Assembly (NCBI RefSeq): GCF_020179605.1 | Contig: NZ_JAINZO010000001.1 | Location: 558,001-622,000, forward strand | Direction: 5' to 3' | Length of the DNA: 64,000 nucleotides | From: Geomonas agri | GTDB taxonomy: Bacteria > Desulfobacterota > Desulfuromonadia > Geobacterales > Geobacteraceae | Shown: positions 1 through 64,000 of the stretch, piece by piece | How positions within the stretch are numbered: position 1 is the stretch's first letter | How the letters are laid out: each line of letters starts with the position of its first letter | Position numbers and translations under genes: made by a program | Notes under the pieces: model-generated | The model's input: only the letters and a program-made list of their open reading frames with translations | What the model was told of the DNA's origin: nothing | The model's database searches: none

Positions 1-757
<757 letters not shown>

Positions 758-766
758 GGAGGTGCT

Positions 767-1942
767 ATGAAAGGTTTTCGCTTTTCCGCCGTCGAGGCGG
801 CCATCAAGAAGCCGGGGCGGCTCGACCTGGCACTGATATTTTCCGATCTCCCCGCCCAGGTGGCGGCGGTGTATACCACTAACAAGGTGCAGGCGGCTCC
901 TGTCATCATTTCGCGCCAGCGCTCGCAAAACGGCAAGTGCCGCGCGCTTTTGGTCAACAGCGGCAACGCCAACGCCTGCACTGGCGAACAGGGGATGACC
1001 GACGCCCTCGAGTGTGGCCGTAAAACGGCCGAGGCCCTGGGTCTTTCCGACGAGGAACTCCTGATCGCCTCCACCGGCGTCATCGGGCAGCCTCTCCCCA
1101 TGGAGCGCTTCCGCAAGGGGATCCAGCCGCTCGTGGACGGCCTCGACCACGGCACTCTGGACGACGTGGCCAAGGCCATCATGACCACGGACACCTTCGA
1201 AAAGATCGAGCGCCGCAGCGGCGAGGCCGGCGGCAAGCCCTACAGCATCTGGGGCATCGCCAAGGGGGCCGGGATGATCCATCCCAACATGGCCACCATG
1301 CTCTCGTTCCTGGTCACTGACGCCGACGTGGACGGCGCCTTCCTGAAGAGCGCCTTCACCCAGGCCGTGGACGGCTCGTTCAACGCCATCACCGTGGACA
1401 ACGACACCTCCACCAACGACACCGCGGTAATCTTCGCCAACGGCGCCGCGGGCAACCCGGCCATCAAGGGGGGGACCCCGGAGGGTGCCGCCTTCGCCGC
1501 GCTGTTGCACGACCTGCTCCTTTCCCTGGCCAAGCTGATCGTCAAGGACGGCGAGGGGGCGACCAAGTTCGTCGAGATCAGGGTGAAGGGGGGCGCAACC
1601 CAGGCCGACGCCAAGAAGGCGGCGCTCGCCGTCGCCAACTCGATGCTGGTCAAGACCGCCTTCTTCGGCCAGGACGCCAACTGGGGCAGGATCATAGCCG
1701 CCATCGGGTACTCCGGCGCGCAGGTGGAGCAGGAGCGGGTCGAGATCCGCTTCGACGACGTGGTGATGGCCACCGGCGGAATCTTCGCCGGCGGCGACGC
1801 CGAGGCAGCCGGCACCCGTGTGCTGCAGCAAAAGGAATTCAAGGTTACCATCGACCTCAAGATCGGCGGTGGCGAGGCCGTGGTCTACACCAGTGACCTC
1901 TCCTACGACTATGTCCGCATCAACGCCGACTACAGAACCTGA
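767..1942 (+). CDS. argJ: Bifunctional glutamate N-acetyltransferase / amino-acid acetyltransferase ArgJ
   Basis: ArgJ moves the acetyl group from N-acetylornithine to glutamate (arginine biosynthesis, cyclic route) and in bifunctional forms also makes N-acetylglutamate from acetyl-CoA. At 391 residues it has full family length. The self-cleavage site lies in HPNMATMLSF, where Thr177 should become the N-terminal nucleophile of the beta chain, and the VDNDTSTNDT motif follows. The start ATG has an AAGGAGG ribosome site 5 bases upstream and sits 9 bases after secA. The sequence alone cannot show whether it is bifunctional or only recycles acetyl groups. Confidence 0.96.
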   Translation: MKGFRFSAVEAAIKKPGRLDLALIFSDLPAQVAAVYTTNKVQAAPVIISRQRSQNGKCRALLVNSGNANACTGEQGMTDALECGRKTAEALGLSDEELLIASTGVIGQPLPMERFRKGIQPLVDGLDHGTLDDVAKAIMTTDTFEKIERRSGEAGGKPYSIWGIAKGAGMIHPNMATMLSFLVTDADVDGAFLKSAFTQAVDGSFNAITVDNDTSTNDTAVIFANGAAGNPAIKGGTPEGAAFAALLHDLLLSLAKLIVKDGEGATKFVEIRVKGGATQADAKKAALAVANSMLVKTAFFGQDANWGRIIAAIGYSGAQVEQERVEIRFDDVVMATGGIFAGGDAEAAGTRVLQQKEFKVTIDLKIGGGEAVVYTSDLSYDYVRINADYRT

Positions 1943-2029
1943 TCAGGACTTAACGCTGCCGCCTCCTGCCGGGGGCGGCACCGGCTAAAGGCCGGCATCC
2001 CACTCTCCGCAACCGCTGCTGGAGGCACC

Positions 2030-2437
2030 ATGAGCCGCACCACGATTGTTTCAATCGCAACCGCTGTACTGTTGGCAACCCTCGCCGGCTGGAGCCAGTC
2101 GTGGGCGGGTGACCTTAAAATTACGGAGATGGCGGTCACCACCAAGATCATCAAGGGAAACCCGATCGACTCGGTGCGCCGCATTTCGTCCACCTCGGTC
2201 AAGGCGCTCTACTGCTTCACCAGGTTCTCGGCCCCCGAGGATACCGACACCACCATCAAGCAGATCTGGTACCTGAACGACGAGGCGGTGGCGGAGTACG
2301 AATTGCCGGTCAAGGGGGCGCACTGGCGCACCTACAGCCGCAAGGCCGTGGAGAAAGGGACTTCCGGCGAGTGGCGTTGCGACGCGGTGGACAACGAGGG
2401 GAAAGTCCTCAAGTCGGTCAGTTTCAGGATGAACTAA
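2030..2437 (+). CDS. Exported DUF2914-family protein
   Basis: A 135-residue protein with an N-terminal signal sequence of about 27 residues (hydrophobic stretch IATAVLLATLAGW, likely cut after SWA). The mature part looks like a DUF2914 domain: a beta-rich module with ALYCFTRF, then IKQIWYLNDE and a GEWRCDAVD stretch near the end. The function of that family is not established. The ATG has a GGAGG site at 2021-2025. It stands in the same direction between argJ and the serine hydrolase, with no clear functional link to either. Confidence 0.8.
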   Translation: MSRTTIVSIATAVLLATLAGWSQSWAGDLKITEMAVTTKIIKGNPIDSVRRISSTSVKALYCFTRFSAPEDTDTTIKQIWYLNDEAVAEYELPVKGAHWRTYSRKAVEKGTSGEWRCDAVDNEGKVLKSVSFRMN

Positions 2438-2473
2438 ACAAGGCAGTACCCAGCCAGGACCGAGAGAGTCACA

Positions 2474-3652
2474 TTGAGATTGAACACGTATTTTAGGGTG
2501 CGCTTGCGCCCCCTGTTGAGCAGTATCTGCGGCTGCCTGCTGGTCATCCTGCTCGCCACAGCAGCCCGCGCCGCCGACCAGCCCCGCATCGACTCGCTGA
2601 TGATGGAGGCCATGGGTCGCAACCTCATCGCCGGCGGTGTCGTCCTCATCGGTAACCGCGACAAGATCCTCTTCGAGAAGGCGTATGGACGCCTCTCCCC
2701 GTTCCCCGACGCACCCCCCATGGCCACCGACACCATCTTCGACGTCGCCTCGCTGACCAAGGTCATCGCGACTACTCCCTCTATCCTGAAACTGGCGGAA
2801 GAGGGGAGGATCTCGCTGCTCGACCCGGTCACCAAGTGGTTTCCCGAGCTGGCAGGGAAGGGCAAGGACGCCATCCTGGTGATGAACCTGCTCACCCATA
2901 CCTCCGGGCTGGACGACGTCCCGCTCTCCAGCGTCAACCCCATGCAGAGCGCCATCGAGGGGGCCGCGTCCCAGAAGATCAAGGGCGAGGTGGGGAGCCG
3001 CTTCCGCTACGCCGACCTCAATTTCATCCTGCTGGCCGAGCTCGTGCGCCGCGCCACCGGCGCCCCGCTCGACCTCTACACCCAGGTCTCCTTTTACCGG
3101 CCGCTGGGCATGAACGACACGGCCTTTCATCCCAAGGAAGCCACCCGCTGCTCGGGGACCATCAGCGACGACCGCATCCTCTTCGGTGAACCGCAGGACT
3201 ATCTCTGCCGCCAGTTGGGCGGAGTGGCCGGCCATGCCGGTCTCTTTGCCACCGCCCGCGACCTGTCCCGCTTCTGCCGCATGATGCTTTCCGGCGGCTC
3301 CCTGGATGGCAGGCGCGTGCTCGCCAAGCGCACCGTCGACCAGATGACCGCCCCCTACTTCTCGCGCGGCGGGACCGTGGTGAGGGGGCTGGGCTGGGAC
3401 ATCTCCTCTCCCTTCTCCGCACCCCGCGGACAGGGGTTCTCGCGGGTCTCCTTCGGCCACACCGGGTACTCCGGCTCGTCGATCTGGATCGATCCCGCCA
3501 CCGACACCTTCGTCATCCTGCTCACGTCGCGCCTCGAGTATAAGAAGGTGCATGAGATCAACAAGTTGCGCGGCGATATCTCCACGCTGGCCGCACAGAT
3601 CTTCGGCATTCCCGTCGAGTTCGGCGACATGGCACGTTTCAATGACGAGTGA
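2474..3652 (+). CDS. Exported beta-lactamase-family serine hydrolase
   Basis: A 392-residue class C beta-lactamase/penicillin-binding-protein-fold hydrolase. The catalytic triad motifs are visible: SxxK as SLTK (Ser93, Lys96), YxN-like as YAD (Tyr179), and HTG (His329) in FGHTGYSGSS. An N-terminal hydrophobic segment ending ATAARAADQ is a signal peptide, so it acts in the periplasm or at the surface. Such proteins are often peptidases, esterases or peptidoglycan enzymes rather than resistance enzymes; the substrate is unknown. The start is a TTG preceded by GAGAG, the only start that keeps the full signal peptide. It lies 36 bases after the DUF2914 gene. Confidence 0.88.
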   Translation: MRLNTYFRVRLRPLLSSICGCLLVILLATAARAADQPRIDSLMMEAMGRNLIAGGVVLIGNRDKILFEKAYGRLSPFPDAPPMATDTIFDVASLTKVIATTPSILKLAEEGRISLLDPVTKWFPELAGKGKDAILVMNLLTHTSGLDDVPLSSVNPMQSAIEGAASQKIKGEVGSRFRYADLNFILLAELVRRATGAPLDLYTQVSFYRPLGMNDTAFHPKEATRCSGTISDDRILFGEPQDYLCRQLGGVAGHAGLFATARDLSRFCRMMLSGGSLDGRRVLAKRTVDQMTAPYFSRGGTVVRGLGWDISSPFSAPRGQGFSRVSFGHTGYSGSSIWIDPATDTFVILLTSRLEYKKVHEINKLRGDISTLAAQIFGIPVEFGDMARFNDE

Positions 3653-3674
3653 TTAATAAGAAAGGGCAAAAACC

Positions 3675-3703
3675 TTGACACCCTACGCCCTTTATGCTAG
3701 CTT
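3675..3703 (+). promoter_or_regulatory. Candidate sigma-70 promoter for the receiver-domain gene at 3891
   Basis: TTGACA at 3675-3680 and TAGCTT at 3698-3703 are separated by 17 bases. The -35 box is perfect and the -10 box is weak. The 238-base gap from 3653 to 3890 otherwise holds no gene. A long leader of about 185 bases would result. Confidence 0.4.
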
Positions 3704-3890
3704 TTTTTACCATTTTTAGTGTCATACTGGATGTATTTGCGCCTTATTACCAACCGTTACTTCTGTCTGTCCAATACGCGAGAAATCCTGTGAGCCTTGT
3801 CCCGGATCATCTCTGTATCAGCCGGACGACTCGAATTTGTCGTGGCAACAATAACTCCTGAAGTAAGCTTCCTAAGTAGAGGGGGGATAG

Positions 3891-5201
3891 ATGGGCAATA
3901 GACTGCTCCTCGCCGATGACAGCATCACCATTCAGAAGGTTGTGGCGATCATCTTCGCCAACGAGGAGTTTGAACTGACCGTTGTCGACAACGGTACAGC
4001 TGCCCTTGACAAGGCGCGGGAGACCAAGCCCGACGTGATGCTGGTCGACGCGTTGATGCCCGGCAAGACCGGCTACGAGGTCTGCGCAGAGATCCGCCGC
4101 GACCCCGTGCTCGGCGCGGTCCCCATTGTCCTCCTGATCGGTGCCTTCGAGCCGCTGGACGAGGAGAAGGCGCGTGAATGCGGCGCGGACGCCACCATCT
4201 CCAAGCCGTTCGAATCGCAGCAGCTGATCGACCGGGTCAAGGAGATGCTGGAGTTGGGCAAAACCCGCAAGACCGCCCCCCCGGTCGCACCGCCGTCCGC
4301 CCCGGCTGTCGCGGCCGAGGAAATCTGGGGCGACCTCTCCTCGCTCGATGCCATGGCACCGGCTCCGGCAGCTCCGGCAGCCGCAGCGGTACCGGCGGCA
4401 GCCCCTGCTGCTGCAGCCCTGGCGCCCGCTGACGAAGACATCTGGGAGAGCGTCGGCATGGAGACCGAGCCGGACTGGGAAGCACCTGCCGCCGCGCAGG
4501 AGCCGGCCTGGGAGGTCCCGGTAGCCCCTGCGCAACCTGCCGCTGCCGCACCGGTGGCCCACGTGGAACCGGTCGAGGCGAGCGTGGAGGACGATCTCTG
4601 GGGCGCCTTCGAGTTGGAGGAGGAGACTCCCGCCGCAGCAGAGTCGGCGTCCGAGCTGTTCGGCGTGGTGGAGCCGGAAGGCGGTTTCGAGTCCGAGTTC
4701 GAGGCGGAAGAAGTTTTCAGCTTCGACGAGTCGGAAGAGATCGAGGAAACCGGCCCGGCACTGGAGTTGGACGAGCCGGAAGTTGATTCCTCACTCACCG
4801 TCAGCGAAGAAGAGTTCTTCGCCTTCAGCGAGGAGGAGCCTGAGGCTGCCGCGCTAGTGGTCCCCGCGCAGGCCGAGACCGAGGCCGAGGCAGAGGCCTT
4901 TGGCGTACCGGAATACGAGGCCTTCGAGTTCGACACGGAGGAGCCCGCTCCGCAGGCCGTAGCACCGGCCGCAGCCGAGCCCGTTCAGGCGGCGCCTACA
5001 GCGGCACTGGCTGCACCCGCAGCACCGGTGGCGGCCCAGCCGGCTGCCGTTCCCGAACTGACCGAAGACCAACTGGTGGCGGCCCTGTCCAAGGTGTCCC
5101 GCGAGGTGATCGAAAGGATCGTCTGGGAAGTGGTGCCGGACCTGGCCGAGGTGATCATCAAGGAAGAGATCAGGAAACTGAAGAGCGGCGTACGCGGCTA
5201 A
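3891..5201 (+). CDS. Receiver-domain protein with long Ala/Pro/Glu-rich linker and helical C-terminus
   Basis: A 436-residue cytosolic protein. Residues 1-120 form a CheY-like receiver domain: acidic pocket LLLADDS, phospho-acceptor Asp53 in VDALMP and switch Lys105 in ISKPF. The usual Thr/Ser after strand 4 is Ile83 (VLLIGAFEP), which may change signalling. Residues ~125-385 are a low-complexity Ala/Pro/Glu-rich linker with recurring DLWG/DIWE-type acidic clusters. The last ~45 residues form a conserved-looking helix pair (VSREVIERIVWEVVPDLAEV). No DNA-binding or enzymatic output domain is visible, so it probably works by protein-protein contact. A TPR protein at 38545 has a similar Ala/Pro/Glu-rich middle. 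Confidence 0.85.
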   Translation: MGNRLLLADDSITIQKVVAIIFANEEFELTVVDNGTAALDKARETKPDVMLVDALMPGKTGYEVCAEIRRDPVLGAVPIVLLIGAFEPLDEEKARECGADATISKPFESQQLIDRVKEMLELGKTRKTAPPVAPPSAPAVAAEEIWGDLSSLDAMAPAPAAPAAAAVPAAAPAAAALAPADEDIWESVGMETEPDWEAPAAAQEPAWEVPVAPAQPAAAAPVAHVEPVEASVEDDLWGAFELEEETPAAAESASELFGVVEPEGGFESEFEAEEVFSFDESEEIEETGPALELDEPEVDSSLTVSEEEFFAFSEEEPEAAALVVPAQAETEAEAEAFGVPEYEAFEFDTEEPAPQAVAPAAAEPVQAAPTAALAAPAAPVAAQPAAVPELTEDQLVAALSKVSREVIERIVWEVVPDLAEVIIKEEIRKLKSGVRG

Positions 5202-5233
5202 ACGCGGACGTCGCGCCCATCCGCTTATGAAAC

Positions 5234-5257
5234 AGGGGATTTCACGATCCCCTTTTT
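5234..5257 (+). terminator. Rho-independent terminator after the receiver-domain gene
   Basis: AGGGGAT and ATCCCCT pair around the loop TTCACG and run into five T residues. It lies about 30 bases after the stop at 5201. Confidence 0.85.
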
Positions 5258-5291
5258 CATTATTCGCCTGCTCCCTTTGGTTGCCCAGAAA

Positions 5292-5407
5292 CCTCCCTCT
5301 CCCCCCGGGAGAGGGCTGGGGGGAGGGCGTTGCTAGAGGCGATACTTTCCCCTAAAGTGTCTCCCTCACCCGGCCTCCGGCCACCCTCTCCCGGAGGGAG
5401 AGGGGAT
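5292..5407. repeat. REP-like inverted repeat element, copy A
   Basis: About 115 bases made of two GC-rich palindromic ends around a variable middle. The left end has CCCTCTCC then GGGAGAGGG; the right end has CCCTCTCCCGGAGGGAGAGG. The same design returns at 52625-52740, and single-ended copies lie at 43974-43996 and 36904-36928. This looks like a dispersed intergenic REP-type family that can fold as RNA or DNA hairpins. No transposase is nearby. Confidence 0.75.
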
Positions 5408-5481
5408 GAAGGAACAGCTAGTTTCATACAAACTCCGCAGGCCACCCCTGCTAAAGTATTTTTCCCCATGAGGTAGATTAG

Positions 5482-8148
5482 ATGGCAAACAAAGAGCTGG
5501 AAAAGGTTTACGAGCCGAAAAGCGTTGAGCAGAAGTGGTACCAGGAGTGGGAAGGGAAGGGCTACTTCCACGCCACCGTCCCCTCCGACAAGCCGAGCTA
5601 CTCCATCGTCATCCCCCCGCCGAATATCACCGGCGTGCTGCACATGGGCCACGCCCTGAACAATACCCTGCAGGATATCCTGTGCCGCTGGAAGCGGATG
5701 AGCGGCTACAACGTGCTCTGGATGCCGGGTACCGACCACGCGGGCATCGCGACCCAGAACGTGGTTGAGCGCCAGCTGGCCGCCGAAGGGAAGGACCGCT
5801 TTGAACTCGGCCGCGAAGGGTTTATCGAGCGCGTCTGGCAGTGGAAGGGCGAGTCCGGCGGCCAGATCATCGGCCAGTTGAAGCGCCTGGGCGCTTCCTG
5901 TGACTGGGAGCGCGAGCGCTTCACCATGGACGCTGGTCTCTCCAAGGCGGTGCGCGAGGTGTTCGTGCGCCTGTACGAAGAGAAGCTCATCTACCGCGAC
6001 AACCGCCTGATCAACTGGTGCCCGCGCTGCCACACCGCGCTCTCGGACATCGAGGTCGAGCACGAGGACAAGGCCGGCAACCTCTGGCACCTGCGCTACC
6101 CGGTGGTGGGAAGCGACGAGTACGTGGTAGTTGCCACTACCCGCCCTGAAACCATGCTGGGCGATACCGCCGTGGCCGTGCACCCCGAGGACGAGCGCTA
6201 CAGCCACCTGATCGGCAAGAAGGTCATGCTGCCGCTGGTGAACCGCGAGATCCCGGTCATCGGCGACGACTACGTCGACCGCGAGTTCGGCACCGGCGTG
6301 GTGAAGATCACCCCGGCGCACGACTTCAACGACTTCGAGATGGGCCTCAGGCACAACCTGGACCGCATCAACGTATTCGACGAGTCCGGCGTGGTCAACG
6401 CCGCCGGCAAGCAGTACGAGGGGATGGACCGCTTCGCTGCCCGGAAGCAGGTGGTGGCGGATCTCGAAGCTGCTGGGCTCCTCGAGAAGATCCAGGATCA
6501 CGCCCTCTCCGTGGGCGGCTGCTACCGCTGCAAGACCGTGGTCGAGCCGTACATGTCGCTGCAGTGGTACGTGAAGGTGGGACCGCTGGCCGAGCGGGCC
6601 CTGGGCGCCGTCAAGGACGGGCGCACCAAGATCGTGCCGCAGCAGTGGGAGAACACCTACTACGACTGGATGGAGAACATCCGTGACTGGTGCATCTCGC
6701 GCCAGATCTGGTGGGGACACCGGATTCCCGCCTGGTACTGCGACCACTGCGGTCACATCACCGTGGCCAAGGAAGACCCGACCTCGTGCGCCCAGTGCGG
6801 CTCCGACGAGATCCGCCAGGAAACCGACGTGCTCGACACCTGGTTCTCCTCGGCACTTTGGCCCTTCTCCACCATGGGGTGGCCGGAGAAGACCCCGGAG
6901 CTGTCCGCCTTCTACCCGACCTCCTGCCTGGTCACCGGTTTCGACATCCTCTTCTTCTGGGTGGCCCGCATGATGATGATGGGGCTGCACTTCATGGACG
7001 AGGTTCCCTTCACCGACGTCTACATCCACGCCCTGGTGCGCGACGCGCAGGGACAAAAGATGTCCAAGTCGAAAGGGAACGTGATCGATCCGCTCACCGT
7101 GATCGACGCCTACGGCACCGATGCCTTCCGCTTCACCCTGGCCGCCTTCGCCGCGCAGGGGCGCGACATCAAGCTCGCCGAGGAGAGGATCGCCGGCTAC
7201 CGCAACTTCGCCAACAAGATCTGGAACGCCTCGCGCTTCGCCATGATGAACCTGGAAGGGTTCGACCCGGACCAGGTCGACGTGGCGTCCTTGAAGCTCT
7301 CCAACGCGGACCGCTGGATCCTGTACCGCCTCAATGAGGCTGCCGGTTCGTTGGACTCGGCGCTGACCGGGTTCCGTTTCAACGAGGCCGCTAGCGAGTT
7401 GTACCGCTTCACCTGGAGCGAGTTCTGCGACTGGTACATCGAGCTGGCCAAGGACGATCTCTACAAGGGTGACGCCGAGCGCCAGGCTGCGGCGAAATAC
7501 GTGCTCTGGCTGGTGCTGGAAAACCTCTTGCGCCTCTTGCATCCGTTTATGCCCTTCATCACCGAGGAGATCTGGCAGGCCCTGCCCAAGAAGAAGGGCG
7601 CCGCCGATTCCATCATGATCTCCGACTTCCCGACCCCGTGCGCGGAGTGGGCGGGTTACGCCTCCGCCGCTGCCGAGATGGAACTGGTCATGGAAGTTAT
7701 CAAGGGGATCAGGAACATCAGGGGCGAGATGGAAGTGGCCCCGAGCAAGCAGATCGCCGCCATCCTCGACTGCAAGTCCGAGTCGAGCCTCAAGCTGCTC
7801 AAGAAGAACGAAGTCTACGTGATGAGCCTCGCCCGCCTCTCCGATCTCGCCATCGGGCAGGGGATCGAGCGTCCCGCCGAGGCCTCGCTGCAGGTGGCCG
7901 GTGACGTCGAGATCATCGTGCCGCTCAAGGGCCTGGTGAACGTCGAGGAAGAAGAGAAGCGTCTGGGCAAAGAGATCGCCAAGATCGAGAAGGACATCGA
8001 GTTCCTGTCCAAGAAGCTGGAGAACCCGAGCTTCATTGAGCGCGCCCCCGCCGACGTGGTCGAGAAGGAGCGCGAGAAGATCGCTGAGTTCGGCAACAAG
8101 AAGAAGCTGCTCCAGGAGAGCCTGGAGAAGATTTTGAGGCTGAAGTAA
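5482..8148 (+). CDS. valS: Valine--tRNA ligase
   Basis: Charges tRNA-Val with valine in the cytosol. The 888 residues match the family. The class I signatures are present: HMGH in PPNITGVLHMGHALN and KMSKS in KMSKSKGNV. The editing (CP1) domain includes TTRPETMLGDTAVAVHPED, and zinc-ribbon-like cysteine pairs (CDHC, CAQC) lie near residues 415-440. The C-terminus is the coiled-coil tRNA-binding arm (VNVEEEEKRLGKEIAKIEKD). It begins about 225 bases after a terminator and the REP-like repeat, so it should have its own promoter; I could not define a convincing one. Confidence 0.98.
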   Translation: MANKELEKVYEPKSVEQKWYQEWEGKGYFHATVPSDKPSYSIVIPPPNITGVLHMGHALNNTLQDILCRWKRMSGYNVLWMPGTDHAGIATQNVVERQLAAEGKDRFELGREGFIERVWQWKGESGGQIIGQLKRLGASCDWERERFTMDAGLSKAVREVFVRLYEEKLIYRDNRLINWCPRCHTALSDIEVEHEDKAGNLWHLRYPVVGSDEYVVVATTRPETMLGDTAVAVHPEDERYSHLIGKKVMLPLVNREIPVIGDDYVDREFGTGVVKITPAHDFNDFEMGLRHNLDRINVFDESGVVNAAGKQYEGMDRFAARKQVVADLEAAGLLEKIQDHALSVGGCYRCKTVVEPYMSLQWYVKVGPLAERALGAVKDGRTKIVPQQWENTYYDWMENIRDWCISRQIWWGHRIPAWYCDHCGHITVAKEDPTSCAQCGSDEIRQETDVLDTWFSSALWPFSTMGWPEKTPELSAFYPTSCLVTGFDILFFWVARMMMMGLHFMDEVPFTDVYIHALVRDAQGQKMSKSKGNVIDPLTVIDAYGTDAFRFTLAAFAAQGRDIKLAEERIAGYRNFANKIWNASRFAMMNLEGFDPDQVDVASLKLSNADRWILYRLNEAAGSLDSALTGFRFNEAASELYRFTWSEFCDWYIELAKDDLYKGDAERQAAAKYVLWLVLENLLRLLHPFMPFITEEIWQALPKKKGAADSIMISDFPTPCAEWAGYASAAAEMELVMEVIKGIRNIRGEMEVAPSKQIAAILDCKSESSLKLLKKNEVYVMSLARLSDLAIGQGIERPAEASLQVAGDVEIIVPLKGLVNVEEEEKRLGKEIAKIEKDIEFLSKKLENPSFIERAPADVVEKEREKIAEFGNKKKLLQESLEKILRLK

Positions 8149-8157
8149 ACTGCAGGG

Positions 8158-8192
8158 GCTAGGGGCTGGGGGTTGGTGCCCTAGCCCCTAGC
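8158..8192 (+). terminator. Terminator-like inverted repeat between valS and pilD
   Basis: GCTAGGGGCT and AGCCCCTAGC form a perfect 10-base stem around a 15-base loop, just after the valS stop and 20 bases before the pilD start. There is only a short TTT downstream, so it may attenuate rather than fully stop transcription. Confidence 0.5.
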
Positions 8193-8211
8193 TCCGCTTT
8201 AAGAGGTTTCC

Positions 8212-9036
8212 TTGACGCCCTACATCACCTACGCCGTATTCGCTTTCCTCTTCGGAGCCGTGGTCGGCTCTTTCCTGAACGTCTGCATCTGCCGGATGCC
8301 GAGCAACGAGTCGGTGGTGTCGCCTCCGTCGCACTGCCCCAAGTGCGACTACCAGATCCGCTGGTACGACAACATCCCCATCCTGAGCTACCTGGCGCTG
8401 CGCGGCAAATGCCGCTCCTGCGGTACCCCGATCTCGATCCAGTACCCGGTAGTCGAACTCTTAAACGGTCTGCTTTCCCTGGCCCTTTTCCTCAAGTTTT
8501 TCCCGCAGCGCCTGTTCGAAGCCGGGGCCCCGAGCCAGTATGTGCTGATCGGGCTGTTCTACTTCAGCGTGTTGTTCGTCTTCTGCAGCGCACTGGTCGT
8601 GATCACCTTCATCGACCTGGAGCACCAGATAATCCCCGACCGCATCACCCTGCCGGGTATCGTCCTTGGCTTTGTCGTCTCCTTCTTCATTCCGCAACTG
8701 GGCTGGCTTAACTCCCTGATCGGCATCGTCGCAGGAGGGGGGAGTTTGCTCCTCATCGCCTGGGTCTACCAGGTGGTCGCCAAGAAAGACGGCATGGGCG
8801 GGGGCGACGTGAAGCTCTTGGCCATGATGGGGGCGTTCCTGGGGTGGAAGTCGATACTGTTCATTGTCTTCATTTCTTCGCTGCTGGGATCGGTGATCGG
8901 CGTCACCTTGATGCTGATCCGCAAGAAAGACTCCACGCTCGCCATACCCTTCGGCCCGTTCCTGGCTGCAGCCGCCGTGCTGTACGTCTTCTACGGCAGG
9001 CAGATCATCCGCTGGTACCTGGCCATGGGGAGCTGA
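8212..9036 (+). CDS. pilD: Prepilin peptidase / N-methyltransferase PilD
   Basis: This inner-membrane aspartyl protease cuts prepilin leaders and methylates the new N-terminus; it would process the minor pilins encoded at 18714-24304. The 274 residues match the type A24 family. The N-terminal domain has VVGSFLNVCICRMP and two CxxC pairs (CPKC and CRSC) for zinc. The catalytic aspartates are visible in ITFIDLEHQIIPD and in GGGDVKL. Several hydrophobic segments follow. The start is TTG at 8212 with AAGAGG upstream; it gives the standard N-terminus. The histidine kinase gene follows 10 bases later. Confidence 0.96.
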   Translation: MTPYITYAVFAFLFGAVVGSFLNVCICRMPSNESVVSPPSHCPKCDYQIRWYDNIPILSYLALRGKCRSCGTPISIQYPVVELLNGLLSLALFLKFFPQRLFEAGAPSQYVLIGLFYFSVLFVFCSALVVITFIDLEHQIIPDRITLPGIVLGFVVSFFIPQLGWLNSLIGIVAGGGSLLLIAWVYQVVAKKDGMGGGDVKLLAMMGAFLGWKSILFIVFISSLLGSVIGVTLMLIRKKDSTLAIPFGPFLAAAAVLYVFYGRQIIRWYLAMGS

Positions 9037-9046
9037 AGCGGCCCCT

Positions 9047-10516
9047 ATGAAACCATTCCGTTTCAGCCTCAGCTTCTACATCCTCTCCGCCTTGAGCATG
9101 CTGCTCGTGCTCACCTGGGCCCTCCTCTCCCTGATATCTTTCAAAACATCTGAAAACGACCTCCTGGCCCAGAAGGGCGAGGACGCCAAGGTGCTGCTGG
9201 CCGCCATCGTGTCGGCCCTGCCGCGTCCCTTGGCCCCGCCGGCCCCCGAAAGCCAGATCGTGCAGTATCTCGAGCAGTTGAGGCGGGACCGTGGCTACAC
9301 GGGGCTCGTGGTGGTGGATAAAGAGGGAAGCCGCCTTTATGCCGCCGCCGACGGTAGTGAGACCGACAGCAGTCTTCTCAGCGTCCTGACCAGCGGTCGC
9401 ACCATTTTTCAGCTCTCCCCGGACAAGCGTAGCGGTCGCTGTTACGCCGCCATCGTGCAGCAGGGGAAAATTGTCGGGGCGGCGCGCCTGACACTGTCGC
9501 TGCAATCGGTCCAAGATCGTCTCTCCATGTCGAGGCACTTGTTCCTCGCCTACTTTGCCCTGGATTTCCTGCTGCTGCTGGTGTTTGGTTCCTACCTTTT
9601 GTCCCGCACCGTTGTCTCGCCGATCAAGCGCCTTCTCTCCGCCACCCGGCGCATCACAGCCGGGGATCTTGGCGTCTCCGTGAACGTCGCCGGGAGCACC
9701 GAGATCGCCGAACTCTCGGAAGGGTTTAACGGCATGATGGTCACCCTCAGGGAGAAGAGGGTGGAGGTCGAGGAGAAGGTCGCGTCGCTGAAGTGGGCCA
9801 ATAAGGAGCTGGTGGAAGCGAGAAACGAAACGGTGCGGTCCGAGAAAATGGCCTCCGTCGGGCTTTTGGCTGCCGGCATGGCCCACGAGATCGGCACACC
9901 GCTCGCCGCGATCATGGGGTACAGTGCCATTCTCGCGGAAGAGTTGGCCGCCGACCCGGAAAAGTCCGACTACCTGCGCCGCATCGACGAGGAATCCCGG
10001 CGCATCGACCGCATCGTTCGGGGGCTTTTGGATTACGCCCGTTCCAAACGCGTGCAATGGGAGGAGGTGGAGATCCGTCCCTTGCTGGAGAAGGTGGTGG
10101 AACTGCTTGCGAACCAGGGCGTTTTGAAGCATCTCGACGTTTCCGTCGAGGTAGAGGCTGGTCTTGCCACAGTGCATGCCGACCCGCACCAGCTCGAGCA
10201 GCTGCTGATCAACCTGATCGTCAACGCGCGTGATGCCATGCCCAGGGGGGGGGAGTTGCAGTTAAAGGGGAGCCGGTCCGGAGCCGAAGTGGTCATCGAG
10301 GTGGTGGATAACGGCGAAGGGATGCCCCCGGAACTTTTGAGCAGAGTGTTCGACCCGTTTTTCACCACCAAGGAGCCGGGGAAAGGAACCGGTCTTGGCC
10401 TGGCGATAGCCGCGCGCATAGCCGAGTCCTGTGGTGGTCGTCTCGACGTGCAGAGCGAGCTCGGCAAAGGCAGCCGTTTCACCCTGACCCTGCCCGCGAG
10501 TGAAAGGAGGGGCTAA
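9047..10516 (+). CDS. Membrane sensor histidine kinase (HAMP-HisKA-HATPase)
   Basis: A 489-residue sensor kinase. Transmembrane helix 1 is near residues 8-30, a periplasmic sensor region covers ~31-160, helix 2 is near 165-185, and a HAMP domain follows. The phospho-acceptor is His280 in MAHEIGTPLAAI. The ATPase boxes are LINLIVNARDAM (N), DNGEGMPPE (G1) and GKGTGLGLAIAARI (G2). It differs from classical PilS, which has about six membrane helices. Its partner is almost certainly the sigma-54 response regulator starting 92 bases downstream. The position between pilD and pilY1 suggests control of pilus genes; the signal is unknown. Confidence 0.93.
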   Translation: MKPFRFSLSFYILSALSMLLVLTWALLSLISFKTSENDLLAQKGEDAKVLLAAIVSALPRPLAPPAPESQIVQYLEQLRRDRGYTGLVVVDKEGSRLYAAADGSETDSSLLSVLTSGRTIFQLSPDKRSGRCYAAIVQQGKIVGAARLTLSLQSVQDRLSMSRHLFLAYFALDFLLLLVFGSYLLSRTVVSPIKRLLSATRRITAGDLGVSVNVAGSTEIAELSEGFNGMMVTLREKRVEVEEKVASLKWANKELVEARNETVRSEKMASVGLLAAGMAHEIGTPLAAIMGYSAILAEELAADPEKSDYLRRIDEESRRIDRIVRGLLDYARSKRVQWEEVEIRPLLEKVVELLANQGVLKHLDVSVEVEAGLATVHADPHQLEQLLINLIVNARDAMPRGGELQLKGSRSGAEVVIEVVDNGEGMPPELLSRVFDPFFTTKEPGKGTGLGLAIAARIAESCGGRLDVQSELGKGSRFTLTLPASERRG

Positions 10517-10608
10517 GGCCCAGAGAGTAGAGAATAGGGTTTATCCACTGCAGTTCCCTGCGCTTGCAGGCCCTTAGCGAAGGCTGGGTTGGGTCTAAGG
10601 AGTTCAAC

Positions 10609-11976
<1,368 letters not shown>

Positions 11977-12206
11977 ATTTTCGGTCGGCGGAGCCGCCCG
12001 CCTGCCGTCAAGTGCCAATTTTTTGCGGGGTGGGCGTGGTAGCTATGAAAAAAATGCGTAGTTTTTTGTGGTTCCACCGTGCTATGGTATGCCACAACTG
12101 TCCGTATTGACGCTGAAAACACCGCTTCAGAGCCGCACGCGGGACCAGGGCACGGTTGTTGCTCCCTCCTGCCGGAGCAAAGAAATTACCCCCACGAGGT
12201 AGCTGA
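11977..12206. other. Intergenic region before the DsbC-like gene
   Basis: About 230 bases without a gene. It is AT-richer in the middle and includes a 6-base inverted repeat (TTGTGG / CCACAA) around 12066-12097, and TTTTTTGTGG followed 15-16 bases later by TATG-type sequence, a poor promoter match. No riboswitch motif or good sigma-54 box was seen. Confidence 0.4.
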
Positions 12207-12998
12207 ATGTCCTTCGCATCATGTCTCACCCGCATCTTCGCAGCCTGTTTTACCCTGATCATCATTGCCTTTGCCGCACCTGCTTTCGCCATGTCGGAAG
12301 GGTGCAGCGGGGACTGCGCTTCTTGCCATTCCATCACCCTGCAGGAGGCGAGCGGTCTCCTGAAGGAGATCGGACCGGTAAAGGATGTAAAGCCGGCGCC
12401 GGTGCGCGGGTTGTACGAGATTACCTTTGAGCAGGGGGGCAAGAGCGGGGTTGCCTACCTCGACTACGGGAAGAAACACATCATCGCTGGCCAGGTCTTC
12501 GATATCGCCTCCCGCCAGCCGGTAGGGGGGACGGCGGAACAGGTGAAAAAAGAACGCAAGGAACGCCTCGACCCCGCCACGCTGAGCACCGACAACGCGC
12601 TGATAATGGGCAACCCCAAGGGGAAAAAGAAACTCTTTGTTTTCACCGACCCTGAGTGTCCCTACTGCGCCAAGGCGCATGTGGAGCTGAAAAAACTGGC
12701 GGCTCTGGAACCCGATCTCGCCATCTATATCAAGCTCTACCCGCTCAAGATGCACCCCAAGGCCTATGACAAGTCGCGCGTGATCCTGGCTCGTAATTCC
12801 CTTGCACTGCTGGACAAGTCCTTCGCCGGCGAGCAACTGCCGGCTGCCTCGGAGCAGGACGCCCGCAAGCCCGTGGATGATACCATCAAGTTTGCCGAAG
12901 CCAACGGCATCGTTTCTACCCCGACCCTGGTCCTGCCCGACGGGAGGATCCTGGTGGGGTACAAGGAAGCCAAGGCGGTGCAGGAATTGTTGCGCTAA
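12207..12998 (+). CDS. Periplasmic DsbC/DsbG-like thiol:disulfide isomerase with N-terminal CxxCH motif
   Basis: A 263-residue exported protein, with a signal peptide of about 28 residues ending PAFA. The next part contains CSGDCASCH, whose CASCH is a potential c-type heme site. Then comes a DsbC-type dimerisation module (residues ~50-105; VRGLYEITFEQ, GVAYLDYGKKHIIAGQ). The thioredoxin-fold domain has the active site CPYC in FTDPECPYCAKAH and a cis-Pro region VSTPTLVLPDG. DsbC family members shuffle wrong disulfides in exported proteins. The gene lies 75 bases before a cysteine-rich PilY1, a likely client. Heme attachment is inference from the motif; the four cysteines may instead be redox or structural. 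Confidence 0.88.
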   Translation: MSFASCLTRIFAACFTLIIIAFAAPAFAMSEGCSGDCASCHSITLQEASGLLKEIGPVKDVKPAPVRGLYEITFEQGGKSGVAYLDYGKKHIIAGQVFDIASRQPVGGTAEQVKKERKERLDPATLSTDNALIMGNPKGKKKLFVFTDPECPYCAKAHVELKKLAALEPDLAIYIKLYPLKMHPKAYDKSRVILARNSLALLDKSFAGEQLPAASEQDARKPVDDTIKFAEANGIVSTPTLVLPDGRILVGYKEAKAVQELLR

Positions 12999-13073
12999 AC
13001 GGCGTCGCAGATGTAAGTACCTTTCGGAAAAGACTGGCGGGGATCGGTTTCCCTTCACTTATGGAGGTCTGTG

Positions 13074-16000
13074 GTGAGAAATTTAAAAAAGGCATTTGTA
13101 ACGCTGATATCGGGTCTGGCATTTTTGTTCGCCTTGCAGCCCCTTACTGCCGGTGCAGACGCTCTTTCATGGTCTGGAGAACAGTACTGCGTCAAGCCTC
13201 CGTTTGTCGCAGGCAATATCCCGCCCAACTTGCTGCTCATGATCGACAACTCGTCCAGTATGTACGACCTTGCTTACGTGGACAAGGGTAACGCCAACCG
13301 CCAGCCCTACTACTGCTACGACGAAACCTACTCCAACGCGAACACGTACAGCGGTTATTTTGAGACTACGGATTCCGCGGGTAGTGACATCTACTACCAA
13401 TACCGCGCTGCTACCGACGACTTCGTCAAGGTCACCGGTACCTTCCCCTTTGGCTGTGGCTCAGTTCCGGCCAACACCAAGATATTCCCGAACACCATGT
13501 GCATCGAGTTCACCAAGCCTAAAACCTTGACGAGCTTTGTTGCCAAGGGGAACTACCTGAACTGGCTCACGGCATCCAAGTTTGACGTCGAGAAAAAGAT
13601 CCTGACCGGTGGTAAATACGATGCGACCACCAACACGTCCAACGCACCCGGGCTTGTCGCCGAGTCGCGCGGTTGCGTCGGCCAGGGGTACGTGAAGGAC
13701 GCCGATGCAACCAACTTCGTTGACTACACGGGCGATGCTTCCAACAACCTCAACGTGAGCCTCGGGGTCACCTTCACCATTACCGGCCCGCTCAATCCTA
13801 ACAACAAGGCGGCCTACTCCACCGGGGGACAGACCTACATCAACCTCTTCTCCGGCGACCAGCCCTACGATGCGGGTAAGTGCCAAGCCGCCGTCAACGC
13901 CATCCAGAACGCTTCCGGTACCGGTCAGGTCACCTCGGCGGTGCAGGACTGTCTCACCTCGACCACCCCCCCCGTGGGTACCTGCTCGATCATGGACGTC
14001 GACCCAGCCACGGGGCTGCCGGTCGCGCATTCCTGCATCGACACCTATCCGCCGGCCACTCCCAACTGCCAGCCGACCTACGTTGCGGCGCACTGCCAGG
14101 GGAACAATGTCGCCTGCACCACGAACACCGATTGCAACGTCACCGGTGGGAGCGCATGTACGGCGGGCAAGGTTGGCAGACTCTGCGGCGTTGACAGCGA
14201 TTGCGACGTCAAGACTTGCAGTGTCAACGGTTCTGCCTGTACGGGTGCCAGCGACTGCTACAAAGCGCCCACCCCGGGCGTCTGCAGCAAGGGGACCACG
14301 CCGTCCGGCGGCTGTGTTGTGGACTCCGACTGCAAGACCAAGAACGCGGCCTGCACCGGGTACAACGCCGGCTACAACTACGGTACTTGCGGGGTGAGCA
14401 CCGCAGGCACCTGTACCGCAACTGCCAGTTCCTACCAGGGGCCCTGCGTTCCGGCCACCGGGGGCAATCTCGGTGTCTGCCAGTTCTCCCCGCACGACAC
14501 CCTGGTCAAGACCAACGTTTTGTTCGCTTCCTCCATGCAGACCTGCTGGGCGCTGCGCAAGAACAACACCCAGCCGGGAAATGACGAGTACAACGCCATC
14601 ATCAAAAACTGCCCGATCCTCTACGCCGGGTACAAGTCCTGCAGTAACAACAGCCTGCAGGCCTGCACGGCCAACGCCGATTGCGGTACCGGCAACACCT
14701 GCGTGAGCGGCCCTGCCGCCATTGGTCCTGGCAACTCCGGTCTCCTCTGCTCGATGAACTATGAAGGTCAATTCTTCACCAATACCTCGGGCACCACCTG
14801 GGTCGTCGCCAGTTCGCTCCCCTCCCCGACACCCACTGCCTGCACCTCCAGCGATACCGTGAAAGACTGCATGCTGAAAGTGAACGCTGCCTTCTGCAGT
14901 GACATGTCCGCTCCCCCGGTGACTGACCCGACCGACAGCCCCTCCACCACGGTCACGACCGACAACCTCCCGGCCATCCTCAGCGGGGTCGGTGTCGACG
15001 CGCAGTTGGGAGGCGTCATCGCCAGCATGCGTGCCAAGGTTGCCAACTCCACGCAGCCCTCGGGGATCATCCAGGACTTTGCCCACAAGATCCGCCTGGG
15101 GACGATGACCTTCAACCAGTTCGGCTCGGCGAGTGAAACATCACTAGGCGGGGTCGGCTCCCAGAAAACCTGCTCCAACAACCCGCAGCAGTCCTGCTGG
15201 CAGAATATCGACTGCGGCAGTGGTAACACCTGCAGTACCACCAGCACCGTCAATTACGATGGCGGGAGTATCGCTTACCCGATCGGGCTTGGCTATTGTT
15301 CGACGATGAGCACCACTGCCTGCACCTCCGATGGGCAATGCTCCTACCCTAATACCTGCCTCAATGGTTTTTGCGGCACCAAGAGTTCGACTGTTTGCAC
15401 TACCTCACTTACCTGCACCGGTTCATCCCAGGCGTGCATCAGTAATGGCGCAGGCGACCACGTGAGTGGCTTCTCGTTGGTGAGCAGCATCGATGCCATA
15501 CGCGCCAACGCCTGGACACCTTTTGCGGAAACTTTTTACAACGCGCTCGGATACTTTGCCGCCGTGCCGCAGGCCAACAGCACCTTCAAGAGCCGGGTCA
15601 CCGGTGCGGCAACCGGCCTCACCGGTCTGCGACTCAATGCTGTGAATACTACCAGCACCACGTTCAAGAACGCGACGGACCCGAGCGTTTCAGTCCCCAG
15701 TGACGCGCACCCCATAGACTTCAACGAGGTGCTGAACCCGTCCGAGTATCGCTGCCAGCAAAACTACATACTGCTGATCACCGATGGTACTTCCACCGCG
15801 GACCGCAACAGCAGCGTCCACACGCTGGCCGGCCTCTACGCCAGCCAGGCAGGTACCACCGCCGGCTATTGCCCCGATAACTCCAACGGCGTCAACTACG
15901 GGGGGACGTCTGATCTTCCCATCATGGCCTGGATCGGCAAACGCCACAACCTGGCAACCTTCAGCACCAGCAGCGTAACGCCACTGTATTGTTCCTCTAC

Positions 16001-18710
16001 CACCACCAAGGCGTGCTCGGCCGACGCCGACTGCCCAACCGGTGAGACCTGCACCAACGCCCACTACCCGCGCGACTACGTCAGTACCTTCGTGGTTCTC
16101 AACGGTGCCGACAACGGCGTCTCCGGTCTGTGCAACACGACCACGCTGCTCACCAACACCGCCGTCAACGGCGGAACCAAGCAGCTGTACCAGGCGTCCG
16201 ATTACAATGGCCTCAAGGATGCGCTGACCACGATCTTCCAGAACATAGCAGCTAAGGCATCGTCTGGTACGGCGGCATCCATCCTCAGTAACAGTGAGGG
16301 GAGCGGCGCCAACATCCTCCAGGCGGTGTTCTACCCGAAGAAGGTGTTCGAGGCGCAAACCTCCAGCAACTGGATCGGAGAGATGCAGAACCTCTGGTAC
16401 TACGTGGACCCCCAAATCAGCCGCTCCACCATCCGGGAGGACACCAACGGCGATAAGCAACTCGACCTCATCGCGGATAGCGTCGTCAGCTTCCGTTTCG
16501 ACAGTACCGACAACACCACCTACGCCTATGTCTCGCAGGACACCAACGGTGACGGGGTGGGGGATACCGCCGAGGTGAAAGAAGATACCGATCTCGTCAA
16601 GAGCATCTGGCGTGCCGGCAAACAACTTTGGGCCCGTGACCTCTCGGCCAGCCCACGCAAGATCTTCACGTCTATCGACGGGACCTCGTTGATCGACTTC
16701 TCGTCCTCCACCTTCCTGGGGACCGCGAACACCGACAACTCCGCGACGCTGGCGCCGTATCTCAATGTGAGTGCAGGTGAAGCAACGCGGCTCATCAACT
16801 ACGTGCACGGGGTTGACCAGCCTGACCAGACCGGGTTCCTCTCGTACCGAAGCCGGAAGGTTAAGATCAAGGATCCGGTCACCAACGTGGTCAGTTCAGC
16901 TCAAGAGTGGCGCCTGGGAGACATCATCTCCTCCACGCCGCGCATCCAGTCCACAGGCAAGCTGAACACCTACAACCTCGCAGCTCCCAGCGGCTACGGC
17001 GATGCCTCTTACGCCTCCTTCATCGCGTCCTACGAATACCAACACAGGGGCATGGTCTACGTGGGAGGAAACGATGGCATGATGCACAGCTTCAAGCTGG
17101 GGCTGCTGGACGTGAGCGCAAGCGGAACCCACAAGGCGACCCTTTCTGGCACCGGGCTGGGGGAGGAGCAGTGGGCCTACATACCCAAACAGGCGCTGCC
17201 GTATCTTAAGTACTACGGCGATCCTGACTACAACCACATCTACTATGTCGACGGCGCGACGGTCCTTTTCGATGCCAGCATCGGGACCACTACCAACACC
17301 GGGACCTGCCCGGACGGGGCAACCTACTATGACTGCCCGAAACAGACTTATGTCGTTAACAGCAGCAACCAGCTCGATACCAGCAAGAATACCTGGAGGA
17401 CCGTCCTGATTAGCGGGATGGGGATCGGAGGCGCGTCTGCCAAGACCTGCGCCACCGGTTCGGAGTGCGTCCAGACTCCTCTCGCGGCGGACCCAGGCGA
17501 CGCGACCAAGGCGCTTGGCTACTCGAGTTATTTCGCGTTGGACATTACCAACCCGGACGCCCCGTCGCTCATGTGGGAGTTCAACGATCCCGCGATGGTC
17601 CCCGCTCCCACCGGCCCCGCGATGGGCTTCGCTACCACCGGCCCTGCGGTCATCCGTGTGGGACCGCGGGACAAGAACGGGAACTGGTACGTGGTGTTCG
17701 CGTCTGGCCCCACTGGACAGATCGACACCAACAGCAACCAGTTCAAGGGGCAGTCCAACCAGACACTTAAGTTCTTCATCGTGGACCTGCGTACCGGCGC
17801 GCTCCTGCGCACCATCGACACCGGCATCGCCAACGCCTTTGCCGGCTCCCTCTTGGGGGGGCCGATAGATGCCGACCGCTGGAACTCCTATGCCAACGGC
17901 GACTACCAGGATGATGCGATCTTCGTCGGGTACACCAAGAAGAACACCAGCACCAACACCTGGACTGACGGCGGGGTGATCAGGATCACCACCAAGGAGA
18001 GCAACAACGTCAATAACTGGACCTGGAGCTACGTGGTACAGGACACCGGCCCGGTGGTCACCGCGATATCCCGACTCCAGGACAGGAAGAACAAGAACCT
18101 GTGGCTCTACTTCGGTTCCGGCAGATACTACTACCGTGCTGGAACCGACATCGATGACTTCAGCAGTCAACGCTCCATCTACGGCATCAAGGATCCCTGC
18201 TACAACACGGACGCCCTTCCCGGTAACGTCTACGATAAGAACTGCACCGCCACGGTGACCTCAGGGATCACCGATCAGTCCACCAGCATTTCGAGCACGG
18301 TCGGTGCCGGAGGATGGAAAATCGATCTCGACCTGTCCAGTAATGGCTTCGGCGCGGAACGCGTGGTAACGGACGCCGTCGCCTTGACCAACGGCACCAT
18401 ATTCCTCACCTCGTTTCAACCGACTGCCGACCCGTGCGGCTTCGGAGGCAACTCGTTCCTATGGGCGCTTGGGTACGATACCGGGGGGAGGCCGTCCGAT
18501 GCCGCCCTTGCCGGCAAGGCTTTGATCCAGCTCTCCACGGGCGAGTTCAAGGAGGTCGACCTGGCTCAGGCTTTCGGCAGCGGGGCGGCCCGTCTGATGC
18601 GCCGCTCAGGCGTCCCCATGACGGGGAAACCGCCGGCGGACGCATTCCCGATCGTCAGCAAGAGCGGCAACAAGCCGGTCAAGAAGATCATGCATATTCA
18701 GGAGCGTTAA
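13074..18710 (+). CDS. pilY1: PilY1-family type IV pilus tip/assembly protein, cysteine-rich
   Basis: About 1878 residues, larger than typical PilY1 (~1100-1200). After a signal peptide comes a von Willebrand A-type region with a MIDAS-like DNSSSM (Asp58) and LLITDGTST. A long cysteine-rich insert (residues ~340-990) holds at least four copies of C-x7-C-x5-C-x5-C near residues 523, 700, 742 and 973. Two calcium-loop-like stretches (DTNGDKQLDL, DTNGDGVGDTAEV) follow. The last ~550 residues match the PilY1 propeller (MVYVGGNDGMMHSF, EEQWAYIPKQALPYL). PilY1 proteins prime pilus assembly and mediate adhesion or surface sensing. I took the second of two adjacent GTG codons as start because GGAGG at 13063-13067 is 6 bases from it. 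Confidence 0.93.
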   Translation: MRNLKKAFVTLISGLAFLFALQPLTAGADALSWSGEQYCVKPPFVAGNIPPNLLLMIDNSSSMYDLAYVDKGNANRQPYYCYDETYSNANTYSGYFETTDSAGSDIYYQYRAATDDFVKVTGTFPFGCGSVPANTKIFPNTMCIEFTKPKTLTSFVAKGNYLNWLTASKFDVEKKILTGGKYDATTNTSNAPGLVAESRGCVGQGYVKDADATNFVDYTGDASNNLNVSLGVTFTITGPLNPNNKAAYSTGGQTYINLFSGDQPYDAGKCQAAVNAIQNASGTGQVTSAVQDCLTSTTPPVGTCSIMDVDPATGLPVAHSCIDTYPPATPNCQPTYVAAHCQGNNVACTTNTDCNVTGGSACTAGKVGRLCGVDSDCDVKTCSVNGSACTGASDCYKAPTPGVCSKGTTPSGGCVVDSDCKTKNAACTGYNAGYNYGTCGVSTAGTCTATASSYQGPCVPATGGNLGVCQFSPHDTLVKTNVLFASSMQTCWALRKNNTQPGNDEYNAIIKNCPILYAGYKSCSNNSLQACTANADCGTGNTCVSGPAAIGPGNSGLLCSMNYEGQFFTNTSGTTWVVASSLPSPTPTACTSSDTVKDCMLKVNAAFCSDMSAPPVTDPTDSPSTTVTTDNLPAILSGVGVDAQLGGVIASMRAKVANSTQPSGIIQDFAHKIRLGTMTFNQFGSASETSLGGVGSQKTCSNNPQQSCWQNIDCGSGNTCSTTSTVNYDGGSIAYPIGLGYCSTMSTTACTSDGQCSYPNTCLNGFCGTKSSTVCTTSLTCTGSSQACISNGAGDHVSGFSLVSSIDAIRANAWTPFAETFYNALGYFAAVPQANSTFKSRVTGAATGLTGLRLNAVNTTSTTFKNATDPSVSVPSDAHPIDFNEVLNPSEYRCQQNYILLITDGTSTADRNSSVHTLAGLYASQAGTTAGYCPDNSNGVNYGGTSDLPIMAWIGKRHNLATFSTSSVTPLYCSSTTTKACSADADCPTGETCTNAHYPRDYVSTFVVLNGADNGVSGLCNTTTLLTNTAVNGGTKQLYQASDYNGLKDALTTIFQNIAAKASSGTAASILSNSEGSGANILQAVFYPKKVFEAQTSSNWIGEMQNLWYYVDPQISRSTIREDTNGDKQLDLIADSVVSFRFDSTDNTTYAYVSQDTNGDGVGDTAEVKEDTDLVKSIWRAGKQLWARDLSASPRKIFTSIDGTSLIDFSSSTFLGTANTDNSATLAPYLNVSAGEATRLINYVHGVDQPDQTGFLSYRSRKVKIKDPVTNVVSSAQEWRLGDIISSTPRIQSTGKLNTYNLAAPSGYGDASYASFIASYEYQHRGMVYVGGNDGMMHSFKLGLLDVSASGTHKATLSGTGLGEEQWAYIPKQALPYLKYYGDPDYNHIYYVDGATVLFDASIGTTTNTGTCPDGATYYDCPKQTYVVNSSNQLDTSKNTWRTVLISGMGIGGASAKTCATGSECVQTPLAADPGDATKALGYSSYFALDITNPDAPSLMWEFNDPAMVPAPTGPAMGFATTGPAVIRVGPRDKNGNWYVVFASGPTGQIDTNSNQFKGQSNQTLKFFIVDLRTGALLRTIDTGIANAFAGSLLGGPIDADRWNSYANGDYQDDAIFVGYTKKNTSTNTWTDGGVIRITTKESNNVNNWTWSYVVQDTGPVVTAISRLQDRKNKNLWLYFGSGRYYYRAGTDIDDFSSQRSIYGIKDPCYNTDALPGNVYDKNCTATVTSGITDQSTSISSTVGAGGWKIDLDLSSNGFGAERVVTDAVALTNGTIFLTSFQPTADPCGFGGNSFLWALGYDTGGRPSDAALAGKALIQLSTGEFKEVDLAQAFGSGAARLMRRSGVPMTGKPPADAFPIVSKSGNKPVKKIMHIQER

Positions 18711-18713
18711 TCC

Positions 18714-19205
18714 ATGCGTGAGAGAGGTTTGACACTGCTTGAACTCGTCGTGGTCATGGCCATCATCGGAACCCTGCTGGCCATAGGCAGCATGCAGTTC
18801 AGCAGCATGCAGCGCAAGTCCCTGATCGAGTCTCAGACCAGGAAGATCTACAACGTCCTCACCAATGTGAGGGTGGAGGCGATGTACAGCAAGACGCCGC
18901 GTGTCGTCCTCCTAAGCGGGTCACAGTTGCAGATCTATTCCTCGGCGACCTATTCTTCGGGTGTTTCTCCGGTTTCCGTCGAGCAACTCACCTTCCCTAT
19001 GGTGATGAGTTCCACTGGGAACCGGGTGTGGTACGACTCCAAGGGGATGATGGTCCTTGCGGACCGTTCCATCTGCGTCCAGCCTGACAACCAGCCGGCA
19101 AGCCTGGGCAGCATCGACAGCGTGGTCGTTACGACTGCGCGCAACTACTTGGGAAAAAGACAATCGGGAGGAGCTTGTGCCCCAGCCAGCATTGATCAGA
19201 AATAA
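18714..19205 (+). CDS. Minor pseudopilin, FimT/GspH type (set 1)
   Basis: A 163-residue type IV pilin-like protein. The short leader MRERG precedes the prepilin peptidase site, then LTLLELVVVMAIIG with Glu at mature position 5 and the hydrophobic spine. The C-terminal globular part fits the GspH/FimT family. In type II/IV systems such proteins form the initiating tip complex with PilV, PilW, PilX and PilY1. It starts 3 bases after the pilY1 stop, so both are in one operon. It is the first gene of the first minor pilin set. Confidence 0.9.
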   Translation: MRERGLTLLELVVVMAIIGTLLAIGSMQFSSMQRKSLIESQTRKIYNVLTNVRVEAMYSKTPRVVLLSGSQLQIYSSATYSSGVSPVSVEQLTFPMVMSSTGNRVWYDSKGMMVLADRSICVQPDNQPASLGSIDSVVVTTARNYLGKRQSGGACAPASIDQK

Positions 19206-19590
19206 CGACGGCTTCACCCTTGTGGAGTTGATGGTGGCGGTTATCATCGTCGCCGTCGGGATGTTCGGGGTGTTGCAATCGATAAACATGAGCCTGCAGT
19301 ACAACCTGAAGAACGAACTGCGCAACGAGGGCATCCGGGTTGGCGAGAAGTACATGGCCGATCTGAGGGGAAAGACGTTCGACCTACTCTCCACCCCTGG
19401 GTACACCTCTTTTGTTGAAGTAGGCAAAGTGCGCGGCGGGGCGAAGAACTATGTCGTGGAACGTGCTGTCCAGAACCTGGCCTACAACGGTCTCCAGCCG
19501 AGCACCAAACAACTCACCATCACAGTTAAATGGAGTTACCGCAATATGACCACCGTGAACAGGGTGGTCTCCGTGGTGGCCAGACCATGA
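19177..19590 (+). CDS. pilV: Minor pilin PilV-like (set 1)
   Basis: A ~137-residue prepilin with a positively charged leader and DGFTLVELMVAVIIVAVGM, Glu at mature position 5. The internal GMFGVLQSINMSLQYN is typical of PilV. I chose GTG at 19177 because GGGAGGAG at 19166-19173 lies just upstream; the longer open frame to 19057 has no signal for a start. It overlaps the preceding gene by 29 bases, which implies translational coupling. Expected to sit in the minor pilin tip complex after cleavage by PilD. Confidence 0.87.
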   Translation: MPQPALIRNNDGFTLVELMVAVIIVAVGMFGVLQSINMSLQYNLKNELRNEGIRVGEKYMADLRGKTFDLLSTPGYTSFVEVGKVRGGAKNYVVERAVQNLAYNGLQPSTKQLTITVKWSYRNMTTVNRVVSVVARP

Positions 19591-19601
19591 GAGGTGACGG
19601 T

Positions 19602-20819
19602 GTGAAGACACGCAAGGATGCAGGCATGGTAAAGGGCGAGCAGGGATACACACTGGTGGAGCTGATCGTGGTGATGGCGATCTTCATCACCGTCATCATC
19701 GTGGCCTCGGCAGGGTTCCAAACGGTGCTGACCCAGGTGGGACAGCAAAGTAAGCTCATGGAGACCGACATCGGCAGCGTGGTCGGGCTGGAAATGCTAC
19801 GCTCCGACCTGCAAGGCGCCGGTTACGGCCTTCCCTTCACCTTGCGGACGCCGCCCGCTACCGGGACCTACACCGAGTTAACCAGCAGTGACTCCGGCAT
19901 ACCGATGACTGCGGGATTTTGGCCTTCGGGCAAGAGCGCGCTCAGCTTCAACGACGTGCCCACCAGTTACACGGATAAATTCAGCGGCGCGCCGCGCGCG
20001 GTGCAAAGCGGCAACACGACCTTCAATCTCAGGTCCGGCATCGGTTCCCAGTACCTGGTTATCAAGTCCCTCACCGTGGCGACATCGCAGAGTGCAACGC
20101 AGAAGAAGTGGATCACTGTCTCCTACAGCGATACTGGCAAAAGTGCACCGAGCTGGAACGACCCGACTCGCGATTTCGCCAGTACCGACCGGGTGATGGT
20201 GGTCAGAAACACGTTCACCGACAATAATCCCGGCCGAGAGCTACAGGTGAATGCCAGCGGTGTCTACTCCACCACCTTCGCCAACTATACGACGCTGACC
20301 GTGCCGCACTCTTCCGGCGACGTATTCCAGGTTTACGGGGTAGACCAGAGCACGGCGCTTCGCATGCCGTTCAACCGGGCCGACTACTACGTGTATCGCC
20401 CGACCTCGGCACCCGCGGCCTGCGCCCCGAACACCGGCATACTGTACAAATCGGTGCTGAACCAGGGGGGCGGCTTCACCGATATCCCCCTGATGGACTG
20501 CGTGGCAGATATGCAGATCGCATATGGCATGGGCCAGGCCGGTTCCAACGAGGTCAACTACCATCAGTCGACATTCACCGGAGTTGCGCAGGACGTCCGC
20601 CAGCAGGTGAAGGAAATCCGGGTCTACATCCTCGCGCAGCAGGGTAAAAAAGATACCGGGTACAAACATCCCAATTCTCAGATAACCGTGGGAGAGAGTT
20701 TCGGTGGGCCTCTCGTGGGAAGGATCTTCGACCTGCCGTCCCAGATCGGGACCGGGTGGGAGAACTATCGCTGGAAGGTGTACACCATAGTGGTACGGCC
20801 GCAAAATCTCATTCAGTAG
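19602..20819 (+). CDS. pilW: Minor pilin PilW-like (set 1)
   Basis: About 405 residues. The leader is followed by QGYTLVELIVVMAIFITV, a class III prepilin signature. PilW-type features are MLRSDLQGAGYGLPFTLR near the N-terminus, a ...GILYKSVLNQ... stretch with a cysteine each side, VADMQIAYGM, and the end VYTIVVRPQNLIQ. GTG at 19602 is preferred because GAGGTGA lies 4 bases upstream; an ATG at 19587 overlapping the pilV stop is the alternative. It is paralogous to the gene at 22500 (same motifs, similar length). Confidence 0.87.
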   Translation: MKTRKDAGMVKGEQGYTLVELIVVMAIFITVIIVASAGFQTVLTQVGQQSKLMETDIGSVVGLEMLRSDLQGAGYGLPFTLRTPPATGTYTELTSSDSGIPMTAGFWPSGKSALSFNDVPTSYTDKFSGAPRAVQSGNTTFNLRSGIGSQYLVIKSLTVATSQSATQKKWITVSYSDTGKSAPSWNDPTRDFASTDRVMVVRNTFTDNNPGRELQVNASGVYSTTFANYTTLTVPHSSGDVFQVYGVDQSTALRMPFNRADYYVYRPTSAPAACAPNTGILYKSVLNQGGGFTDIPLMDCVADMQIAYGMGQAGSNEVNYHQSTFTGVAQDVRQQVKEIRVYILAQQGKKDTGYKHPNSQITVGESFGGPLVGRIFDLPSQIGTGWENYRWKVYTIVVRPQNLIQ

Positions 20820-20835
20820 CAACGACGGTACGCTT

Positions 20836-21459
20836 ATGAAAAAGTTAGGCAATGAAGACGGTATAGCCCTGGTCACGGCACTGATGTTCACGCTGATCTG
20901 CCTGGGGATCGTGGCGGGGTTGATGCAGATGCTGCTTCTGGAGACCAAGGTGTCTGCCACCCAGAAGAACTATCACAACTCCATCGAGGCGGCCTACGGG
21001 GGCACTGAACTCATCACCAAGGAATTCATTCCGAAGCTCTTCAGTAACTACACCACGTCCATCATTCCGCTCAAACTCGCCTACGGTTCGGGCGGGATGG
21101 GAGATATCGGGCTGGTCACCAACGACGACGCTCTCAGGAAAAAGCTTACCTACCCCACCAGCGACTGGGGGGGGCTTTCCAAGACCATCGACGCCAAGGA
21201 TACGCCGGACCTGACGTTCATGTTGAGAGGGGTTTCCTCCGCCGGCAACTTCAAGGTGTACGCCAAGATCGTGGACACGGTACAGGGGAACTCCGACCCC
21301 ACCGGTGTCGATTACCTTGACAGCGGCGTCGGTGTTGCCGGCACCGGTGCGGGCATCTCTCCCAAACACAACCCCGCCCTCTATACCTTCGAGGTGCGCG
21401 GCGAGAAGGCCTCCAACCCCAAGGAAAAGGCTCTGCTTTCCGTCTTGTACGCTTTCTAA
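20836..21459 (+). CDS. pilX: Minor pilin PilX-like (set 1)
   Basis: A 207-residue protein starting with NEDGIALVTALMFTLICLG, the PilX/GspK-type N-terminus: a prepilin-like hydrophobic helix without the Glu5 of major pilins. This residue loss is normal for the family member at the tip of the complex. The remainder fits the PilX N-terminal family (ETKVSATQKNYHNSIEAAYGG). It lies 16 bases after pilW and closes minor pilin set 1; a hairpin follows at 21484. Its paralogue is at 23684. Confidence 0.85.
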   Translation: MKKLGNEDGIALVTALMFTLICLGIVAGLMQMLLLETKVSATQKNYHNSIEAAYGGTELITKEFIPKLFSNYTTSIIPLKLAYGSGGMGDIGLVTNDDALRKKLTYPTSDWGGLSKTIDAKDTPDLTFMLRGVSSAGNFKVYAKIVDTVQGNSDPTGVDYLDSGVGVAGTGAGISPKHNPALYTFEVRGEKASNPKEKALLSVLYAF

Positions 21460-21483
21460 CCCACTCTCCTCCGACTCTTCTCC

Positions 21484-21512
21484 GCGGCCCTCCCACAAGG
21501 AGGGCCGCTGTC
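21484..21512 (+). terminator. Terminator-like hairpin between the two minor pilin sets
   Basis: GCGGCCCTCC and GGAGGGCCGC form a perfect 10-base stem around CACAA, followed by TGTCGTTTTA. A weak promoter-like TTTCAT / TAGTAT pair with a 16-base spacer lies at 21546-21573, so set 2 may be transcribed separately from pilY1 and set 1. Confidence 0.65.
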
Positions 21513-21626
21513 GTTTTACCTGCCACCCCACCAAGTTCCACTTTCTTTCATTTTGTTCCCGCTCTGCTAGTATTGGAAAGTTCAAATTTACCTCAGTGCT
21601 TTAGTCGAGGGGAGCTCGGAGGGGGG

Positions 21627-22124
21627 ATGGGGACTCGCGGCTTATCTCTGGTTGAGATGATGGTGGTGATCGCCATTACGGCGACTCTGGCCAGCATCGG
21701 CGCCATATCTTTCCAGAAGTATCAAAAGAGCTACCGGATCGATGCCCAGACGCGCCTGCTCTTCGCGGAAATGCTCAAGGCACGGACCCAGGCCATCTAC
21801 CAGCACAGGGGTACCCGGGTCAAGTTCTACCCGAACCGCTTCGAGGTGTACTCATCTGTGCAGGAGGGGCCGCAGGTAAGCCCGGTGGCAACACACCTTT
21901 TTTCGTTTCCCGTCACCTGGAACTTCAGTGGTTTTGATAATCCCAACGGCATCACCTTTGACGAGATCGGCATAGCAAGCAACTACGGGTCAATCTGCGT
22001 GGACTCCGCGGCCGGTTACGGTGGGGTGGACAGCGTTGTCGTTCACTATGTCAGAATTTCTATTGGCAAAAAGGACAAAGGCAATGAGTGTAGTTCCAGT
22101 TCCGGCAGCATCACTCTCAAGTAA
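21627..22124 (+). CDS. Minor pseudopilin, FimT/GspH type (set 2)
   Basis: A 165-residue prepilin: leader MGTRG, then LSLVEMMVVIAITATLASIG with Glu at mature position 5. The C-terminal half resembles the set 1 FimT at 18714, with a similar end (DSVVVHYVRISIGKK against DSVVVTTARNYLGKR). ATG at 21627 is chosen for the GGAGG site 4 bases before it; a TTG at 21573 in the same frame would give an unusually long leader. First gene of the second minor pilin set, about 110 bases after a terminator-like hairpin. Confidence 0.88.
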   Translation: MGTRGLSLVEMMVVIAITATLASIGAISFQKYQKSYRIDAQTRLLFAEMLKARTQAIYQHRGTRVKFYPNRFEVYSSVQEGPQVSPVATHLFSFPVTWNFSGFDNPNGITFDEIGIASNYGSICVDSAAGYGGVDSVVVHYVRISIGKKDKGNECSSSSGSITLK

Positions 22125-22503
22125 CAGCGGTTTCACCCTGGTCGAGATGCTCATGGCCCTCCTGGTCATGACGGTCGGCCTTTTGGGGCTGCTGCAGTCG
22201 GTGAATGTGGCCTACCATCAAAACCTCAGGGATGTGCTGCGCAAGGAAGCGACCCAGTTGGCGGAGGAGCAGATGCACGACTTGTGCAGGGTCCCTTTTG
22301 ACAAAATCTCCAGCGCTGCGCGCAACGACAAGGTTAGTCAGAAGGTGGTAGCTGGGATCCTCAGGAGCTTTCAGGTCGACCGGAGACAAAACAGTGTGCA
22401 GGGTGCCACCAAAAAGCTGCAGGTCACCGTGTCCTGGTACGTCAAAGGCACCAGATATCAGCATGAGATCTTCGCGCTGCGGTCCAGGCGAGGTGGCGAA
22501 TGA
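22084..22503 (+). CDS. pilV: Minor pilin PilV-like (set 2)
   Basis: A ~139-residue prepilin with NSGFTLVEMLMALLVMTVGL and the PilV-like GLLGLLQSVNVAYHQN, directly comparable to set 1 at 19177. The leader before the cleavage site is about 17 residues if ATG at 22084 (AAAGG upstream) is used. It overlaps the preceding gene by 41 bases, as in set 1, which supports both the start and a shared origin of the two sets. Its stop overlaps the start of the next gene (ATGA). Confidence 0.86.
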   Translation: MSVVPVPAASLSSNSGFTLVEMLMALLVMTVGLLGLLQSVNVAYHQNLRDVLRKEATQLAEEQMHDLCRVPFDKISSAARNDKVSQKVVAGILRSFQVDRRQNSVQGATKKLQVTVSWYVKGTRYQHEIFALRSRRGGE

Positions 22504-23669
22504 AGCGCTGGGGAAGGCGAGGGTATACCTTGGTTGAACTGGTCGTGGTCATGCTGATCTTCGCGGTGGTGATGACGCTGATCAGCAGTTCCTTCGCCAA
22601 CATCGTCCGCAGCACGGGGCAACTGGGTAAACGTGCGGAGACGGACATCGGTGGGCTGATCGGGCTGGAGTTGATGCGCCGGGACCTTGAACTGGCCGGC
22701 TTCGGCCTTCCTTACACCCTTCCTGGCTGGCTCAATTACGTCGAAGCGCCCTCGGACCTGTCATTTGTGCCTGGCTTTCCTGATGTCAAGGCCAGCAACT
22801 TCAACGATCGCCCCGGGCTTGAGGCTCCCCCCGCCTTCCGCGGCGCCAGCGATGTCGGCTTCAACGGTTCCGATTACTTGGTAGTAAAAGGTACCCCTCT
22901 GGGCGATAACACGGTCTGTCGCAGTTGGTGTTACCTGAACTACAGTGCGGTCACCAGGCCGTCGCGGGTCGAACCCGAGCTCAAGATCGGCACCAAGGCC
23001 CGTGCCATCGTGCTCCGCACCGGGGCCAGCGCATCCGGCAAGCCGGTGCGGGAACTGGTCACCTCCGGTGGGGATTTCACCTTTTTCCTTAACAAGGCCG
23101 ACGCAGATTTCGCGCCCCAACAAAGAAGCGATAGTCACCTTGTCTATGCAGTGGCCAGCGATAGGGAAGACGGTGATCTCAGGTTCCCCTTTAATCGTTC
23201 CGACTATTTCATCAACCGCAGTTCCGGGATTTCCCCCCTGTGCAACCGGGGGACCGGCACGCTCTATAAGACCACCATTAACCAAAACGGGAACTACACC
23301 AAGTACCCCCTCCTCGACTGCGTGGGGGACATTCAGGTCGTGTTCTACATGGACACCAACCACGACGGCATAACCGATTACCATCCCGATCCGGCTGACG
23401 GCCTTTTCGACTTCAAGGATCTCGCGAAGTACCTGCGCGAGGAGTTGAAGGAGGTCCGGGTCTATATCCTGGCCCAGCAGGGGAAGCAGGACCCGGGCTA
23501 CCGCTACCCGGTGAGCAATCCCGAAAAAGCTATCGTGGTCGGCGACCTGGAGTTGCCCGACAACGGGCACGTCTGGAGCGAACGGGCGATGAGCGCTACT
23601 TTCGGCGCCGACTGGCGCACGTACCGCTGGAAAATTTACACGATCGTGGTGCAGCCCAAAAACCTGTAA
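22500..23669 (+). CDS. pilW: Minor pilin PilW-like (set 2)
   Basis: 389 residues. RRGYTLVELVVVMLIFAVVM is the prepilin signature. Motifs shared with the set 1 PilW: LELMRRDLELAGFGLPYTLP near residue 60, DYF plus GTLYKTTINQ, the VGDIQVVFYMD stretch, KEVRVYILAQQGKQD and the end IYTIVVQPKNL. A DTNHDGITD stretch resembles a calcium loop. ATG overlaps the pilV stop by 4 bases. Expected to join the same or an alternative tip complex. Confidence 0.88.
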   Translation: MKRWGRRGYTLVELVVVMLIFAVVMTLISSSFANIVRSTGQLGKRAETDIGGLIGLELMRRDLELAGFGLPYTLPGWLNYVEAPSDLSFVPGFPDVKASNFNDRPGLEAPPAFRGASDVGFNGSDYLVVKGTPLGDNTVCRSWCYLNYSAVTRPSRVEPELKIGTKARAIVLRTGASASGKPVRELVTSGGDFTFFLNKADADFAPQQRSDSHLVYAVASDREDGDLRFPFNRSDYFINRSSGISPLCNRGTGTLYKTTINQNGNYTKYPLLDCVGDIQVVFYMDTNHDGITDYHPDPADGLFDFKDLAKYLREELKEVRVYILAQQGKQDPGYRYPVSNPEKAIVVGDLELPDNGHVWSERAMSATFGADWRTYRWKIYTIVVQPKNL

Positions 23670-23683
23670 GAGGGGAGGGGGCA

Positions 23684-24304
23684 ATGACGGCTCTTGAATC
23701 CGAAAGGGGGGCAGCCCTCATTACCGCATTGATGCTGACGACGCTTGCCTTGGTGATCGCGCTGGCGCTGTTATCTACCATCATCACCGGGACCCAGGTC
23801 GCTGCGAGCCAGAAGCGCTACCGCAGCGCTCTCAGCTCCGCCCACGGCGGTCTCGACCTGTTCACCAGCGAAATTCTCCCCAGGCTGTTTCAATCCGGCT
23901 ACAGTGCCACCGATTTCCACAATGACTTTCCGGGCATAGACCTGAAGGTGACGCTCGATCCGTGCCTGCAGCAAAAACTTACCTTGGCGCGCGCCGACTG
24001 GTCCGCCTGCAGCGAGGCGCAGGCAAGCCCGGATCCGGCCCAGGCCCCTGAAACTGAGTTCCGCCTTGCCGGAGATCCTCCGGCAAAAGGGTTCAACGTC
24101 AGCACCAAGATCATCGACACCGTGCCCGGGAACACCGACCGCAGCGGATACTACCTTCTGGATGCGGGGGGAGCCGTGGCAGCACAGGATGACGTGATCC
24201 ACCCACAGCACGTGCCCGCCATGTACAACATCTACGTGCAAGGGGTCAGGGAAGAACCAGAAACACGCGAGAAGGCACGCCTCTCAGTCCTCTACGCCTA
24301 TTGA
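23684..24304 (+). CDS. pilX: Minor pilin PilX-like (set 2)
   Basis: 206 residues, N-terminus ERGAALITALMLTTLALVIA without Glu5, as in its set 1 paralogue at 20836. The ISTKIIDTVPGNTD-like stretch near residue 145 matches AKIVDTVQGNSD in set 1, and both end in ARLSVLYAY/ALLSVLYAF. GGGGAGGGGG lies before the ATG. It is the last gene of the minor pilin block and is followed by a strong terminator at 24411. Confidence 0.86.
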   Translation: MTALESERGAALITALMLTTLALVIALALLSTIITGTQVAASQKRYRSALSSAHGGLDLFTSEILPRLFQSGYSATDFHNDFPGIDLKVTLDPCLQQKLTLARADWSACSEAQASPDPAQAPETEFRLAGDPPAKGFNVSTKIIDTVPGNTDRSGYYLLDAGGAVAAQDDVIHPQHVPAMYNIYVQGVREEPETREKARLSVLYAY

Positions 24305-24632
24305 GCGCCGCTGCCAGGACTGGTGCCACCGCCGGTTGCCTCGCCTGGTGCGACCACGCCAGCCCCTGGGCGCTTGCTCCGCACACCCACCAACACCATT
24401 TTTCAAGTAGGCGAGTTGCCGTAAATTGCAACTCGCTTTTTTATTGGTATGCTCTCCCCATCCCGCCCATTAGAAACAACCGTGAGACAGGAGGTGGCCA
24501 CTTTTCCCCATGGGAAAGTTTTTATTTTGCAACATAGTTACATATAACTTTAAATAAAATGTTGACTTTCCTTTTTATAGATGCCAAAGTACGCCAAAAT
24601 TAGTAATGTCTGTCTTTAAGCGGTGTCTACTT
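24305..24632. other. Intergenic region between the minor pilin block and the pilM operon
   Basis: 328 bases. It holds the terminator described separately, then from about 24500 a stretch far AT-richer than its surroundings. In it are the inverted repeat AGTTA-CATA-TAACT (24535-24548) and TTGACT (24562-24567), a possible -35 box without a good -10 at 17 bases. The dyad could be an operator for the small XRE protein encoded next. No gene seen. Confidence 0.5.
24411..24442 (+). terminator. Rho-independent terminator of the minor pilin operon
   Basis: GCGAGTTGC and GCAACTCGC form a perfect 9-base stem with an 8-base loop, followed by six T residues. It separates the minor pilin block from the pilM operon. 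Confidence 0.93.
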
Positions 24633-24830
24633 ATGATCATGAACAGCGTGAAAAAACTCCGAGAAGAACGCCTGATGAGCAAGGCCGAGCTGGCAAGGCT
24701 GGCTGGTGTATCGCCCATCACCATCGACCGGATCGAACGGGGTGAGGATTGCAGGATGGAGACCAAGCGCAAGATCCTGCTTGCTCTTGGGTTTTCCCTC
24801 TCCGACAAAAACAAGGTATTCCAGGACTAG
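24633..24830 (+). CDS. Very small XRE-family helix-turn-helix regulator
   Basis: About 65 residues, essentially one Cro/C1-type HTH domain: KAELARLAGVSPITIDRIER is the helix-turn-helix, followed by METKRKILLALGFSL. There is no effector domain. ATG codons at 24606, 24633 and 24639 are in frame; 24633 or 24639 fits the domain best and no ribosome site decides it. It lies 17 bases before pilM, so it probably heads the pilMNOPQ operon and may regulate it, possibly through the dyad at 24535. Role inferred from position only. Confidence 0.82.
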   Translation: MIMNSVKKLREERLMSKAELARLAGVSPITIDRIERGEDCRMETKRKILLALGFSLSDKNKVFQD

Positions 24831-24847
24831 GTAGATAGGACCACGCG

Positions 24848-25900
24848 ATGCTTTTCTCCAAGAAGAAGGACATAGTAGGGGTCGACATAGGATCGAGTGC
24901 AGTGAAGCTCGTGCAGTTGCGCCCGGCCAAGGGCGGCTTCCAGCTCGTGAAGATCGGGATCCTGCCGCTGCCTGCAGAGGCCATCGTCGATAACACCCTG
25001 ATGGACAGCTCTTCGATCGTCGAGACGGTCAAGCAGTTGATGAGCACCCTCGGCGTCAAAGCCAAAGAGGCCGTCTGCTCTATCTCCGGCAACTCGGTCA
25101 TCATCAGAAAGATTTCTCTGCCGGTGATGCCGGTCGAGGAACTGGAAGACCAGATTCATTGGGAGGCCGAGCAGTACATCCCCTTCGACATCAACGACGT
25201 CAACGTCGACTTCCAAATCCTCTCCCCAGACGAACAGGACCCCTCCAAGATGAACGTCCTGCTGGTCGCCAGCAAAAAGGACATCATCAACGACTACATA
25301 TCGGTGTTCGCCGAGGCCGGTCTTAAGCTGGTGGTGGTCGATGTCGATTCCTTCTCGGTCCAAAACGCCTTCGAGCTCAATTACCCCGTTGACCCGGAGC
25401 AAGTGGTGGCACTGGTCAACATCGGCGCCAGCATCTTCAATCTGAACATCGTTAGGGATGGCGTCTCGCTGTTTACCCGCGACGTGCAGATGGGGGGAAA
25501 TCTCTATACCGAGGAGATTCAGAAACAGTTCGGTATCAGCAGTGCCGAGGCCGAGGAGATGAAACTGGCGGCAGGACACTCCGAGGATTCCCGCTTGAAT
25601 GAGGTGCTGCAGCGGGTCAACGATACCATCGCCTTGGAAATGCGCCGTTCCCTTGATTTCTACAACTCGACCGCAGGCGAGGAGAGAATCACCAAGGTCT
25701 TCTTGAGCGGCGGTGCGGCGAAGACCCTGCACCTTGTCGACGCGGTACAGCAGAGACTGGCGCTCCCGGTGGAGATCCTGAACCCGCTGGCTCGGGTCGC
25801 GGTCAACGAGAAGGAGTTCGATACCGCGTATCTTGAGGAGATCGCCCCGCTCATGTCGGTAGCGGTCGGGCTTGCTACGAGGAGGGCCGGAGACAAATGA
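24848..25900 (+). CDS. pilM: Type IV pilus assembly protein PilM
   Basis: Actin-like cytosolic ATP-binding protein of the pilus inner-membrane platform; it binds the N-terminus of PilN. 350 residues, standard length. The phosphate-binding loop is IVGVDIGSSAVKLVQL at the N-terminus, and further actin-fold motifs are VNIGASIFNLNIV and VFLSGGAAKTLHL. It starts 17 bases after the XRE gene, and its stop overlaps the pilN start (ATGA). Confidence 0.97.
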   Translation: MLFSKKKDIVGVDIGSSAVKLVQLRPAKGGFQLVKIGILPLPAEAIVDNTLMDSSSIVETVKQLMSTLGVKAKEAVCSISGNSVIIRKISLPVMPVEELEDQIHWEAEQYIPFDINDVNVDFQILSPDEQDPSKMNVLLVASKKDIINDYISVFAEAGLKLVVVDVDSFSVQNAFELNYPVDPEQVVALVNIGASIFNLNIVRDGVSLFTRDVQMGGNLYTEEIQKQFGISSAEAEEMKLAAGHSEDSRLNEVLQRVNDTIALEMRRSLDFYNSTAGEERITKVFLSGGAAKTLHLVDAVQQRLALPVEILNPLARVAVNEKEFDTAYLEEIAPLMSVAVGLATRRAGDK

Positions 25901-26445
25901 TCAAGATAAACCTCCTCCCAGTACGGGCATCAAAAAAGAAAGAGAGCATGCAGCAGCAGATCGCCATCGCGGGGGTCGCTCTTGCTGGCTGCCTGGTGAT
26001 CGGTGTGTTCGGATATCTCTACCTGCGCAGCCAGATCTCGACCGTGCAAACAGCGATTACAAGCTCCGAGAGCGAACTTGCCGCCCTGAAGACGAAGATC
26101 GGCGCCATCGACAACCTCAAGAAGTTGCAGGCTGACGTCAAGCGCAAGCTTGATGTCCTCAACAAGTTGCGCCGTGGCAAGACCGGTCCGGCATCGCGGC
26201 TGGCTGCGCTGGCCGACTCGGTGCCCGAAAAGCTGTGGCTTACCAAGTACGCCGAGAACGGCACGGCCGTCTCTGTTTCCGGTATCGCAACGTCGGAAGA
26301 GTTGATTGCCGTATTCATGAAGAGCCTGCAGGCCTCGGGCTCCTTCACCAACGTCGAGCTCGTTGTCTCGGAACAGGCCGAGGTCGGCGGGGTGAAGGTA
26401 AAGCGTTTTGACCTGTCTTTCCAGATCAAGGACCAGAAACCGTAG
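25897..26445 (+). CDS. pilN: Type IV pilus assembly protein PilN
   Basis: Bitopic inner-membrane protein of the alignment complex. 182 residues: the conserved cytoplasmic tail MIKINLLPVR that docks into PilM, one transmembrane segment near residues 25-45 (GVALAGCLVIGVFGYLYL), a periplasmic coiled coil (~46-90) and a ferredoxin-like end. Overlaps pilM by 4 bases; pilO follows after 78 bases. Confidence 0.95.
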   Translation: MIKINLLPVRASKKKESMQQQIAIAGVALAGCLVIGVFGYLYLRSQISTVQTAITSSESELAALKTKIGAIDNLKKLQADVKRKLDVLNKLRRGKTGPASRLAALADSVPEKLWLTKYAENGTAVSVSGIATSEELIAVFMKSLQASGSFTNVELVVSEQAEVGGVKVKRFDLSFQIKDQKP

Positions 26446-26523
26446 CCCAGAACCCGGCCGCAGGCCGTTGTCCAGCGCGAATACCATGTTCGCGAACCAA
26501 CCAGCTGAAGCAGAGGCATTGCC

Positions 26524-27129
26524 ATGGATCCACAGATAGAGAAATTGCTGAAGCTCCCGACCAAAGAAAAGGTCGCGATCCTGATACTGCTGTTGCTCCT
26601 TGAGGGGGCCGGACTGTACTACGGGCTACTCCGTCCCAAGATCCAGGAACTGGATGGGCTCAAGACCCGGCACGAGGAATTGCAAAAGCAGATCCAGGAG
26701 AACCGCGCTATCGCCAACAACCTGCCGCGTTTCAAGGCCGAGTACGAGCAGCTCAAGAAGGACCTTGACAACGCCTTGACCGAGCTGCCCAACCAGAAGG
26801 AGATCCCGTCGCTGTTGACCAGTATCTCCAACTCGGGTAAGGGTGCCGGTCTCGACTTTCTCCTGTTCAGGCCGAAGCCGGAAGTGCCTAAAGATTTTTA
26901 CGCAGAGGTTCCGGTCGACATCTCCGTTTCGGGCACCTTCTACAACGTGGCCGACTTCTTCGTCGCCGTTGGAAAGCTGCCTCGCATCGTGAACATCAAC
27001 AACGTGAGCGTCTCGGACATCAAGGACAGCGGTGGGCGCACCAGCCTCAAGGTGAATTGTCTTGCGACCACCTTCCGCTTCCTGGACGCCAAAGAGAGTA
27101 AAAATGCCAATGCTAACAAGCCGAAATAG
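26524..27129 (+). CDS. pilO: Type IV pilus assembly protein PilO
   Basis: Partner of PilN in the inner-membrane alignment complex. 201 residues with one transmembrane helix (AILILLLLLEGAGLYYGLL, residues ~18-36), a coiled coil (~40-90) and a periplasmic ferredoxin-like domain with DISVSGTFYNVADFFVAVGK, a recognisable PilO motif. The 3' end overlaps the pilP start by 26 bases. Confidence 0.95.
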   Translation: MDPQIEKLLKLPTKEKVAILILLLLLEGAGLYYGLLRPKIQELDGLKTRHEELQKQIQENRAIANNLPRFKAEYEQLKKDLDNALTELPNQKEIPSLLTSISNSGKGAGLDFLLFRPKPEVPKDFYAEVPVDISVSGTFYNVADFFVAVGKLPRIVNINNVSVSDIKDSGGRTSLKVNCLATTFRFLDAKESKNANANKPK

Positions 27130-27652
27130 CCTGACACTGCTGGTTGTGTTGCTGCTGCTCTCGGTCGGTTGCAAGAAGGAGGAGGCTCCTGCGCCCCCTC
27201 CGCCTGCTCCGCCAAAGCCCGCACCAGCTCCTTCGGCTGCGCCGCCCGCTCCGCCCGCTCCGGTGCAGCAGCAGCTCTCGTCCGCATCCAAGGTGGGAGC
27301 GGCCGTCAGCTTCAAGAGGGACCCCTTCAAGCCGCTCATTTCGACGCAGCCACCACCGCCTGCCAGTCCGTCAGGCGCTCGTCCTGGTGTGCCTGCTGTC
27401 GCTGACCTGCTCCCGATCCAGAGTTTCGAGGTGAACAAGTTCAGGGTTTCGGGGATCATCGCGGGGCTCAGGGAGAACAGGGCGCTTGTGATCGACCCCA
27501 ACGGAAAGGGGTACGTCGTTCAGGTCGGTACCCAGATTGGCAATGCCAACGGCCGGGTTTCCCGTATTACTTCGTCTACGGTCGAAGTTGTTGAGAAGAG
27601 TGGTCGGGGCAAAAGCAGAAAAATCGTGCTTACGCTGGCCAAGAAAAGGTAA
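27104..27652 (+). CDS. pilP: Type IV pilus lipoprotein PilP
   Basis: Periplasmic lipoprotein that links PilN/PilO to the PilQ secretin. About 182 residues: signal peptide with lipobox LSVGC, a Pro/Ala-rich linker (~25-65), then the PilP beta domain (FKRDPFKPL, SFEVNKFRVSGII, RALVIDPNGKGYVVQVGTQI). I use ATG at 27104, inside the end of pilO, because the upstream 14 codons would spoil the signal peptide. PilQ starts 13 bases downstream. Confidence 0.93.
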   Translation: MPMLTSRNSLTLLVVLLLLSVGCKKEEAPAPPPPAPPKPAPAPSAAPPAPPAPVQQQLSSASKVGAAVSFKRDPFKPLISTQPPPPASPSGARPGVPAVADLLPIQSFEVNKFRVSGIIAGLRENRALVIDPNGKGYVVQVGTQIGNANGRVSRITSSTVEVVEKSGRGKSRKIVLTLAKKR

Positions 27653-27664
27653 GGAGCGTTTCAG

Positions 27665-30424
27665 ATGACCATGTACCAGAGCAGAATTCTTTGTCATGCC
27701 ATGGCACTCATCGTCCTGTTGACGGTTTCTACCGGCTGCGTCAAGAGGATGACCGCCGCCAACGAGGCCGGTCAGGCCGAGGCCGCGGCTTTCGCCACGC
27801 TTCGATCGGTGACGGTGTCAGACGATGGCTCCAGTGTCGAACTGACCAGCGACAGGCCCCTGACCTATACCTCGTATAAGGGGGGGGAGCCGGCCAAGAT
27901 CATCGTCGACATCTCGCAGACCGAGCCCGGGGCGGTTGCCTCGCCCATCGCGGTCAACCGCGGCAGCGTGAAGCGGATCGAGGTCGAGCGCCAGCCGGTG
28001 GGTGGCAGCGTGTTGACCCGGGTTGCCCTCGTGCTCAGCCACGATGTCGATTTCTCGGTGGCTACCGATCCGGCAAGCAAGAACAAGCTCCTGATCAGTC
28101 TGCCCCGGGAGGCCGAGGCCAAGCATGAGCCCCCTACCAAGGAGGCGCCCATCGCTGAGCCGCGCATCGAGGAGAAAACCCTGGTAGCCGATGCGGCCGC
28201 GAAAAGCGACGCACCTCAAGCCAGCGATGCCAAGACGGTGATCCCCGCACCCCCCGCAGCTCCCGCCGACAAACCGGCTGCCAAGGCGCCCCAGGCCCCG
28301 AAAAACGAGGCCGACAATAGTGGCCAGCCGAAGCTCAACGCGGTTATTACCGCGGCCGACGGCGTCGAACTCTCGGTGCCGGGTGGGGTGGAGACCTTCA
28401 ACTCCTTTAAGCTCGCTAAGCCCGACCGCATCGTGGTCGATCTCTTCAAGGTTAAAAATGCGCTGTCGCAGAACGTGATCCCCATCGGCGCCTTTGGTGT
28501 CGCCAACGCGCGGGTCGGCTCCACCCCCGACAAGGTACGCGTCGTGCTCGATGCATCCGGCGAGGGGCTGCCTGGTTTCGAGGTGGTCAAGAGTGACCTC
28601 GGCGTGAAGATCAAGCTGAAGGGGAAAGTCGCAACCGCAGCCGCGGCGCCCGCTCCTGCCCCGGCTGCAGCACCTGCCGCTGTGCCGGCTCCGGCTGCTG
28701 CACCGGCACCGGCGCCTGCACCGGTCGCCAAAATGAAGACCGAAGTTCCGCCGGGGCGCAACGTGAAGGGCGCGCTCGAGGCCGTGGATTTCAAGATCGT
28801 CAACGGTGTTTCCCGCATCTCCATGAAACTGCACGGTACCTGTGAGCCGGGTGAGCCGGTGCGAGGGCCCCAGGGCCTGACACTGACCATCGCCAATTGC
28901 CAGGTGCCCAAGCCGCTGCAGCGCGCCATGGATACCTCGAAATTCGGTTCTCCGGTACTTTCGGTGACCCCGTACCAGGTGAAGGTAAAAGGTGGCTACG
29001 TCACCAAGATCGCGGTCAAACTCCACGGGACTCCCGAGTACACCACCAGCCGCAAGGGCGATGTCCTTACCTGGGACATCGTGAACCCCGGCCCGGCCGT
29101 GGCAGCCAAGCTGCCGCCGGCGCCTGCTGCGAAGTCCAGGATGCCCGAGGCCGCTGAGGAGTTGGCTGCCCCCCGCGCCGAAGAGCCCATGACCGAGATT
29201 TCCGGCAACGTGGAGAAGCGGGGCGTGAAAAAAGTGTACAAGGGGAGGAGGGTCACCCTTGAATTCTCCGATGCCGACATCAGGAAGATCTTCCAGTTGA
29301 TCGCCGAAGTGAGCAACCTGAACTTCCTGATTGCCGACGATGTTACCGGCACCATCAGCATCAAGCTGGTCAATGTTCCCTGGGACCAGGCACTGGACGT
29401 GATCCTCGAAGCCAAGGGGCTCGCCATGGTGCAGCAGGGCAACATCGTTCAGATCAAGCCCCGCAACAAGATGCAGAACCAGGCCGACGAGGAGACCGCT
29501 GCGAAGAAGGCCGCGGAAAGGATGATGGAGCTGCATACTGCAGTGTTCGAGGTTAACTACGCGAACATCAGCGACCTGGCCGCCCAGTTCAACATCATGA
29601 AGAGTGAGCGCGGCGTGATCACCAAAGATGAGCGCACCAGCCGCGTGATCGTGAAGGACATCCAGCCTGCTCTCGATGACATGAGGGCGCTGCTGAAAAC
29701 TCTCGACACGCCGGAAAAGCAGGTCCAGATAGAGGCCCGCATCGTCGAGGCAACCTCCACCTTCACCCGTGACCTTGGCGTGCAGTGGGCGTTCGGGTAT
29801 AAGGATTCCTCCGCGTCCGTTGCCAATATCAACAACATCGAGACCACGTTCGGCGGCGCCGTGTCCACCTCGGGGCCTGGCACAAGCGGTGCCGGCGGCA
29901 TCGGGATGGGTGTTTCCTTCGGCAAGCTCACCAGCAACGTCCAACTGGATATGCGGCTTGCCGCAGCAGCCACTATCGGCCAGGTCAAGATCATATCCAC
30001 GCCGAAAGTGGTCACCTTGAACAACAAGGCCGCCAAGATCTCCCAGGGACAGTCAATTCCGTACCAGACCACCTCAGCAGAGGGGACCAAGACCGAGTTC
30101 GTGGAAGCGGCCCTGACCCTGGAGGTAACCCCGCATATCACCGCCGACGGTTCCGTCAGCATGAAGATCAAGGCGAGCAACAACTCCCCCGGCGCCGGAT
30201 CGCCGCCGCCGATCAACAAGAAAGAGGCAACCACCGAACTGGTGGTATCCAACGGCGACACCACCGTCATCGGCGGCATCTACGTCGACAACGAAACCGA
30301 GACCGACACCGGCGTTCCTTTCCTCGCTGATATCCCGCTGCTTGGCTGGTTGTTCAAATCCAACTCCAAGCAGAAGACCAAGACAGAACTGCTCATCTTC
30401 ATTACGCCGAAGATTGTTATTTAA
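27665..30424 (+). CDS. pilQ: Type IV pilus secretin PilQ
   Basis: Outer-membrane channel for the pilus fibre, 919 residues. It has a lipoprotein-like signal (VSTGC), then AMIN domains near residues 40-130, 225-325 and 370-470 for peptidoglycan binding, separated by Ala/Pro-rich linkers. The secretin N0 (STN) domain is at ~545-615 (FSDADIRKIFQLIAEVSNLN), an N1/NolW domain follows, and the secretin core ends with VPFLADIPLLGWLFKSNSK and ELLIFITPKIV. Three AMIN modules is at the high end for PilQ. Last clear gene of the pilM operon; the next gene begins 9 bases later. Confidence 0.97.
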   Translation: MTMYQSRILCHAMALIVLLTVSTGCVKRMTAANEAGQAEAAAFATLRSVTVSDDGSSVELTSDRPLTYTSYKGGEPAKIIVDISQTEPGAVASPIAVNRGSVKRIEVERQPVGGSVLTRVALVLSHDVDFSVATDPASKNKLLISLPREAEAKHEPPTKEAPIAEPRIEEKTLVADAAAKSDAPQASDAKTVIPAPPAAPADKPAAKAPQAPKNEADNSGQPKLNAVITAADGVELSVPGGVETFNSFKLAKPDRIVVDLFKVKNALSQNVIPIGAFGVANARVGSTPDKVRVVLDASGEGLPGFEVVKSDLGVKIKLKGKVATAAAAPAPAPAAAPAAVPAPAAAPAPAPAPVAKMKTEVPPGRNVKGALEAVDFKIVNGVSRISMKLHGTCEPGEPVRGPQGLTLTIANCQVPKPLQRAMDTSKFGSPVLSVTPYQVKVKGGYVTKIAVKLHGTPEYTTSRKGDVLTWDIVNPGPAVAAKLPPAPAAKSRMPEAAEELAAPRAEEPMTEISGNVEKRGVKKVYKGRRVTLEFSDADIRKIFQLIAEVSNLNFLIADDVTGTISIKLVNVPWDQALDVILEAKGLAMVQQGNIVQIKPRNKMQNQADEETAAKKAAERMMELHTAVFEVNYANISDLAAQFNIMKSERGVITKDERTSRVIVKDIQPALDDMRALLKTLDTPEKQVQIEARIVEATSTFTRDLGVQWAFGYKDSSASVANINNIETTFGGAVSTSGPGTSGAGGIGMGVSFGKLTSNVQLDMRLAAAATIGQVKIISTPKVVTLNNKAAKISQGQSIPYQTTSAEGTKTEFVEAALTLEVTPHITADGSVSMKIKASNNSPGAGSPPPINKKEATTELVVSNGDTTVIGGIYVDNETETDTGVPFLADIPLLGWLFKSNSKQKTKTELLIFITPKIVI

Positions 30425-30433
30425 GGAGAATCT

Positions 30434-31015
30434 ATGCTGAAAAAGTTTTCACTGGTGTTTTGCCTTCTGTGTTCAGCCGTCGCCCTGACCTCATGCGGCG
30501 GTGGCGATGTCGGGGGGGGAATTGGGGAATTCACTACTGTCAACGCAACCGCGACGGCGGAGACCAACTCCTTTGAGTCTGACATTCTTACCGGGAACAC
30601 CTGTTCCGCTGGCGTTTCCTCCGGCGGTACCGTTCAGACTGACAACATCAATGTTGATTTCACATCCACGGCACAGTTCAGCAGCGGCGCACTCAACCTT
30701 GCCATAAGCAAGATTACCGTCCATTACACGCCGGCGCCGGGCGGTACCGCTGCTGCTCCTGCACTGCCCGATTCCTTCATCAACTACAGCCAGTTGGTTG
30801 CACCGAACGCCACCGTCAAGATACCGGTGCCGATCCTCACCCGTGACCAGAAAATTCTGCTCATGGGCCGTGCCACCCAGGCGATGCCCGTCTGCACAGC
30901 AACCACCTTCAAATACTACGTCGACATCATCTTTGAAGTTTCTGAACCTGGCGGCAACGGCAACGTCAAATCGGTCATCGCCAAAACCAACCTCGATGTC
31001 GCCGACAGTATCTAA
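30434..31015 (+). CDS. Lipoprotein of unknown function after pilQ
   Basis: 193 residues with a lipoprotein signal (lipobox LTSC) followed by GGG-rich spacer sequence typical of surface lipoproteins in this group. I do not recognise a domain. It has a cysteine in GNTCSAG and another in MPVCTATT, which could form one disulfide. GGAGAA precedes the ATG. Only 9 bases separate it from pilQ and 48 bases from the large surface protein, so it is probably cotranscribed with both. Confidence 0.8.
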   Translation: MLKKFSLVFCLLCSAVALTSCGGGDVGGGIGEFTTVNATATAETNSFESDILTGNTCSAGVSSGGTVQTDNINVDFTSTAQFSSGALNLAISKITVHYTPAPGGTAAAPALPDSFINYSQLVAPNATVKIPVPILTRDQKILLMGRATQAMPVCTATTFKYYVDIIFEVSEPGGNGNVKSVIAKTNLDVADSI

Positions 31016-31063
31016 CAATCGTAACAAGGGCCCTTGCAACAAAGGGTTATGAAGGGGTGTGAA

Positions 31064-34000
31064 ATGAACTTCTTGAAAAAAGGTTACTGGGCACTGCTGT
31101 TGCTCGTCTGCGCGGTCATGCTCAGTTGTTCGGGGGACACGGGGAAGGTTTCCGGTACTGCCGCGATTGGTGGTAAGACTACGGGCAAGGTCCTGGCCAA
31201 TGACTTCCAGGTTACCAGCGATCCCACCGACCAGTCCCAACCGGCGGTGGCATACGACACGGTTACCCATAACCGCTACCTGACTGTTTTCGTTGACAGC
31301 AGGAACGGCCAGCAGATCTACGGCGCTATCAGCGTCGGGTCGGATTCTTTGGGGCAGGGGGTCACCGGCAACGTGACCTCGATGGCTGCCAACCCGGTGA
31401 ACTTCGCCATTACCGCGGTGGCCGGCAACAAGTCCCAGCCCAAGGTCGCTTTCTACCAGGACCCTACTGATCCTGCCAATAACAGCAGGTACCTGGTGGT
31501 CTGGACCGACTCCCGTAACGGCTATGGCCAGATCTACGGCCAGTTCGTCAGCATGACCGGCGCGCTGATCGGCGGCAATTTCGCGATCTCGACCCACACA
31601 GCCAACGTCGACATCAACCAGAATGATCCGGACCTCATTTACAACGATGTCACCAAGAAGTTCGTGGTTGCCTGGATAGACACTTCCATATATGACACGG
31701 ATGCCAACCACGCCAACGACGTCACCTACACCCCGGCTGGCACCGTCAGCTCCATCACGGTTGGTCATATACCGGTGCCCATGGCGGACAACAACCTTGT
31801 GCGCACCATCGAAGTAGATCCTCTCACCGCCGCCACGGGCAACTTGCAGTCCGTCTCCCGAGCGGTCAGAACCGGGTCTGTCACCGACAGCGGTTCCGCC
31901 ATCACCGACACCTGGTTGGTAAATCTGAACGAGGCTCACCCCAAACTCGCCTTCAGCCCCATCACCGGCGAGGTGTTCGTCGCGTGGAGTGGTGCAGCCA
32001 GTACCGTGAAACTGACCATCACCTATACCAAGACCACCACCACTGGGCCGCCCCCGGTTACCACCGCTACCTTCCAGAGCGTCGTCTTTACCACGACTCC
32101 GAATGATGATGCTCCGACCAAGATCAAGCTGCGCAGGAACCAGGGGCTCGGCTTCGTAACCGACATGAGCTTCGGCACTGCCACCTTCAGCGCTACCAAC
32201 CCGACCCTTGCCGTCGATCCGAATACCAACAGGCTGCTGGTGGCTTGGGAGGACAACAACGGCGGCAGCACCACCGGCAAAAACATCCAGGCCCAACTCA
32301 TGGACCTCTCCGGTTTCACCACCTACGGCAACCGGATCACCGTGTCTGACGCGATCGGCGACCAGTCAGCGCCGGTGTGCGCGTTCGACAACGTCAACCA
32401 GCGCTTCCTGGTTGTGTGGGAAGACGCCCGTAACCAGAGCGCCAACCTGAGCAACATCGATCTCTACGGCCAATTCGTCGACCCGACCGGCAACCTCTCC
32501 GGCGGCTACTCCATCGTCACCGTAGCTACCGGCAACCAGCTTGCGCCGGCTGTCGCCTTCGGCGATGTCAACTTCAGGAAGTTCTTCGTGGTTTGGAAGG
32601 ACGGCCGCGCCCTCAGCAACTCCGACATCTACGGGCAGCTCCTTGAATTCTCCGCACTGCCCCAGTTGGTGATCACCGACAGCAACGATGTACCTGTTCT
32701 TACCGGCTCGCATGACTTCGGCAACGTCGACATCGCCAGCGCGACTCCCTATGCAGACTGGAACTTCAAGGTTCGCAACGACGGCAACACCCAGCTGACC
32801 ATCGAGTCGATCTCCGACCCTGCGTCGCCGTTCTCGCTGACTACACCGAAACCGGTAACCATCAATCCCGGCAGCAGCGCGGACATGACCGTTCGTTTCT
32901 CGCCGACTGGCGCCGGCTCCTACTCCGGCAACTCGTCCAACAACTACAAGCTGGTGTTCAACTCCGACGGCGGCCAGGCCGTGATCTACCTCTCTGGCGC
33001 CGGCACCGGCACCCAGCCGCTTTCCATCGCCAGCACATCCCTGCCGGACGCGACCGCCGGCCAGGTATATATCGGAACCACTCTGGCAGCCAACGGCGGC
33101 GTGATTCCCTACAGCAGCTGGACTGTCACGAACGGCTCGCTCCCCACTGGTCTCAGCCTGAACAGCAGCACCGGTGCCATCACCGGCACCGTTGACGCGG
33201 CGGCACTCCCGTCCTATACCTTCACGGTATCCGTCACCGACAACGCCGGTACCAAGGCGACTAAGACCTTCACCATGAACGTCACGTCGCTCACCGTCAA
33301 CAACACCACTTTGAAGGCTTGGACCCAGGGAAACCCTGGTTACTCCGATCAGCTCACCGCATCCATCGGCGGAGTCACCCTTCCGAAGAGCAGCGTCACC
33401 TGGAGTGCAGTTGGCTCGGTACCCCAGGGACTCTTGCTCGCCGCAGACGGCAGCATCACCTCCACGGCAACCGGTCCGGTCTTTGCCGGTACCAACACCA
33501 TTACGGTTTTGGCCACCTATACCGACACCGTCGCCAACAAGACCTACACGGCCACCAAGACCATCAGCATGACCGTTAACCCGGCCCTTTCGATCACCAC
33601 CAGCAGCCTTCCGCCGGTCGTTGTCGGCAATGACTACACTCAGAAACTGGTCAAGGTGGGTGGCACGCCGTCCTACGCCTGGTCGATCACCAACGGCACT
33701 CTGCCGCCTGGCCTCCAGCTCGACCCCAGCACCGGCGATATCACCGGTATCCCGACCGGAACAGGCACCGCCCTTTTCACCGTTCAGGTCACCGACGGTA
33801 CCGGCGCAACTGCCTCGCGCGCCCTAAGCATTCTTGTCAACCCGACGCTGTCGATCACCACCGCATCTCTTCCCCCGGTCACCAGCGGTTTGACCTACCT
33901 GCAGCAGCTCGTTGGCAGCGGCGGTACCAGGCCCTACACCTGGTCCATATCCGGCAACCTGCCGCCGGGAATCACCCTCGCTAACGGCGTTTTGAGCGGT

Positions 34001-35197
34001 ACGGCCTCCGGCGCAGGCGATTACGACTTCATCGCCCAATTGAAGGACAACGACGGCACGCTGGTCACCAAGCTGCTGACCATCACCGTCAACACTCCGG
34101 GCGTTTCGTCCAGTTCGATCATCTACACCGACGGTGCAGGTACCCAGACCACCTCCTATGCTTTCGGCGGCAAGCTGACTGGTAGCACTACTGCAGCTTC
34201 CACTATCATGTTGAAAAACAATGGCGCCACTCCGATCACTATTGCTTCAGTGGCGACGACCGATGCCAGCGCCTTCCTGGCCAGCGCCCAGCAAAATTAC
34301 ACCCTTGCCAGCGGCCAGTCGCTGCCGGTGACGATACTGTTCAACCCGCAAACGGTTAAGAACTACAACGCCACCTTGAATATCACCGACAGTAACGGCA
34401 GCGTCTACCCGCTGACCCTTACCGGCTTCGGTGTCAGTTCCGTTGCCGCTGTTAACGGCACCACCGGTACTACCGGGACCACGACCATAGCATACGCGAC
34501 CGTTGACCCCGTGCTGGTTGCCTCTTCCATGCCGGCGACCGTGGCTGCCACCAACTTCACCATCAGCTCCGTAATCGGCGTCCGACTCGACAACGTGCAG
34601 CCCAGCGGCACCGTCAACGTCGACGTCACCTACAACACGCTCCCCGCCAACCCGGTATTCTACAAGGTGGTCGGCACGACATGGACCAAGATCACTCCCG
34701 TTGTCCGTAACGGCAACACGGTCACTTTCGCTGTCAAGGATAACGACGACACGCAGGACTCCGACCCCACCCTCGGTCACATCCAGGATCCGATCGTGGT
34801 TGGCAGCGTGGATACGCCCAGCGGCGGCGGCGATACCGGCACTAACACACCGCCGACATCCTCCGCAGGCAAGAGCGGTTGCTTCATCGCTACCGCGGCA
34901 TACGGCAGCTACCTCGATCCGCAGGTCGTTGTGCTCAGGCACTTCCGCGACAACGTGCTGCTCAAGTCCGTACCGGGCCGTGCCTTCGTCGCGTTCTACT
35001 ACAAGCACAGCCCGCCGATCGCGGACTTCATCTATGAGCATGGCGTCCTGAGGATGCTGACCCGCTGGGCGCTCACCCCGCTCATCTTTGCGGTGAAATA
35101 TCCGCTGGCCCTGCTGCTCCTCCCGGTTGGGGTGCTCTTCTATCGCCTGCGCAACCTGCGCATGGCGGTGCCGACCAGGGAGAACGTACAGCACTAG
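31064..35197 (+). CDS. Giant surface protein: repeat propeller, anchor-D, Ig-like repeats, anchor-U, CFI-box C-terminus
   Basis: About 1377 residues. The N-terminus is lipoprotein-like (Cys22 in VMLSCSG). Residues ~45-540 hold five or six repeats of the form P.vAyd...[11 protein letters not shown]..iYGq, probably a beta-propeller. Next come a choice-of-anchor-D-like domain ([10 protein letters not shown]...), three or four putative-Ig (He_PIG-like) modules with LPxGLxLxxxTGxITG, a second anchor-D-like stretch and a choice-of-anchor-U-like domain. It ends in [11 protein letters not shown] and a hydrophobic, basic tail, the CFI-box-CTERM architecture. ATG at 31064 follows AAGGGG. Likely a cell-surface or pilus-associated adhesin; function unknown. 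Confidence 0.85.
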
Positions 35198-35230
35198 CAT
35201 TAACAGGAAAAGTAGATTCAGGAGTACTAG

Positions 35231-35533
35231 ATGTTAAAGAAGTTGTTGGTTCTTTGCTTCGTAGCTTTGACCGTTACGGCCTGCTCCAAGGCACCCGCCA
35301 AGGAGCAGGTCCAGGAAACAATAAAGAAGTTCATCCCGATGGATTTCGAGGTGCTGCAGATCTCGGAGAAGGATTACGCGGGCCTCTACGAAGTGGTCGT
35401 CAGCGTCAAGAAACAGCCGGTAGTCTTCTACGTCGATAAGAAATGCCAGTACATTTTTTCCGGTAGCATCATGTCGGCCCAGACCAAGGCAAACCTTACC
35501 GAGGACACCCTGAAAAAATTCCAGAACAAGTAA
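35231..35533 (+). CDS. Lone DsbC-N-like lipoprotein
   Basis: 100 residues: signal peptide with lipobox VTAC, then a stretch matching the N-terminal dimerisation module of DsbC (ILQISEKDYAGLYEVVVSV-like; YVDKKCQYIFSGSIM). No thioredoxin domain and no CxxC follow, so it cannot be an isomerase by itself. It resembles residues ~50-105 of the DsbC-like protein at 12207 (RGLYEITFE..., YLDYGKKHIIAGQ). A single Cys in the mature domain remains besides the lipidated one. Possible roles are a heterodimer partner or a chaperone-like module; this is inference. It lies 33 bases after the giant surface protein and is followed by a terminator. Confidence 0.82.
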   Translation: MLKKLLVLCFVALTVTACSKAPAKEQVQETIKKFIPMDFEVLQISEKDYAGLYEVVVSVKKQPVVFYVDKKCQYIFSGSIMSAQTKANLTEDTLKKFQNK

Positions 35534-35556
35534 CTGTAACCACATTAGCGTTGTGC

Positions 35557-35583
35557 CGAAAGCCAGGATGATCCTGGCTTTCG
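35557..35583 (+). terminator. Terminator after the pilQ-distal block
   Basis: CGAAAGCCAGGAT and ATCCTGGCTTTCG are perfect 13-base arms around one base, followed by TTTATC. It closes the unit that ends with the DsbC-N-like gene. Confidence 0.85.
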
Positions 35584-35602
35584 TTTATCTGGTTATATTA
35601 TT

Positions 35603-35631
35603 TTGCCTGCGGCATGATTTGCTGCTAATAT
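35603..35631 (+). promoter_or_regulatory. Candidate sigma-70 promoter of the aro operon
   Basis: TTGCCT at 35603-35608 and TAATAT at 35626-35631 with a 17-base spacer, just after a terminator and 65 bases before the aroC start. Confidence 0.6.
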
Positions 35632-35695
35632 CCGCTGCGAACCGCAGGCGAAGTGGTAAAGACCGGATGCGTGAACTAGAAGACGAGGAGTATGC

Positions 35696-36877
35696 ATGTT
35701 CAGATACCTTACCGCGGGTGAATCGCATGGCCCGCAGTTGACCGCCATCATAGAAGGGCTCCCCTCTGGGCTCAAGCTCAGCGAAAGCGACATCAACGCG
35801 GATCTTTTGCGCCGGCAGGGTGGGTATGGCCGTGGCGGCCGCATGAAGATAGAGACCGACCGTGCCAGCATCCGCTCCGGCGTGCGCTGGGGCGAGACCC
35901 TGGGGTCCCCGATTACCTTGGTCGTGGAAAATTCAGACTGGGTGAACTGGGAACAGCGCATGTCGGTGAATCCCGAGCACCGCGACGATTCCATCCGTGT
36001 TACCCGCGCCCGGCCCGGACATGCCGACCTTCCTGGGGCCATGAAGTATGCCCACAACGACGTGCGCAACATCCTCGAGCGCTCCAGCGCCCGGGAAACT
36101 GCAGTCCGTGTCGCGGTAGGGGCGGTAGCCAAGGCTTACCTGGCCCGTTTCGGTATCGCCGTGACCGGTTGCGTTGTGGAGTTGGGCGGAGTTAAGGCGG
36201 AGCGTCCTGATCTTTCCGTGAAGGCGCTCCAGGATGCCATCGCTTCTTCGCCGGTCTACACCTATGACGCTAAGGCCGGGGGCGAGATGGTAGAAGCCAT
36301 CGATCGCGCCAAGGCCGCTGGCGATACTCTTGGTGGCGTGGTCGAGGTCAGAGTGACCGGCATCCCGGTTGGGCTTGGCAGCCACGTGCAGTGGGATCGC
36401 AGGCTGGATGCGCGTCTGGCCGCCGCCGTGATGAGCATCCAGGCCTTCAAGGGTGTGGAAATCGGCGCGGGGTTCGAGACCGCACGGCTCCCGGGCTCCC
36501 AGGTGCACGACGAGATCTACTTCGACGAGCAGCGCGTGGCCCGTGGTGAGAAGACCGGCTTTTACCGCAACACCAACCGCGCCGGCGGACTCGAGGGCGG
36601 TATCACCAACGGCGAGGAGATCGTTGTGTACGGTGCCATGAAGCCGATCCCGACCCTGTACACGCCCCTCAAGTCAGTCGACATCCTGACCAAGGAGCCG
36701 TTCGAAGCGACCGTCGAGCGTTCGGACTGCTGTGCGGTCCCCGCGGCATCGGTTGTTGCAGAGGCCGTGGTTGCAGTCGAGATCGTTAATGCCTTCATGG
36801 AAAAATTCGGCGGGGATTCGGTGGCCGAAACTGCCAGGAACTACTCGTCCTACATCGAATACCTGCGAGAGTTCTAG
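35696..36877 (+). CDS. aroC: Chorismate synthase
   Basis: Last step of the shikimate pathway: EPSP to chorismate, FMN-dependent. 393 residues. Signatures are [15 protein letters not shown] at the N-terminus, [30 protein letters not shown] and [15 protein letters not shown]. First gene of an aro cluster (aroC-aroK-aroB then aroQ), with a promoter and a preceding terminator that mark the operon start. Its product feeds aromatic amino acids and, through MqnA at 44065, menaquinone. Confidence 0.97.
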
Positions 36878-36903
36878 AGATCGGCCGCTCCACACCTTCT
36901 GTA

Positions 36904-36928
36904 CCCCCTCTCTCCCAGAGGGCGAGGG
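36904..36928. repeat. Short copy of the REP-like palindrome, between aroC and aroK
   Basis: CCCCTCTCTCCCAGAGGG followed by CGAGGG resembles one end of the 115-base element at 5292 and 52625. It lies in the 63-base gap between two operon genes. Confidence 0.5.
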
Positions 36929-36940
36929 AACCAGGTATTT

Positions 36941-37459
36941 ATGAGTAGTTTTCAAAACATCTTTCTCACCGGCTTCATGGGATGCGGCAAGACCAGCGTT
37001 GGACGGCTGCTGGCGCAGCGGCTTAACTGGTCCTTCGTCGACCTCGACCAGGCCATCGTCGATGCGGCCGGGCGCAGCATCAAGGACATCTTCGCCCAGG
37101 ATGGCGAACCCGCCTTCCGCGAACTGGAGACCCAAATCCTGGCACGGGTCGCGTCGGGATCGGGTCAGGTCGTCTCCACCGGCGGCGGCGTGGTGATCGC
37201 GTCCGCCAATCGGGCTGTGATGCGCAGCCACGGCTGCATCGTGAACCTCACCGCGACCGTGGAAACCATCGCGCAGCGTGTGAGCGGCGACAGCGAGCGA
37301 CCATTACTGGCGGACGACGCATCGTTGTCGAGGATCCGCAGCATGCTGGATGGCCGCGAGCAGTTTTATGCCGATGCAGACGTCCGTATCGACACCACTG
37401 GCAAGGAGATCGCTGTGGTTGCCGAACAGGTACTTGAGTACTGTAAGGGGTCTTTGTGA
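36941..37459 (+). CDS. aroK: Shikimate kinase
   Basis: Phosphorylates shikimate with ATP. 172 residues. P-loop GFMGCGKTSVGR, substrate-binding DLDQAI, VVSTGGGVVI and the lid RPLL are visible. It may be aroK or aroL by name; the sequence does not separate them. Its stop overlaps the GTG start of aroB by 4 bases, so translation is likely coupled. Confidence 0.95.
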   Translation: MSSFQNIFLTGFMGCGKTSVGRLLAQRLNWSFVDLDQAIVDAAGRSIKDIFAQDGEPAFRELETQILARVASGSGQVVSTGGGVVIASANRAVMRSHGCIVNLTATVETIAQRVSGDSERPLLADDASLSRIRSMLDGREQFYADADVRIDTTGKEIAVVAEQVLEYCKGSL

Positions 37460-38535
37460 ACGTCCAACAGATAAAAGTGGCTCTTGGAGAGCGGAGCTAC
37501 GACATACAACTTGGCGCAGGTATCCTGGGCACTATCGGCACCCTCTGCCGCGAACTTGGGCTGACCGGCACCGCTGCCGTCGTCTCCAATACCACCGTCG
37601 CACCCCTGTACTACGAGTCGGTGCGCGCCGCCATGGAGGCAGCCGGGTACCAGGTGCTCCTGGTATCGCTTCCCGACGGTGAGTCGTACAAGAACAGCGC
37701 CACGCTGAACCAGATCTACGATGCACTCGTGGACGCCTCGCTTGATCGCGGCTCCTTCATCCTTGCTTTGGGTGGCGGGGTGATCGGGGACATGGCCGGC
37801 TTTGCTGCGGCCAGTTACCTGCGCGGTATCCCTTTCGTGCAGCTTCCCACCACGCTTTTATCCCAGGTCGACTCCAGCGTAGGAGGCAAGACCGGCATCA
37901 ACCACCCCCGCGGCAAGAACCTGATCGGCGCATTCTACCAGCCCAAGGCGGTTTTGATCGACGTGATGACGCTGGATACGCTGCCGGAGCGGGAATTCCG
38001 CGCCGGTTTGGGTGAGATTGTCAAGTACGGCGCCGTGCTGGACGGCGACTTCTTCACGTTCCTTGAGGCGAACGTCGCGGCGCTGCTGGCGCGTGACAAG
38101 GAAGCCCTTATCGAGGCCGTTGCCCGCAGTTGCTCCATCAAGGCCAAGGTGGTGGCGGTTGACGAGAGGGAAGGTGGGGTACGCGCGGTGCTTAACTACG
38201 GCCATACCCTGGGGCACGCCGTGGAGACCCTTACCGAATACACCACGTTCCTGCACGGTGAGGCCGTGGCCATCGGCATGGTGCAGGCGGCGAAGATCTC
38301 GCAGCGGTTCGGTTTCTGTAGCCAGAACGACCGGGACCGGATCGAGGCGCTCATCGCCGCGCTGGGGCTCCCCGCCGAGCTCCCCGCGTTCCCGTCGGAG
38401 CACTACGTGGAGGCTCTCTCCCACGACAAGAAGGTGCGCGACAAGGGGTTGCTCTTCATCTGCAACCGCGGCATCGGCGCCTACAAGATGGAACGGGTCA
38501 CCGACCTCAAAGTACTGCTTGAGATCTGCGCATAG
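37456..38535 (+). CDS. aroB: 3-dehydroquinate synthase
   Basis: Converts DAHP to 3-dehydroquinate, NAD- and metal-dependent. 359 residues. Motifs: GDGESYKN, ALGGGVIGDMAGFAAASYLRG, PTTLLSQVDSSVGGKTGIN, NYGHTLGHAVE (metal-binding histidines) and HGEAVAIGM. GTG start overlaps the aroK stop by 4 bases. The TPR gene follows 9 bases later. Confidence 0.97.
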   Translation: MNVQQIKVALGERSYDIQLGAGILGTIGTLCRELGLTGTAAVVSNTTVAPLYYESVRAAMEAAGYQVLLVSLPDGESYKNSATLNQIYDALVDASLDRGSFILALGGGVIGDMAGFAAASYLRGIPFVQLPTTLLSQVDSSVGGKTGINHPRGKNLIGAFYQPKAVLIDVMTLDTLPEREFRAGLGEIVKYGAVLDGDFFTFLEANVAALLARDKEALIEAVARSCSIKAKVVAVDEREGGVRAVLNYGHTLGHAVETLTEYTTFLHGEAVAIGMVQAAKISQRFGFCSQNDRDRIEALIAALGLPAELPAFPSEHYVEALSHDKKVRDKGLLFICNRGIGAYKMERVTDLKVLLEICA

Positions 38536-38544
38536 GAGCGTGAC

Positions 38545-39699
38545 ATGGTAGAGGACGCGTTGTCGTTTTGGACTGAGATTCAGCGTTACGAAGACATGCT
38601 GGCAGCGGATGCAAAATCGCTCTGCTTCGCACCGCTCTCCGACCTGTATCGGAAGCTCGGCCTTCTGGATGATGCCGTCTCCGTGGCCCAGAAAGGTTGC
38701 ACCGCGCACCCGGAATATGCGCTTGGTTTCGTCGCCTTGGGCAACGCCTGCTACGCGAAAGGGATGACTCCGGAGGCGCGGCAGGCCCTGGAAAGGGCCA
38801 TCGCCCTCAAACCGGATCACATCCAGGCCATGAAGGTGCTGAGCCAGCTCTACGTCGAGCTCGGCGAGTTGACGCTTGCCCGCCAGGTACTGGGAGAAGT
38901 GCTGGCGCAAGACCCCGAAGATTTGGAGAGCAGCATGCTCTTAAGCTCGATCGGTTCTGCTCCAGCCATTCCCCCCGCTGGGGCGGCCGAAGAGGAAGTG
39001 CTCGAAGACCTTGAGATCATTGAGGACCTGGAGGTGCTCGATGAGGAATCGGAGGCAGAGATAGCCACCGCGCCTTCGCCAGCGCCGGCCCCGTCGTCCC
39101 CGGCAGCCGCACCGCCTGCTACCGAGGCAGCGGACGATATCTGGGCCATCGAAGACCTAGAGGAGGTTGCCGAAGCGCCCGCTCCCGCCGCGGCCCAGGC
39201 CCGTGCCGCCGTTCCTGATCCGCTCACTACGGCGACCCTGGCTGAGTTGTACGTGTCCCAAGGGTTCCTGGACAAGGCACTCGCCATCTACCGGGAACTG
39301 ATCACGGCGCACCCTGGCAACGAGCAGTACCGCCTCAGGCACGATGAGCTCGTAGAACAGCAGCAGTTGCAGCAGGCACCGTCGGCAGAGCCCGGCCCCG
39401 CCGCAGTTGCCGCAGCACCTGCCGCTCCCGCAACACCGGTGGTCCCTGCCGTTCCCGCAGCACCTGCTGCTCCCTCCGCCTTCGCTGCGCATGAAGCGCC
39501 CGCCGCCATGGAAGTACCCATCAGCATCGAGGAAATCGCTGTCCCCGCTGTTTTTGCCGGGATGGAATCGCCGGCGCAGCAGGAAGCGGCACCGTTGGAG
39601 CAGCCCCACGCGCCGGAGGAACCTGAGGACGGAGCTGACCTCGAGAACTCGCTGCAACGCTGGCTGGAAAACATAAGGAGAAGAAGAGATGGGGTTTAG
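38545..39699 (+). CDS. TPR protein with Ala/Pro-rich middle and second C-terminal TPR
   Basis: 384 residues, no signal peptide, so cytosolic. N-terminal TPR repeats cover ~10-130 (YALGFVALGNACYAKGMTPE, QAMKVLSQLYVELGELTLAR). An acidic segment (~150-180), then Ala/Pro-rich stretches flank a short TPR-like helix pair (TATLAELYVSQGFLDKALAI). The C-terminal ~20 residues ([15 protein letters not shown]) form a basic helix. Its 3' end overlaps the roadblock gene by 11 bases, so the two proteins probably act together; a role in aromatic synthesis is unlikely. GGAG lies before the ATG. Confidence 0.86.
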   Translation: MVEDALSFWTEIQRYEDMLAADAKSLCFAPLSDLYRKLGLLDDAVSVAQKGCTAHPEYALGFVALGNACYAKGMTPEARQALERAIALKPDHIQAMKVLSQLYVELGELTLARQVLGEVLAQDPEDLESSMLLSSIGSAPAIPPAGAAEEEVLEDLEIIEDLEVLDEESEAEIATAPSPAPAPSSPAAAPPATEAADDIWAIEDLEEVAEAPAPAAAQARAAVPDPLTTATLAELYVSQGFLDKALAIYRELITAHPGNEQYRLRHDELVEQQQLQQAPSAEPGPAAVAAAPAAPATPVVPAVPAAPAAPSAFAAHEAPAAMEVPISIEEIAVPAVFAGMESPAQQEAAPLEQPHAPEEPEDGADLENSLQRWLENIRRRRDGV

Positions 39700-40048
39700 G
39701 GAGATTCTGAAGCGGATAGTCGAGGAAAGCGGCGGCTTGGGCGGGGTCATCATGGGGTACGACGGCATCGCCATCGAGGAGTACCTGCGCGAGGCCGGCG
39801 GGCTGGACGTGCAGACCATGACCATTGAGTACGCTTCTGTGCTCAAGGAGATCAAACGGACGGTGGGTGTGCTCAAGACCGGCGAATTGGAAGAGGTTTC
39901 CATCATCACCGAGAAATGCTGCATCATCGTGCGCGGCATCAGCGAAGACTTCTTCGGGGCGCTGGTGCTCCCGGCCGACGGCAACTTCGGCAAGGCCCGG
40001 TTCCTCCTGAAACGCTCCGCTCCGGGGTTCCGGGAGTCGCTGCAATGA
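39689..40048 (+). CDS. Roadblock/LC7-domain protein (MglB-like)
   Basis: 119 residues forming one roadblock/LC7 domain ([43 protein letters not shown]). Such proteins in bacteria regulate small Ras-like GTPases (MglA) or act as dimeric scaffolds in polarity and motility. No mglA-like GTPase is within the window. Start ATG has AAGGAGAAG upstream and lies inside the end of the TPR gene; aroQ begins with an ATGA overlap at its stop. Confidence 0.87.
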
Positions 40049-40488
40049 GCGCCGTGAAGATCCTGGTCCTGCACGGGCCGAACCTGAATCTGCTCGGGAT
40101 TCGGGAGCCGGGCGTCTACGGTACCGCCACCCTGGACACCATCAACCAGGCTCTCAGGGAACTGGCGGCGCAACTGTCGCTGGAACTGGACATCGTGCAA
40201 AGTAACAGCGAAGGCGCCCTGGTAGACGCCATTCAGGGGGCCATGGGCACCTGCCAGGGCATCCTGATCAACCCCGCTGCCTACACCCACACCAGCGTCG
40301 CCATCCGCGATGCCATCGCCGCCACTGCGCTTCCCGCTGTCGAGGTTCACCTCTCCAACGTGCATGCCCGGGAGCCCTTTCGAAGCCACAGTTTCATAGC
40401 CCCGGTAGCGGTCGGTCAGATCTGCGGTTTCGGCCCTGACAGCTACCTTTTGGGGCTGCGCGCCCTTGCCAAACGGCTGGGAAAATAA
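40045..40488 (+). CDS. aroQ: Type II 3-dehydroquinate dehydratase
   Basis: Dehydrates 3-dehydroquinate to 3-dehydroshikimate. 147 residues. Type II signatures: [20 protein letters not shown] (active-site Arg and Tyr), [28 protein letters not shown] and [15 protein letters not shown]. Start ATG overlaps the roadblock stop by 4 bases, which marks it as part of the aro operon. Confidence 0.96.
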
Positions 40489-40509
40489 GATTGTCTTACG
40501 GACGGAATT

Positions 40510-41577
40510 ATGATAGGTAACAGAATCCTTGCGGCCCGAGAATGCCTGAAACGCTTGAATGCCGATCTGTTGCTGGTCCTCAATTTAAGCAACATCCGGT
40601 ACCTCGCCGGGTTCACCGGCAGTGAAGGGCTGCTGCTACTCTCTCCAGAAGACGGGTGGTTTCTCACCGACTCCCGTTACACCTCACAGGCTGGCGCCGA
40701 GGTTACGGGCGCGAAGGTTATCGAGTTTTCCAACCGGATGGATACGCTGGTCGAATTGCTGCAGCAAAGCGGCGCGACCAGGGTGGCCTTCGAAGCCGGC
40801 TCCACCACAGTCGCTTTCTACCAGGAGCTTTGCGCCAGGACGCCGGAGATCGAGTACCTTTCCGCCGACACGGAGATGGTCGGCTTGAGGACGGTTAAGG
40901 ATGCCGGCGAACTTGAGATCCTCGAGCGGGTGGCGGCGATCGCCTCCGAAGCGCTCCTGGAGACCGTGGCGCGCCTGAAGCCCGGCATGACCGAGAGCGA
41001 AGTGGCCTGGATGCTTGAAGTCGCCATGCGGGAGAGAGGGGCAGAGGGTAAATCCTTCGATTTCATCGTCGCCTCCGGTGAACGCGGCGCCCTGCCGCAC
41101 GGCCGCGCCTCGGAGAAGAAGCTGGTGGCGGGAGAGTTGGTCACCATCGATTACGGCGCCATCTACCGCGGCTATTGTTCCGACGAGACGGTGACAGTAT
41201 GCTTGGGCCAGCCCAACGCGAAGCAGCGCGAGGTGTACGAAACGGTGCTGGCGGCCCAGCGGGCGGCCCTCGAGTCAGTTCATCCGGGGCTGAGTTTCCG
41301 CGACCTGGATGCCAAGGCGCGCGACTACATCGGGGCAAAAGGATTCGGCGAATATTTCGGGCACGGACTCGGACACGGGGTCGGCATCGACATCCATGAA
41401 CACCCGACGGCCTCGCCGCGCAGCAAGCACGTGATCCGGGAGGGGATGGTGTTCACCATCGAGCCCGGGATCTATATCCCCGGGTGGGGCGGAGTCCGCA
41501 TCGAGGACACCGTGGTGGTCGAGCAGAACTGCTGCCGGCCCATCACCAGGGTACCCAAGGAATTGATGATCCTCTAA
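40510..41577 (+). CDS. M24-family Xaa-Pro peptidase
   Basis: 355 residues in two parts: a creatinase-like N-terminal domain (1-125) and a pita-bread metallopeptidase domain. The metal ligands sit in TIDYGAIYRGYCSDETVT (Asp pair), HGLGHGVGIDIHE (His), TIEPGIYIPG and GGVRIEDTVVV (Glu). The family removes N-terminal residues before proline or splits Xaa-Pro dipeptides; aminopeptidase or dipeptidase cannot be told from the sequence. In many bacteria it sits between aroQ and accB, as here. Confidence 0.93.
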   Translation: MIGNRILAARECLKRLNADLLLVLNLSNIRYLAGFTGSEGLLLLSPEDGWFLTDSRYTSQAGAEVTGAKVIEFSNRMDTLVELLQQSGATRVAFEAGSTTVAFYQELCARTPEIEYLSADTEMVGLRTVKDAGELEILERVAAIASEALLETVARLKPGMTESEVAWMLEVAMRERGAEGKSFDFIVASGERGALPHGRASEKKLVAGELVTIDYGAIYRGYCSDETVTVCLGQPNAKQREVYETVLAAQRAALESVHPGLSFRDLDAKARDYIGAKGFGEYFGHGLGHGVGIDIHEHPTASPRSKHVIREGMVFTIEPGIYIPGWGGVRIEDTVVVEQNCCRPITRVPKELMIL

Positions 41578-41653
41578 GAGTTTTAGGCGGGCCTGTCCGG
41601 CGTCGATCGGTAGGCCTTTAACCATGCAATAACGTGAAGAAAAGGAGAATGAT

Positions 41654-42127
41654 GTGGATATAAAAGACCTGAAGATGCTGATCAAGATGGTAACGGAGAC
41701 CGACATCACCGAGTTCGAGCTGGAGAACGCCGATGACAAGGTAGTCATCAAGAGGGGCTGCAGCGCGCCCCAGTTCCAGATGCAGGCGCCCGTCGCCTAC
41801 CAGTACGCTCCGGCCGCTCCCGTCGCTGCCGCAGCTCCGGCTGCCGCTCCCGCCGCTGCCGCCCCGGCTGCTGCCGAGAAAGAGCAGGGCGACGTGCTCA
41901 CCTCCCCCATCGTCGGCACCTTCTACCGCGCTCCGGCTCCGGACGCCGCTCCCTTCGTGGAAGTCGGCCAGATCGTCGAGAAGGGGCAGGTCCTCTGCAT
42001 CGTCGAGGCGATGAAGCTCATGAACGAGATCGAGGCCGAGTTCAAGTGCAAGATCGTGAAGATCTGCAAGGAGAACGCGCAGCCGGTCGAGTACGGCGAC
42101 ACCCTGTTCGTGGTGGAGAAGCTTTAA
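41654..42127 (+). CDS. accB: Biotin carboxyl carrier protein of acetyl-CoA carboxylase
   Basis: 157 residues. The N-terminal helix pair, an Ala/Pro-rich linker (~45-78), then the biotinyl domain with [13 protein letters not shown], whose Lys is biotinylated. It starts with GTG at 41654, AGGAG being 6 bases upstream; an overlapping ATG at 41652 is out of frame. Works with AccC, encoded 46 bases downstream, in fatty-acid synthesis. Confidence 0.96.
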
Positions 42128-42173
42128 GGCAGATTGAGATAACCTCAACCTCAACCTGTTTTTCGGAGACATC

Positions 42174-43514
42174 ATGTTTCATAAAATTCTTATAGCAAAC
42201 CGGGGGGAGATCGCCCTCCGGATCATCAGGACCTGCAAGGAGATGGGGATCAAGACGGTCGCCGTCTACTCCTCCGCCGACTCCGAATCGCTGCACGTGA
42301 AACTCGCCGACGAGAGCGTCTGCATCGGTCCGGCTCCCAGCCTCTCCAGCTACCTGAACATCAACGCCATCATTTCCGCGGCCGAACTGACCGACGCTGA
42401 GGCGATCCACCCCGGCTACGGCTTCCTGTCGGAAAACCCGAGGTTCGCCGAGATCTGCGAGAAGTGCGGCATTACCTTCATCGGCCCCACCGCGGAAAGC
42501 ATGCGCATCATGGGTGACAAGATCTCCGCCCGCCAGGCGGTCATCAAGGTCGGCGTGCCCATCCTTCCGGGCACCAAGGAAGGGGTCAACGACGTCACCG
42601 AGGCGATCAAGGTCGCCAAGGAAATCGGCTTCCCGGTCATCATCAAGGCGACGGCAGGCGGCGGCGGGCGCGGCATGAAAATCGTGCACTCCCCGGCGGC
42701 CCTCCCCAATGCGTTCATGACCGCGAGGACCGAGGCGCAGACCGGCTTCGGCAACCCGGAAGTCTACATCGAGCGCTACTGCGAGAACCCGCGCCACGTC
42801 GAGATCCAGGTCCTGGCCGACAAGCACGGTAACGTTATCCACCTGGGCGAGCGCGACTGCTCCATTCAGCGCCGTCACCAGAAGGTGATCGAGGAAGCTC
42901 CTTCCACCGTCACCACCCCCGAACTCAGGAAGGCGATGGGCGATGCTGCGGTTGCCGCTGCCAAGGCTGTCAACTACAACAGCGTAGGCACCATGGAGTT
43001 CCTGGTCGACAAGAACAACAACTTCTATTTCATGGAGATGAACACCCGCGTGCAGGTGGAGCACCCGGTGACCGAGATGATCACCGGCGTGGACATCGTC
43101 AAGGAGCAGATTCGCTCCGCCTACGGCGAGAAACTCCGCTACACCCAGGACGACATCAAGATCAAGGGCCACGCCATCGAGTGTCGCATCAACGCCGAGG
43201 ATTCGGTGAAGTTCACCCCGTGCCCCGGTAAGATCACCGACCACCACACCCCGGGCGGACTCGGCGTTCGTGTTGATTCCTTCGTCTACACCAACTACAG
43301 CGTAGTGCCACACTACGACTCCCTGATCGCCAAGCTGATCGTGCATGCCGACACCAGGGATGAGGCCATCAAGCGCATGGCGCGCGCGCTCGACGAGTAC
43401 ATCGTCGACGGCATCAAGACCACCATCCCGTTCCACAAGAGGATCATGGCCAACAAGGACTTCATAGAAGGGAACATAGACACCGGCTTCATCGAAAGGC
43501 TGGTACTGGAGTAA
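42174..43514 (+). CDS. accC: Biotin carboxylase subunit of acetyl-CoA carboxylase
   Basis: 446 residues, full length. [20 protein letters not shown] at the N-terminus, ATP-grasp motifs [15 protein letters not shown] and [37 protein letters not shown] and the C-terminal ECRINAED region. Carboxylates biotin on AccB with bicarbonate and ATP. gcvH begins 3 bases downstream. Confidence 0.97.
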
Positions 43515-43517
43515 ACT

Positions 43518-43907
43518 ATGGACTTTCCTGAAGAGCTGAAGTACAGCAAGGAACATTTGTGGGTTCGCGTCGAGGGAGACCGTGCCGTGATCGGCATCAC
43601 CGATTACGCGCAGGTGGAACTGGGCAACGTCACCTCGGTCGAGTTGCCGGAAGCGGGTGACGAACTGGAGCAGGATGACTCCTTCGGCTCCATCGAGGCG
43701 AGGAAGACCGTGGCGGACCTCTACGCGCCGCTGTCCGGTACCGTGCTCGAGGTCAACACTGAGCTTGGCACCGCGCCGGAGTTCATCAACGACGATCCTT
43801 ACGATGCCGGGTGGTTGGTGGTCATCGAGATGGCCGACTCCGAGGAGTTGAACCTCCTCATGTCCGCCGAACTGTACGAGGATACCGTTTCCGTTTCCGA
43901 AGAATAA
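43518..43907 (+). CDS. gcvH: Glycine cleavage system H protein
   Basis: 129 residues with the lipoyl domain: KYSKEHLWVRVEGDRAVIGI, SFGSIEARKTVADLYAPLSG with the lipoyl lysine, and DPYDAGWLVVIEMAD. No gcvP or gcvT is in the window, so this copy stands alone next to accBC. It could serve glycine cleavage encoded elsewhere or act as a lipoyl donor. Ends shortly before a terminator. Confidence 0.94.
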   Translation: MDFPEELKYSKEHLWVRVEGDRAVIGITDYAQVELGNVTSVELPEAGDELEQDDSFGSIEARKTVADLYAPLSGTVLEVNTELGTAPEFINDDPYDAGWLVVIEMADSEELNLLMSAELYEDTVSVSEE

Positions 43908-43932
43908 CTGGCAGTTGTTCGAGATATACCTG

Positions 43933-43963
43933 AAAAGGCGAGAGATCCTCTCGCCTTTTCCTT
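43933..43963 (+). terminator. Rho-independent terminator after gcvH
   Basis: AAAAGGCGAGAG and CTCTCGCCTTTT are perfect 12-base arms around ATC, followed by CTTTT. It ends the accB-accC-gcvH unit. Confidence 0.93.
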
Positions 43964-43973
43964 TTCCGCTAGT

Positions 43974-43996
43974 CCCTCTCCCGGAGGGAGAGGGGA
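43974..43996. repeat. Half copy of the REP-like element before mqnA
   Basis: CCCTCTCCCGGAGGGAGAGG plus GGATG is identical to the right end of copy A at 5292-5407. Only this end is present. Confidence 0.65.
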
Positions 43997-44064
43997 TGTT
44001 GACGTTTGTGGCACAAGGTCATGTCAGTCTGGTTCTTCTGCCGCAGCCTTATCTGGAGTTTTCA

Positions 44065-44886
44065 GTGACCATCAACATAGGACACATCAAGTACGCGAAC
44101 TGCACCCCCATCTTCACCGCTCTCGCTTCCCATTTCGATTGCACCGGTTACCGCTTCGTTGACGGCGTCCCGGCACGCCTGAACGCCATGTTGCGCGCCG
44201 GCGAGATCGATCTCAGCCCTTCCTCCTCCATCGAGTACGCCATGGCGCATGAGCAGTATTGTCTGCTCCCGGAGCTCTCCATCAGCGCCATCGGTCCCGT
44301 GAAAAGCGTGTTCCTCTTCTCCCGGGTCCCGATCGAGGAACTGGATGGCGCTGCCATAGGGCTTACTGCGGAGTCTGACACCTCGGTGAACCTGTTGAAA
44401 GTGCTTTTGGCCAGGAAGTACGGCTTCGCAAACAGCTTCGAGCGGACCACGCTGCCGCTCGCCCAGGCGCTGGAACAGTATCCCGGCTTGCTGCTGATCG
44501 GCGACGCCGCGCTGAAAGGGGCCGCTTCCGGTTCCGGGTTCTTCTGTTACGACCTTGGTGCACTGTGGCACGAGTTCACCGGGCTTCCCTTCGTCTTCGC
44601 CCTCTGGATCGTGCGGCGCGAAGCGGCGCAGGAGAAGCAGACTGAACTGGCGGCGCTCGCCCATGACCTGGTGGCGGCGAAGAAACTCGCCTACGCAAGC
44701 TACGCCGAGATCGCTGCGCAGTGCGAGGAGCGCGCCTGGTTGAGCGAGGAGGCGCTGGTGGACTACTGGCAGACCATCTCGTACGAGCTGACCGACGCGC
44801 ACCTCGAAGGGGCGCGGCTGTTCTTCAGGCACGCCTTCGAGATGGGGCTCATTCCGAGCCTGCCGGAGTTGCGGTTCTTCAAATAG
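44065..44886 (+). CDS. mqnA: Chorismate dehydratase MqnA
   Basis: First step of the futalosine route to menaquinone: chorismate to 3-[(1-carboxyvinyl)oxy]benzoate. About 273 residues of the periplasmic-binding-protein-like fold, without a signal. Family motifs: GHIKYANCTPIF at the N-terminus, VPARLNAMLRAGEIDLSPSSSIEYA, GLTAESDTSVNLLKVLL and LLIGDAAL. I chose GTG at 44065, with GGAG 6 bases upstream, because the longer frame runs through a terminator and a REP half copy. Menaquinone is needed for anaerobic respiration in this group. Confidence 0.93.
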   Translation: MTINIGHIKYANCTPIFTALASHFDCTGYRFVDGVPARLNAMLRAGEIDLSPSSSIEYAMAHEQYCLLPELSISAIGPVKSVFLFSRVPIEELDGAAIGLTAESDTSVNLLKVLLARKYGFANSFERTTLPLAQALEQYPGLLLIGDAALKGAASGSGFFCYDLGALWHEFTGLPFVFALWIVRREAAQEKQTELAALAHDLVAAKKLAYASYAEIAAQCEERAWLSEEALVDYWQTISYELTDAHLEGARLFFRHAFEMGLIPSLPELRFFK

Positions 44887-44902
44887 ATGGGGCAGATGGA
44901 GA

Positions 44903-45488
44903 CGGTGGCAACTTTTGGGGGGACAATTTCACCTCAGTGGCGATTTCGCATTGTTTCTCTGCGAGGAAATCACCTCAGGTGTGTTGAAAAAAAAACCCTG
45001 CGAGTTGAACTCACCTCTTTGCATTTGAAATCCAGGTCAGTGGCGGTTTCGAATTCTTTACGCGTGGCAATTCACTTGAAGTGCGTTTAAAAAAATCTTT
45101 CCAAGTGTTGAACGCAACTCTCCGCATTTCAAACTTAAGTCAGTGGCAGTTTCGAATTCTTTCTGTGGGGAAACTTCACTTGCGGTGCGTTTAAAAAATC
45201 TTTGCTGGCGTTTAACGCAACTCTCTGCATTTCAAACCAGGGTCAGTGCTGGTTTCGCAATCTCTCCGTGCGGAAATTTCACTTTAGGTTGTTTAAAAAA
45301 AACTTACCGCGCGTTTTACGCAACTCTCTTCGTTTCAAACTCATGTCTGTAGCGATTTCGCTCTGTTCCGTGCCGAAATTTTCACTTTACGGTGCATCAA
45401 AAAAATCTCTCCGCTGTTAAACGCAACTCTCTGCCTCTTGAAATCAAGTCGGTGGCGATTTTGCGTTCTTTTCGACGTTAAATCTCTC
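44903..45488. repeat. Tandem array of five ~103-bp non-coding units
   Basis: Units begin at 44934, 45037, 45140, 45243 and 45346; each is 103 bases by my count, and a truncated sixth begins at 45449. A degenerate fragment precedes the first. Units share blocks TTTCG, TTCACTT, a TTTAAAAAA run, CGCAACTCTC and TTTCAAAC, but differ widely elsewhere. At the same offset in each lies an 11-base dyad: GAGTTGAACTC (45002), GTGTTGAACGC (45105), GCGTTTAACGC (45208), GCGTTTTACGC (45311), CTGTTAAACGC (45414). GC is about 41% in the second unit against 60% or more in the flanking genes. 103 is not a multiple of three, so no protein repeat is encoded. It lies between the 3' ends of mqnA and the NUDIX gene. 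Confidence 0.93.
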
Positions 45489-45936
45489 CAGCTTCTTTTT
45501 TCCTGCGGTAGTCCGACAAAATTCGTGCATGGTCGAAGCAGAGCGGCTGGGGGAGGGCATCAATGGGGAAGATGGCGAAGGCCGCCGCGTCGTCACCTGC
45601 CTTCGGCGTGCCGGTGGCCTTGGCGACGTAGACGGTCGAGATGTTGTGGCTGCGCTTGTCGCGGGTGGGATCCGAGTAGCATCCCAGCAGCCTCAAATCC
45701 TTCTCTGCCAACTCTACCGAAATCTCCTCCTGTATCTCACGCACCGCCGCGTGCTCCAGCGTTTCCCCGTAGTCGACGAAGCCGCCGGGGATGGCCCAAC
45801 CGAGGGGCTCGTTCTTACGCTCGATTAGCACGATCCCTTCCGGGAGTTCCACGATCACGTCAACAGTCGGCAGCGGATTCTTGTACTCTTTCACCTTGGC
45901 CCCGCAGGCGGGGCAGGCCAGGAAGTCGAAAGGCAT
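45478..45936 (-). CDS. NUDIX hydrolase with N-terminal zinc-ribbon-like pair
   Basis: 152 residues. The N-terminus has CPACGAKV, half of a possible zinc ribbon, then the NUDIX fold with the box [20 protein letters not shown] (GX5EX7REUXEE). NUDIX enzymes cut nucleoside diphosphates linked to another group; this type resembles ADP-ribose or NADH pyrophosphatases, but the substrate is not fixed. GGAGG lies upstream of the ATG. The stop codon lies inside the truncated last unit of the 103-bp array. Confidence 0.92.
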
Positions 45937-45965
45937 CGGGTACCTCCAGTTCTAGGATTGTGGGT

Positions 45966-45995
45966 AAAAAAAAGGGAGGACCTGAGTCCTCCCTT
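45966..45995 (-). terminator. Terminator of the PxxKW gene
   Basis: AAGGGAGGAC and GTCCTCCCTT form a perfect 10-base stem around CTGA. Read on the minus strand it runs into eight T residues. It separates the PxxKW gene from the NUDIX gene downstream. Confidence 0.92.
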
Positions 45996-46023
45996 CTTAG
46001 GGTACAGCAAAATACGGTGGGTA

Positions 46024-46317
46024 CTACTTCTTCTTCTTGGCGCCTGCTGCTTTCTTGGAAGCTTTGAGCGGGTTGATCTTGGCGTCGTCGGTCTTGATCT
46101 CGACCTTGACGTGAGTAGCGAAGTTGCAGATACCGCCGACCCACTTCTTCTCGGGGGCCGGGTATGCGTTGCAAACCTTCCCAATGGAGCCGTCTACGAC
46201 CCTGTCACAACCTTCGCAGTTCTCCACGATCGGCTGGCAGGAACCTTCGGTGAATACACAACCCTGTTTACCCCAGAAAGTGCACTCGGCACCAGGAAGT
46301 ACGGTTTGACATTGCAT
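46024..46317 (-). CDS. PxxKW-family cysteine-rich protein
   Basis: 97 residues with eight cysteines, arranged as MQCQT, AECTFWGKQGC, GSCQP, ENCEGCDRVV, KVCNAYPAPEKKW and GGICNF, and ending in a basic Lys/Ala tail. PAPEKKW matches the PxxKW signature of a small cysteine-rich family seen in deltaproteobacteria. The cysteines suggest metal or iron-sulfur binding; function unknown. No signal peptide. GAGGAGG precedes the ATG and a good promoter lies 44-73 bases upstream. Confidence 0.87.
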   Translation of the reverse strand: MQCQTVLPGAECTFWGKQGCVFTEGSCQPIVENCEGCDRVVDGSIGKVCNAYPAPEKKWVGGICNFATHVKVEIKTDDAKINPLKASKKAAGAKKKK

Positions 46318-46360
46318 GTTTAAGCCTCCTCAATTGCTTCGTAATCGGTTGATAGAGAAC

Positions 46361-46390
46361 ACTCTACCAATTTCGAAAGAAAAATGTCAA
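46361..46390 (-). promoter_or_regulatory. Sigma-70-like promoter of the PxxKW gene
   Basis: On the minus strand TTGACA (46390-46385) and TAGAGT (46366-46361) with an 18-base spacer. It is back to back with the promoter for the phosphohexomutase at 46411. Confidence 0.65.
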
Positions 46391-46410
46391 CCCACTTTTT
46401 TCGCTAAAAC

Positions 46411-46439
46411 TTGACTCTCCCTGGTGTCTGGATTAATCT
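46411..46439 (+). promoter_or_regulatory. Sigma-70-like promoter of the phosphohexomutase gene
   Basis: TTGACT at 46411-46416 and TAATCT at 46434-46439 with a 17-base spacer, about 115 bases before the chosen start at 46553. Confidence 0.55.
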
Positions 46440-46552
46440 CTAGTAATTATTTATTCGGGTCGCCTGGTACTCCTGTTTTCGATATGTTATGGATCGGGAA
46501 AAGCGGTATGCCAGATCGAGACGACCTTACTATCGATCACCTTGGAGGGATT

Positions 46553-47971
46553 ATGCAGCGGATTACTTTCGGCACTTCCGGCTGGCGCGGCATCTTGTGT
46601 GAAGATTTTATCTTTGAGAATGTCAAGGTCGTCACCCAGGCCATCGCCGATCACGTTAAGAGTAACGGCGAAGGGGGGAAGGGGATCATCGTCGGCTACG
46701 ACTCCCGTTTTATGGGTGAGGCGTTCGCTCGCGAAGCGGCCCGGGTCCTCACGGGTTCCGGCATCCCCACCTTCCTTTGTGTCCGCGATACCCCCACCCC
46801 GGTCATCTCATTCGAGATCCTCCGTCGCAAGGCCGCCGGCGCCATCAACTTCACCGCTAGCCACAATCCTCCTGAATACAACGGCATCAAGTTCTCTCCC
46901 TCCTGGGGCGGGCCCGCCTTGCCGGAAACCACCAACGACATCGAGCGCCGCGCCAACGAGATGCTTGGGGAGATCTGCTACAACGAGTGCTCCATCGACG
47001 AAGCCGTAAAGAAGGGGCTACTGGTGGAGATCGACCCGATGCAGGATTATCTGAATGATCTGGCCACGAAGGTGGATTTCGCCGCCATCGCCAAGCTGGG
47101 CACCATCGCGGTCAACCCCCTCTACGGAACGGCGCGCGGGTATCTCGCCGAGCCGCTCAAGGCGCACGGGGTGAAAGTGGTGCAGATGAACGCGAATCGC
47201 GACCCGTACTTCGGCGGCTTTCCGCCGGAGCCGAGCGAGAAGTATATCCAGGATTTCATCAAGCTGGTGCAGCAGGACCCGGAGATTGCCCTCGGCATCG
47301 CCACCGACGGCGACGCGGATCGCTTCGGCATCGTGGACGGCGACGGCACCTTCATCGAGCCGAACTACGTCATCGCCCTTTTGCTCGACTACCTGGTTCG
47401 GGTCAAGGGGATGAAAGGGGGCGTCGGACGCTCGGTTGCCACGTCGCACCTGGTCGACGCGGTTGCCAAGATGCACGACATCAAGGTTTACGAGACGCCG
47501 GTCGGTTTCAAGTTCGTCGGTGAACTGATTGCCCAAGACAAGATCATCATCGGCGGCGAAGAGAGTGCCGGGCTCTCCATCAAGGGGCACGTACCCGAAA
47601 AGGATGGCATCCTGGCCTGCCTGCTGGTCGCCGAGATGGTGGCCCACGAGGGGATGCCGGTCAAGGCGCTTTTGGAGCGTCTCTACAGCAAGGTCGGCCG
47701 CTACCTCACCAAGAGGGTCAACCTGACTCTTTCGCCGGAGCTGGAAGAGGTGTTCCCCGAGCGGATCGCGGCGACGCCGGCCAGTTTCGCCGGCGAGCCG
47801 GTCAAGGAGAAGATCACCGTCGACGGCAACAAGTTCATCCTCCAGGACGGCAGTTGGCTGCTGTTCCGCAAATCGGGGACCGAACCTGTGGTGCGCCTAT
47901 ACTGCGAGGCGTCCAGCGAGGAGCGCCTGCAGGCACTGGTTGATGCAGGCCGCGAGTTCATTCTCGGGTAA
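46553..47971 (+). CDS. Phosphoglucomutase/phosphomannomutase family protein
   Basis: 472 residues. Alpha-D-phosphohexomutase fold in four domains: ITFGTSGWRG at the N-terminus, phosphoserine loop TASHNPPEYNGIKF, metal loop DGDADRFGIVDGDG, sugar loop GGEESAG and phosphate-binding RKSGTEPVVRLYCEA. It interconverts hexose 1- and 6-phosphates; glucose or mannose preference cannot be told, though GEESAG favours a glucose-type enzyme. ATG at 46553 has GGAGGG just upstream; an open frame further up lacks a ribosome site and family similarity. Confidence 0.94.
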   Translation: MQRITFGTSGWRGILCEDFIFENVKVVTQAIADHVKSNGEGGKGIIVGYDSRFMGEAFAREAARVLTGSGIPTFLCVRDTPTPVISFEILRRKAAGAINFTASHNPPEYNGIKFSPSWGGPALPETTNDIERRANEMLGEICYNECSIDEAVKKGLLVEIDPMQDYLNDLATKVDFAAIAKLGTIAVNPLYGTARGYLAEPLKAHGVKVVQMNANRDPYFGGFPPEPSEKYIQDFIKLVQQDPEIALGIATDGDADRFGIVDGDGTFIEPNYVIALLLDYLVRVKGMKGGVGRSVATSHLVDAVAKMHDIKVYETPVGFKFVGELIAQDKIIIGGEESAGLSIKGHVPEKDGILACLLVAEMVAHEGMPVKALLERLYSKVGRYLTKRVNLTLSPELEEVFPERIAATPASFAGEPVKEKITVDGNKFILQDGSWLLFRKSGTEPVVRLYCEASSEERLQALVDAGREFILG

Positions 47972-48446
47972 GGGGTAAAAAGGCAAATCTCCACGGTCCC
48001 CCCTTCGCAAGGGGGGGGAGCTAGTTCGCGGGAAGCGATGGCAGGTTACATTATCCCGTTCGCAACCACTTCCTTAACCTGCTGCCGATCTACCGGGGCG
48101 CAGTTTGCCAAGGGCCACTTGACCTTTGGGTGACTGCGTCCCATTTTGTTACGGATGCTCTTTTGTGTGGCACTCGGCGGTCACGCAGCCGGCAACGTAG
48201 AGGCAGATCTGAAGATAGCCGCTCATCCGAGTGTCACAATTTTTGCCGCTAATTCCCGCAGTTATCGCTTCGTGATTGCCTCCGGTCGATAAGGAGCTCA
48301 AAGCGGAGCGGGAATTGCACTTTGTGCCGGAAACGTTAGGTAATTCCGGGTACCCTACCGCGTAGCTGTGAATTGTGGTCGTTTAGGGGTTGTTCTTTTC
48401 GCAAGCTTTGCGCTATGATAACCGGACTAATTAGAAGGGAGGGTCT
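47972..48446. other. 475-bp intergenic region with several inverted repeats
   Basis: It begins with a hairpin CCCCCCTT-CGC-AAGGGGGG (47998-48016), a weak terminator for the upstream gene. GTGGCACTCGG (48167-48177) pairs with CCGAGTGTCAC (48227-48237) with one mismatch and is followed by AATTTTTG. AATTCC/GGAATT arms lie at 48310-48345. A 32-codon open frame lies on the minus strand (48144-48046). The nifU promoter is at 48390. No recognised RNA family. Confidence 0.5.
48390..48419 (+). promoter_or_regulatory. Sigma-70-like promoter of nifU-nifS
   Basis: TTGTTC at 48390-48395 and TATGAT at 48414-48419, 18 bases apart; the start codon follows 27 bases later. The spacer contains GCAAGCTTTGC, a perfect 11-base dyad (GCAAG-C-TTTGC with one mismatch) that might bind a regulator. 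Confidence 0.65.
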
Positions 48447-49307
48447 ATGTGGGACTACACCGATAAAGTAAAAGAACATTTCCTCAACCCCAGGAACGTG
48501 GGCGAGATTACGGATGCTGATGCGGTCGGCGAGGTTGGCAGCCTGGCCTGCGGCGATGCCCTTAAGCTGTTTATAAAGCTGGACGAGAACAAAGAGCGCA
48601 TTGTCGACGCCAAATTCCAGACCTTTGGCTGCGGCAGCGCCATCGCATCATCTTCGGCCCTGACCGAGATGGTGAAAGGGAAGACCCTGGACGAGGCGCT
48701 CGAGATCACTAACCAGCAGATCGCCGATTTCCTGGGCGGGCTTCCGGAAGAGAAGATGCACTGCTCGGTCATGGGGCAGGAGGCACTGGAAGCTGCCATC
48801 GCCAAGTACCGCGGCGTCGAGGCGCCGGCGCACGGCCACGGCCACGACCACGTCGAGACCGAGGGCGAACTGGTTTGCAAATGCTTTGGCCTGACCGACG
48901 TCTTCCTGAAAAAGGTAATCGCCTCAAACAAGCTGACCACCGCGGAGCAGGTCACCCACTTCACCAAGGCAGGCGGCGCCTGCGGCGGTTGCATCCCGAA
49001 AATCAAGGATCTGATCGCCGAAGTGCTGGGTGAGGAGAAGAAGGTGACTGCCGAGAAACCGGCGAAACTGACCAACCTCAGGAAGATGCAGCTGATCCAG
49101 GAAACCCTGGAGAACGAGGTGCGTCCGCAGCTGTGGGCTGACGGCGGCGACCTCGAACTGATCGACATCGACGGCTCCAACGTCCAGGTCGCCTTCAGGA
49201 AGGCCTGCGCCGGTTGTGCCTCCTCCGGCTACACCGCCAAGTTCGTCGAGCAGAAGCTGCGCGAACTGGTTTCCCCCGACATCACGGTACAGGAGGTTCA
49301 GGGATGA
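48447..49307 (+). CDS. nifU: Iron-sulfur cluster scaffold NifU (three-domain form)
   Basis: 286 residues. The IscU-like N-terminal domain has Cys35, Cys62 and Cys106 (ACGDALKLF, FGCGSA, MHCSVM). The middle BFD-like domain binds a permanent [2Fe-2S] cluster (VCKCFGLTD, GGACGGCIPKI). The C-terminal NifU domain ends with CAGCASSGYTAKFVEQKL. It builds clusters from iron and the sulfur supplied by NifS. A His-rich linker (HGHGHDH) joins the first two domains. AAGGGAGGG precedes the ATG; the stop overlaps the nifS start (ATGA). No nitrogenase genes are nearby, so this may be the general cluster system. Confidence 0.97.
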   Translation: MWDYTDKVKEHFLNPRNVGEITDADAVGEVGSLACGDALKLFIKLDENKERIVDAKFQTFGCGSAIASSSALTEMVKGKTLDEALEITNQQIADFLGGLPEEKMHCSVMGQEALEAAIAKYRGVEAPAHGHGHDHVETEGELVCKCFGLTDVFLKKVIASNKLTTAEQVTHFTKAGGACGGCIPKIKDLIAEVLGEEKKVTAEKPAKLTNLRKMQLIQETLENEVRPQLWADGGDLELIDIDGSNVQVAFRKACAGCASSGYTAKFVEQKLRELVSPDITVQEVQG

Positions 49308-50473
49308 GAGAGATCTATCTTGACAACAACGCCACCACCAAGGTGGACGAGCGGGTTTTCGAGGAGATGCGTCCCTACTTCTGCGAACTGTACGGCAACC
49401 CGAGTTCCATGCACTTCTTCGGCGGCCAGGTGCAAAAGAAGGTTGACGAGGCCCGTGCCCGCGTCGCCTCGCTTTTGGGCGCACTGCCGGACGAAATCGT
49501 CTTCACCGCCTGCGGCACTGAGAGCGACAACGCCGCCATCCGTTCGGCGCTGGAAGTCTTCCCGGAGAGACGTCACGTCATCACCAGCCGCGTCGAGCAC
49601 CCGGCGGTGCTGACCCAGTGCCGCAACCTCTCCAAGCGCGGCTACCGCGTCACCGAACTGAACGTCGACGGCAACGGCCAGCTCGACCTGGCCGAGTTGG
49701 AGAGGCTGGTCGATGAAGACACGGCCATTGTCTCCCTCATGTACGCCAACAACGAGACCGGCGTCATCTTCCCGATCGAGGAAGCCGCCAAGATCGTGAA
49801 GAAGAAGGGCGCGCTGTTCCATACCGACGCGGTGCAGGCCGTGGGCAAGATCCCGCTGAACATGGCGGAGTCCGCCATCGACATGCTCTCCCTTTCCGGG
49901 CACAAGCTGCACGCCCCGAAGGGCGTCGGCGTCCTCTTCGTGCGCCGGGGCACCCCGTTCCGCCCGATGCTGGTTGGCGGGCACCAGGAGCGTGGTCGCA
50001 GGGCGGGCACCGAGAATACCGCTTCCATCATCGCCATGGGCAAGGCCTGTCAGCTGGCCGAGCAGTACATGGCGGACGAGGCAGGGCGCGTGCGCGAGAT
50101 GCGCGATCGCCTGGAGCGCGAACTGACCGCGCTGATCCCGAACACCAGGATCAACGGCGGCGGCACCGAGCGTCTTCCCAACACCCTCTCCATAGCCATG
50201 GAATTTGTGGAAGGGGAGGGGATCCTGCTGCTGCTCTCCGAGAAGGGCATCTGCGCCTCTTCCGGCAGCGCCTGCACCTCCGGGTCGCTGGAGCCGTCCC
50301 ACGTGCTGCGCGCCATGGGCGTGCCCTTCACCTGCGCCCACGGGTCCATCCGATTCTCGCTGTCCAGGTTCACCACCGATGACGACATCAATGCCGTCAT
50401 CACGGAGTTGCCGCCTATCATTTCCCGTCTGCGCGCGATGTCGCCGTTCGGGCGCGAGTTCCTGAACAAGTAA
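49304..50473 (+). CDS. nifS: Cysteine desulfurase NifS
   Basis: 389 residues, PLP enzyme that takes sulfur from cysteine as a persulfide. The N-terminal LDNNATTKVDERV, the PLP lysine in SLSGHKLHAPKG, and the catalytic cysteine loop SSGSACTSGSLEPSHVLRAM are present. The last marks the NifS/IscS group I. AGGAGG lies 7 bases before the ATG at 49304, which overlaps the nifU stop. It supplies sulfur to NifU. Confidence 0.96.
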   Translation: MREIYLDNNATTKVDERVFEEMRPYFCELYGNPSSMHFFGGQVQKKVDEARARVASLLGALPDEIVFTACGTESDNAAIRSALEVFPERRHVITSRVEHPAVLTQCRNLSKRGYRVTELNVDGNGQLDLAELERLVDEDTAIVSLMYANNETGVIFPIEEAAKIVKKKGALFHTDAVQAVGKIPLNMAESAIDMLSLSGHKLHAPKGVGVLFVRRGTPFRPMLVGGHQERGRRAGTENTASIIAMGKACQLAEQYMADEAGRVREMRDRLERELTALIPNTRINGGGTERLPNTLSIAMEFVEGEGILLLLSEKGICASSGSACTSGSLEPSHVLRAMGVPFTCAHGSIRFSLSRFTTDDDINAVITELPPIISRLRAMSPFGREFLNK

Positions 50474-50510
50474 TAACGTCTGCCGCTGTAAGGCAGAGTG
50501 AGCAAAAGAA

Positions 50511-50543
50511 AAGGGGTGAGCATGTTCTGCTCACCCCTTGTTT
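50511..50543. terminator. Bidirectional terminator between nifS and the toxin gene
   Basis: AAGGGGTGAGCA and TGCTCACCCCTT form a perfect 12-base stem around TGTTC. T-rich tracts lie on both sides (GTTTCG on plus; TTTTCTTTTG on minus), so it can serve nifS and the convergent toxin gene. Confidence 0.88.
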
Positions 50544-50557
50544 CGTTGATTTCCGAG

Positions 50558-50815
50558 CTAGCGGTACACGTCCCGTCGGTGCGCGACCTTGACAACCCAC
50601 ACTGTTAGCTCCAGATCGTGAATGGAGTAGAGGATCCTGTATTTCCCTTGGCGGATCCGATACCGGTCCTGCCCCGTCAGTTTTTCGCTGCCTACAGGTC
50701 GGGGATTGGTGGCAAGGGAGCCGATGCGGTTTATGATCCTTTGTAAGTCGCCTTTGGGGACCGACTCCAGATCCTTTCGCACCGAATCCTTTACCAGAAT
50801 GCTATAGACGGCCAT
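50558..50815 (-). CDS. RelE/ParE-family toxin
   Basis: 85 residues with the RelE/ParE fold: YSILVKDSVRKDLESVP at the N-terminus, the basic core DRYRIRQGKYRILYSI and the end VWVVKVAHRRDVYR. RelE-type members cleave mRNA on the ribosome; ParE-type members poison gyrase. The C-terminal His-Arg-Arg and the core residues lean to RelE. It overlaps the upstream antitoxin by 14 bases, as usual for such pairs. Confidence 0.92.
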   Translation of the reverse strand: MAVYSILVKDSVRKDLESVPKGDLQRIINRIGSLATNPRPVGSEKLTGQDRYRIRQGKYRILYSIHDLELTVWVVKVAHRRDVYR

Positions 50816-51035
50816 CTGCCTTCAGCTCTTTTAAGAGGCTTTCGTAGGTGACCAGCGGCTCGTTGACTCGTTCTTCGAATGCAGACAAGTCTTCGGAATC
50901 CTCGGCGAGAATGTTGCGAACAGCATCGTTGACGAGGTCGGAAAGAGAGCGAGAGGTTTCCAGCGCTTTATGCTGTAGCGCCCTGTGCATGGCAGGGTCC
51001 AGGTAAATGGTTGTTCTTTTTGTTAATGCACACAT
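50802..51035 (-). CDS. Ribbon-helix-helix antitoxin
   Basis: 77 residues. The N-terminal TKRTTIYLDPAMHRALQHKA and SLSDLVNDAVRNIL form an RHH DNA-binding domain; the acidic C-terminal tail (EDSEDLSAFEERVNEP) would wrap the toxin. Start ATG at 51035 has GGAGG 6 bases upstream; a longer frame further upstream has none. Autoregulation of the pair is expected for the family. Confidence 0.88.
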   Translation of the reverse strand: MCALTKRTTIYLDPAMHRALQHKALETSRSLSDLVNDAVRNILAEDSEDLSAFEERVNEPLVTYESLLKELKADGRL

Positions 51036-51129
51036 ATCTGTACCTCCGCACCGAGCATAGCGCCATGACGCTATGTCGTCAAGAGGGCCGTCTGGTGATA
51101 CGCCCTTACCGGCGTGAAAGGGAAAAACT

Positions 51130-52593
51130 TTGGTAGAGATCAGTTTAGAGCAGGTCAAAGCAGAGATAACTGAACGAAAGCATCTCGAGGATATCTCGCT
51201 TGAGATAACGGAAGGGCAGCATTGGGCTGTGGTCGGGGCGAACGGGTCGGGGAAGTCGGCGCTGGGGAGACTGCTCTGCAACGGGCTACCCGTGCTCTCG
51301 GGGAGCTGCCGTATCCCAGCCCGTTCCGGCTTCGTTTCGTTCGAGAAGATCGACGAGATCCTCGAGCAGGAGCGCTACAACGACGACTCCGATTTCCTGG
51401 GCTACGTGACCGAGGGTACCCGCGTCGACAAGTTCATCCTGTCCGGTACCGACGACGCGGACGGGGCGCGACTGGCGGAACTGGCGCAGGAACTGGGCTT
51501 CACCAAGATCCTCGAACGCGGCGTCAAGTTCCTCTCCACGGGCGAGATGCGCAAGACCCTCATCTGCAAGGCGCTCCTGCAGGAGCCGGAATTACTGGTG
51601 CTGGACGAGCCGTTCGACGGGCTGGACCGTGACTCGTCGGAAGTGCTGCGGCAACTGATCAGCCGCTGCATCGAGCGTGGCATCCAGGTGGTGCTGCTCT
51701 TGAACCGCTTCAGCGAGATCATGCCGGAGACGACGCACATCGCGTACCTCCAGGAGTGCCGCATTCTCATGTCCGGCACCAAGGACGAGATGCTGGGCTC
51801 TGAGGCGCTGCGCCGCTTCCATGCCTTCCACTACACCCTGCCGGATACCTTGCCCGAGGTCGACACGGCGCGCAGCGCACCGCCGCTGGCCCTGGGCCAG
51901 CCACTCATCGAGATGAAGGACGTCACGGTACGCTACGGCGAGAAGTACGTGCTGAACGCTGTCAATTGGACGGTGAACGCCGGCGAACACTGGAAGATCA
52001 CCGGTCCCAACGGATCAGGGAAATCGACCCTGTTGAGCCTGGTCAGTGGCGATAATCCGCAGGCCTACGCCAACGACATCAGTCTGTTCGGCCGCAAGAA
52101 GGGGAGCGGTGAGAGCGTCTGGGACATCAAGAAGCGCATCGGCCTTGTTTCCACGTCCCTCCAGCAGGAGTACCGGGTGGGCGGCACGGTGAAGGTCGTG
52201 GTGATTTCCGGGATGTACGACTCCATAGGGATGTACTCGCAGTACACCCTGCACCAGCAGGAGATCGCACTGGAGTGGCTCAAGTTGCTGCACATGGATC
52301 ACCGGAAGGAACATGCTTTCCGGGATCTTTCCTACGGGGAACAGCGGCTCGTGCTGCTGGCCCGGGCCATGGTGAAACAGCCGGACCTCTTGATCCTGGA
52401 CGAGCCCTGCCAGGGGTTGGACGATGTGAACCGGGAGATGGTGCTGAAACTGATCGATCACCTGGGGCGCACCGGCAACACCCAGATCCTCTACGTGAAC
52501 CACCACGCCGAGGACCGGATACCGTGCATCGAGAACAGCATGGAACTGGTGCCGGCGGAGGGGGGCGGGTTTACGGCGGTGATCAACTCCTAA
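51130..52593 (+). CDS. Double-ABC ATPase (ModF/PhrA-like)
   Basis: 487 residues with two ATP-binding cassettes and no membrane segment. First: Walker A VVGANGSGKSALG, signature FLSTGEMRK, Walker B LLVLDEPFDGLD. Second: Walker A ITGPNGSGKSTLL, signature DLSYGEQRLVLLA, Walker B LLILDEPCQGLDD. This matches the ModF/PhrA group, whose role (molybdate handling or repair) is poorly known. TTG at 51130 is a probable start; the ribosome site is weak (AGGGAA). It runs divergent from the antitoxin gene across about 95 bases. Confidence 0.9.
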   Translation: MVEISLEQVKAEITERKHLEDISLEITEGQHWAVVGANGSGKSALGRLLCNGLPVLSGSCRIPARSGFVSFEKIDEILEQERYNDDSDFLGYVTEGTRVDKFILSGTDDADGARLAELAQELGFTKILERGVKFLSTGEMRKTLICKALLQEPELLVLDEPFDGLDRDSSEVLRQLISRCIERGIQVVLLLNRFSEIMPETTHIAYLQECRILMSGTKDEMLGSEALRRFHAFHYTLPDTLPEVDTARSAPPLALGQPLIEMKDVTVRYGEKYVLNAVNWTVNAGEHWKITGPNGSGKSTLLSLVSGDNPQAYANDISLFGRKKGSGESVWDIKKRIGLVSTSLQQEYRVGGTVKVVVISGMYDSIGMYSQYTLHQQEIALEWLKLLHMDHRKEHAFRDLSYGEQRLVLLARAMVKQPDLLILDEPCQGLDDVNREMVLKLIDHLGRTGNTQILYVNHHAEDRIPCIENSMELVPAEGGGFTAVINS

Positions 52594-52624
52594 GTAAGTT
52601 CGGAGGAACTGGAGGCTTCCAAGA

Positions 52625-52740
52625 TCCCCTCGCCCCCCGGGAGAGGGGCAGGGGTGAGGGCGCCGCACAAGCCACAGCTCCTCTTCGTGGCATCTCCCTC
52701 ACCCGCCTTGCTGGCACCCTCTCCCGGAAGGCGAGGGATA
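52625..52740. repeat. REP-like inverted repeat element, copy B
   Basis: Same design as copy A at 5292: left end CCCCTCGCC then GGGAGAGGGG, right end CCCTCTCCCGGAAGGCGAGG, with about 50 different bases between. It fills the gap between two convergent genes and may help terminate both. Confidence 0.75.
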
Positions 52741-52753
52741 GGAGCAGAGGACG

Positions 52754-55700
52754 CTACGGGTACTGGCGCCAGTATTCGAGCCCGGTGTAGGATTCTTGGA
52801 AGCCGAAACGCCTGAGGACTTCGGCATAGAGCGAATCCTTGGCGGCTTCACCGTTGATCCGTTCCACGGTGATGCGCTTCAAGGGGTTGAAGTCGCGGCC
52901 GACCAAGGTTCTGAACAAGCCGAGGTAGTTCTCGAGTTCGGGATCGTCCGAATCCGCCCGGAATTCGAGTTCTTTGCCGTAGCGCCTTGAAATAAGAACC
53001 AGGCGCGGGCCGTGGTAGACCAGGTGGGTGGACGGAATCCGGGAGGGAAGCGCTTCGCGCAGCCCGTCCAGGCCGCTGCCGCACAGCGAGGCGGGATCGG
53101 CGGCATTGATCCAGAAGATCTCATCTTGGGGCAGGCCGCGCTCCAACTGCCGGTACGCCTCCTGCGAGACAAACTGCAGGCCCGGTATGCCGGCGAAGAA
53201 GTTGCCGGCGATGAGTTCCCCCGACATCTCCATGATGCGCAAGGTTCTGAACAATCGGCCCCACTGCAGGGAGGGGAGTTCCCGCATCAAAAGTTCCCTG
53301 AACAGGATGCCGTAGCGCTCCAGCAGCACCCGCACGCGATCCTTGTTCCGTTCCTCCTTTTCCAAAACATCGACTTCCACGTGTGGTCGGGGGAGGAGGA
53401 ACCAGTTGCCAACGCCTTCCTGGGCGCGGCTCCAACGGCTGCCGGGTAGCCGTCGGGGGTGCCGGCCGTGCAGCGGGTGGCGGTGCCCCGAATCTCCCTG
53501 CGGCAGTTCGAAACGGTTCAGGATTCCCTTGCGCACCGCGGCGAAGGAATCGTTGCTCACCTCTCCCCGCCAGGCTTCCTGCCAAAGCTCCGTCGTCGCA
53601 GTTGTCGCCGTGACTCCCGCTATGGAACAGATCGCACTCAGGTTGTAGTGCCCCCGGTCATCGGGAATCAGTGCCGGGTGTTCCGGTGCCGTTGCCGCCG
53701 TCTCGCCTTCATCCTGGTCCAGAAACAGATCGAGGTCCTCGGGGAAGGCGAAGCTGAGCCGCTTCGGGCCGCAGCCGAACCAGAGCAGGTCGCTGCTTTG
53801 CATCAGGCTGTCCAGCCAGGCGCCGAGATAGGGGGCAAGGCGGGCCGGCAGGACATCTTCTTCCCAAAGCCCCACTGGCAACGGGGTGCCGAGCAGTTGC
53901 TCAAGCCGGTCCCGTAGGTCGTCAGGAGTGCCCCCACGTTGCACGATCCCCTGGAATTGGGCGAGGAACAGCGGGAGTTGGGCAAGGTCCAGCGCCTGGA
54001 AGATCGGTCTTCTCGACCTGCGCAGCATCCGCAGTAACGCCTCCAGGTTCACCGCGTCGCAAACCTGCGGCTCTTCTCCCCCCTCGGTGAACTGATCCAC
54101 GAGGACAGCACCCGATTCCTCCAAACTTTGCAGCGCGTCGCGCAGCAGACCCTCTTCAAGCCCGAGGGTCTGCTGCAGCACAGTCAGTTGCACCGGGCCG
54201 TAGTAGCCAAGCCACCGTCCCATCACCCTCGCCGCACCGGGTTCATCTTCGTCACCGGCCTCCGCCTCCGCTGCGTTTCGTTGCCAAAGCCTGTCGAGCG
54301 ACTGCTGCAGCAGCACGGGCAGACCCAGGGCTGCAATCAGCGGCGTAATGCCTATTTCTTCCCTGCTTCTTCCCAGTCCCTCCGCTATTTCCGGGATCAT
54401 CTCCAGCGCTGCGACCAGCGGGGCCGCCGCGCCGGGCAACTCCATGAGCACCAGCCGCTCGGCGACCTGAGGCAGCAGCTCCTCTGTGCCGGGGCCGCCT
54501 TCACGGGCAATCGCCCGCAACAAATCCGGCCATTCCGTGAGCGGGACCAGCAACCTTTCCTTGACCCAGTCGATCATTTCGCGGGCAGAATCGGGGGCGT
54601 ATCCCGGCGCGAGCCGCTGCTGTTTCTCCTGGAACTGGCGCACCAGTTCGAGGGGAAGGTGCGGGCGCAAGTGCGGGGAGAGCGCGAGCTCTTTGAGGAA
54701 ATCGCTGCCGAGGGAGGACTTCCGGCCGCCCCCCAGTGTGTCGTCCTCGTAGACGTACTTGTTGGTCTGCTGCCAGATCAGCCCCTTGGCGAAGGGGGAG
54801 GCTTGCGTGGTGTGCACGGCCGTGACCTCGATGCTGCCGTCCTGGATCTCCTCAAGGAGCCGCTTCAGGTTGGGGAGGTCGAAGTCGTCCTTGAGCGCGG
54901 AGCGCCAGGTCTCCAAGAGAACGGGGAAATCGCGGTAGCGCAGCACGGAGGCGAGGAGTTTCCTGGAGCGGAGGCGGTTCAGCCACAACGGCATCCTTCT
55001 CTTGAAGTTGCTCCGCGTAAGAAGCAGCGCGCGGCCGGCGTTCTCGCGGAAACGGGCGCCGAAGTAGCCGGTCCCTTCCAGCGATTCCCTGAGCAGGGGC
55101 TCGATATTGTCGGGCGTTACCAGGTCGAGGATCTCGTCCAGTTGCTCCATTTCGTGGGGGAGCAGCAGGGCGATGCCGTCGTTGTTGTAGAAGGCCTGCA
55201 GCGGGTAGCCGTAGCGCCGCTCCCACGCCGCGACCAGTGCGAAGGTGAAGGGGCGGTTTACGGCGTTGCCCCACAGGGTGTGCAGGATAATCTGCTCGGT
55301 CTCCGCGCCGCCCACGGGATCGCGGAAATGTTCCAGCAGCAGGTGGTGGCGGTGGGGCAGGGGAGCGCCGGTCGCTTCCCTTTGCAGCTCGAGATAATGC
55401 TCCAGTGCCTTGGCCGCCCCCTCGTCCATGAAATGGCGCCGCATCAGTTCGTCGACCAGATCCTGCCGTCCCAGCCGTTGGTTGCAGGATTCGAGGAACG
55501 AGGAGATTTTCTCTGAGTAGTAGAAGTCGCGGTCCAGCTCCTCGGCGCGCCAGAATGGAATGATCTGCTGAGACTTGCGGGCCGGGACAACCAGCACGGT
55601 GCTGTGGCTGATCTCAGTGATTTGCCAGACTTGGGCGCCGAGCGCAAAGGTGTCGCCGAGCCTTCTCTCCCACACGAATTCCTCGTCCAGTTCGCCGATC

Positions 55701-57244
55701 TTGGCGCCGCTCTCCTTCAGGCGCAGCTCGTAATAGCCTCGCTCCGGTATGGTCCCCCCCTCCAGGTAGACCAGCATGGAGAGGGCAGGGCGGGTGGCGA
55801 TGGTTTCCTCCAGGCGGTCCACCGTGACGCGCGGGCGCAACTCGGGCACGTGCGAGTCGGCGTACTTTCCTTCCAGCATGCCGATCACCAGGTCGAACTG
55901 CTGTCGGGTCAGGTTGCGGTACGGGTAGCTGCACTTCAGGAAATCGTGGAGCTCGTCCAGATGCCACTGTTCCGGGAGCGCCATGGCGAGAACGATCTGG
56001 GCCAGCAGGTCCAGGGGCGCCTCCACCGGGTGCAGTTCCTCGATCTCTCCCTCGGCGATGGCGTGCGCGATGACGGCGGCGCAGACGAAGTCCATGCCGT
56101 AGGTGGGAAACAGCTTGCCGCTACTCACTTCGCCGACGCCGTGCCCGGAGCGGCCGATGCGCTGAATGGCCGAAGATATGGAGCGCGGGGTCTGGATCAG
56201 GACCACGCTGTCCAGTTTGCCGATGTCGATGCCGAGTTCTAGCGAGTTGGTGGCGACGATCGCCTTTAGTTCGCCGCGTTTCAGTCGCTCCTCGACTGCG
56301 AGCCGGATCTCGCGGGACAGCGAGCCGTGGTGCGAATAGGCAAGCTCTTCCCCCGAGAGCTCGTTGATGAGCCGGGTCACCTTCTCGGTGGTCCTCCTGC
56401 TGTTGGCGAAGAAAAGGGTGGAGCGGTGCCTGGTGATGATGTCGGTGAAGCGATCCACTAAGGCGGGCCAGAATTCCTCATCAGCACCGGAAAGCACGGT
56501 TGCAGGCGCGCTGATCTCCAGTTCGAAGCGCTTTTCCTGTTCTCCACGGACCAGCGAGATCGGGCGCGGCTGGTAGCGCTGGCCGACCAGACGCAGCCCA
56601 GCCACGAAGTCGGCCACCGTCTCCAGTGGCCGCACCGTGGCAGAGAGGGCGATACGCTGGAACTCGCCGCTTAACAGCGTGAGTCTTTCCACGGCGGTGA
56701 TCAGGTGGGTGCCGCGCTTGTCGCCGGCGACGGCATGGATTTCGTCCAGGATGACGGTGGCCACGCCGGTGAGGGTTGCCCTGCTCCCCTTGGAGGTGAC
56801 CATGATGTTGAGGCTTTCCGGGGTGGTGATCAGGATCTCGGGGGGGTGACGCAGCATCCTGCGCCGTTCGTCGCCGGGGGTGTCGCCGCTCCTGGTTTGG
56901 ACGGTGATGGTAGGGAACTCCTCCCCGTGGGCCGCGAAGAACTCGCGCAGTTGATGCAGTGGGGCGAGCAGGTTGCGGCGCACGTCGTTGTTGAGTGCTT
57001 TCAGGGGAGAGACATAGAGCACCTTGGTTTGGCCGCGGGACCAGGCGCCGGTGACCAGCTGGTTGATGGCCCACAAAAAGGCGGCCAGCGTCTTGCCGCT
57101 GCCGGTCGGCGCGGTGACCAGGACGTGGCGTTCACGGCTGATTTCATCCCACGCGCGCAACTGGACATCGGTGGGGTCGCCCACTTTCTCGATGAACCAT
57201 TGCTGGATCAGCGGGTGGAAATGTCTCAGTACGGGTGGCGGCAT
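52754..57244 (-). CDS. lhr: Large Lhr-type DEAD/DEAH-box helicase
   Basis: About 1496 residues. The N-terminal helicase core has Walker A TAPTGSGKTLAAF, DEIH in VILDEIHAVAGDKRG, SAT in ALSATVRP, ATNSLELGIDIG and QRIGRSGHG. The Lhr core (winged-helix and beta-barrel parts) and a long C-terminal extension follow. Lhr enzymes are 3'-5' DNA helicases linked to DNA repair. I start at ATG 57244, just before the conserved FHPLIQQWF; a TTG 12 codons upstream is possible. No close partner; the neighbour at 52593 is convergent. Confidence 0.93.
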   Translation of the reverse strand: MPPPVLRHFHPLIQQWFIEKVGDPTDVQLRAWDEISRERHVLVTAPTGSGKTLAAFLWAINQLVTGAWSRGQTKVLYVSPLKALNNDVRRNLLAPLHQLREFFAAHGEEFPTITVQTRSGDTPGDERRRMLRHPPEILITTPESLNIMVTSKGSRATLTGVATVILDEIHAVAGDKRGTHLITAVERLTLLSGEFQRIALSATVRPLETVADFVAGLRLVGQRYQPRPISLVRGEQEKRFELEISAPATVLSGADEEFWPALVDRFTDIITRHRSTLFFANSRRTTEKVTRLINELSGEELAYSHHGSLSREIRLAVEERLKRGELKAIVATNSLELGIDIGKLDSVVLIQTPRSISSAIQRIGRSGHGVGEVSSGKLFPTYGMDFVCAAVIAHAIAEGEIEELHPVEAPLDLLAQIVLAMALPEQWHLDELHDFLKCSYPYRNLTRQQFDLVIGMLEGKYADSHVPELRPRVTVDRLEETIATRPALSMLVYLEGGTIPERGYYELRLKESGAKIGELDEEFVWERRLGDTFALGAQVWQITEISHSTVLVVPARKSQQIIPFWRAEELDRDFYYSEKISSFLESCNQRLGRQDLVDELMRRHFMDEGAAKALEHYLELQREATGAPLPHRHHLLLEHFRDPVGGAETEQIILHTLWGNAVNRPFTFALVAAWERRYGYPLQAFYNNDGIALLLPHEMEQLDEILDLVTPDNIEPLLRESLEGTGYFGARFRENAGRALLLTRSNFKRRMPLWLNRLRSRKLLASVLRYRDFPVLLETWRSALKDDFDLPNLKRLLEEIQDGSIEVTAVHTTQASPFAKGLIWQQTNKYVYEDDTLGGGRKSSLGSDFLKELALSPHLRPHLPLELVRQFQEKQQRLAPGYAPDSAREMIDWVKERLLVPLTEWPDLLRAIAREGGPGTEELLPQVAERLVLMELPGAAAPLVAALEMIPEIAEGLGRSREEIGITPLIAALGLPVLLQQSLDRLWQRNAAEAEAGDEDEPGAARVMGRWLGYYGPVQLTVLQQTLGLEEGLLRDALQSLEESGAVLVDQFTEGGEEPQVCDAVNLEALLRMLRRSRRPIFQALDLAQLPLFLAQFQGIVQRGGTPDDLRDRLEQLLGTPLPVGLWEEDVLPARLAPYLGAWLDSLMQSSDLLWFGCGPKRLSFAFPEDLDLFLDQDEGETAATAPEHPALIPDDRGHYNLSAICSIAGVTATTATTELWQEAWRGEVSNDSFAAVRKGILNRFELPQGDSGHRHPLHGRHPRRLPGSRWSRAQEGVGNWFLLPRPHVEVDVLEKEERNKDRVRVLLERYGILFRELLMRELPSLQWGRLFRTLRIMEMSGELIAGNFFAGIPGLQFVSQEAYRQLERGLPQDEIFWINAADPASLCGSGLDGLREALPSRIPSTHLVYHGPRLVLISRRYGKELEFRADSDDPELENYLGLFRTLVGRDFNPLKRITVERINGEAAKDSLYAEVLRRFGFQESYTGLEYWRQYP

Positions 57245-57322
57245 AGCTATGACTTTAGGCCACAAAGACGGTTTGTTCAAGGCAGGGCGTTGGTGCAGAT
57301 AAAAGTATTGGCGCTGAAAGCG

Positions 57323-57357
57323 AAGCCCCCTTCCTCCTGTGGGGAGAAAGGGGGCTT
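57323..57357. terminator. Terminator-like hairpin after the lipoprotein gene at 57385
   Basis: AAGCCCCCTT and AAGGGGGCTT pair perfectly over 10 bases with a 15-base loop. It lies between the lipoprotein gene (minus) and the helicase gene (minus). Confidence 0.6.
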
Positions 57358-57384
57358 TATGAGGTACGGTCGCGCAGCGGCAGG

Positions 57385-58341
57385 CTACTCCGTGCAGAGT
57401 TGCCAGTCAGTGCTGTCGTTGGTAAGCGCGGTGACAGTGGTGCCCGTTGAGCTGAAGGTGAGCCTGGCTTTCGTGCAATGGGCGCCGGCAGCTTGGAACA
57501 CCCCCGAGATGGGCATGCCCGAGAACGAATTCACCGTCAACGGCGTCGGTGTCGTCACCTCTACGTAACCATAACTCGGGTGATAGTAGACCCCGGTGAT
57601 GGTCAGGGTGCCCCCGGAGAAGGTATAGGCCCAGTCCTTGATCCAGTAGTTGGGGCCGGAGTTGACGTTCAGCGTGCAGGACATCCTCAGGGTTTCGCTG
57701 GTGGCGGTGGCGCCGAACGCGAAGGAGCCGTACATGGTAGCGGTCCCCTTGGCTGTGGTGGCTGACAGGGGGGCGAAATCCATGGTGATGGAGTCGTAGC
57801 TGCCGGTGGCCGGGTTGTAGATGCCGGTCATGGTGACGCTCCCCGTGATGGTCGGGCCGTTGCTGAGGTTCTGGTACTTGTTGAAGGTCATGGTCCCGGT
57901 GAAATTGCCGGTGGTCTCGTTTAGGTTCATGCTGACTGCTGCCGATCCCCCAACCGCACCGTAGACCGTGCTGCTGGCTGCCACACCGGGAAGAGGGGCT
58001 ACCTGCTTCACGCGCGCCAAGGCTTGCGGGATGCTCCCCCGGATCGTGGTGGCGATCTCGGGGAGCGTGATCAGCTTCCCGCCGGGACTCGCGTCGTTTT
58101 GCACCATGACGCCGATGACGTTGGCGGACGAGCCGATAGTGCCGGCTGCCCAGGCATCGGTGGTAAAGGCGACGGCGTTGCTGGTGGTGATGCTTGCCCT
58201 GGCGGTCTGGCCCGTGTACTTGGACTGGTCTACCGGTTGCTCGCTGCTGCCACCCCCGCCGCCACCACAGGCTGGCAGCAGAGCCGACATCAGCGTGATG
58301 CATACGATCTTGGACAAATTCTTGAGCACCGTCATGTTCAT
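57385..58341 (-). CDS. Lipoprotein of unknown function
   Basis: About 318 residues. Signal peptide with lipobox LLPAC, then a run of Gly and Ser. The mature part is rich in Thr, Ser, Gly and beta-prone stretches (GTMTFNKYQNLSNGPTITGS) with no domain I recognise. Two cysteines near residue 235 and at the end (CTLNV, QLCTE) could bond. ATG at 58341 has GGAGGTG upstream. Probably an outer-membrane or surface lipoprotein. Confidence 0.82.
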   Translation of the reverse strand: MNMTVLKNLSKIVCITLMSALLPACGGGGGGSSEQPVDQSKYTGQTARASITTSNAVAFTTDAWAAGTIGSSANVIGVMVQNDASPGGKLITLPEIATTIRGSIPQALARVKQVAPLPGVAASSTVYGAVGGSAAVSMNLNETTGNFTGTMTFNKYQNLSNGPTITGSVTMTGIYNPATGSYDSITMDFAPLSATTAKGTATMYGSFAFGATATSETLRMSCTLNVNSGPNYWIKDWAYTFSGGTLTITGVYYHPSYGYVEVTTPTPLTVNSFSGMPISGVFQAAGAHCTKARLTFSSTGTTVTALTNDSTDWQLCTE

Positions 58342-58713
58342 AGCCACCTCCACTTACAGCTGGTTGTGCCTCTGCCGCTGGTCGGCCGAGGTCGTTGTCA
58401 CGGGTATAGTCACGTCTGGGCTTTTGGTTTTTGAATTATATCTAGTTAATGTGGTGCGCGATTGTGACCTCTGTCACCGCTTGCGCAGTTAGCCGCAAAC
58501 CGCGGTGACGGAGGGAGGAGGGGGACGGGGGTGAAAAGAGCCGCGATGCCGGTCAGTTATTATCTCAAGTTCACCGTCGTGGCGCCGACAGGAATGGTGG
58601 ATGTACCCTGAACAGGAAAAGATATTTACATGTTCAGATCTTAATGGTAATGGTGCCTCCTGTCGGTGCTGTCTGGAGAGGTCGCCGGGGCGGCGTTACT
58701 GGAGGAGGTCAGG
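58342..58713. other. Divergent intergenic region
   Basis: 372 bases between the lipoprotein gene (minus) and a small lipoprotein gene (plus). On the minus strand TATAAT (58440-58435) is a perfect -10 box without a good -35. Nothing else is recognisable. Confidence 0.45.
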
Positions 58714-58929
58714 ATGAAGCGAGTGGGACTTGCGGTGCTGCTGCTGGCAGCGCTTTGCGGCTGTGCCGGGGACAAGGGGAAAGAACTTTTCGACACGGCA
58801 CAATTCGAAGAGAAGCAGAACAACCGGGAACACGCAAAGCAGCTGTACCAGGAAATCGTCACAAAATACCCGGACAGCCCGATAGCGAAACAGGCGCAGG
58901 AGAGACTGGCCGCGCTGGGGGGCAAGTAG
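58714..58929 (+). CDS. Small TPR-like lipoprotein
   Basis: 71 residues: signal peptide with lipobox LCGC, then one TPR-like helical pair (AQFEEKQNNREHAKQLYQEI, TKYPDSPIAKQAQERLAAL) similar to BamD/YbgF repeat units. GGAGGAGG precedes the ATG at 58714. Too short to be a BamD homologue; function unknown. Confidence 0.8.
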   Translation: MKRVGLAVLLLAALCGCAGDKGKELFDTAQFEEKQNNREHAKQLYQEIVTKYPDSPIAKQAQERLAALGGK

Positions 58930-58976
58930 AGGAGAGATCGTGGACTTACGCGTACTAGGTTGTTCCGGCGCCTGGA

Positions 58977-60152
58977 TCAATCAGCCCTGAGGAACTGCCC
59001 CGGCGCCAGGCTGGTGGCTAGCATGACCATGTTGATATCGTTGTGAGACCTCCAGTGTTCCGTCCCCTTTCTCCTTTCCTCTATCCAGAACCCTTCGATT
59101 CTTCCCGCAAGCTTGTGAAACCACAGTATCGCTTCGAGCTGCGGGTGCAGCCACTCCGCCAGTTCGCCGCCGCGCAGGTCGGGATACTCCTCGAAGAGCC
59201 GGGACAGCCGCCTGGCCCCTTTCAACCCGATGGCGAGACCGAGCTCGCGAAATGCCAACCGATATTTCGCCGGCTGATCCAGAAAGCCACCGCCGAAATC
59301 TTCCAGCGACACAACGGCGTCGTGCACCATGCGCTGGAAAAGTGGGAGATCCTGGAAGGCCTCGTTGACGATCAGTTGGCCGGTCCGGCAGGCGTCGACC
59401 AGGATGCCGCCGATGCCGAGGCTGTCGCTGGTGCTGAAGTCCCTGGCGCGGCACATCTGCGTCAACTCCCCGATCTCCCGCTCCAGGTCGGGCAGGTCCT
59501 GGTCGGGGAAACGGCGCGCGGCGCAGACCATCTCGCAGCAGGTAATCAGGCCGTCCAGCGGGTCGTGCTGACCGACTGAGGGGACCAGGGAGCGCCGTAG
59601 GTCGCTGCTCATTTTCCAATAAAGCCCGGTGGTCCCGTCGGGCCCGTTGAAACGGAAAGCCCGGTGCGCCGTCTGCGCCAGTTCCATCCCCCAACGCAGG
59701 TAGCAGGCGTCCCCGGTGACCCGGCTGGTGCGGGTCAGCGCCCGCATCCACTTGGTCAGGTAGTGGTAGTACTGCCCGTCACGCTCCCATTCCATGCGCT
59801 CGTCCATCGGCTCGTCCGGTGCGCGCTCTTCCATCTTCTTGCCGATGCGCAGCCCGCCACGGGTCGGGTGCCGTTCTCCCTCCTCCGCGCTGAGTCCGCT
59901 CAGCCATCCGCTTTTCGCCGAGTCGGGCCGATGCCTTCCCAGGGTTTGGTGTACCTGGTCCACCAGTCCTAGTGCCAGCAGCAGCCACTTTTCGTCCTGG
60001 GTGCGGTGGTAGAGCTCCAGGAAGTTGCACACCGCAAACGCGTCGGTCCAGAGATAACGGCGCTGCGGCTTTTCCTCCCTCGATACCCCGGTCTGCGCGG
60101 CGAACTCGAGCATGATCTCTCCCGCCATAGTAGCGCTTTCCTCTTTGTCCAT
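58977..60152 (-). CDS. Conserved protein of unknown function, all-helical
   Basis: 391 residues, no signal peptide. Trp- and helix-rich sequence (YLWTDAFAVCNFLELYHRTQ, WGMELAQTAHRAFRF, WLHPQLEAILWFHKLAGRIE) that suggests an (alpha/alpha)6-toroid like some glycoside-active proteins. No catalytic motif is clear, so an enzyme role is only a guess. ATG at 60152 has GGGAG 5 bases upstream; a longer open frame to 60725 runs antisense-like through the cytochrome gene and is not coding. It follows the cytochrome gene by 155 bases. Confidence 0.75.
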   Translation of the reverse strand: MDKEESATMAGEIMLEFAAQTGVSREEKPQRRYLWTDAFAVCNFLELYHRTQDEKWLLLALGLVDQVHQTLGRHRPDSAKSGWLSGLSAEEGERHPTRGGLRIGKKMEERAPDEPMDERMEWERDGQYYHYLTKWMRALTRTSRVTGDACYLRWGMELAQTAHRAFRFNGPDGTTGLYWKMSSDLRRSLVPSVGQHDPLDGLITCCEMVCAARRFPDQDLPDLEREIGELTQMCRARDFSTSDSLGIGGILVDACRTGQLIVNEAFQDLPLFQRMVHDAVVSLEDFGGGFLDQPAKYRLAFRELGLAIGLKGARRLSRLFEEYPDLRGGELAEWLHPQLEAILWFHKLAGRIEGFWIEERRKGTEHWRSHNDINMVMLATSLAPGQFLRAD

Positions 60153-60272
60153 GTCGGCTCCCTTCGTTAATCGGCGCTCCCGGTGAGGTAGCGGTTGTGG
60201 GCGGGTCACAGGCCCATGACCTGGCGCAGGATGGCGAGCTCGCCGATGTGTAGGCGTATAAAGGGAAAGTGT

Positions 60273-60298
60273 CGGTGGGGGCGGGAGCGCCCCCACCG
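60273..60298 (-). terminator. Hairpin after the cytochrome c gene
   Basis: CGGTGGGGGCG and CGCCCCCACCG are perfect 11-base arms around GGAG. On the minus strand it follows the cytochrome stop by about 10 bases; the run after it (ACACTTTCCCTTT) is only partly T-rich. Confidence 0.65.
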
Positions 60299-60307
60299 AA
60301 GAGGTGC

Positions 60308-60718
60308 TTACGGGAAGGTGGCCAGGATGTATTGGCCGATTTTCTTGGCGTCGTCGTCGGAGATCATCCCCTCGTCGAACTTGTTCATGCCCGGACCGGG
60401 GTGGCGCATGATCTTGACGATGTCCTCGGGCTTGGTGATCTTGCTCCTGTCGGCCATGGCTTTGGCGCTTAAGGTCTTGGACGGGGTGATGGTGTTGCCG
60501 CCGTTGGGATGGCAGACCGCGCAGTGTTGCTTGAAGAGTTGCTCGCCGGTGAGACCGGTGGACGATGGCGCCGGCGGCGCGGCTGACGTTGCCGACTTGG
60601 ACGTCGACATCACGCTTTGTGGAGGTTGGGCCTGTTCCTCGCTCTTCTTCTTGCAGCCCATCATGCCGCCGGTTACCAGTGCCAAGATTGCCATTGTTGC
60701 CACCAAACGCCTCTGCAT
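60308..60718 (-). CDS. Monoheme c-type cytochrome lipoprotein
   Basis: 136 residues. The N-terminal signal has lipobox MMGC, a Ser/Ala/Pro linker follows, then a class I cytochrome c domain: heme motif CAVCH, and Met ligand in HPGPGMNKF. The end DAKKIGQYILATF is the usual last helix. Likely periplasmic and membrane-anchored electron carrier. AGGAGG lies upstream of the ATG. Confidence 0.92.
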   Translation of the reverse strand: MQRRLVATMAILALVTGGMMGCKKKSEEQAQPPQSVMSTSKSATSAAPPAPSSTGLTGEQLFKQHCAVCHPNGGNTITPSKTLSAKAMADRSKITKPEDIVKIMRHPGPGMNKFDEGMISDDDAKKIGQYILATFP

Positions 60719-60892
60719 GTGACACCTCCTGTTAGATTTTTTTCATCCAGCGAGTATACCAGAGAAAAGCATTCGTGCCGTAATGCCTGCTCTTTTCACG
60801 GCGATCTTTTTAAAGCCGTGTTTGACAGGCGGTTGGCTGATGCTAATGTTAACCGGTCTCGCCATCCTGCCCCGTACTGGAAGGAGCCAGCC

Positions 60893-61216
60893 ATGAAGAA
60901 GACGCCGGTCGCCATCGTGTTGCTGCTTTTGTCTCAGGCGATGTTGTCGTGGGGGGCGGGTGATGAGCTAGTGCACCGTGGCAACGGCAAATTCCTCCCC
61001 GACCAGCGTGATGTCGAGGTAAGTCCGACCCAGGAGAACGCCTGCGACTGCTGCCAGAAGTGCAAGGCGGCTAAAAAGGATATCAAGCCGCACCTGGAAC
61101 AGGACACCAGCAAGGAAACCGGTTGCGAGGAGTGCTGCCGCAAATGCGGACGCCCGGTTCAGCCACTCCCCGAGGATATCCCCGCCGAAGTCCCCACCAA
61201 GCCTGCACCAAGGTAA
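60893..61216 (+). CDS. Exported cysteine-rich small protein
   Basis: 107 residues with a signal peptide of about 22 residues (VAIVLLLLSQAMLSWG). The mature part has two cysteine clusters of the same spacing: CDCCQKC and CEECCRKC, with DIKPHLEQDTSKETG between, then a Pro-rich tail. CxxC-type pairs suggest metal binding or disulfides. Family not recognised. AAGGAG lies 6 bases before the ATG. Confidence 0.8.
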   Translation: MKKTPVAIVLLLLSQAMLSWGAGDELVHRGNGKFLPDQRDVEVSPTQENACDCCQKCKAAKKDIKPHLEQDTSKETGCEECCRKCGRPVQPLPEDIPAEVPTKPAPR

Positions 61217-61426
61217 TGCACCCCACAGACGAGGGAGTCCCGAACCCGGGCCCTAGACTTCGTCACGAGCTAATCCCTGATCAGTCACTCTCTGTCTCAC
61301 TGGTGCCGGGTGACAGTCCGGTCCCCCTTGTGACTCCCGCTGATTCTGACGATCTCTCCGTAAAGCTCATCTTTTGCGCTGTCTGACACAGATTCCCCTC
61401 CTTTTCCTTCAGTCCCCAAAAAAGAG

Positions 61427-61455
61427 TTGACAGTCTCTGTCACGCTCGCTATCAT
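61427..61455 (+). promoter_or_regulatory. Sigma-70 promoter of fur
   Basis: TTGACA at 61427-61432 and TATCAT at 61450-61455 with a 17-base spacer. The start codon of fur is 27 bases downstream. The -35 is a perfect match. Confidence 0.75.
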
Positions 61456-61481
61456 GACATCCACTTTCAATTGGGGTCCTC

Positions 61482-61913
61482 ATGAAACGAGCCAAGAAAA
61501 AGGTATTCGCTGACTTCATGTCCCAGAAGGGATTGAAGTCGACCAAACAGCGCGACATCATCCTCGACTGTTTCCTCTCCAGTGACAGGCATCTGAGCAT
61601 CGAGGAGCTGTACCTGAAGCTCAGGTCCAAGCACCCGAACATCGGCTACGCCACCGTCTACCGCACCCTAAAGCTCTTCGCCGAGGCCGGCATTGCCCGC
61701 GAGATGCAGTTCGGCGACGGCCAGACCCGCTACGAGCACGTCAGCGAAGGAGAGCACCACGACCACTTGGTCTGCACCCGGTGCGGCCACATCGAAGAAT
61801 TCGAAAACGAAACCATCGAGAAACTGCAGGACGAGGTGGCCGACAGCCGCGGCTTCCTCATCGAGCGCCATCGCCTGGAACTTTACGGACTCTGCGCGAA
61901 CTGCAGGAAATAA
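61482..61913 (+). CDS. fur: Fur-family transcriptional regulator
   Basis: 143 residues. Winged-helix domain (KSTKQRDIILDCFLSSDRHL, YATVYRTLKLFAEAGIARE) and a C-terminal metal-binding domain with HHDHLVCTRCGHIEEF and the end CANCRK. The cysteine pairs hold structural zinc; the histidines form the regulatory site. Fur acts as iron-dependent repressor. feoB follows 172 bases later, so it likely controls iron uptake here; a candidate Fur box is at 62030. Confidence 0.94.
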   Translation: MKRAKKKVFADFMSQKGLKSTKQRDIILDCFLSSDRHLSIEELYLKLRSKHPNIGYATVYRTLKLFAEAGIAREMQFGDGQTRYEHVSEGEHHDHLVCTRCGHIEEFENETIEKLQDEVADSRGFLIERHRLELYGLCANCRK

Positions 61914-61933
61914 CGGGGACGGTACGCGCACAG

Positions 61934-61959
61934 CGGGAGCGTTCATGAACGTTCTCCCG
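61934..61959 (+). terminator. Hairpin after fur
   Basis: CGGGAG and CTCCCG flank the inner dyad CGTTCATGAACG with a two-base bulge. No T-run follows, so termination is uncertain. Confidence 0.4.
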
Positions 61960-62029
61960 TGCCTGTGGGGGCTGCTGCGGCCAACCCTGCGCACAAATAC
62001 GGAAAAATTTTTTCCCGCCATCATGAAAG

Positions 62030-62067
62030 TGACATTCATTGACATTTCATTGGCAAACGAACGTTAA
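62030..62067 (+). promoter_or_regulatory. Candidate Fur box overlapping the feoB promoter
   Basis: TGACATTCATTGACA at 62030-62044 matches 10 of 14 defined positions of the Fur 7-1-7 consensus TGATAATnATTATCA. It overlaps TTGACA (62039-62044), a -35 box with only a poor TTAAAA-type -10 box. Binding would block the promoter. Confidence 0.5.
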
Positions 62068-62085
62068 AAAGGGGTAGGTAGAGTC

Positions 62086-64000
62086 ATGTCATTTTTTGGT
62101 AAGAAGGGTTCCTGTCACGAAACACCAACCGTCAGCAGTACCGGCGCCAAGAAAGTGGCCCTGGTCGGGAATCCCAACGTCGGGAAAAGCGTGCTCTTCA
62201 ACGCGCTGACCGGCGCTTACGTCACCGTCTCTAACTATCCCGGCACCTCCGTGGAGGTCTCCCGCGGCAACACCGCCATCAACGGCGAAGAATTCGAGAT
62301 TATCGACACCCCGGGCATGTACTCCATCCTCCCCATCACCGAGGAGGAGCGGGTCGCCCGCGAGATCCTGCTTACCGAGCGGCCGCACCTCGTGCTGCAC
62401 GTGCTCGACGCGCGCAACCTGGAGCGCATGCTCCCCATGACCCTGCAACTGATCGAGGCGGAGCTGCCGGTGGTGCTGGTGGTGAATATCATGGACGAGG
62501 CCGCGCGCATGGGGCTGGAGATCGACATCCCCCTGTTGTCCCAGCGCCTGGGCATTCCCGTCATCGGGGCGGCCACCGCTAAAAAGGTGGGCCTGCCCGA
62601 GATCCGCGCCGCCATCGCCGGTTCCAGCGCGAGCACTAGCGCCCCCTTCGTCTATTCCCGGCTCATGGAAGCGGACATCGCCGAGATTGCCGGCTGCCTC
62701 AAGGGTGACTACATTCTCTCCAAGAAGTCGCTGGCGCTGCTCCTGTTGCAGGGTGACACCGAGGTGGCCGAACTGGTGCGCGACAGCGAGGGGGACGGAT
62801 TTCCCCTGGTCGAGACCACGGTCCGGGAGAAGCGCTTCGAGCGCAGGGAGTCGTTCCACCTTGACCTCTCCATGGAGCGCAAGACCATCGTCAAGAAGGT
62901 GCTGGACGGTGCCTTCCGGACGCCGCAGAAGCGGGTGGTCACCCTTGCCGAGCGCATTTCCCGCCTGACCGTGCGACCGAGCACCGGGGTACCGCTGCTC
63001 CTCGTCGTGCTCTACTTCGGCCTGTACCAGTTCGTGGGCGTCTTCGGCGCCGGGACGTTGGTCGATCTGCTGGAAGGGAAGGGGTTCGAGCAGTTCTTCA
63101 ACCCCTGGGTCACTGGCGTGGTCAAGGGTAACGTCCCCTGGCCCATCATCCAGGAGCTCTTCGTCGGCGAGTACGGCATCATCACCCTTGGTTTCCGCTA
63201 CGCCGTCGGCATCATCCTTCCTATCGTTGCCACCTTCTTCCTGTTCTTCTCCGTCCTGGAGGACAGCGGTTACTTCCCGCGCCTGGCGCTCCTGGTGGAC
63301 CGGGTCTTCAAGACCATGGGGCTCACTGGCCGCGCCGTCATTCCCATGGTTCTCGGGTTTGGCTGCGATACCATGGCTACCATGGTGACACGGACCCTGG
63401 AGACGGTGCGCGAGCGCGTCATCGCGACGGTGCTGCTGGCGCTGGCGATCCCCTGCTCGGCGCAGTTGGGGGTGATCATGTCGCTTCTGTCCAAGACCCC
63501 GGGCGCGCTCCTGGTCTGGGGTCTGTGCCTGTTCGGCATCTTCCTGCTGGTCGGCCTGCTGGCCTCCAAGGTGCTTCCGGGCGACACCCCGATGTTCTAC
63601 ATGGAGATCCCGCCCATGCGGCTGCCGCAGTTCTCCAACGTTCTGACCAAGACCTACACCCGTATGCAGTGGTACTTCATGGAGATCCTGCCGCTGTTCA
63701 TCCTGGCCTCGGTGCTTTTGTGGCTGGGCAAGGTCACCCATTTCTTCGAGAAAATGATCGAGGCTATGACCCCGGTGATGGCCTCCCTGGGGCTTCCCAA
63801 GGAAAGCGCCGTCGCCTTCATCTTCGGGTTCTTCCGTCGCGATTACGGCGCCGCCGGCCTTTACGACCTGCAGAGCAAGGGGCTGATGGATGCGCGCCAG
63901 TTGACCGTTGCCGCAGTGACCCTGACCCTGTTCATACCGTGCGTGGCGCAGTTCCTGATCATGAAGAAGGAGCGGGGTTGGAAAGTGGCCATCAGCATCG
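62086..64000 (+). CDS. feoB: Ferrous iron transport protein FeoB (3' end outside window)
   Basis: About 638 residues are visible and the frame is open to the window edge. The N-terminal G domain has G1 GNPNVGKS, G2 in VSNYPGTSVE, G3 DTPGMYS and G4 NIMDEA; a GDI-like helical part follows, then membrane segments from about residue 300 (LLLVVLYFGLYQFVGVF) with the first Gate motif (GYFPRLALLVDRVF). FeoB imports Fe2+ across the inner membrane. No feoA lies between fur and this gene. The ATG at 62086 follows GGGGTAGGTAGAG. Confidence 0.95.
   Translation, partial: MSFFGKKGSCHETPTVSSTGAKKVALVGNPNVGKSVLFNALTGAYVTVSNYPGTSVEVSRGNTAINGEEFEIIDTPGMYSILPITEEERVAREILLTERPHLVLHVLDARNLERMLPMTLQLIEAELPVVLVVNIMDEAARMGLEIDIPLLSQRLGIPVIGAATAKKVGLPEIRAAIAGSSASTSAPFVYSRLMEADIAEIAGCLKGDYILSKKSLALLLLQGDTEVAELVRDSEGDGFPLVETTVREKRFERRESFHLDLSMERKTIVKKVLDGAFRTPQKRVVTLAERISRLTVRPSTGVPLLLVVLYFGLYQFVGVFGAGTLVDLLEGKGFEQFFNPWVTGVVKGNVPWPIIQELFVGEYGIITLGFRYAVGIILPIVATFFLFFSVLEDSGYFPRLALLVDRVFKTMGLTGRAVIPMVLGFGCDTMATMVTRTLETVRERVIATVLLALAIPCSAQLGVIMSLLSKTPGALLVWGLCLFGIFLLVGLLASKVLPGDTPMFYMEIPPMRLPQFSNVLTKTYTRMQWYFMEILPLFILASVLLWLGKVTHFFEKMIEAMTPVMASLGLPKESAVAFIFGFFRRDYGAAGLYDLQSKGLMDARQLTVAAVTLTLFIPCVAQFLIMKKERGWKVAISI

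Follow-up and report, generated by a model that had tools for sequence, protein, structure and literature searches.

A 103-bp tandem array of Geomonas agri belongs to a class of two-turn repeat arrays associated with one family of proteins in a few genera of Geobacteraceae

The tandem array analysed in the present work lies in a 64,000-bp stretch of the Geomonas agri genome (the window; C1:558001-622000 of our genome G000; L, G, and C codes denote loci, genomes, and contigs). It belongs to a class of arrays in which the period is kept and the sequence is not: the monomer of about 20.5 bp corresponds to about two turns of B-DNA, and in a few genera of Geobacteraceae the arrays are linked to one protein family. 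This link points to an unrecognised element made up of a gene and its array, whose two-turn base period the window array shares. The features of the window are the following:

44934..45488, T-rich strand +: tandem array of five 103-bp higher-order units and a truncated sixth (TRF, alignment, Fourier analysis, monomer stack)
44934, 45037, 45140, 45243, and 45346: unit starts, with the truncated sixth at 45449-45488 (alignment)
45002..45012, no strand assigned: dyad GAGTTGAACTC of unit 1, 5/5 pairs (pairing count; moderate covariation, position chosen post hoc)
45105 (4 pairs), 45208 (5), 45311 (4), and 45414 (3): dyad equivalents in units 2-5
43915..44886, strand +: gene for an MqnA-type menaquinone biosynthesis protein (PF02621), left flank, heading into the array
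45478..45936, strand -: NUDIX hydrolase gene (PF00293), right flank, heading into the array

The 3' end of the NUDIX gene overlaps the truncated sixth unit. The first-pass annotation had described five units and a truncated sixth with a period of exactly 103 throughout, and TRF (45004-45461, period 103, 4.4 copies), the alignment, and a pattern scan agree on this; the scan recovered the starts 44934, 45037, 45140, 45346, and 45449, and the start at 45243, a variant word, rests on the alignment. When the units were aligned and checked for unequal periods, all the starts were 103 bp apart, and the compensating one-base shifts that had been proposed appeared as one-base gaps inside the units, with the spacing of 103 kept. 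The identity over the ten unit pairs averages 64% ungapped and 72% gapped, and the match at lag 103 is 0.66 versus 0.26 in shuffles (z 18). Furthermore, the Fourier spectrum peaks at 20.6 bp with a power of 14.6 (maximum among 30 shuffles, 3.75), and the matches at lags 21, 41, and 62 lie above those of shuffles (z 5.0, 6.2, and 4.9), the monomers being just 36-38% alike at these lags. According to the spectral peak and the lag matches, five monomers of about 20.5 bp make up each higher-order unit of 103 bp, a sub-period that the first-pass annotation had overlooked.

Loci encoding a relative of the flanking mqnA product were found in Geomonas species, in one Citrifermentans, and in one MAG, with a best-segment identity of 73-93%. 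The genus set comprised 19 genomes, in three of which the slot between mqnA and the NUDIX gene was left unscored, the NUDIX gene being unrecognised there. An array occupies the slot in 10 of the 16 scorable same-genus genomes, and the other six have a short gap; hence, the array is not missing from this locus in all the relatives. Among the named loci, no array was detected in the gap of G. paludis (L015), G. limicola (L013), Citrifermentans bremense (L012), and the MAG (L011). Both the sequence and the unit length (82, 102-103, or 122-123 bp) differ between genomes, as in the following slot arrays:

G. propionica (L006): unit of 103 bp
G. anaerohicana (L007): unit of 123 bp
G. diazotrophica (L014): unit of 123 bp
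G. azotofigens (L008): unit of 82 bp
G. edaphica (L009): unit of 102 bp
G. oryzae (L010): units of 205 and 102 bp

A base period of about 20.5 bp is common to these arrays of unlike sequence and unit length. The first eight arrays tested (seven slot arrays, including that of the window, and L002, the second array of the own genome) all have a peak at 20.4-20.8 bp; the 10.2-bp harmonic exceeds the 20.5-bp peak in L007, L009, L010, and L014, and the tallest peak in L002 is that at 12.9 bp. Once stacked at the base period, the slot arrays display a loose core near TT-n-AA and mostly a T-rich tract half a period off. The earlier proposal of a fixed period with a changing sequence was therefore borne out, since the period persists across species and loci and the sequence does not. 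The related statement that the array is not a plain duplication fits the same comparative data.

A blastn search of the own genome with the window array returned, besides that array, four weak matches (E 0.37 to 8.3); the one at E 0.37 revealed a second array at C1:2179 kb, at a distance of 1.58 Mb from the window. Two profiles were used: the sequence-only R1 combined units from the two sites and detected arrays in 6 of 19 genomes, and R2 was built on 11 units of the mqnA/NUDIX slot alone. R2 recovered the second-site array of the own genome with 44.0 bits (E 3e-12) and those of G011 (45.5 bits), G013 (39.9), G005 (26.4), and G018 (25.4), mostly over the full unit. On these profile matches, the window array is homologous to the array that adjoins one family member 1.58 Mb off in the same genome, and the two share their unit phase. 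At E 1, R2 did not retrieve the arrays of seven other own-genome members or those of the two other orphans; thus, for most arrays no relationship can be demonstrated at the sequence level. The second site adjoins the 3' end of one gene wherever gene and array were both seen; its few identified neighbours are MCP, AraC-type, and ArsR-type genes. By eye, an inverted repeat of the CCCCCTTTGCGAAGGGGG type was noticed between gene and array of the second site at L117:7530-7580, L116:7385-7420, and L002:1808-1850.

The second-site gene codes for a protein of about 223 residues with a sub-threshold fn3 match, and none of the family proteins tested matched a Pfam or NCBIfam family above the cut-off. 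The AlphaFold2 model of this protein (pLDDT 86.9, pTM 0.51) has helices within residues 17-110 and a beta sandwich at 134-222; the 50 Foldseek matches listed for it look, by their titles, like fn3-domain receptors and muscle proteins (best E 6.5e-5). The helical part of a member without fn3 was also modelled (pLDDT 77.8, pTM 0.66), and the helical domain had no match in the PDB (best E 1.0). The members of the family have a predicted helical domain, usually together with an fn3-like domain. Its weak matches, namely those to the Pfam families fn3 and PF16656 and those of 7 of 17 members to a minor-tail-protein PHROG (best E 2e-4), fall in the fn3-like part, where shown. The isoelectric point is at least 8.0 in 16 of 17 family proteins. 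One family protein (L148) had no match among plasmids and phages, and of 18 pattern matches found in viral contigs, none encodes a relative; a mobile or viral origin was rejected on this absence of the queried proteins from plasmids, phages, and viral contigs.

With profile A5, the family was found in all 19 genomes of the genus, with 7 to 15 matches each; with A6, it was found in 22 of 141 genomes of the order, belonging to 4 of 29 genera. The matches amount to 206 in the genus (E 1e-5) and 207 in the order (E 1e-10), with up to 17 per genome. In the phylum sample, which is thin and in which at most seven candidates per genome were scored, the family occurs in 1 of 395 genomes, the own genome alone.

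About two fifths of the roughly 207 loci (81) were scanned, chosen by rank and genome and hence not at random. Two loci at contig edges were dropped, and the remaining 79, from 21 genomes, are not independent, as they include orthologues. An array lies 3' of the gene in 59 of them and only 5' in nine, while 11 have none; the gene end was taken as the end of the profile match, a few bases from the stop in most cases. By the same rule, 9 of 240 random ORF 3' flanks (naive ORFs of the own genome only) were positive (Fisher 5e-37); four of these nine correspond to the family arrays of L043 and L233, reached via ORFs nearby, and a further one to the orphan L247. The spectral rule favours periods of 19.6-21.6 bp; 47 of the 59 3' arrays are supported by TRF and 12 by the spectrum alone. 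In the own genome, 10 of 12 family members have an array, two of them by the spectrum alone. The product of the L233 gene has no fn3 domain and shares 48-49% identity with two further fn3-less members. At L253, a weak family match (E 4e-4), a 43-bp array lies 130 bp downstream of the ORF.

As measured by TRF, the 3' arrays have a median length of 331 bp (range 94-608), and the median distance from the gene to the array start is 193 bp (range 92-1068). At 39 of 44 loci, a hairpin of 7 bp or more lies between gene and array; the control was made for longer stems instead, and a search within 120 nt for stems of 10 bp or more was positive at 54 of 80 family loci versus 23 of 150 controls. The arrays found 5' with none 3' (L185, L189, L192, L195, L204, L211, L217, L219, and L222) may belong to a neighbouring or lost copy. 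Three arrays run to contig ends (L115 in G011:C28, L119 in G001:C7, and L130 in G001:C13), so that assemblies may break in such arrays, some of which may extend beyond the part seen.

TRF, which favours no period, detected 56 arrays at the family loci (47 of them 3'), with a best base period of 20.6 bp and a vector strength of 0.93. Fifty-two of the 53 periods up to 126 bp fall within n x 20-21.5 bp, the exception being 55 bp (33 of the 112 integers from 15 to 126 fall there); three longer periods (142, 146, and 208 bp) are little informative on multiples. The array sequences differ from subfamily to subfamily and the periods are constant. No general motif is common to 61 arrays, with some short words enriched (CGCGA in 12, GCGAC in 10); alignment A3, whose chunks were cut ignoring the unit phase, was too poor for use.

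In 1.264 Mb of the own genome (27%), five such arrays were found: the window array, L043, L233, L054:7664-8109, and L247:17683-17920. L043 and L233 adjoin family genes; they were flagged in the sampled stretches first, and the genes beside them were recognised later. L054:7664-8109 (G000:C2, about 1.4377 Mb) repeats a 21-bp unit containing AACGCGTT 21 times, and a family gene was not recognised within 2.5 kb of it. L247:17683-17920 (G000:C2, about 1.2827 Mb) is a 42-bp array that, by eye, lies directly 3' of an AraC-like gene, and no neighbouring family gene was seen. The profile searches of the whole own genome gave no family hit in C1:558001-622000, nor a family gene within 1.5 kb of the window array. 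Hence orphan arrays exist, and that of the window is one of them.

A sixth candidate, L021 (21 bp), was set aside as coding, as it lies in a 394-aa ORF with Pro-Ala repeats. Arrays of 21 bp can remain open in several frames; the one at L043:5899-6369 gives a long open frame with RDLLVRG repeats and might be annotated as a protein. Since 41, 82, 103, and 122 are not multiples of three, a coding reading of the class was rejected. The sampled stretches also contain longer repeats, at L022:18992-20000 (300 bp) and L229:13224-14991 (222 bp).

An 11-base dyad had been placed at the same offset in each unit, with its symmetry under selection. All five positions are present, but the dyad is perfect in just two of the five units (5, 4, 5, 4, and 3 of 5 pairs). 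Perfect 11-base dyads number four in the window array versus 0.47 ± 0.68 in shuffles. In the 103-bp subfamily (the 15 units of alignment A2), dyad pairs fill 78.7% of the cells versus 25-58% when the position is slid, and the covariation score was reached by 4 of 500 shuffles, the dyad position for the count having been picked post hoc. The covariation hints weakly at selection on the dyad; against it stand that post hoc choice and 32 other arrays with short units, in which dyads are not above shuffles (Fisher p 0.80). At this level, the dyad was rejected as the common feature of the arrays. The second block that had been assigned to every unit, GAAATTTC, is clear in unit 4 and present as a one-base variant in unit 5, but is degenerate in units 1-3.

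The first-pass annotation had suggested a spaced array of protein-binding sites, and this agrees with the comparative data, in which the period outlives the sequence. Our tentative preference is for a helically phased row of protein sites, derived from the gene-plus-array element, the window array being an orphan copy of this class of arrays. The class usually takes the form of a chromosomal gene followed shortly by a strong hairpin and then by direct repeats with two turns per monomer (20-21.5 bp), which typically span 240-430 bp. The constant period would place one site per monomer on the same helix face, and many copies of a protein might load side by side on these sites, forming a nucleoprotein patch that could serve as a tethering, silencing, or copy-sensing platform. 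The loading protein would most simply be encoded by the linked gene, or else be a partner protein; the high isoelectric point of the members lends slight backing to the former. The site sequence would be particular to each locus and would change along with the protein of that locus, and a locus-specific sequence is what is expected if protein and array change together. The window array, lying between convergent genes, may also limit read-through.

Several observations stand against this reading. The helical domain has no recognised DNA-binding fold (best E 1.0 in the PDB) and the rest of the protein is fn3-like; the window monomers, at 36-38%, are poorly alike for identical sites; 11 of 79 family loci are arrayless, and the arrays of the window, L054, and L247 lack a recognised family gene; the dyads are not general, and most arrays have no demonstrable sequence kinship.

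Bacterial satellites are usually seen as neutral or as strain markers, and the main rival, which we consider rather unlikely, is such a neutral satellite: a repeat of about 20.5 bp beside an expanding gene family would travel along with it without function, turning over through slippage and unequal exchange, with its period inherited or set by the mode of repeat copying. The fast turnover of the sequences, higher-order units of four, five, and six monomers that resemble satellite evolution, and the existence of both orphan arrays and arrayless family loci (11 of 79) would all suit it. It accounts less well for arrays of unlike sequence that hold 20-21.5 bp, for a slot array kept in 10 genomes despite changed sequence and unit length, and for a window unit that stays at 103 despite internal one-base shifts.

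It is improbable that the arrays act through sequence-independent mechanics, that is, through whole-turn repeats whose bends sum coherently and attract a nucleoid protein or gyrase. Any two-turn repeat is coherently phased, and the predicted bend (dinucleotide parameters, 60 shuffles per array) has z >2 in 21 of 47 arrays; however, it is not above this value in the other 26, and in the window array it is not higher than in its own shuffles (z -0.7). Curvature as a common function was thus rejected as not general, and such mechanics would leave the link to one gene family unexplained.

Still less probable is a terminator or insulator halting transcription from both the convergent genes. mqnA and the NUDIX gene do converge on the window array, and the arrayless L012, L013, and L015 have, by eye, an ordinary GC hairpin and T-run in the gap. 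On the other hand, terminator-like sites at 44700-46000 are at chance level (2 found versus 2.5 expected), at the second site a hairpin of the family gene comes before the array, which in two genomes is found directly upstream of an AraC-type or ArsR-type gene.

A repeat RNA cut into units, such as a sponge RNA or one resembling an antitoxin, seems hardly credible: tandem units next to a gene for a small protein resemble type III toxin-antitoxin loci, in which structured RNA repeats lie 5' of a ToxN-type toxin gene, but the arrays studied here are mostly 3' of the gene and behind a hairpin, and PADLOC gave a single, unconvincing match (1 of 17 members, E 0.04). The repeated small RNA of the first-pass annotation likewise found no support: RNAalifold on 15 units gave no consensus structure, the fold energies of 300 bases of the window array matched those of shuffles on either strand (z 0.03 and 0.23), Rfam had no match in the window, no promoter-like site was found, and terminator-like sites were at chance. 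A structured RNA was rejected on the three empty results from Rfam, RNAalifold, and two-strand folding.

Among known systems, iterons are direct repeats of about 20-22 bp at plasmid origins, spaced by whole turns, beside a small Rep initiator gene. The arrays resemble them in having direct repeats at whole helical turns (base period 20.5-20.6 bp) with a small protein gene adjoining; they differ in being chromosomal, with up to 17 family matches per genome and a sequence that changes by locus. In addition, the family proteins tested have no Rep-like family or fold match (by fold just fn3), and the neighbours of the window array are MqnA and NUDIX genes, unlike an iteron-Rep replicon. A partition centromere is bound by a protein of its own and goes with a ParA-type ATPase, and the centromere sopC of plasmid F consists of 43-bp tandem units; here too the array is 3' of a small protein gene and many arrays measure 41-43 bp, but no partition ATPase was seen among the few second-site neighbours identified, and one chromosome holds many unlike arrays. 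CRISPR loci, which consist of near-identical repeats split by unrelated spacers, share the regular tandem organisation of the window array, whose units are instead 64-72% alike over their full length, with no unique spacers. REP/BIME are dispersed palindromic units of one sequence; the window array is likewise intergenic, between convergent genes, with imperfect dyads, but blastn on the own genome found no dispersed one-sequence copies and its folding is at chance.

In a relative, the Geobacter bemidjiensis genome, families of intergenic direct repeats of 6 to 42 nucleotides have been described, as well as fn3 genes near GEMM riboswitches that possibly code for surface proteins (PMC2996986). 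These multicopy intergenic sequences are alike in being intergenic direct repeats, but the part of that report available to us gives neither a base period nor a link to a gene family. In our literature searches, we recognised no report of a gene-linked 20-21-bp array in these bacteria, although the supplement of PMC2996986 may list some.

It is possible, although we put this forward more hesitantly than the row of protein sites, that these data outline a new bacterial element, made up of a small helical (often fn3-tailed) protein and a private two-turn array, with up to 17 unlike copies per chromosome in a few genera of Geobacteraceae. Selection would then act on the helical phase and not on the sequence, each protein would follow its own array, and the orphans would act in trans. 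The number of helical turns in each repeat is a physical constant common to dozens of arrays whose sequences are unlike. Their position beside one gene family makes two points testable: whether the cell selects the phase of sites independently of their sequence, and whether that phase may be read by a protein without a recognised DNA-binding fold.
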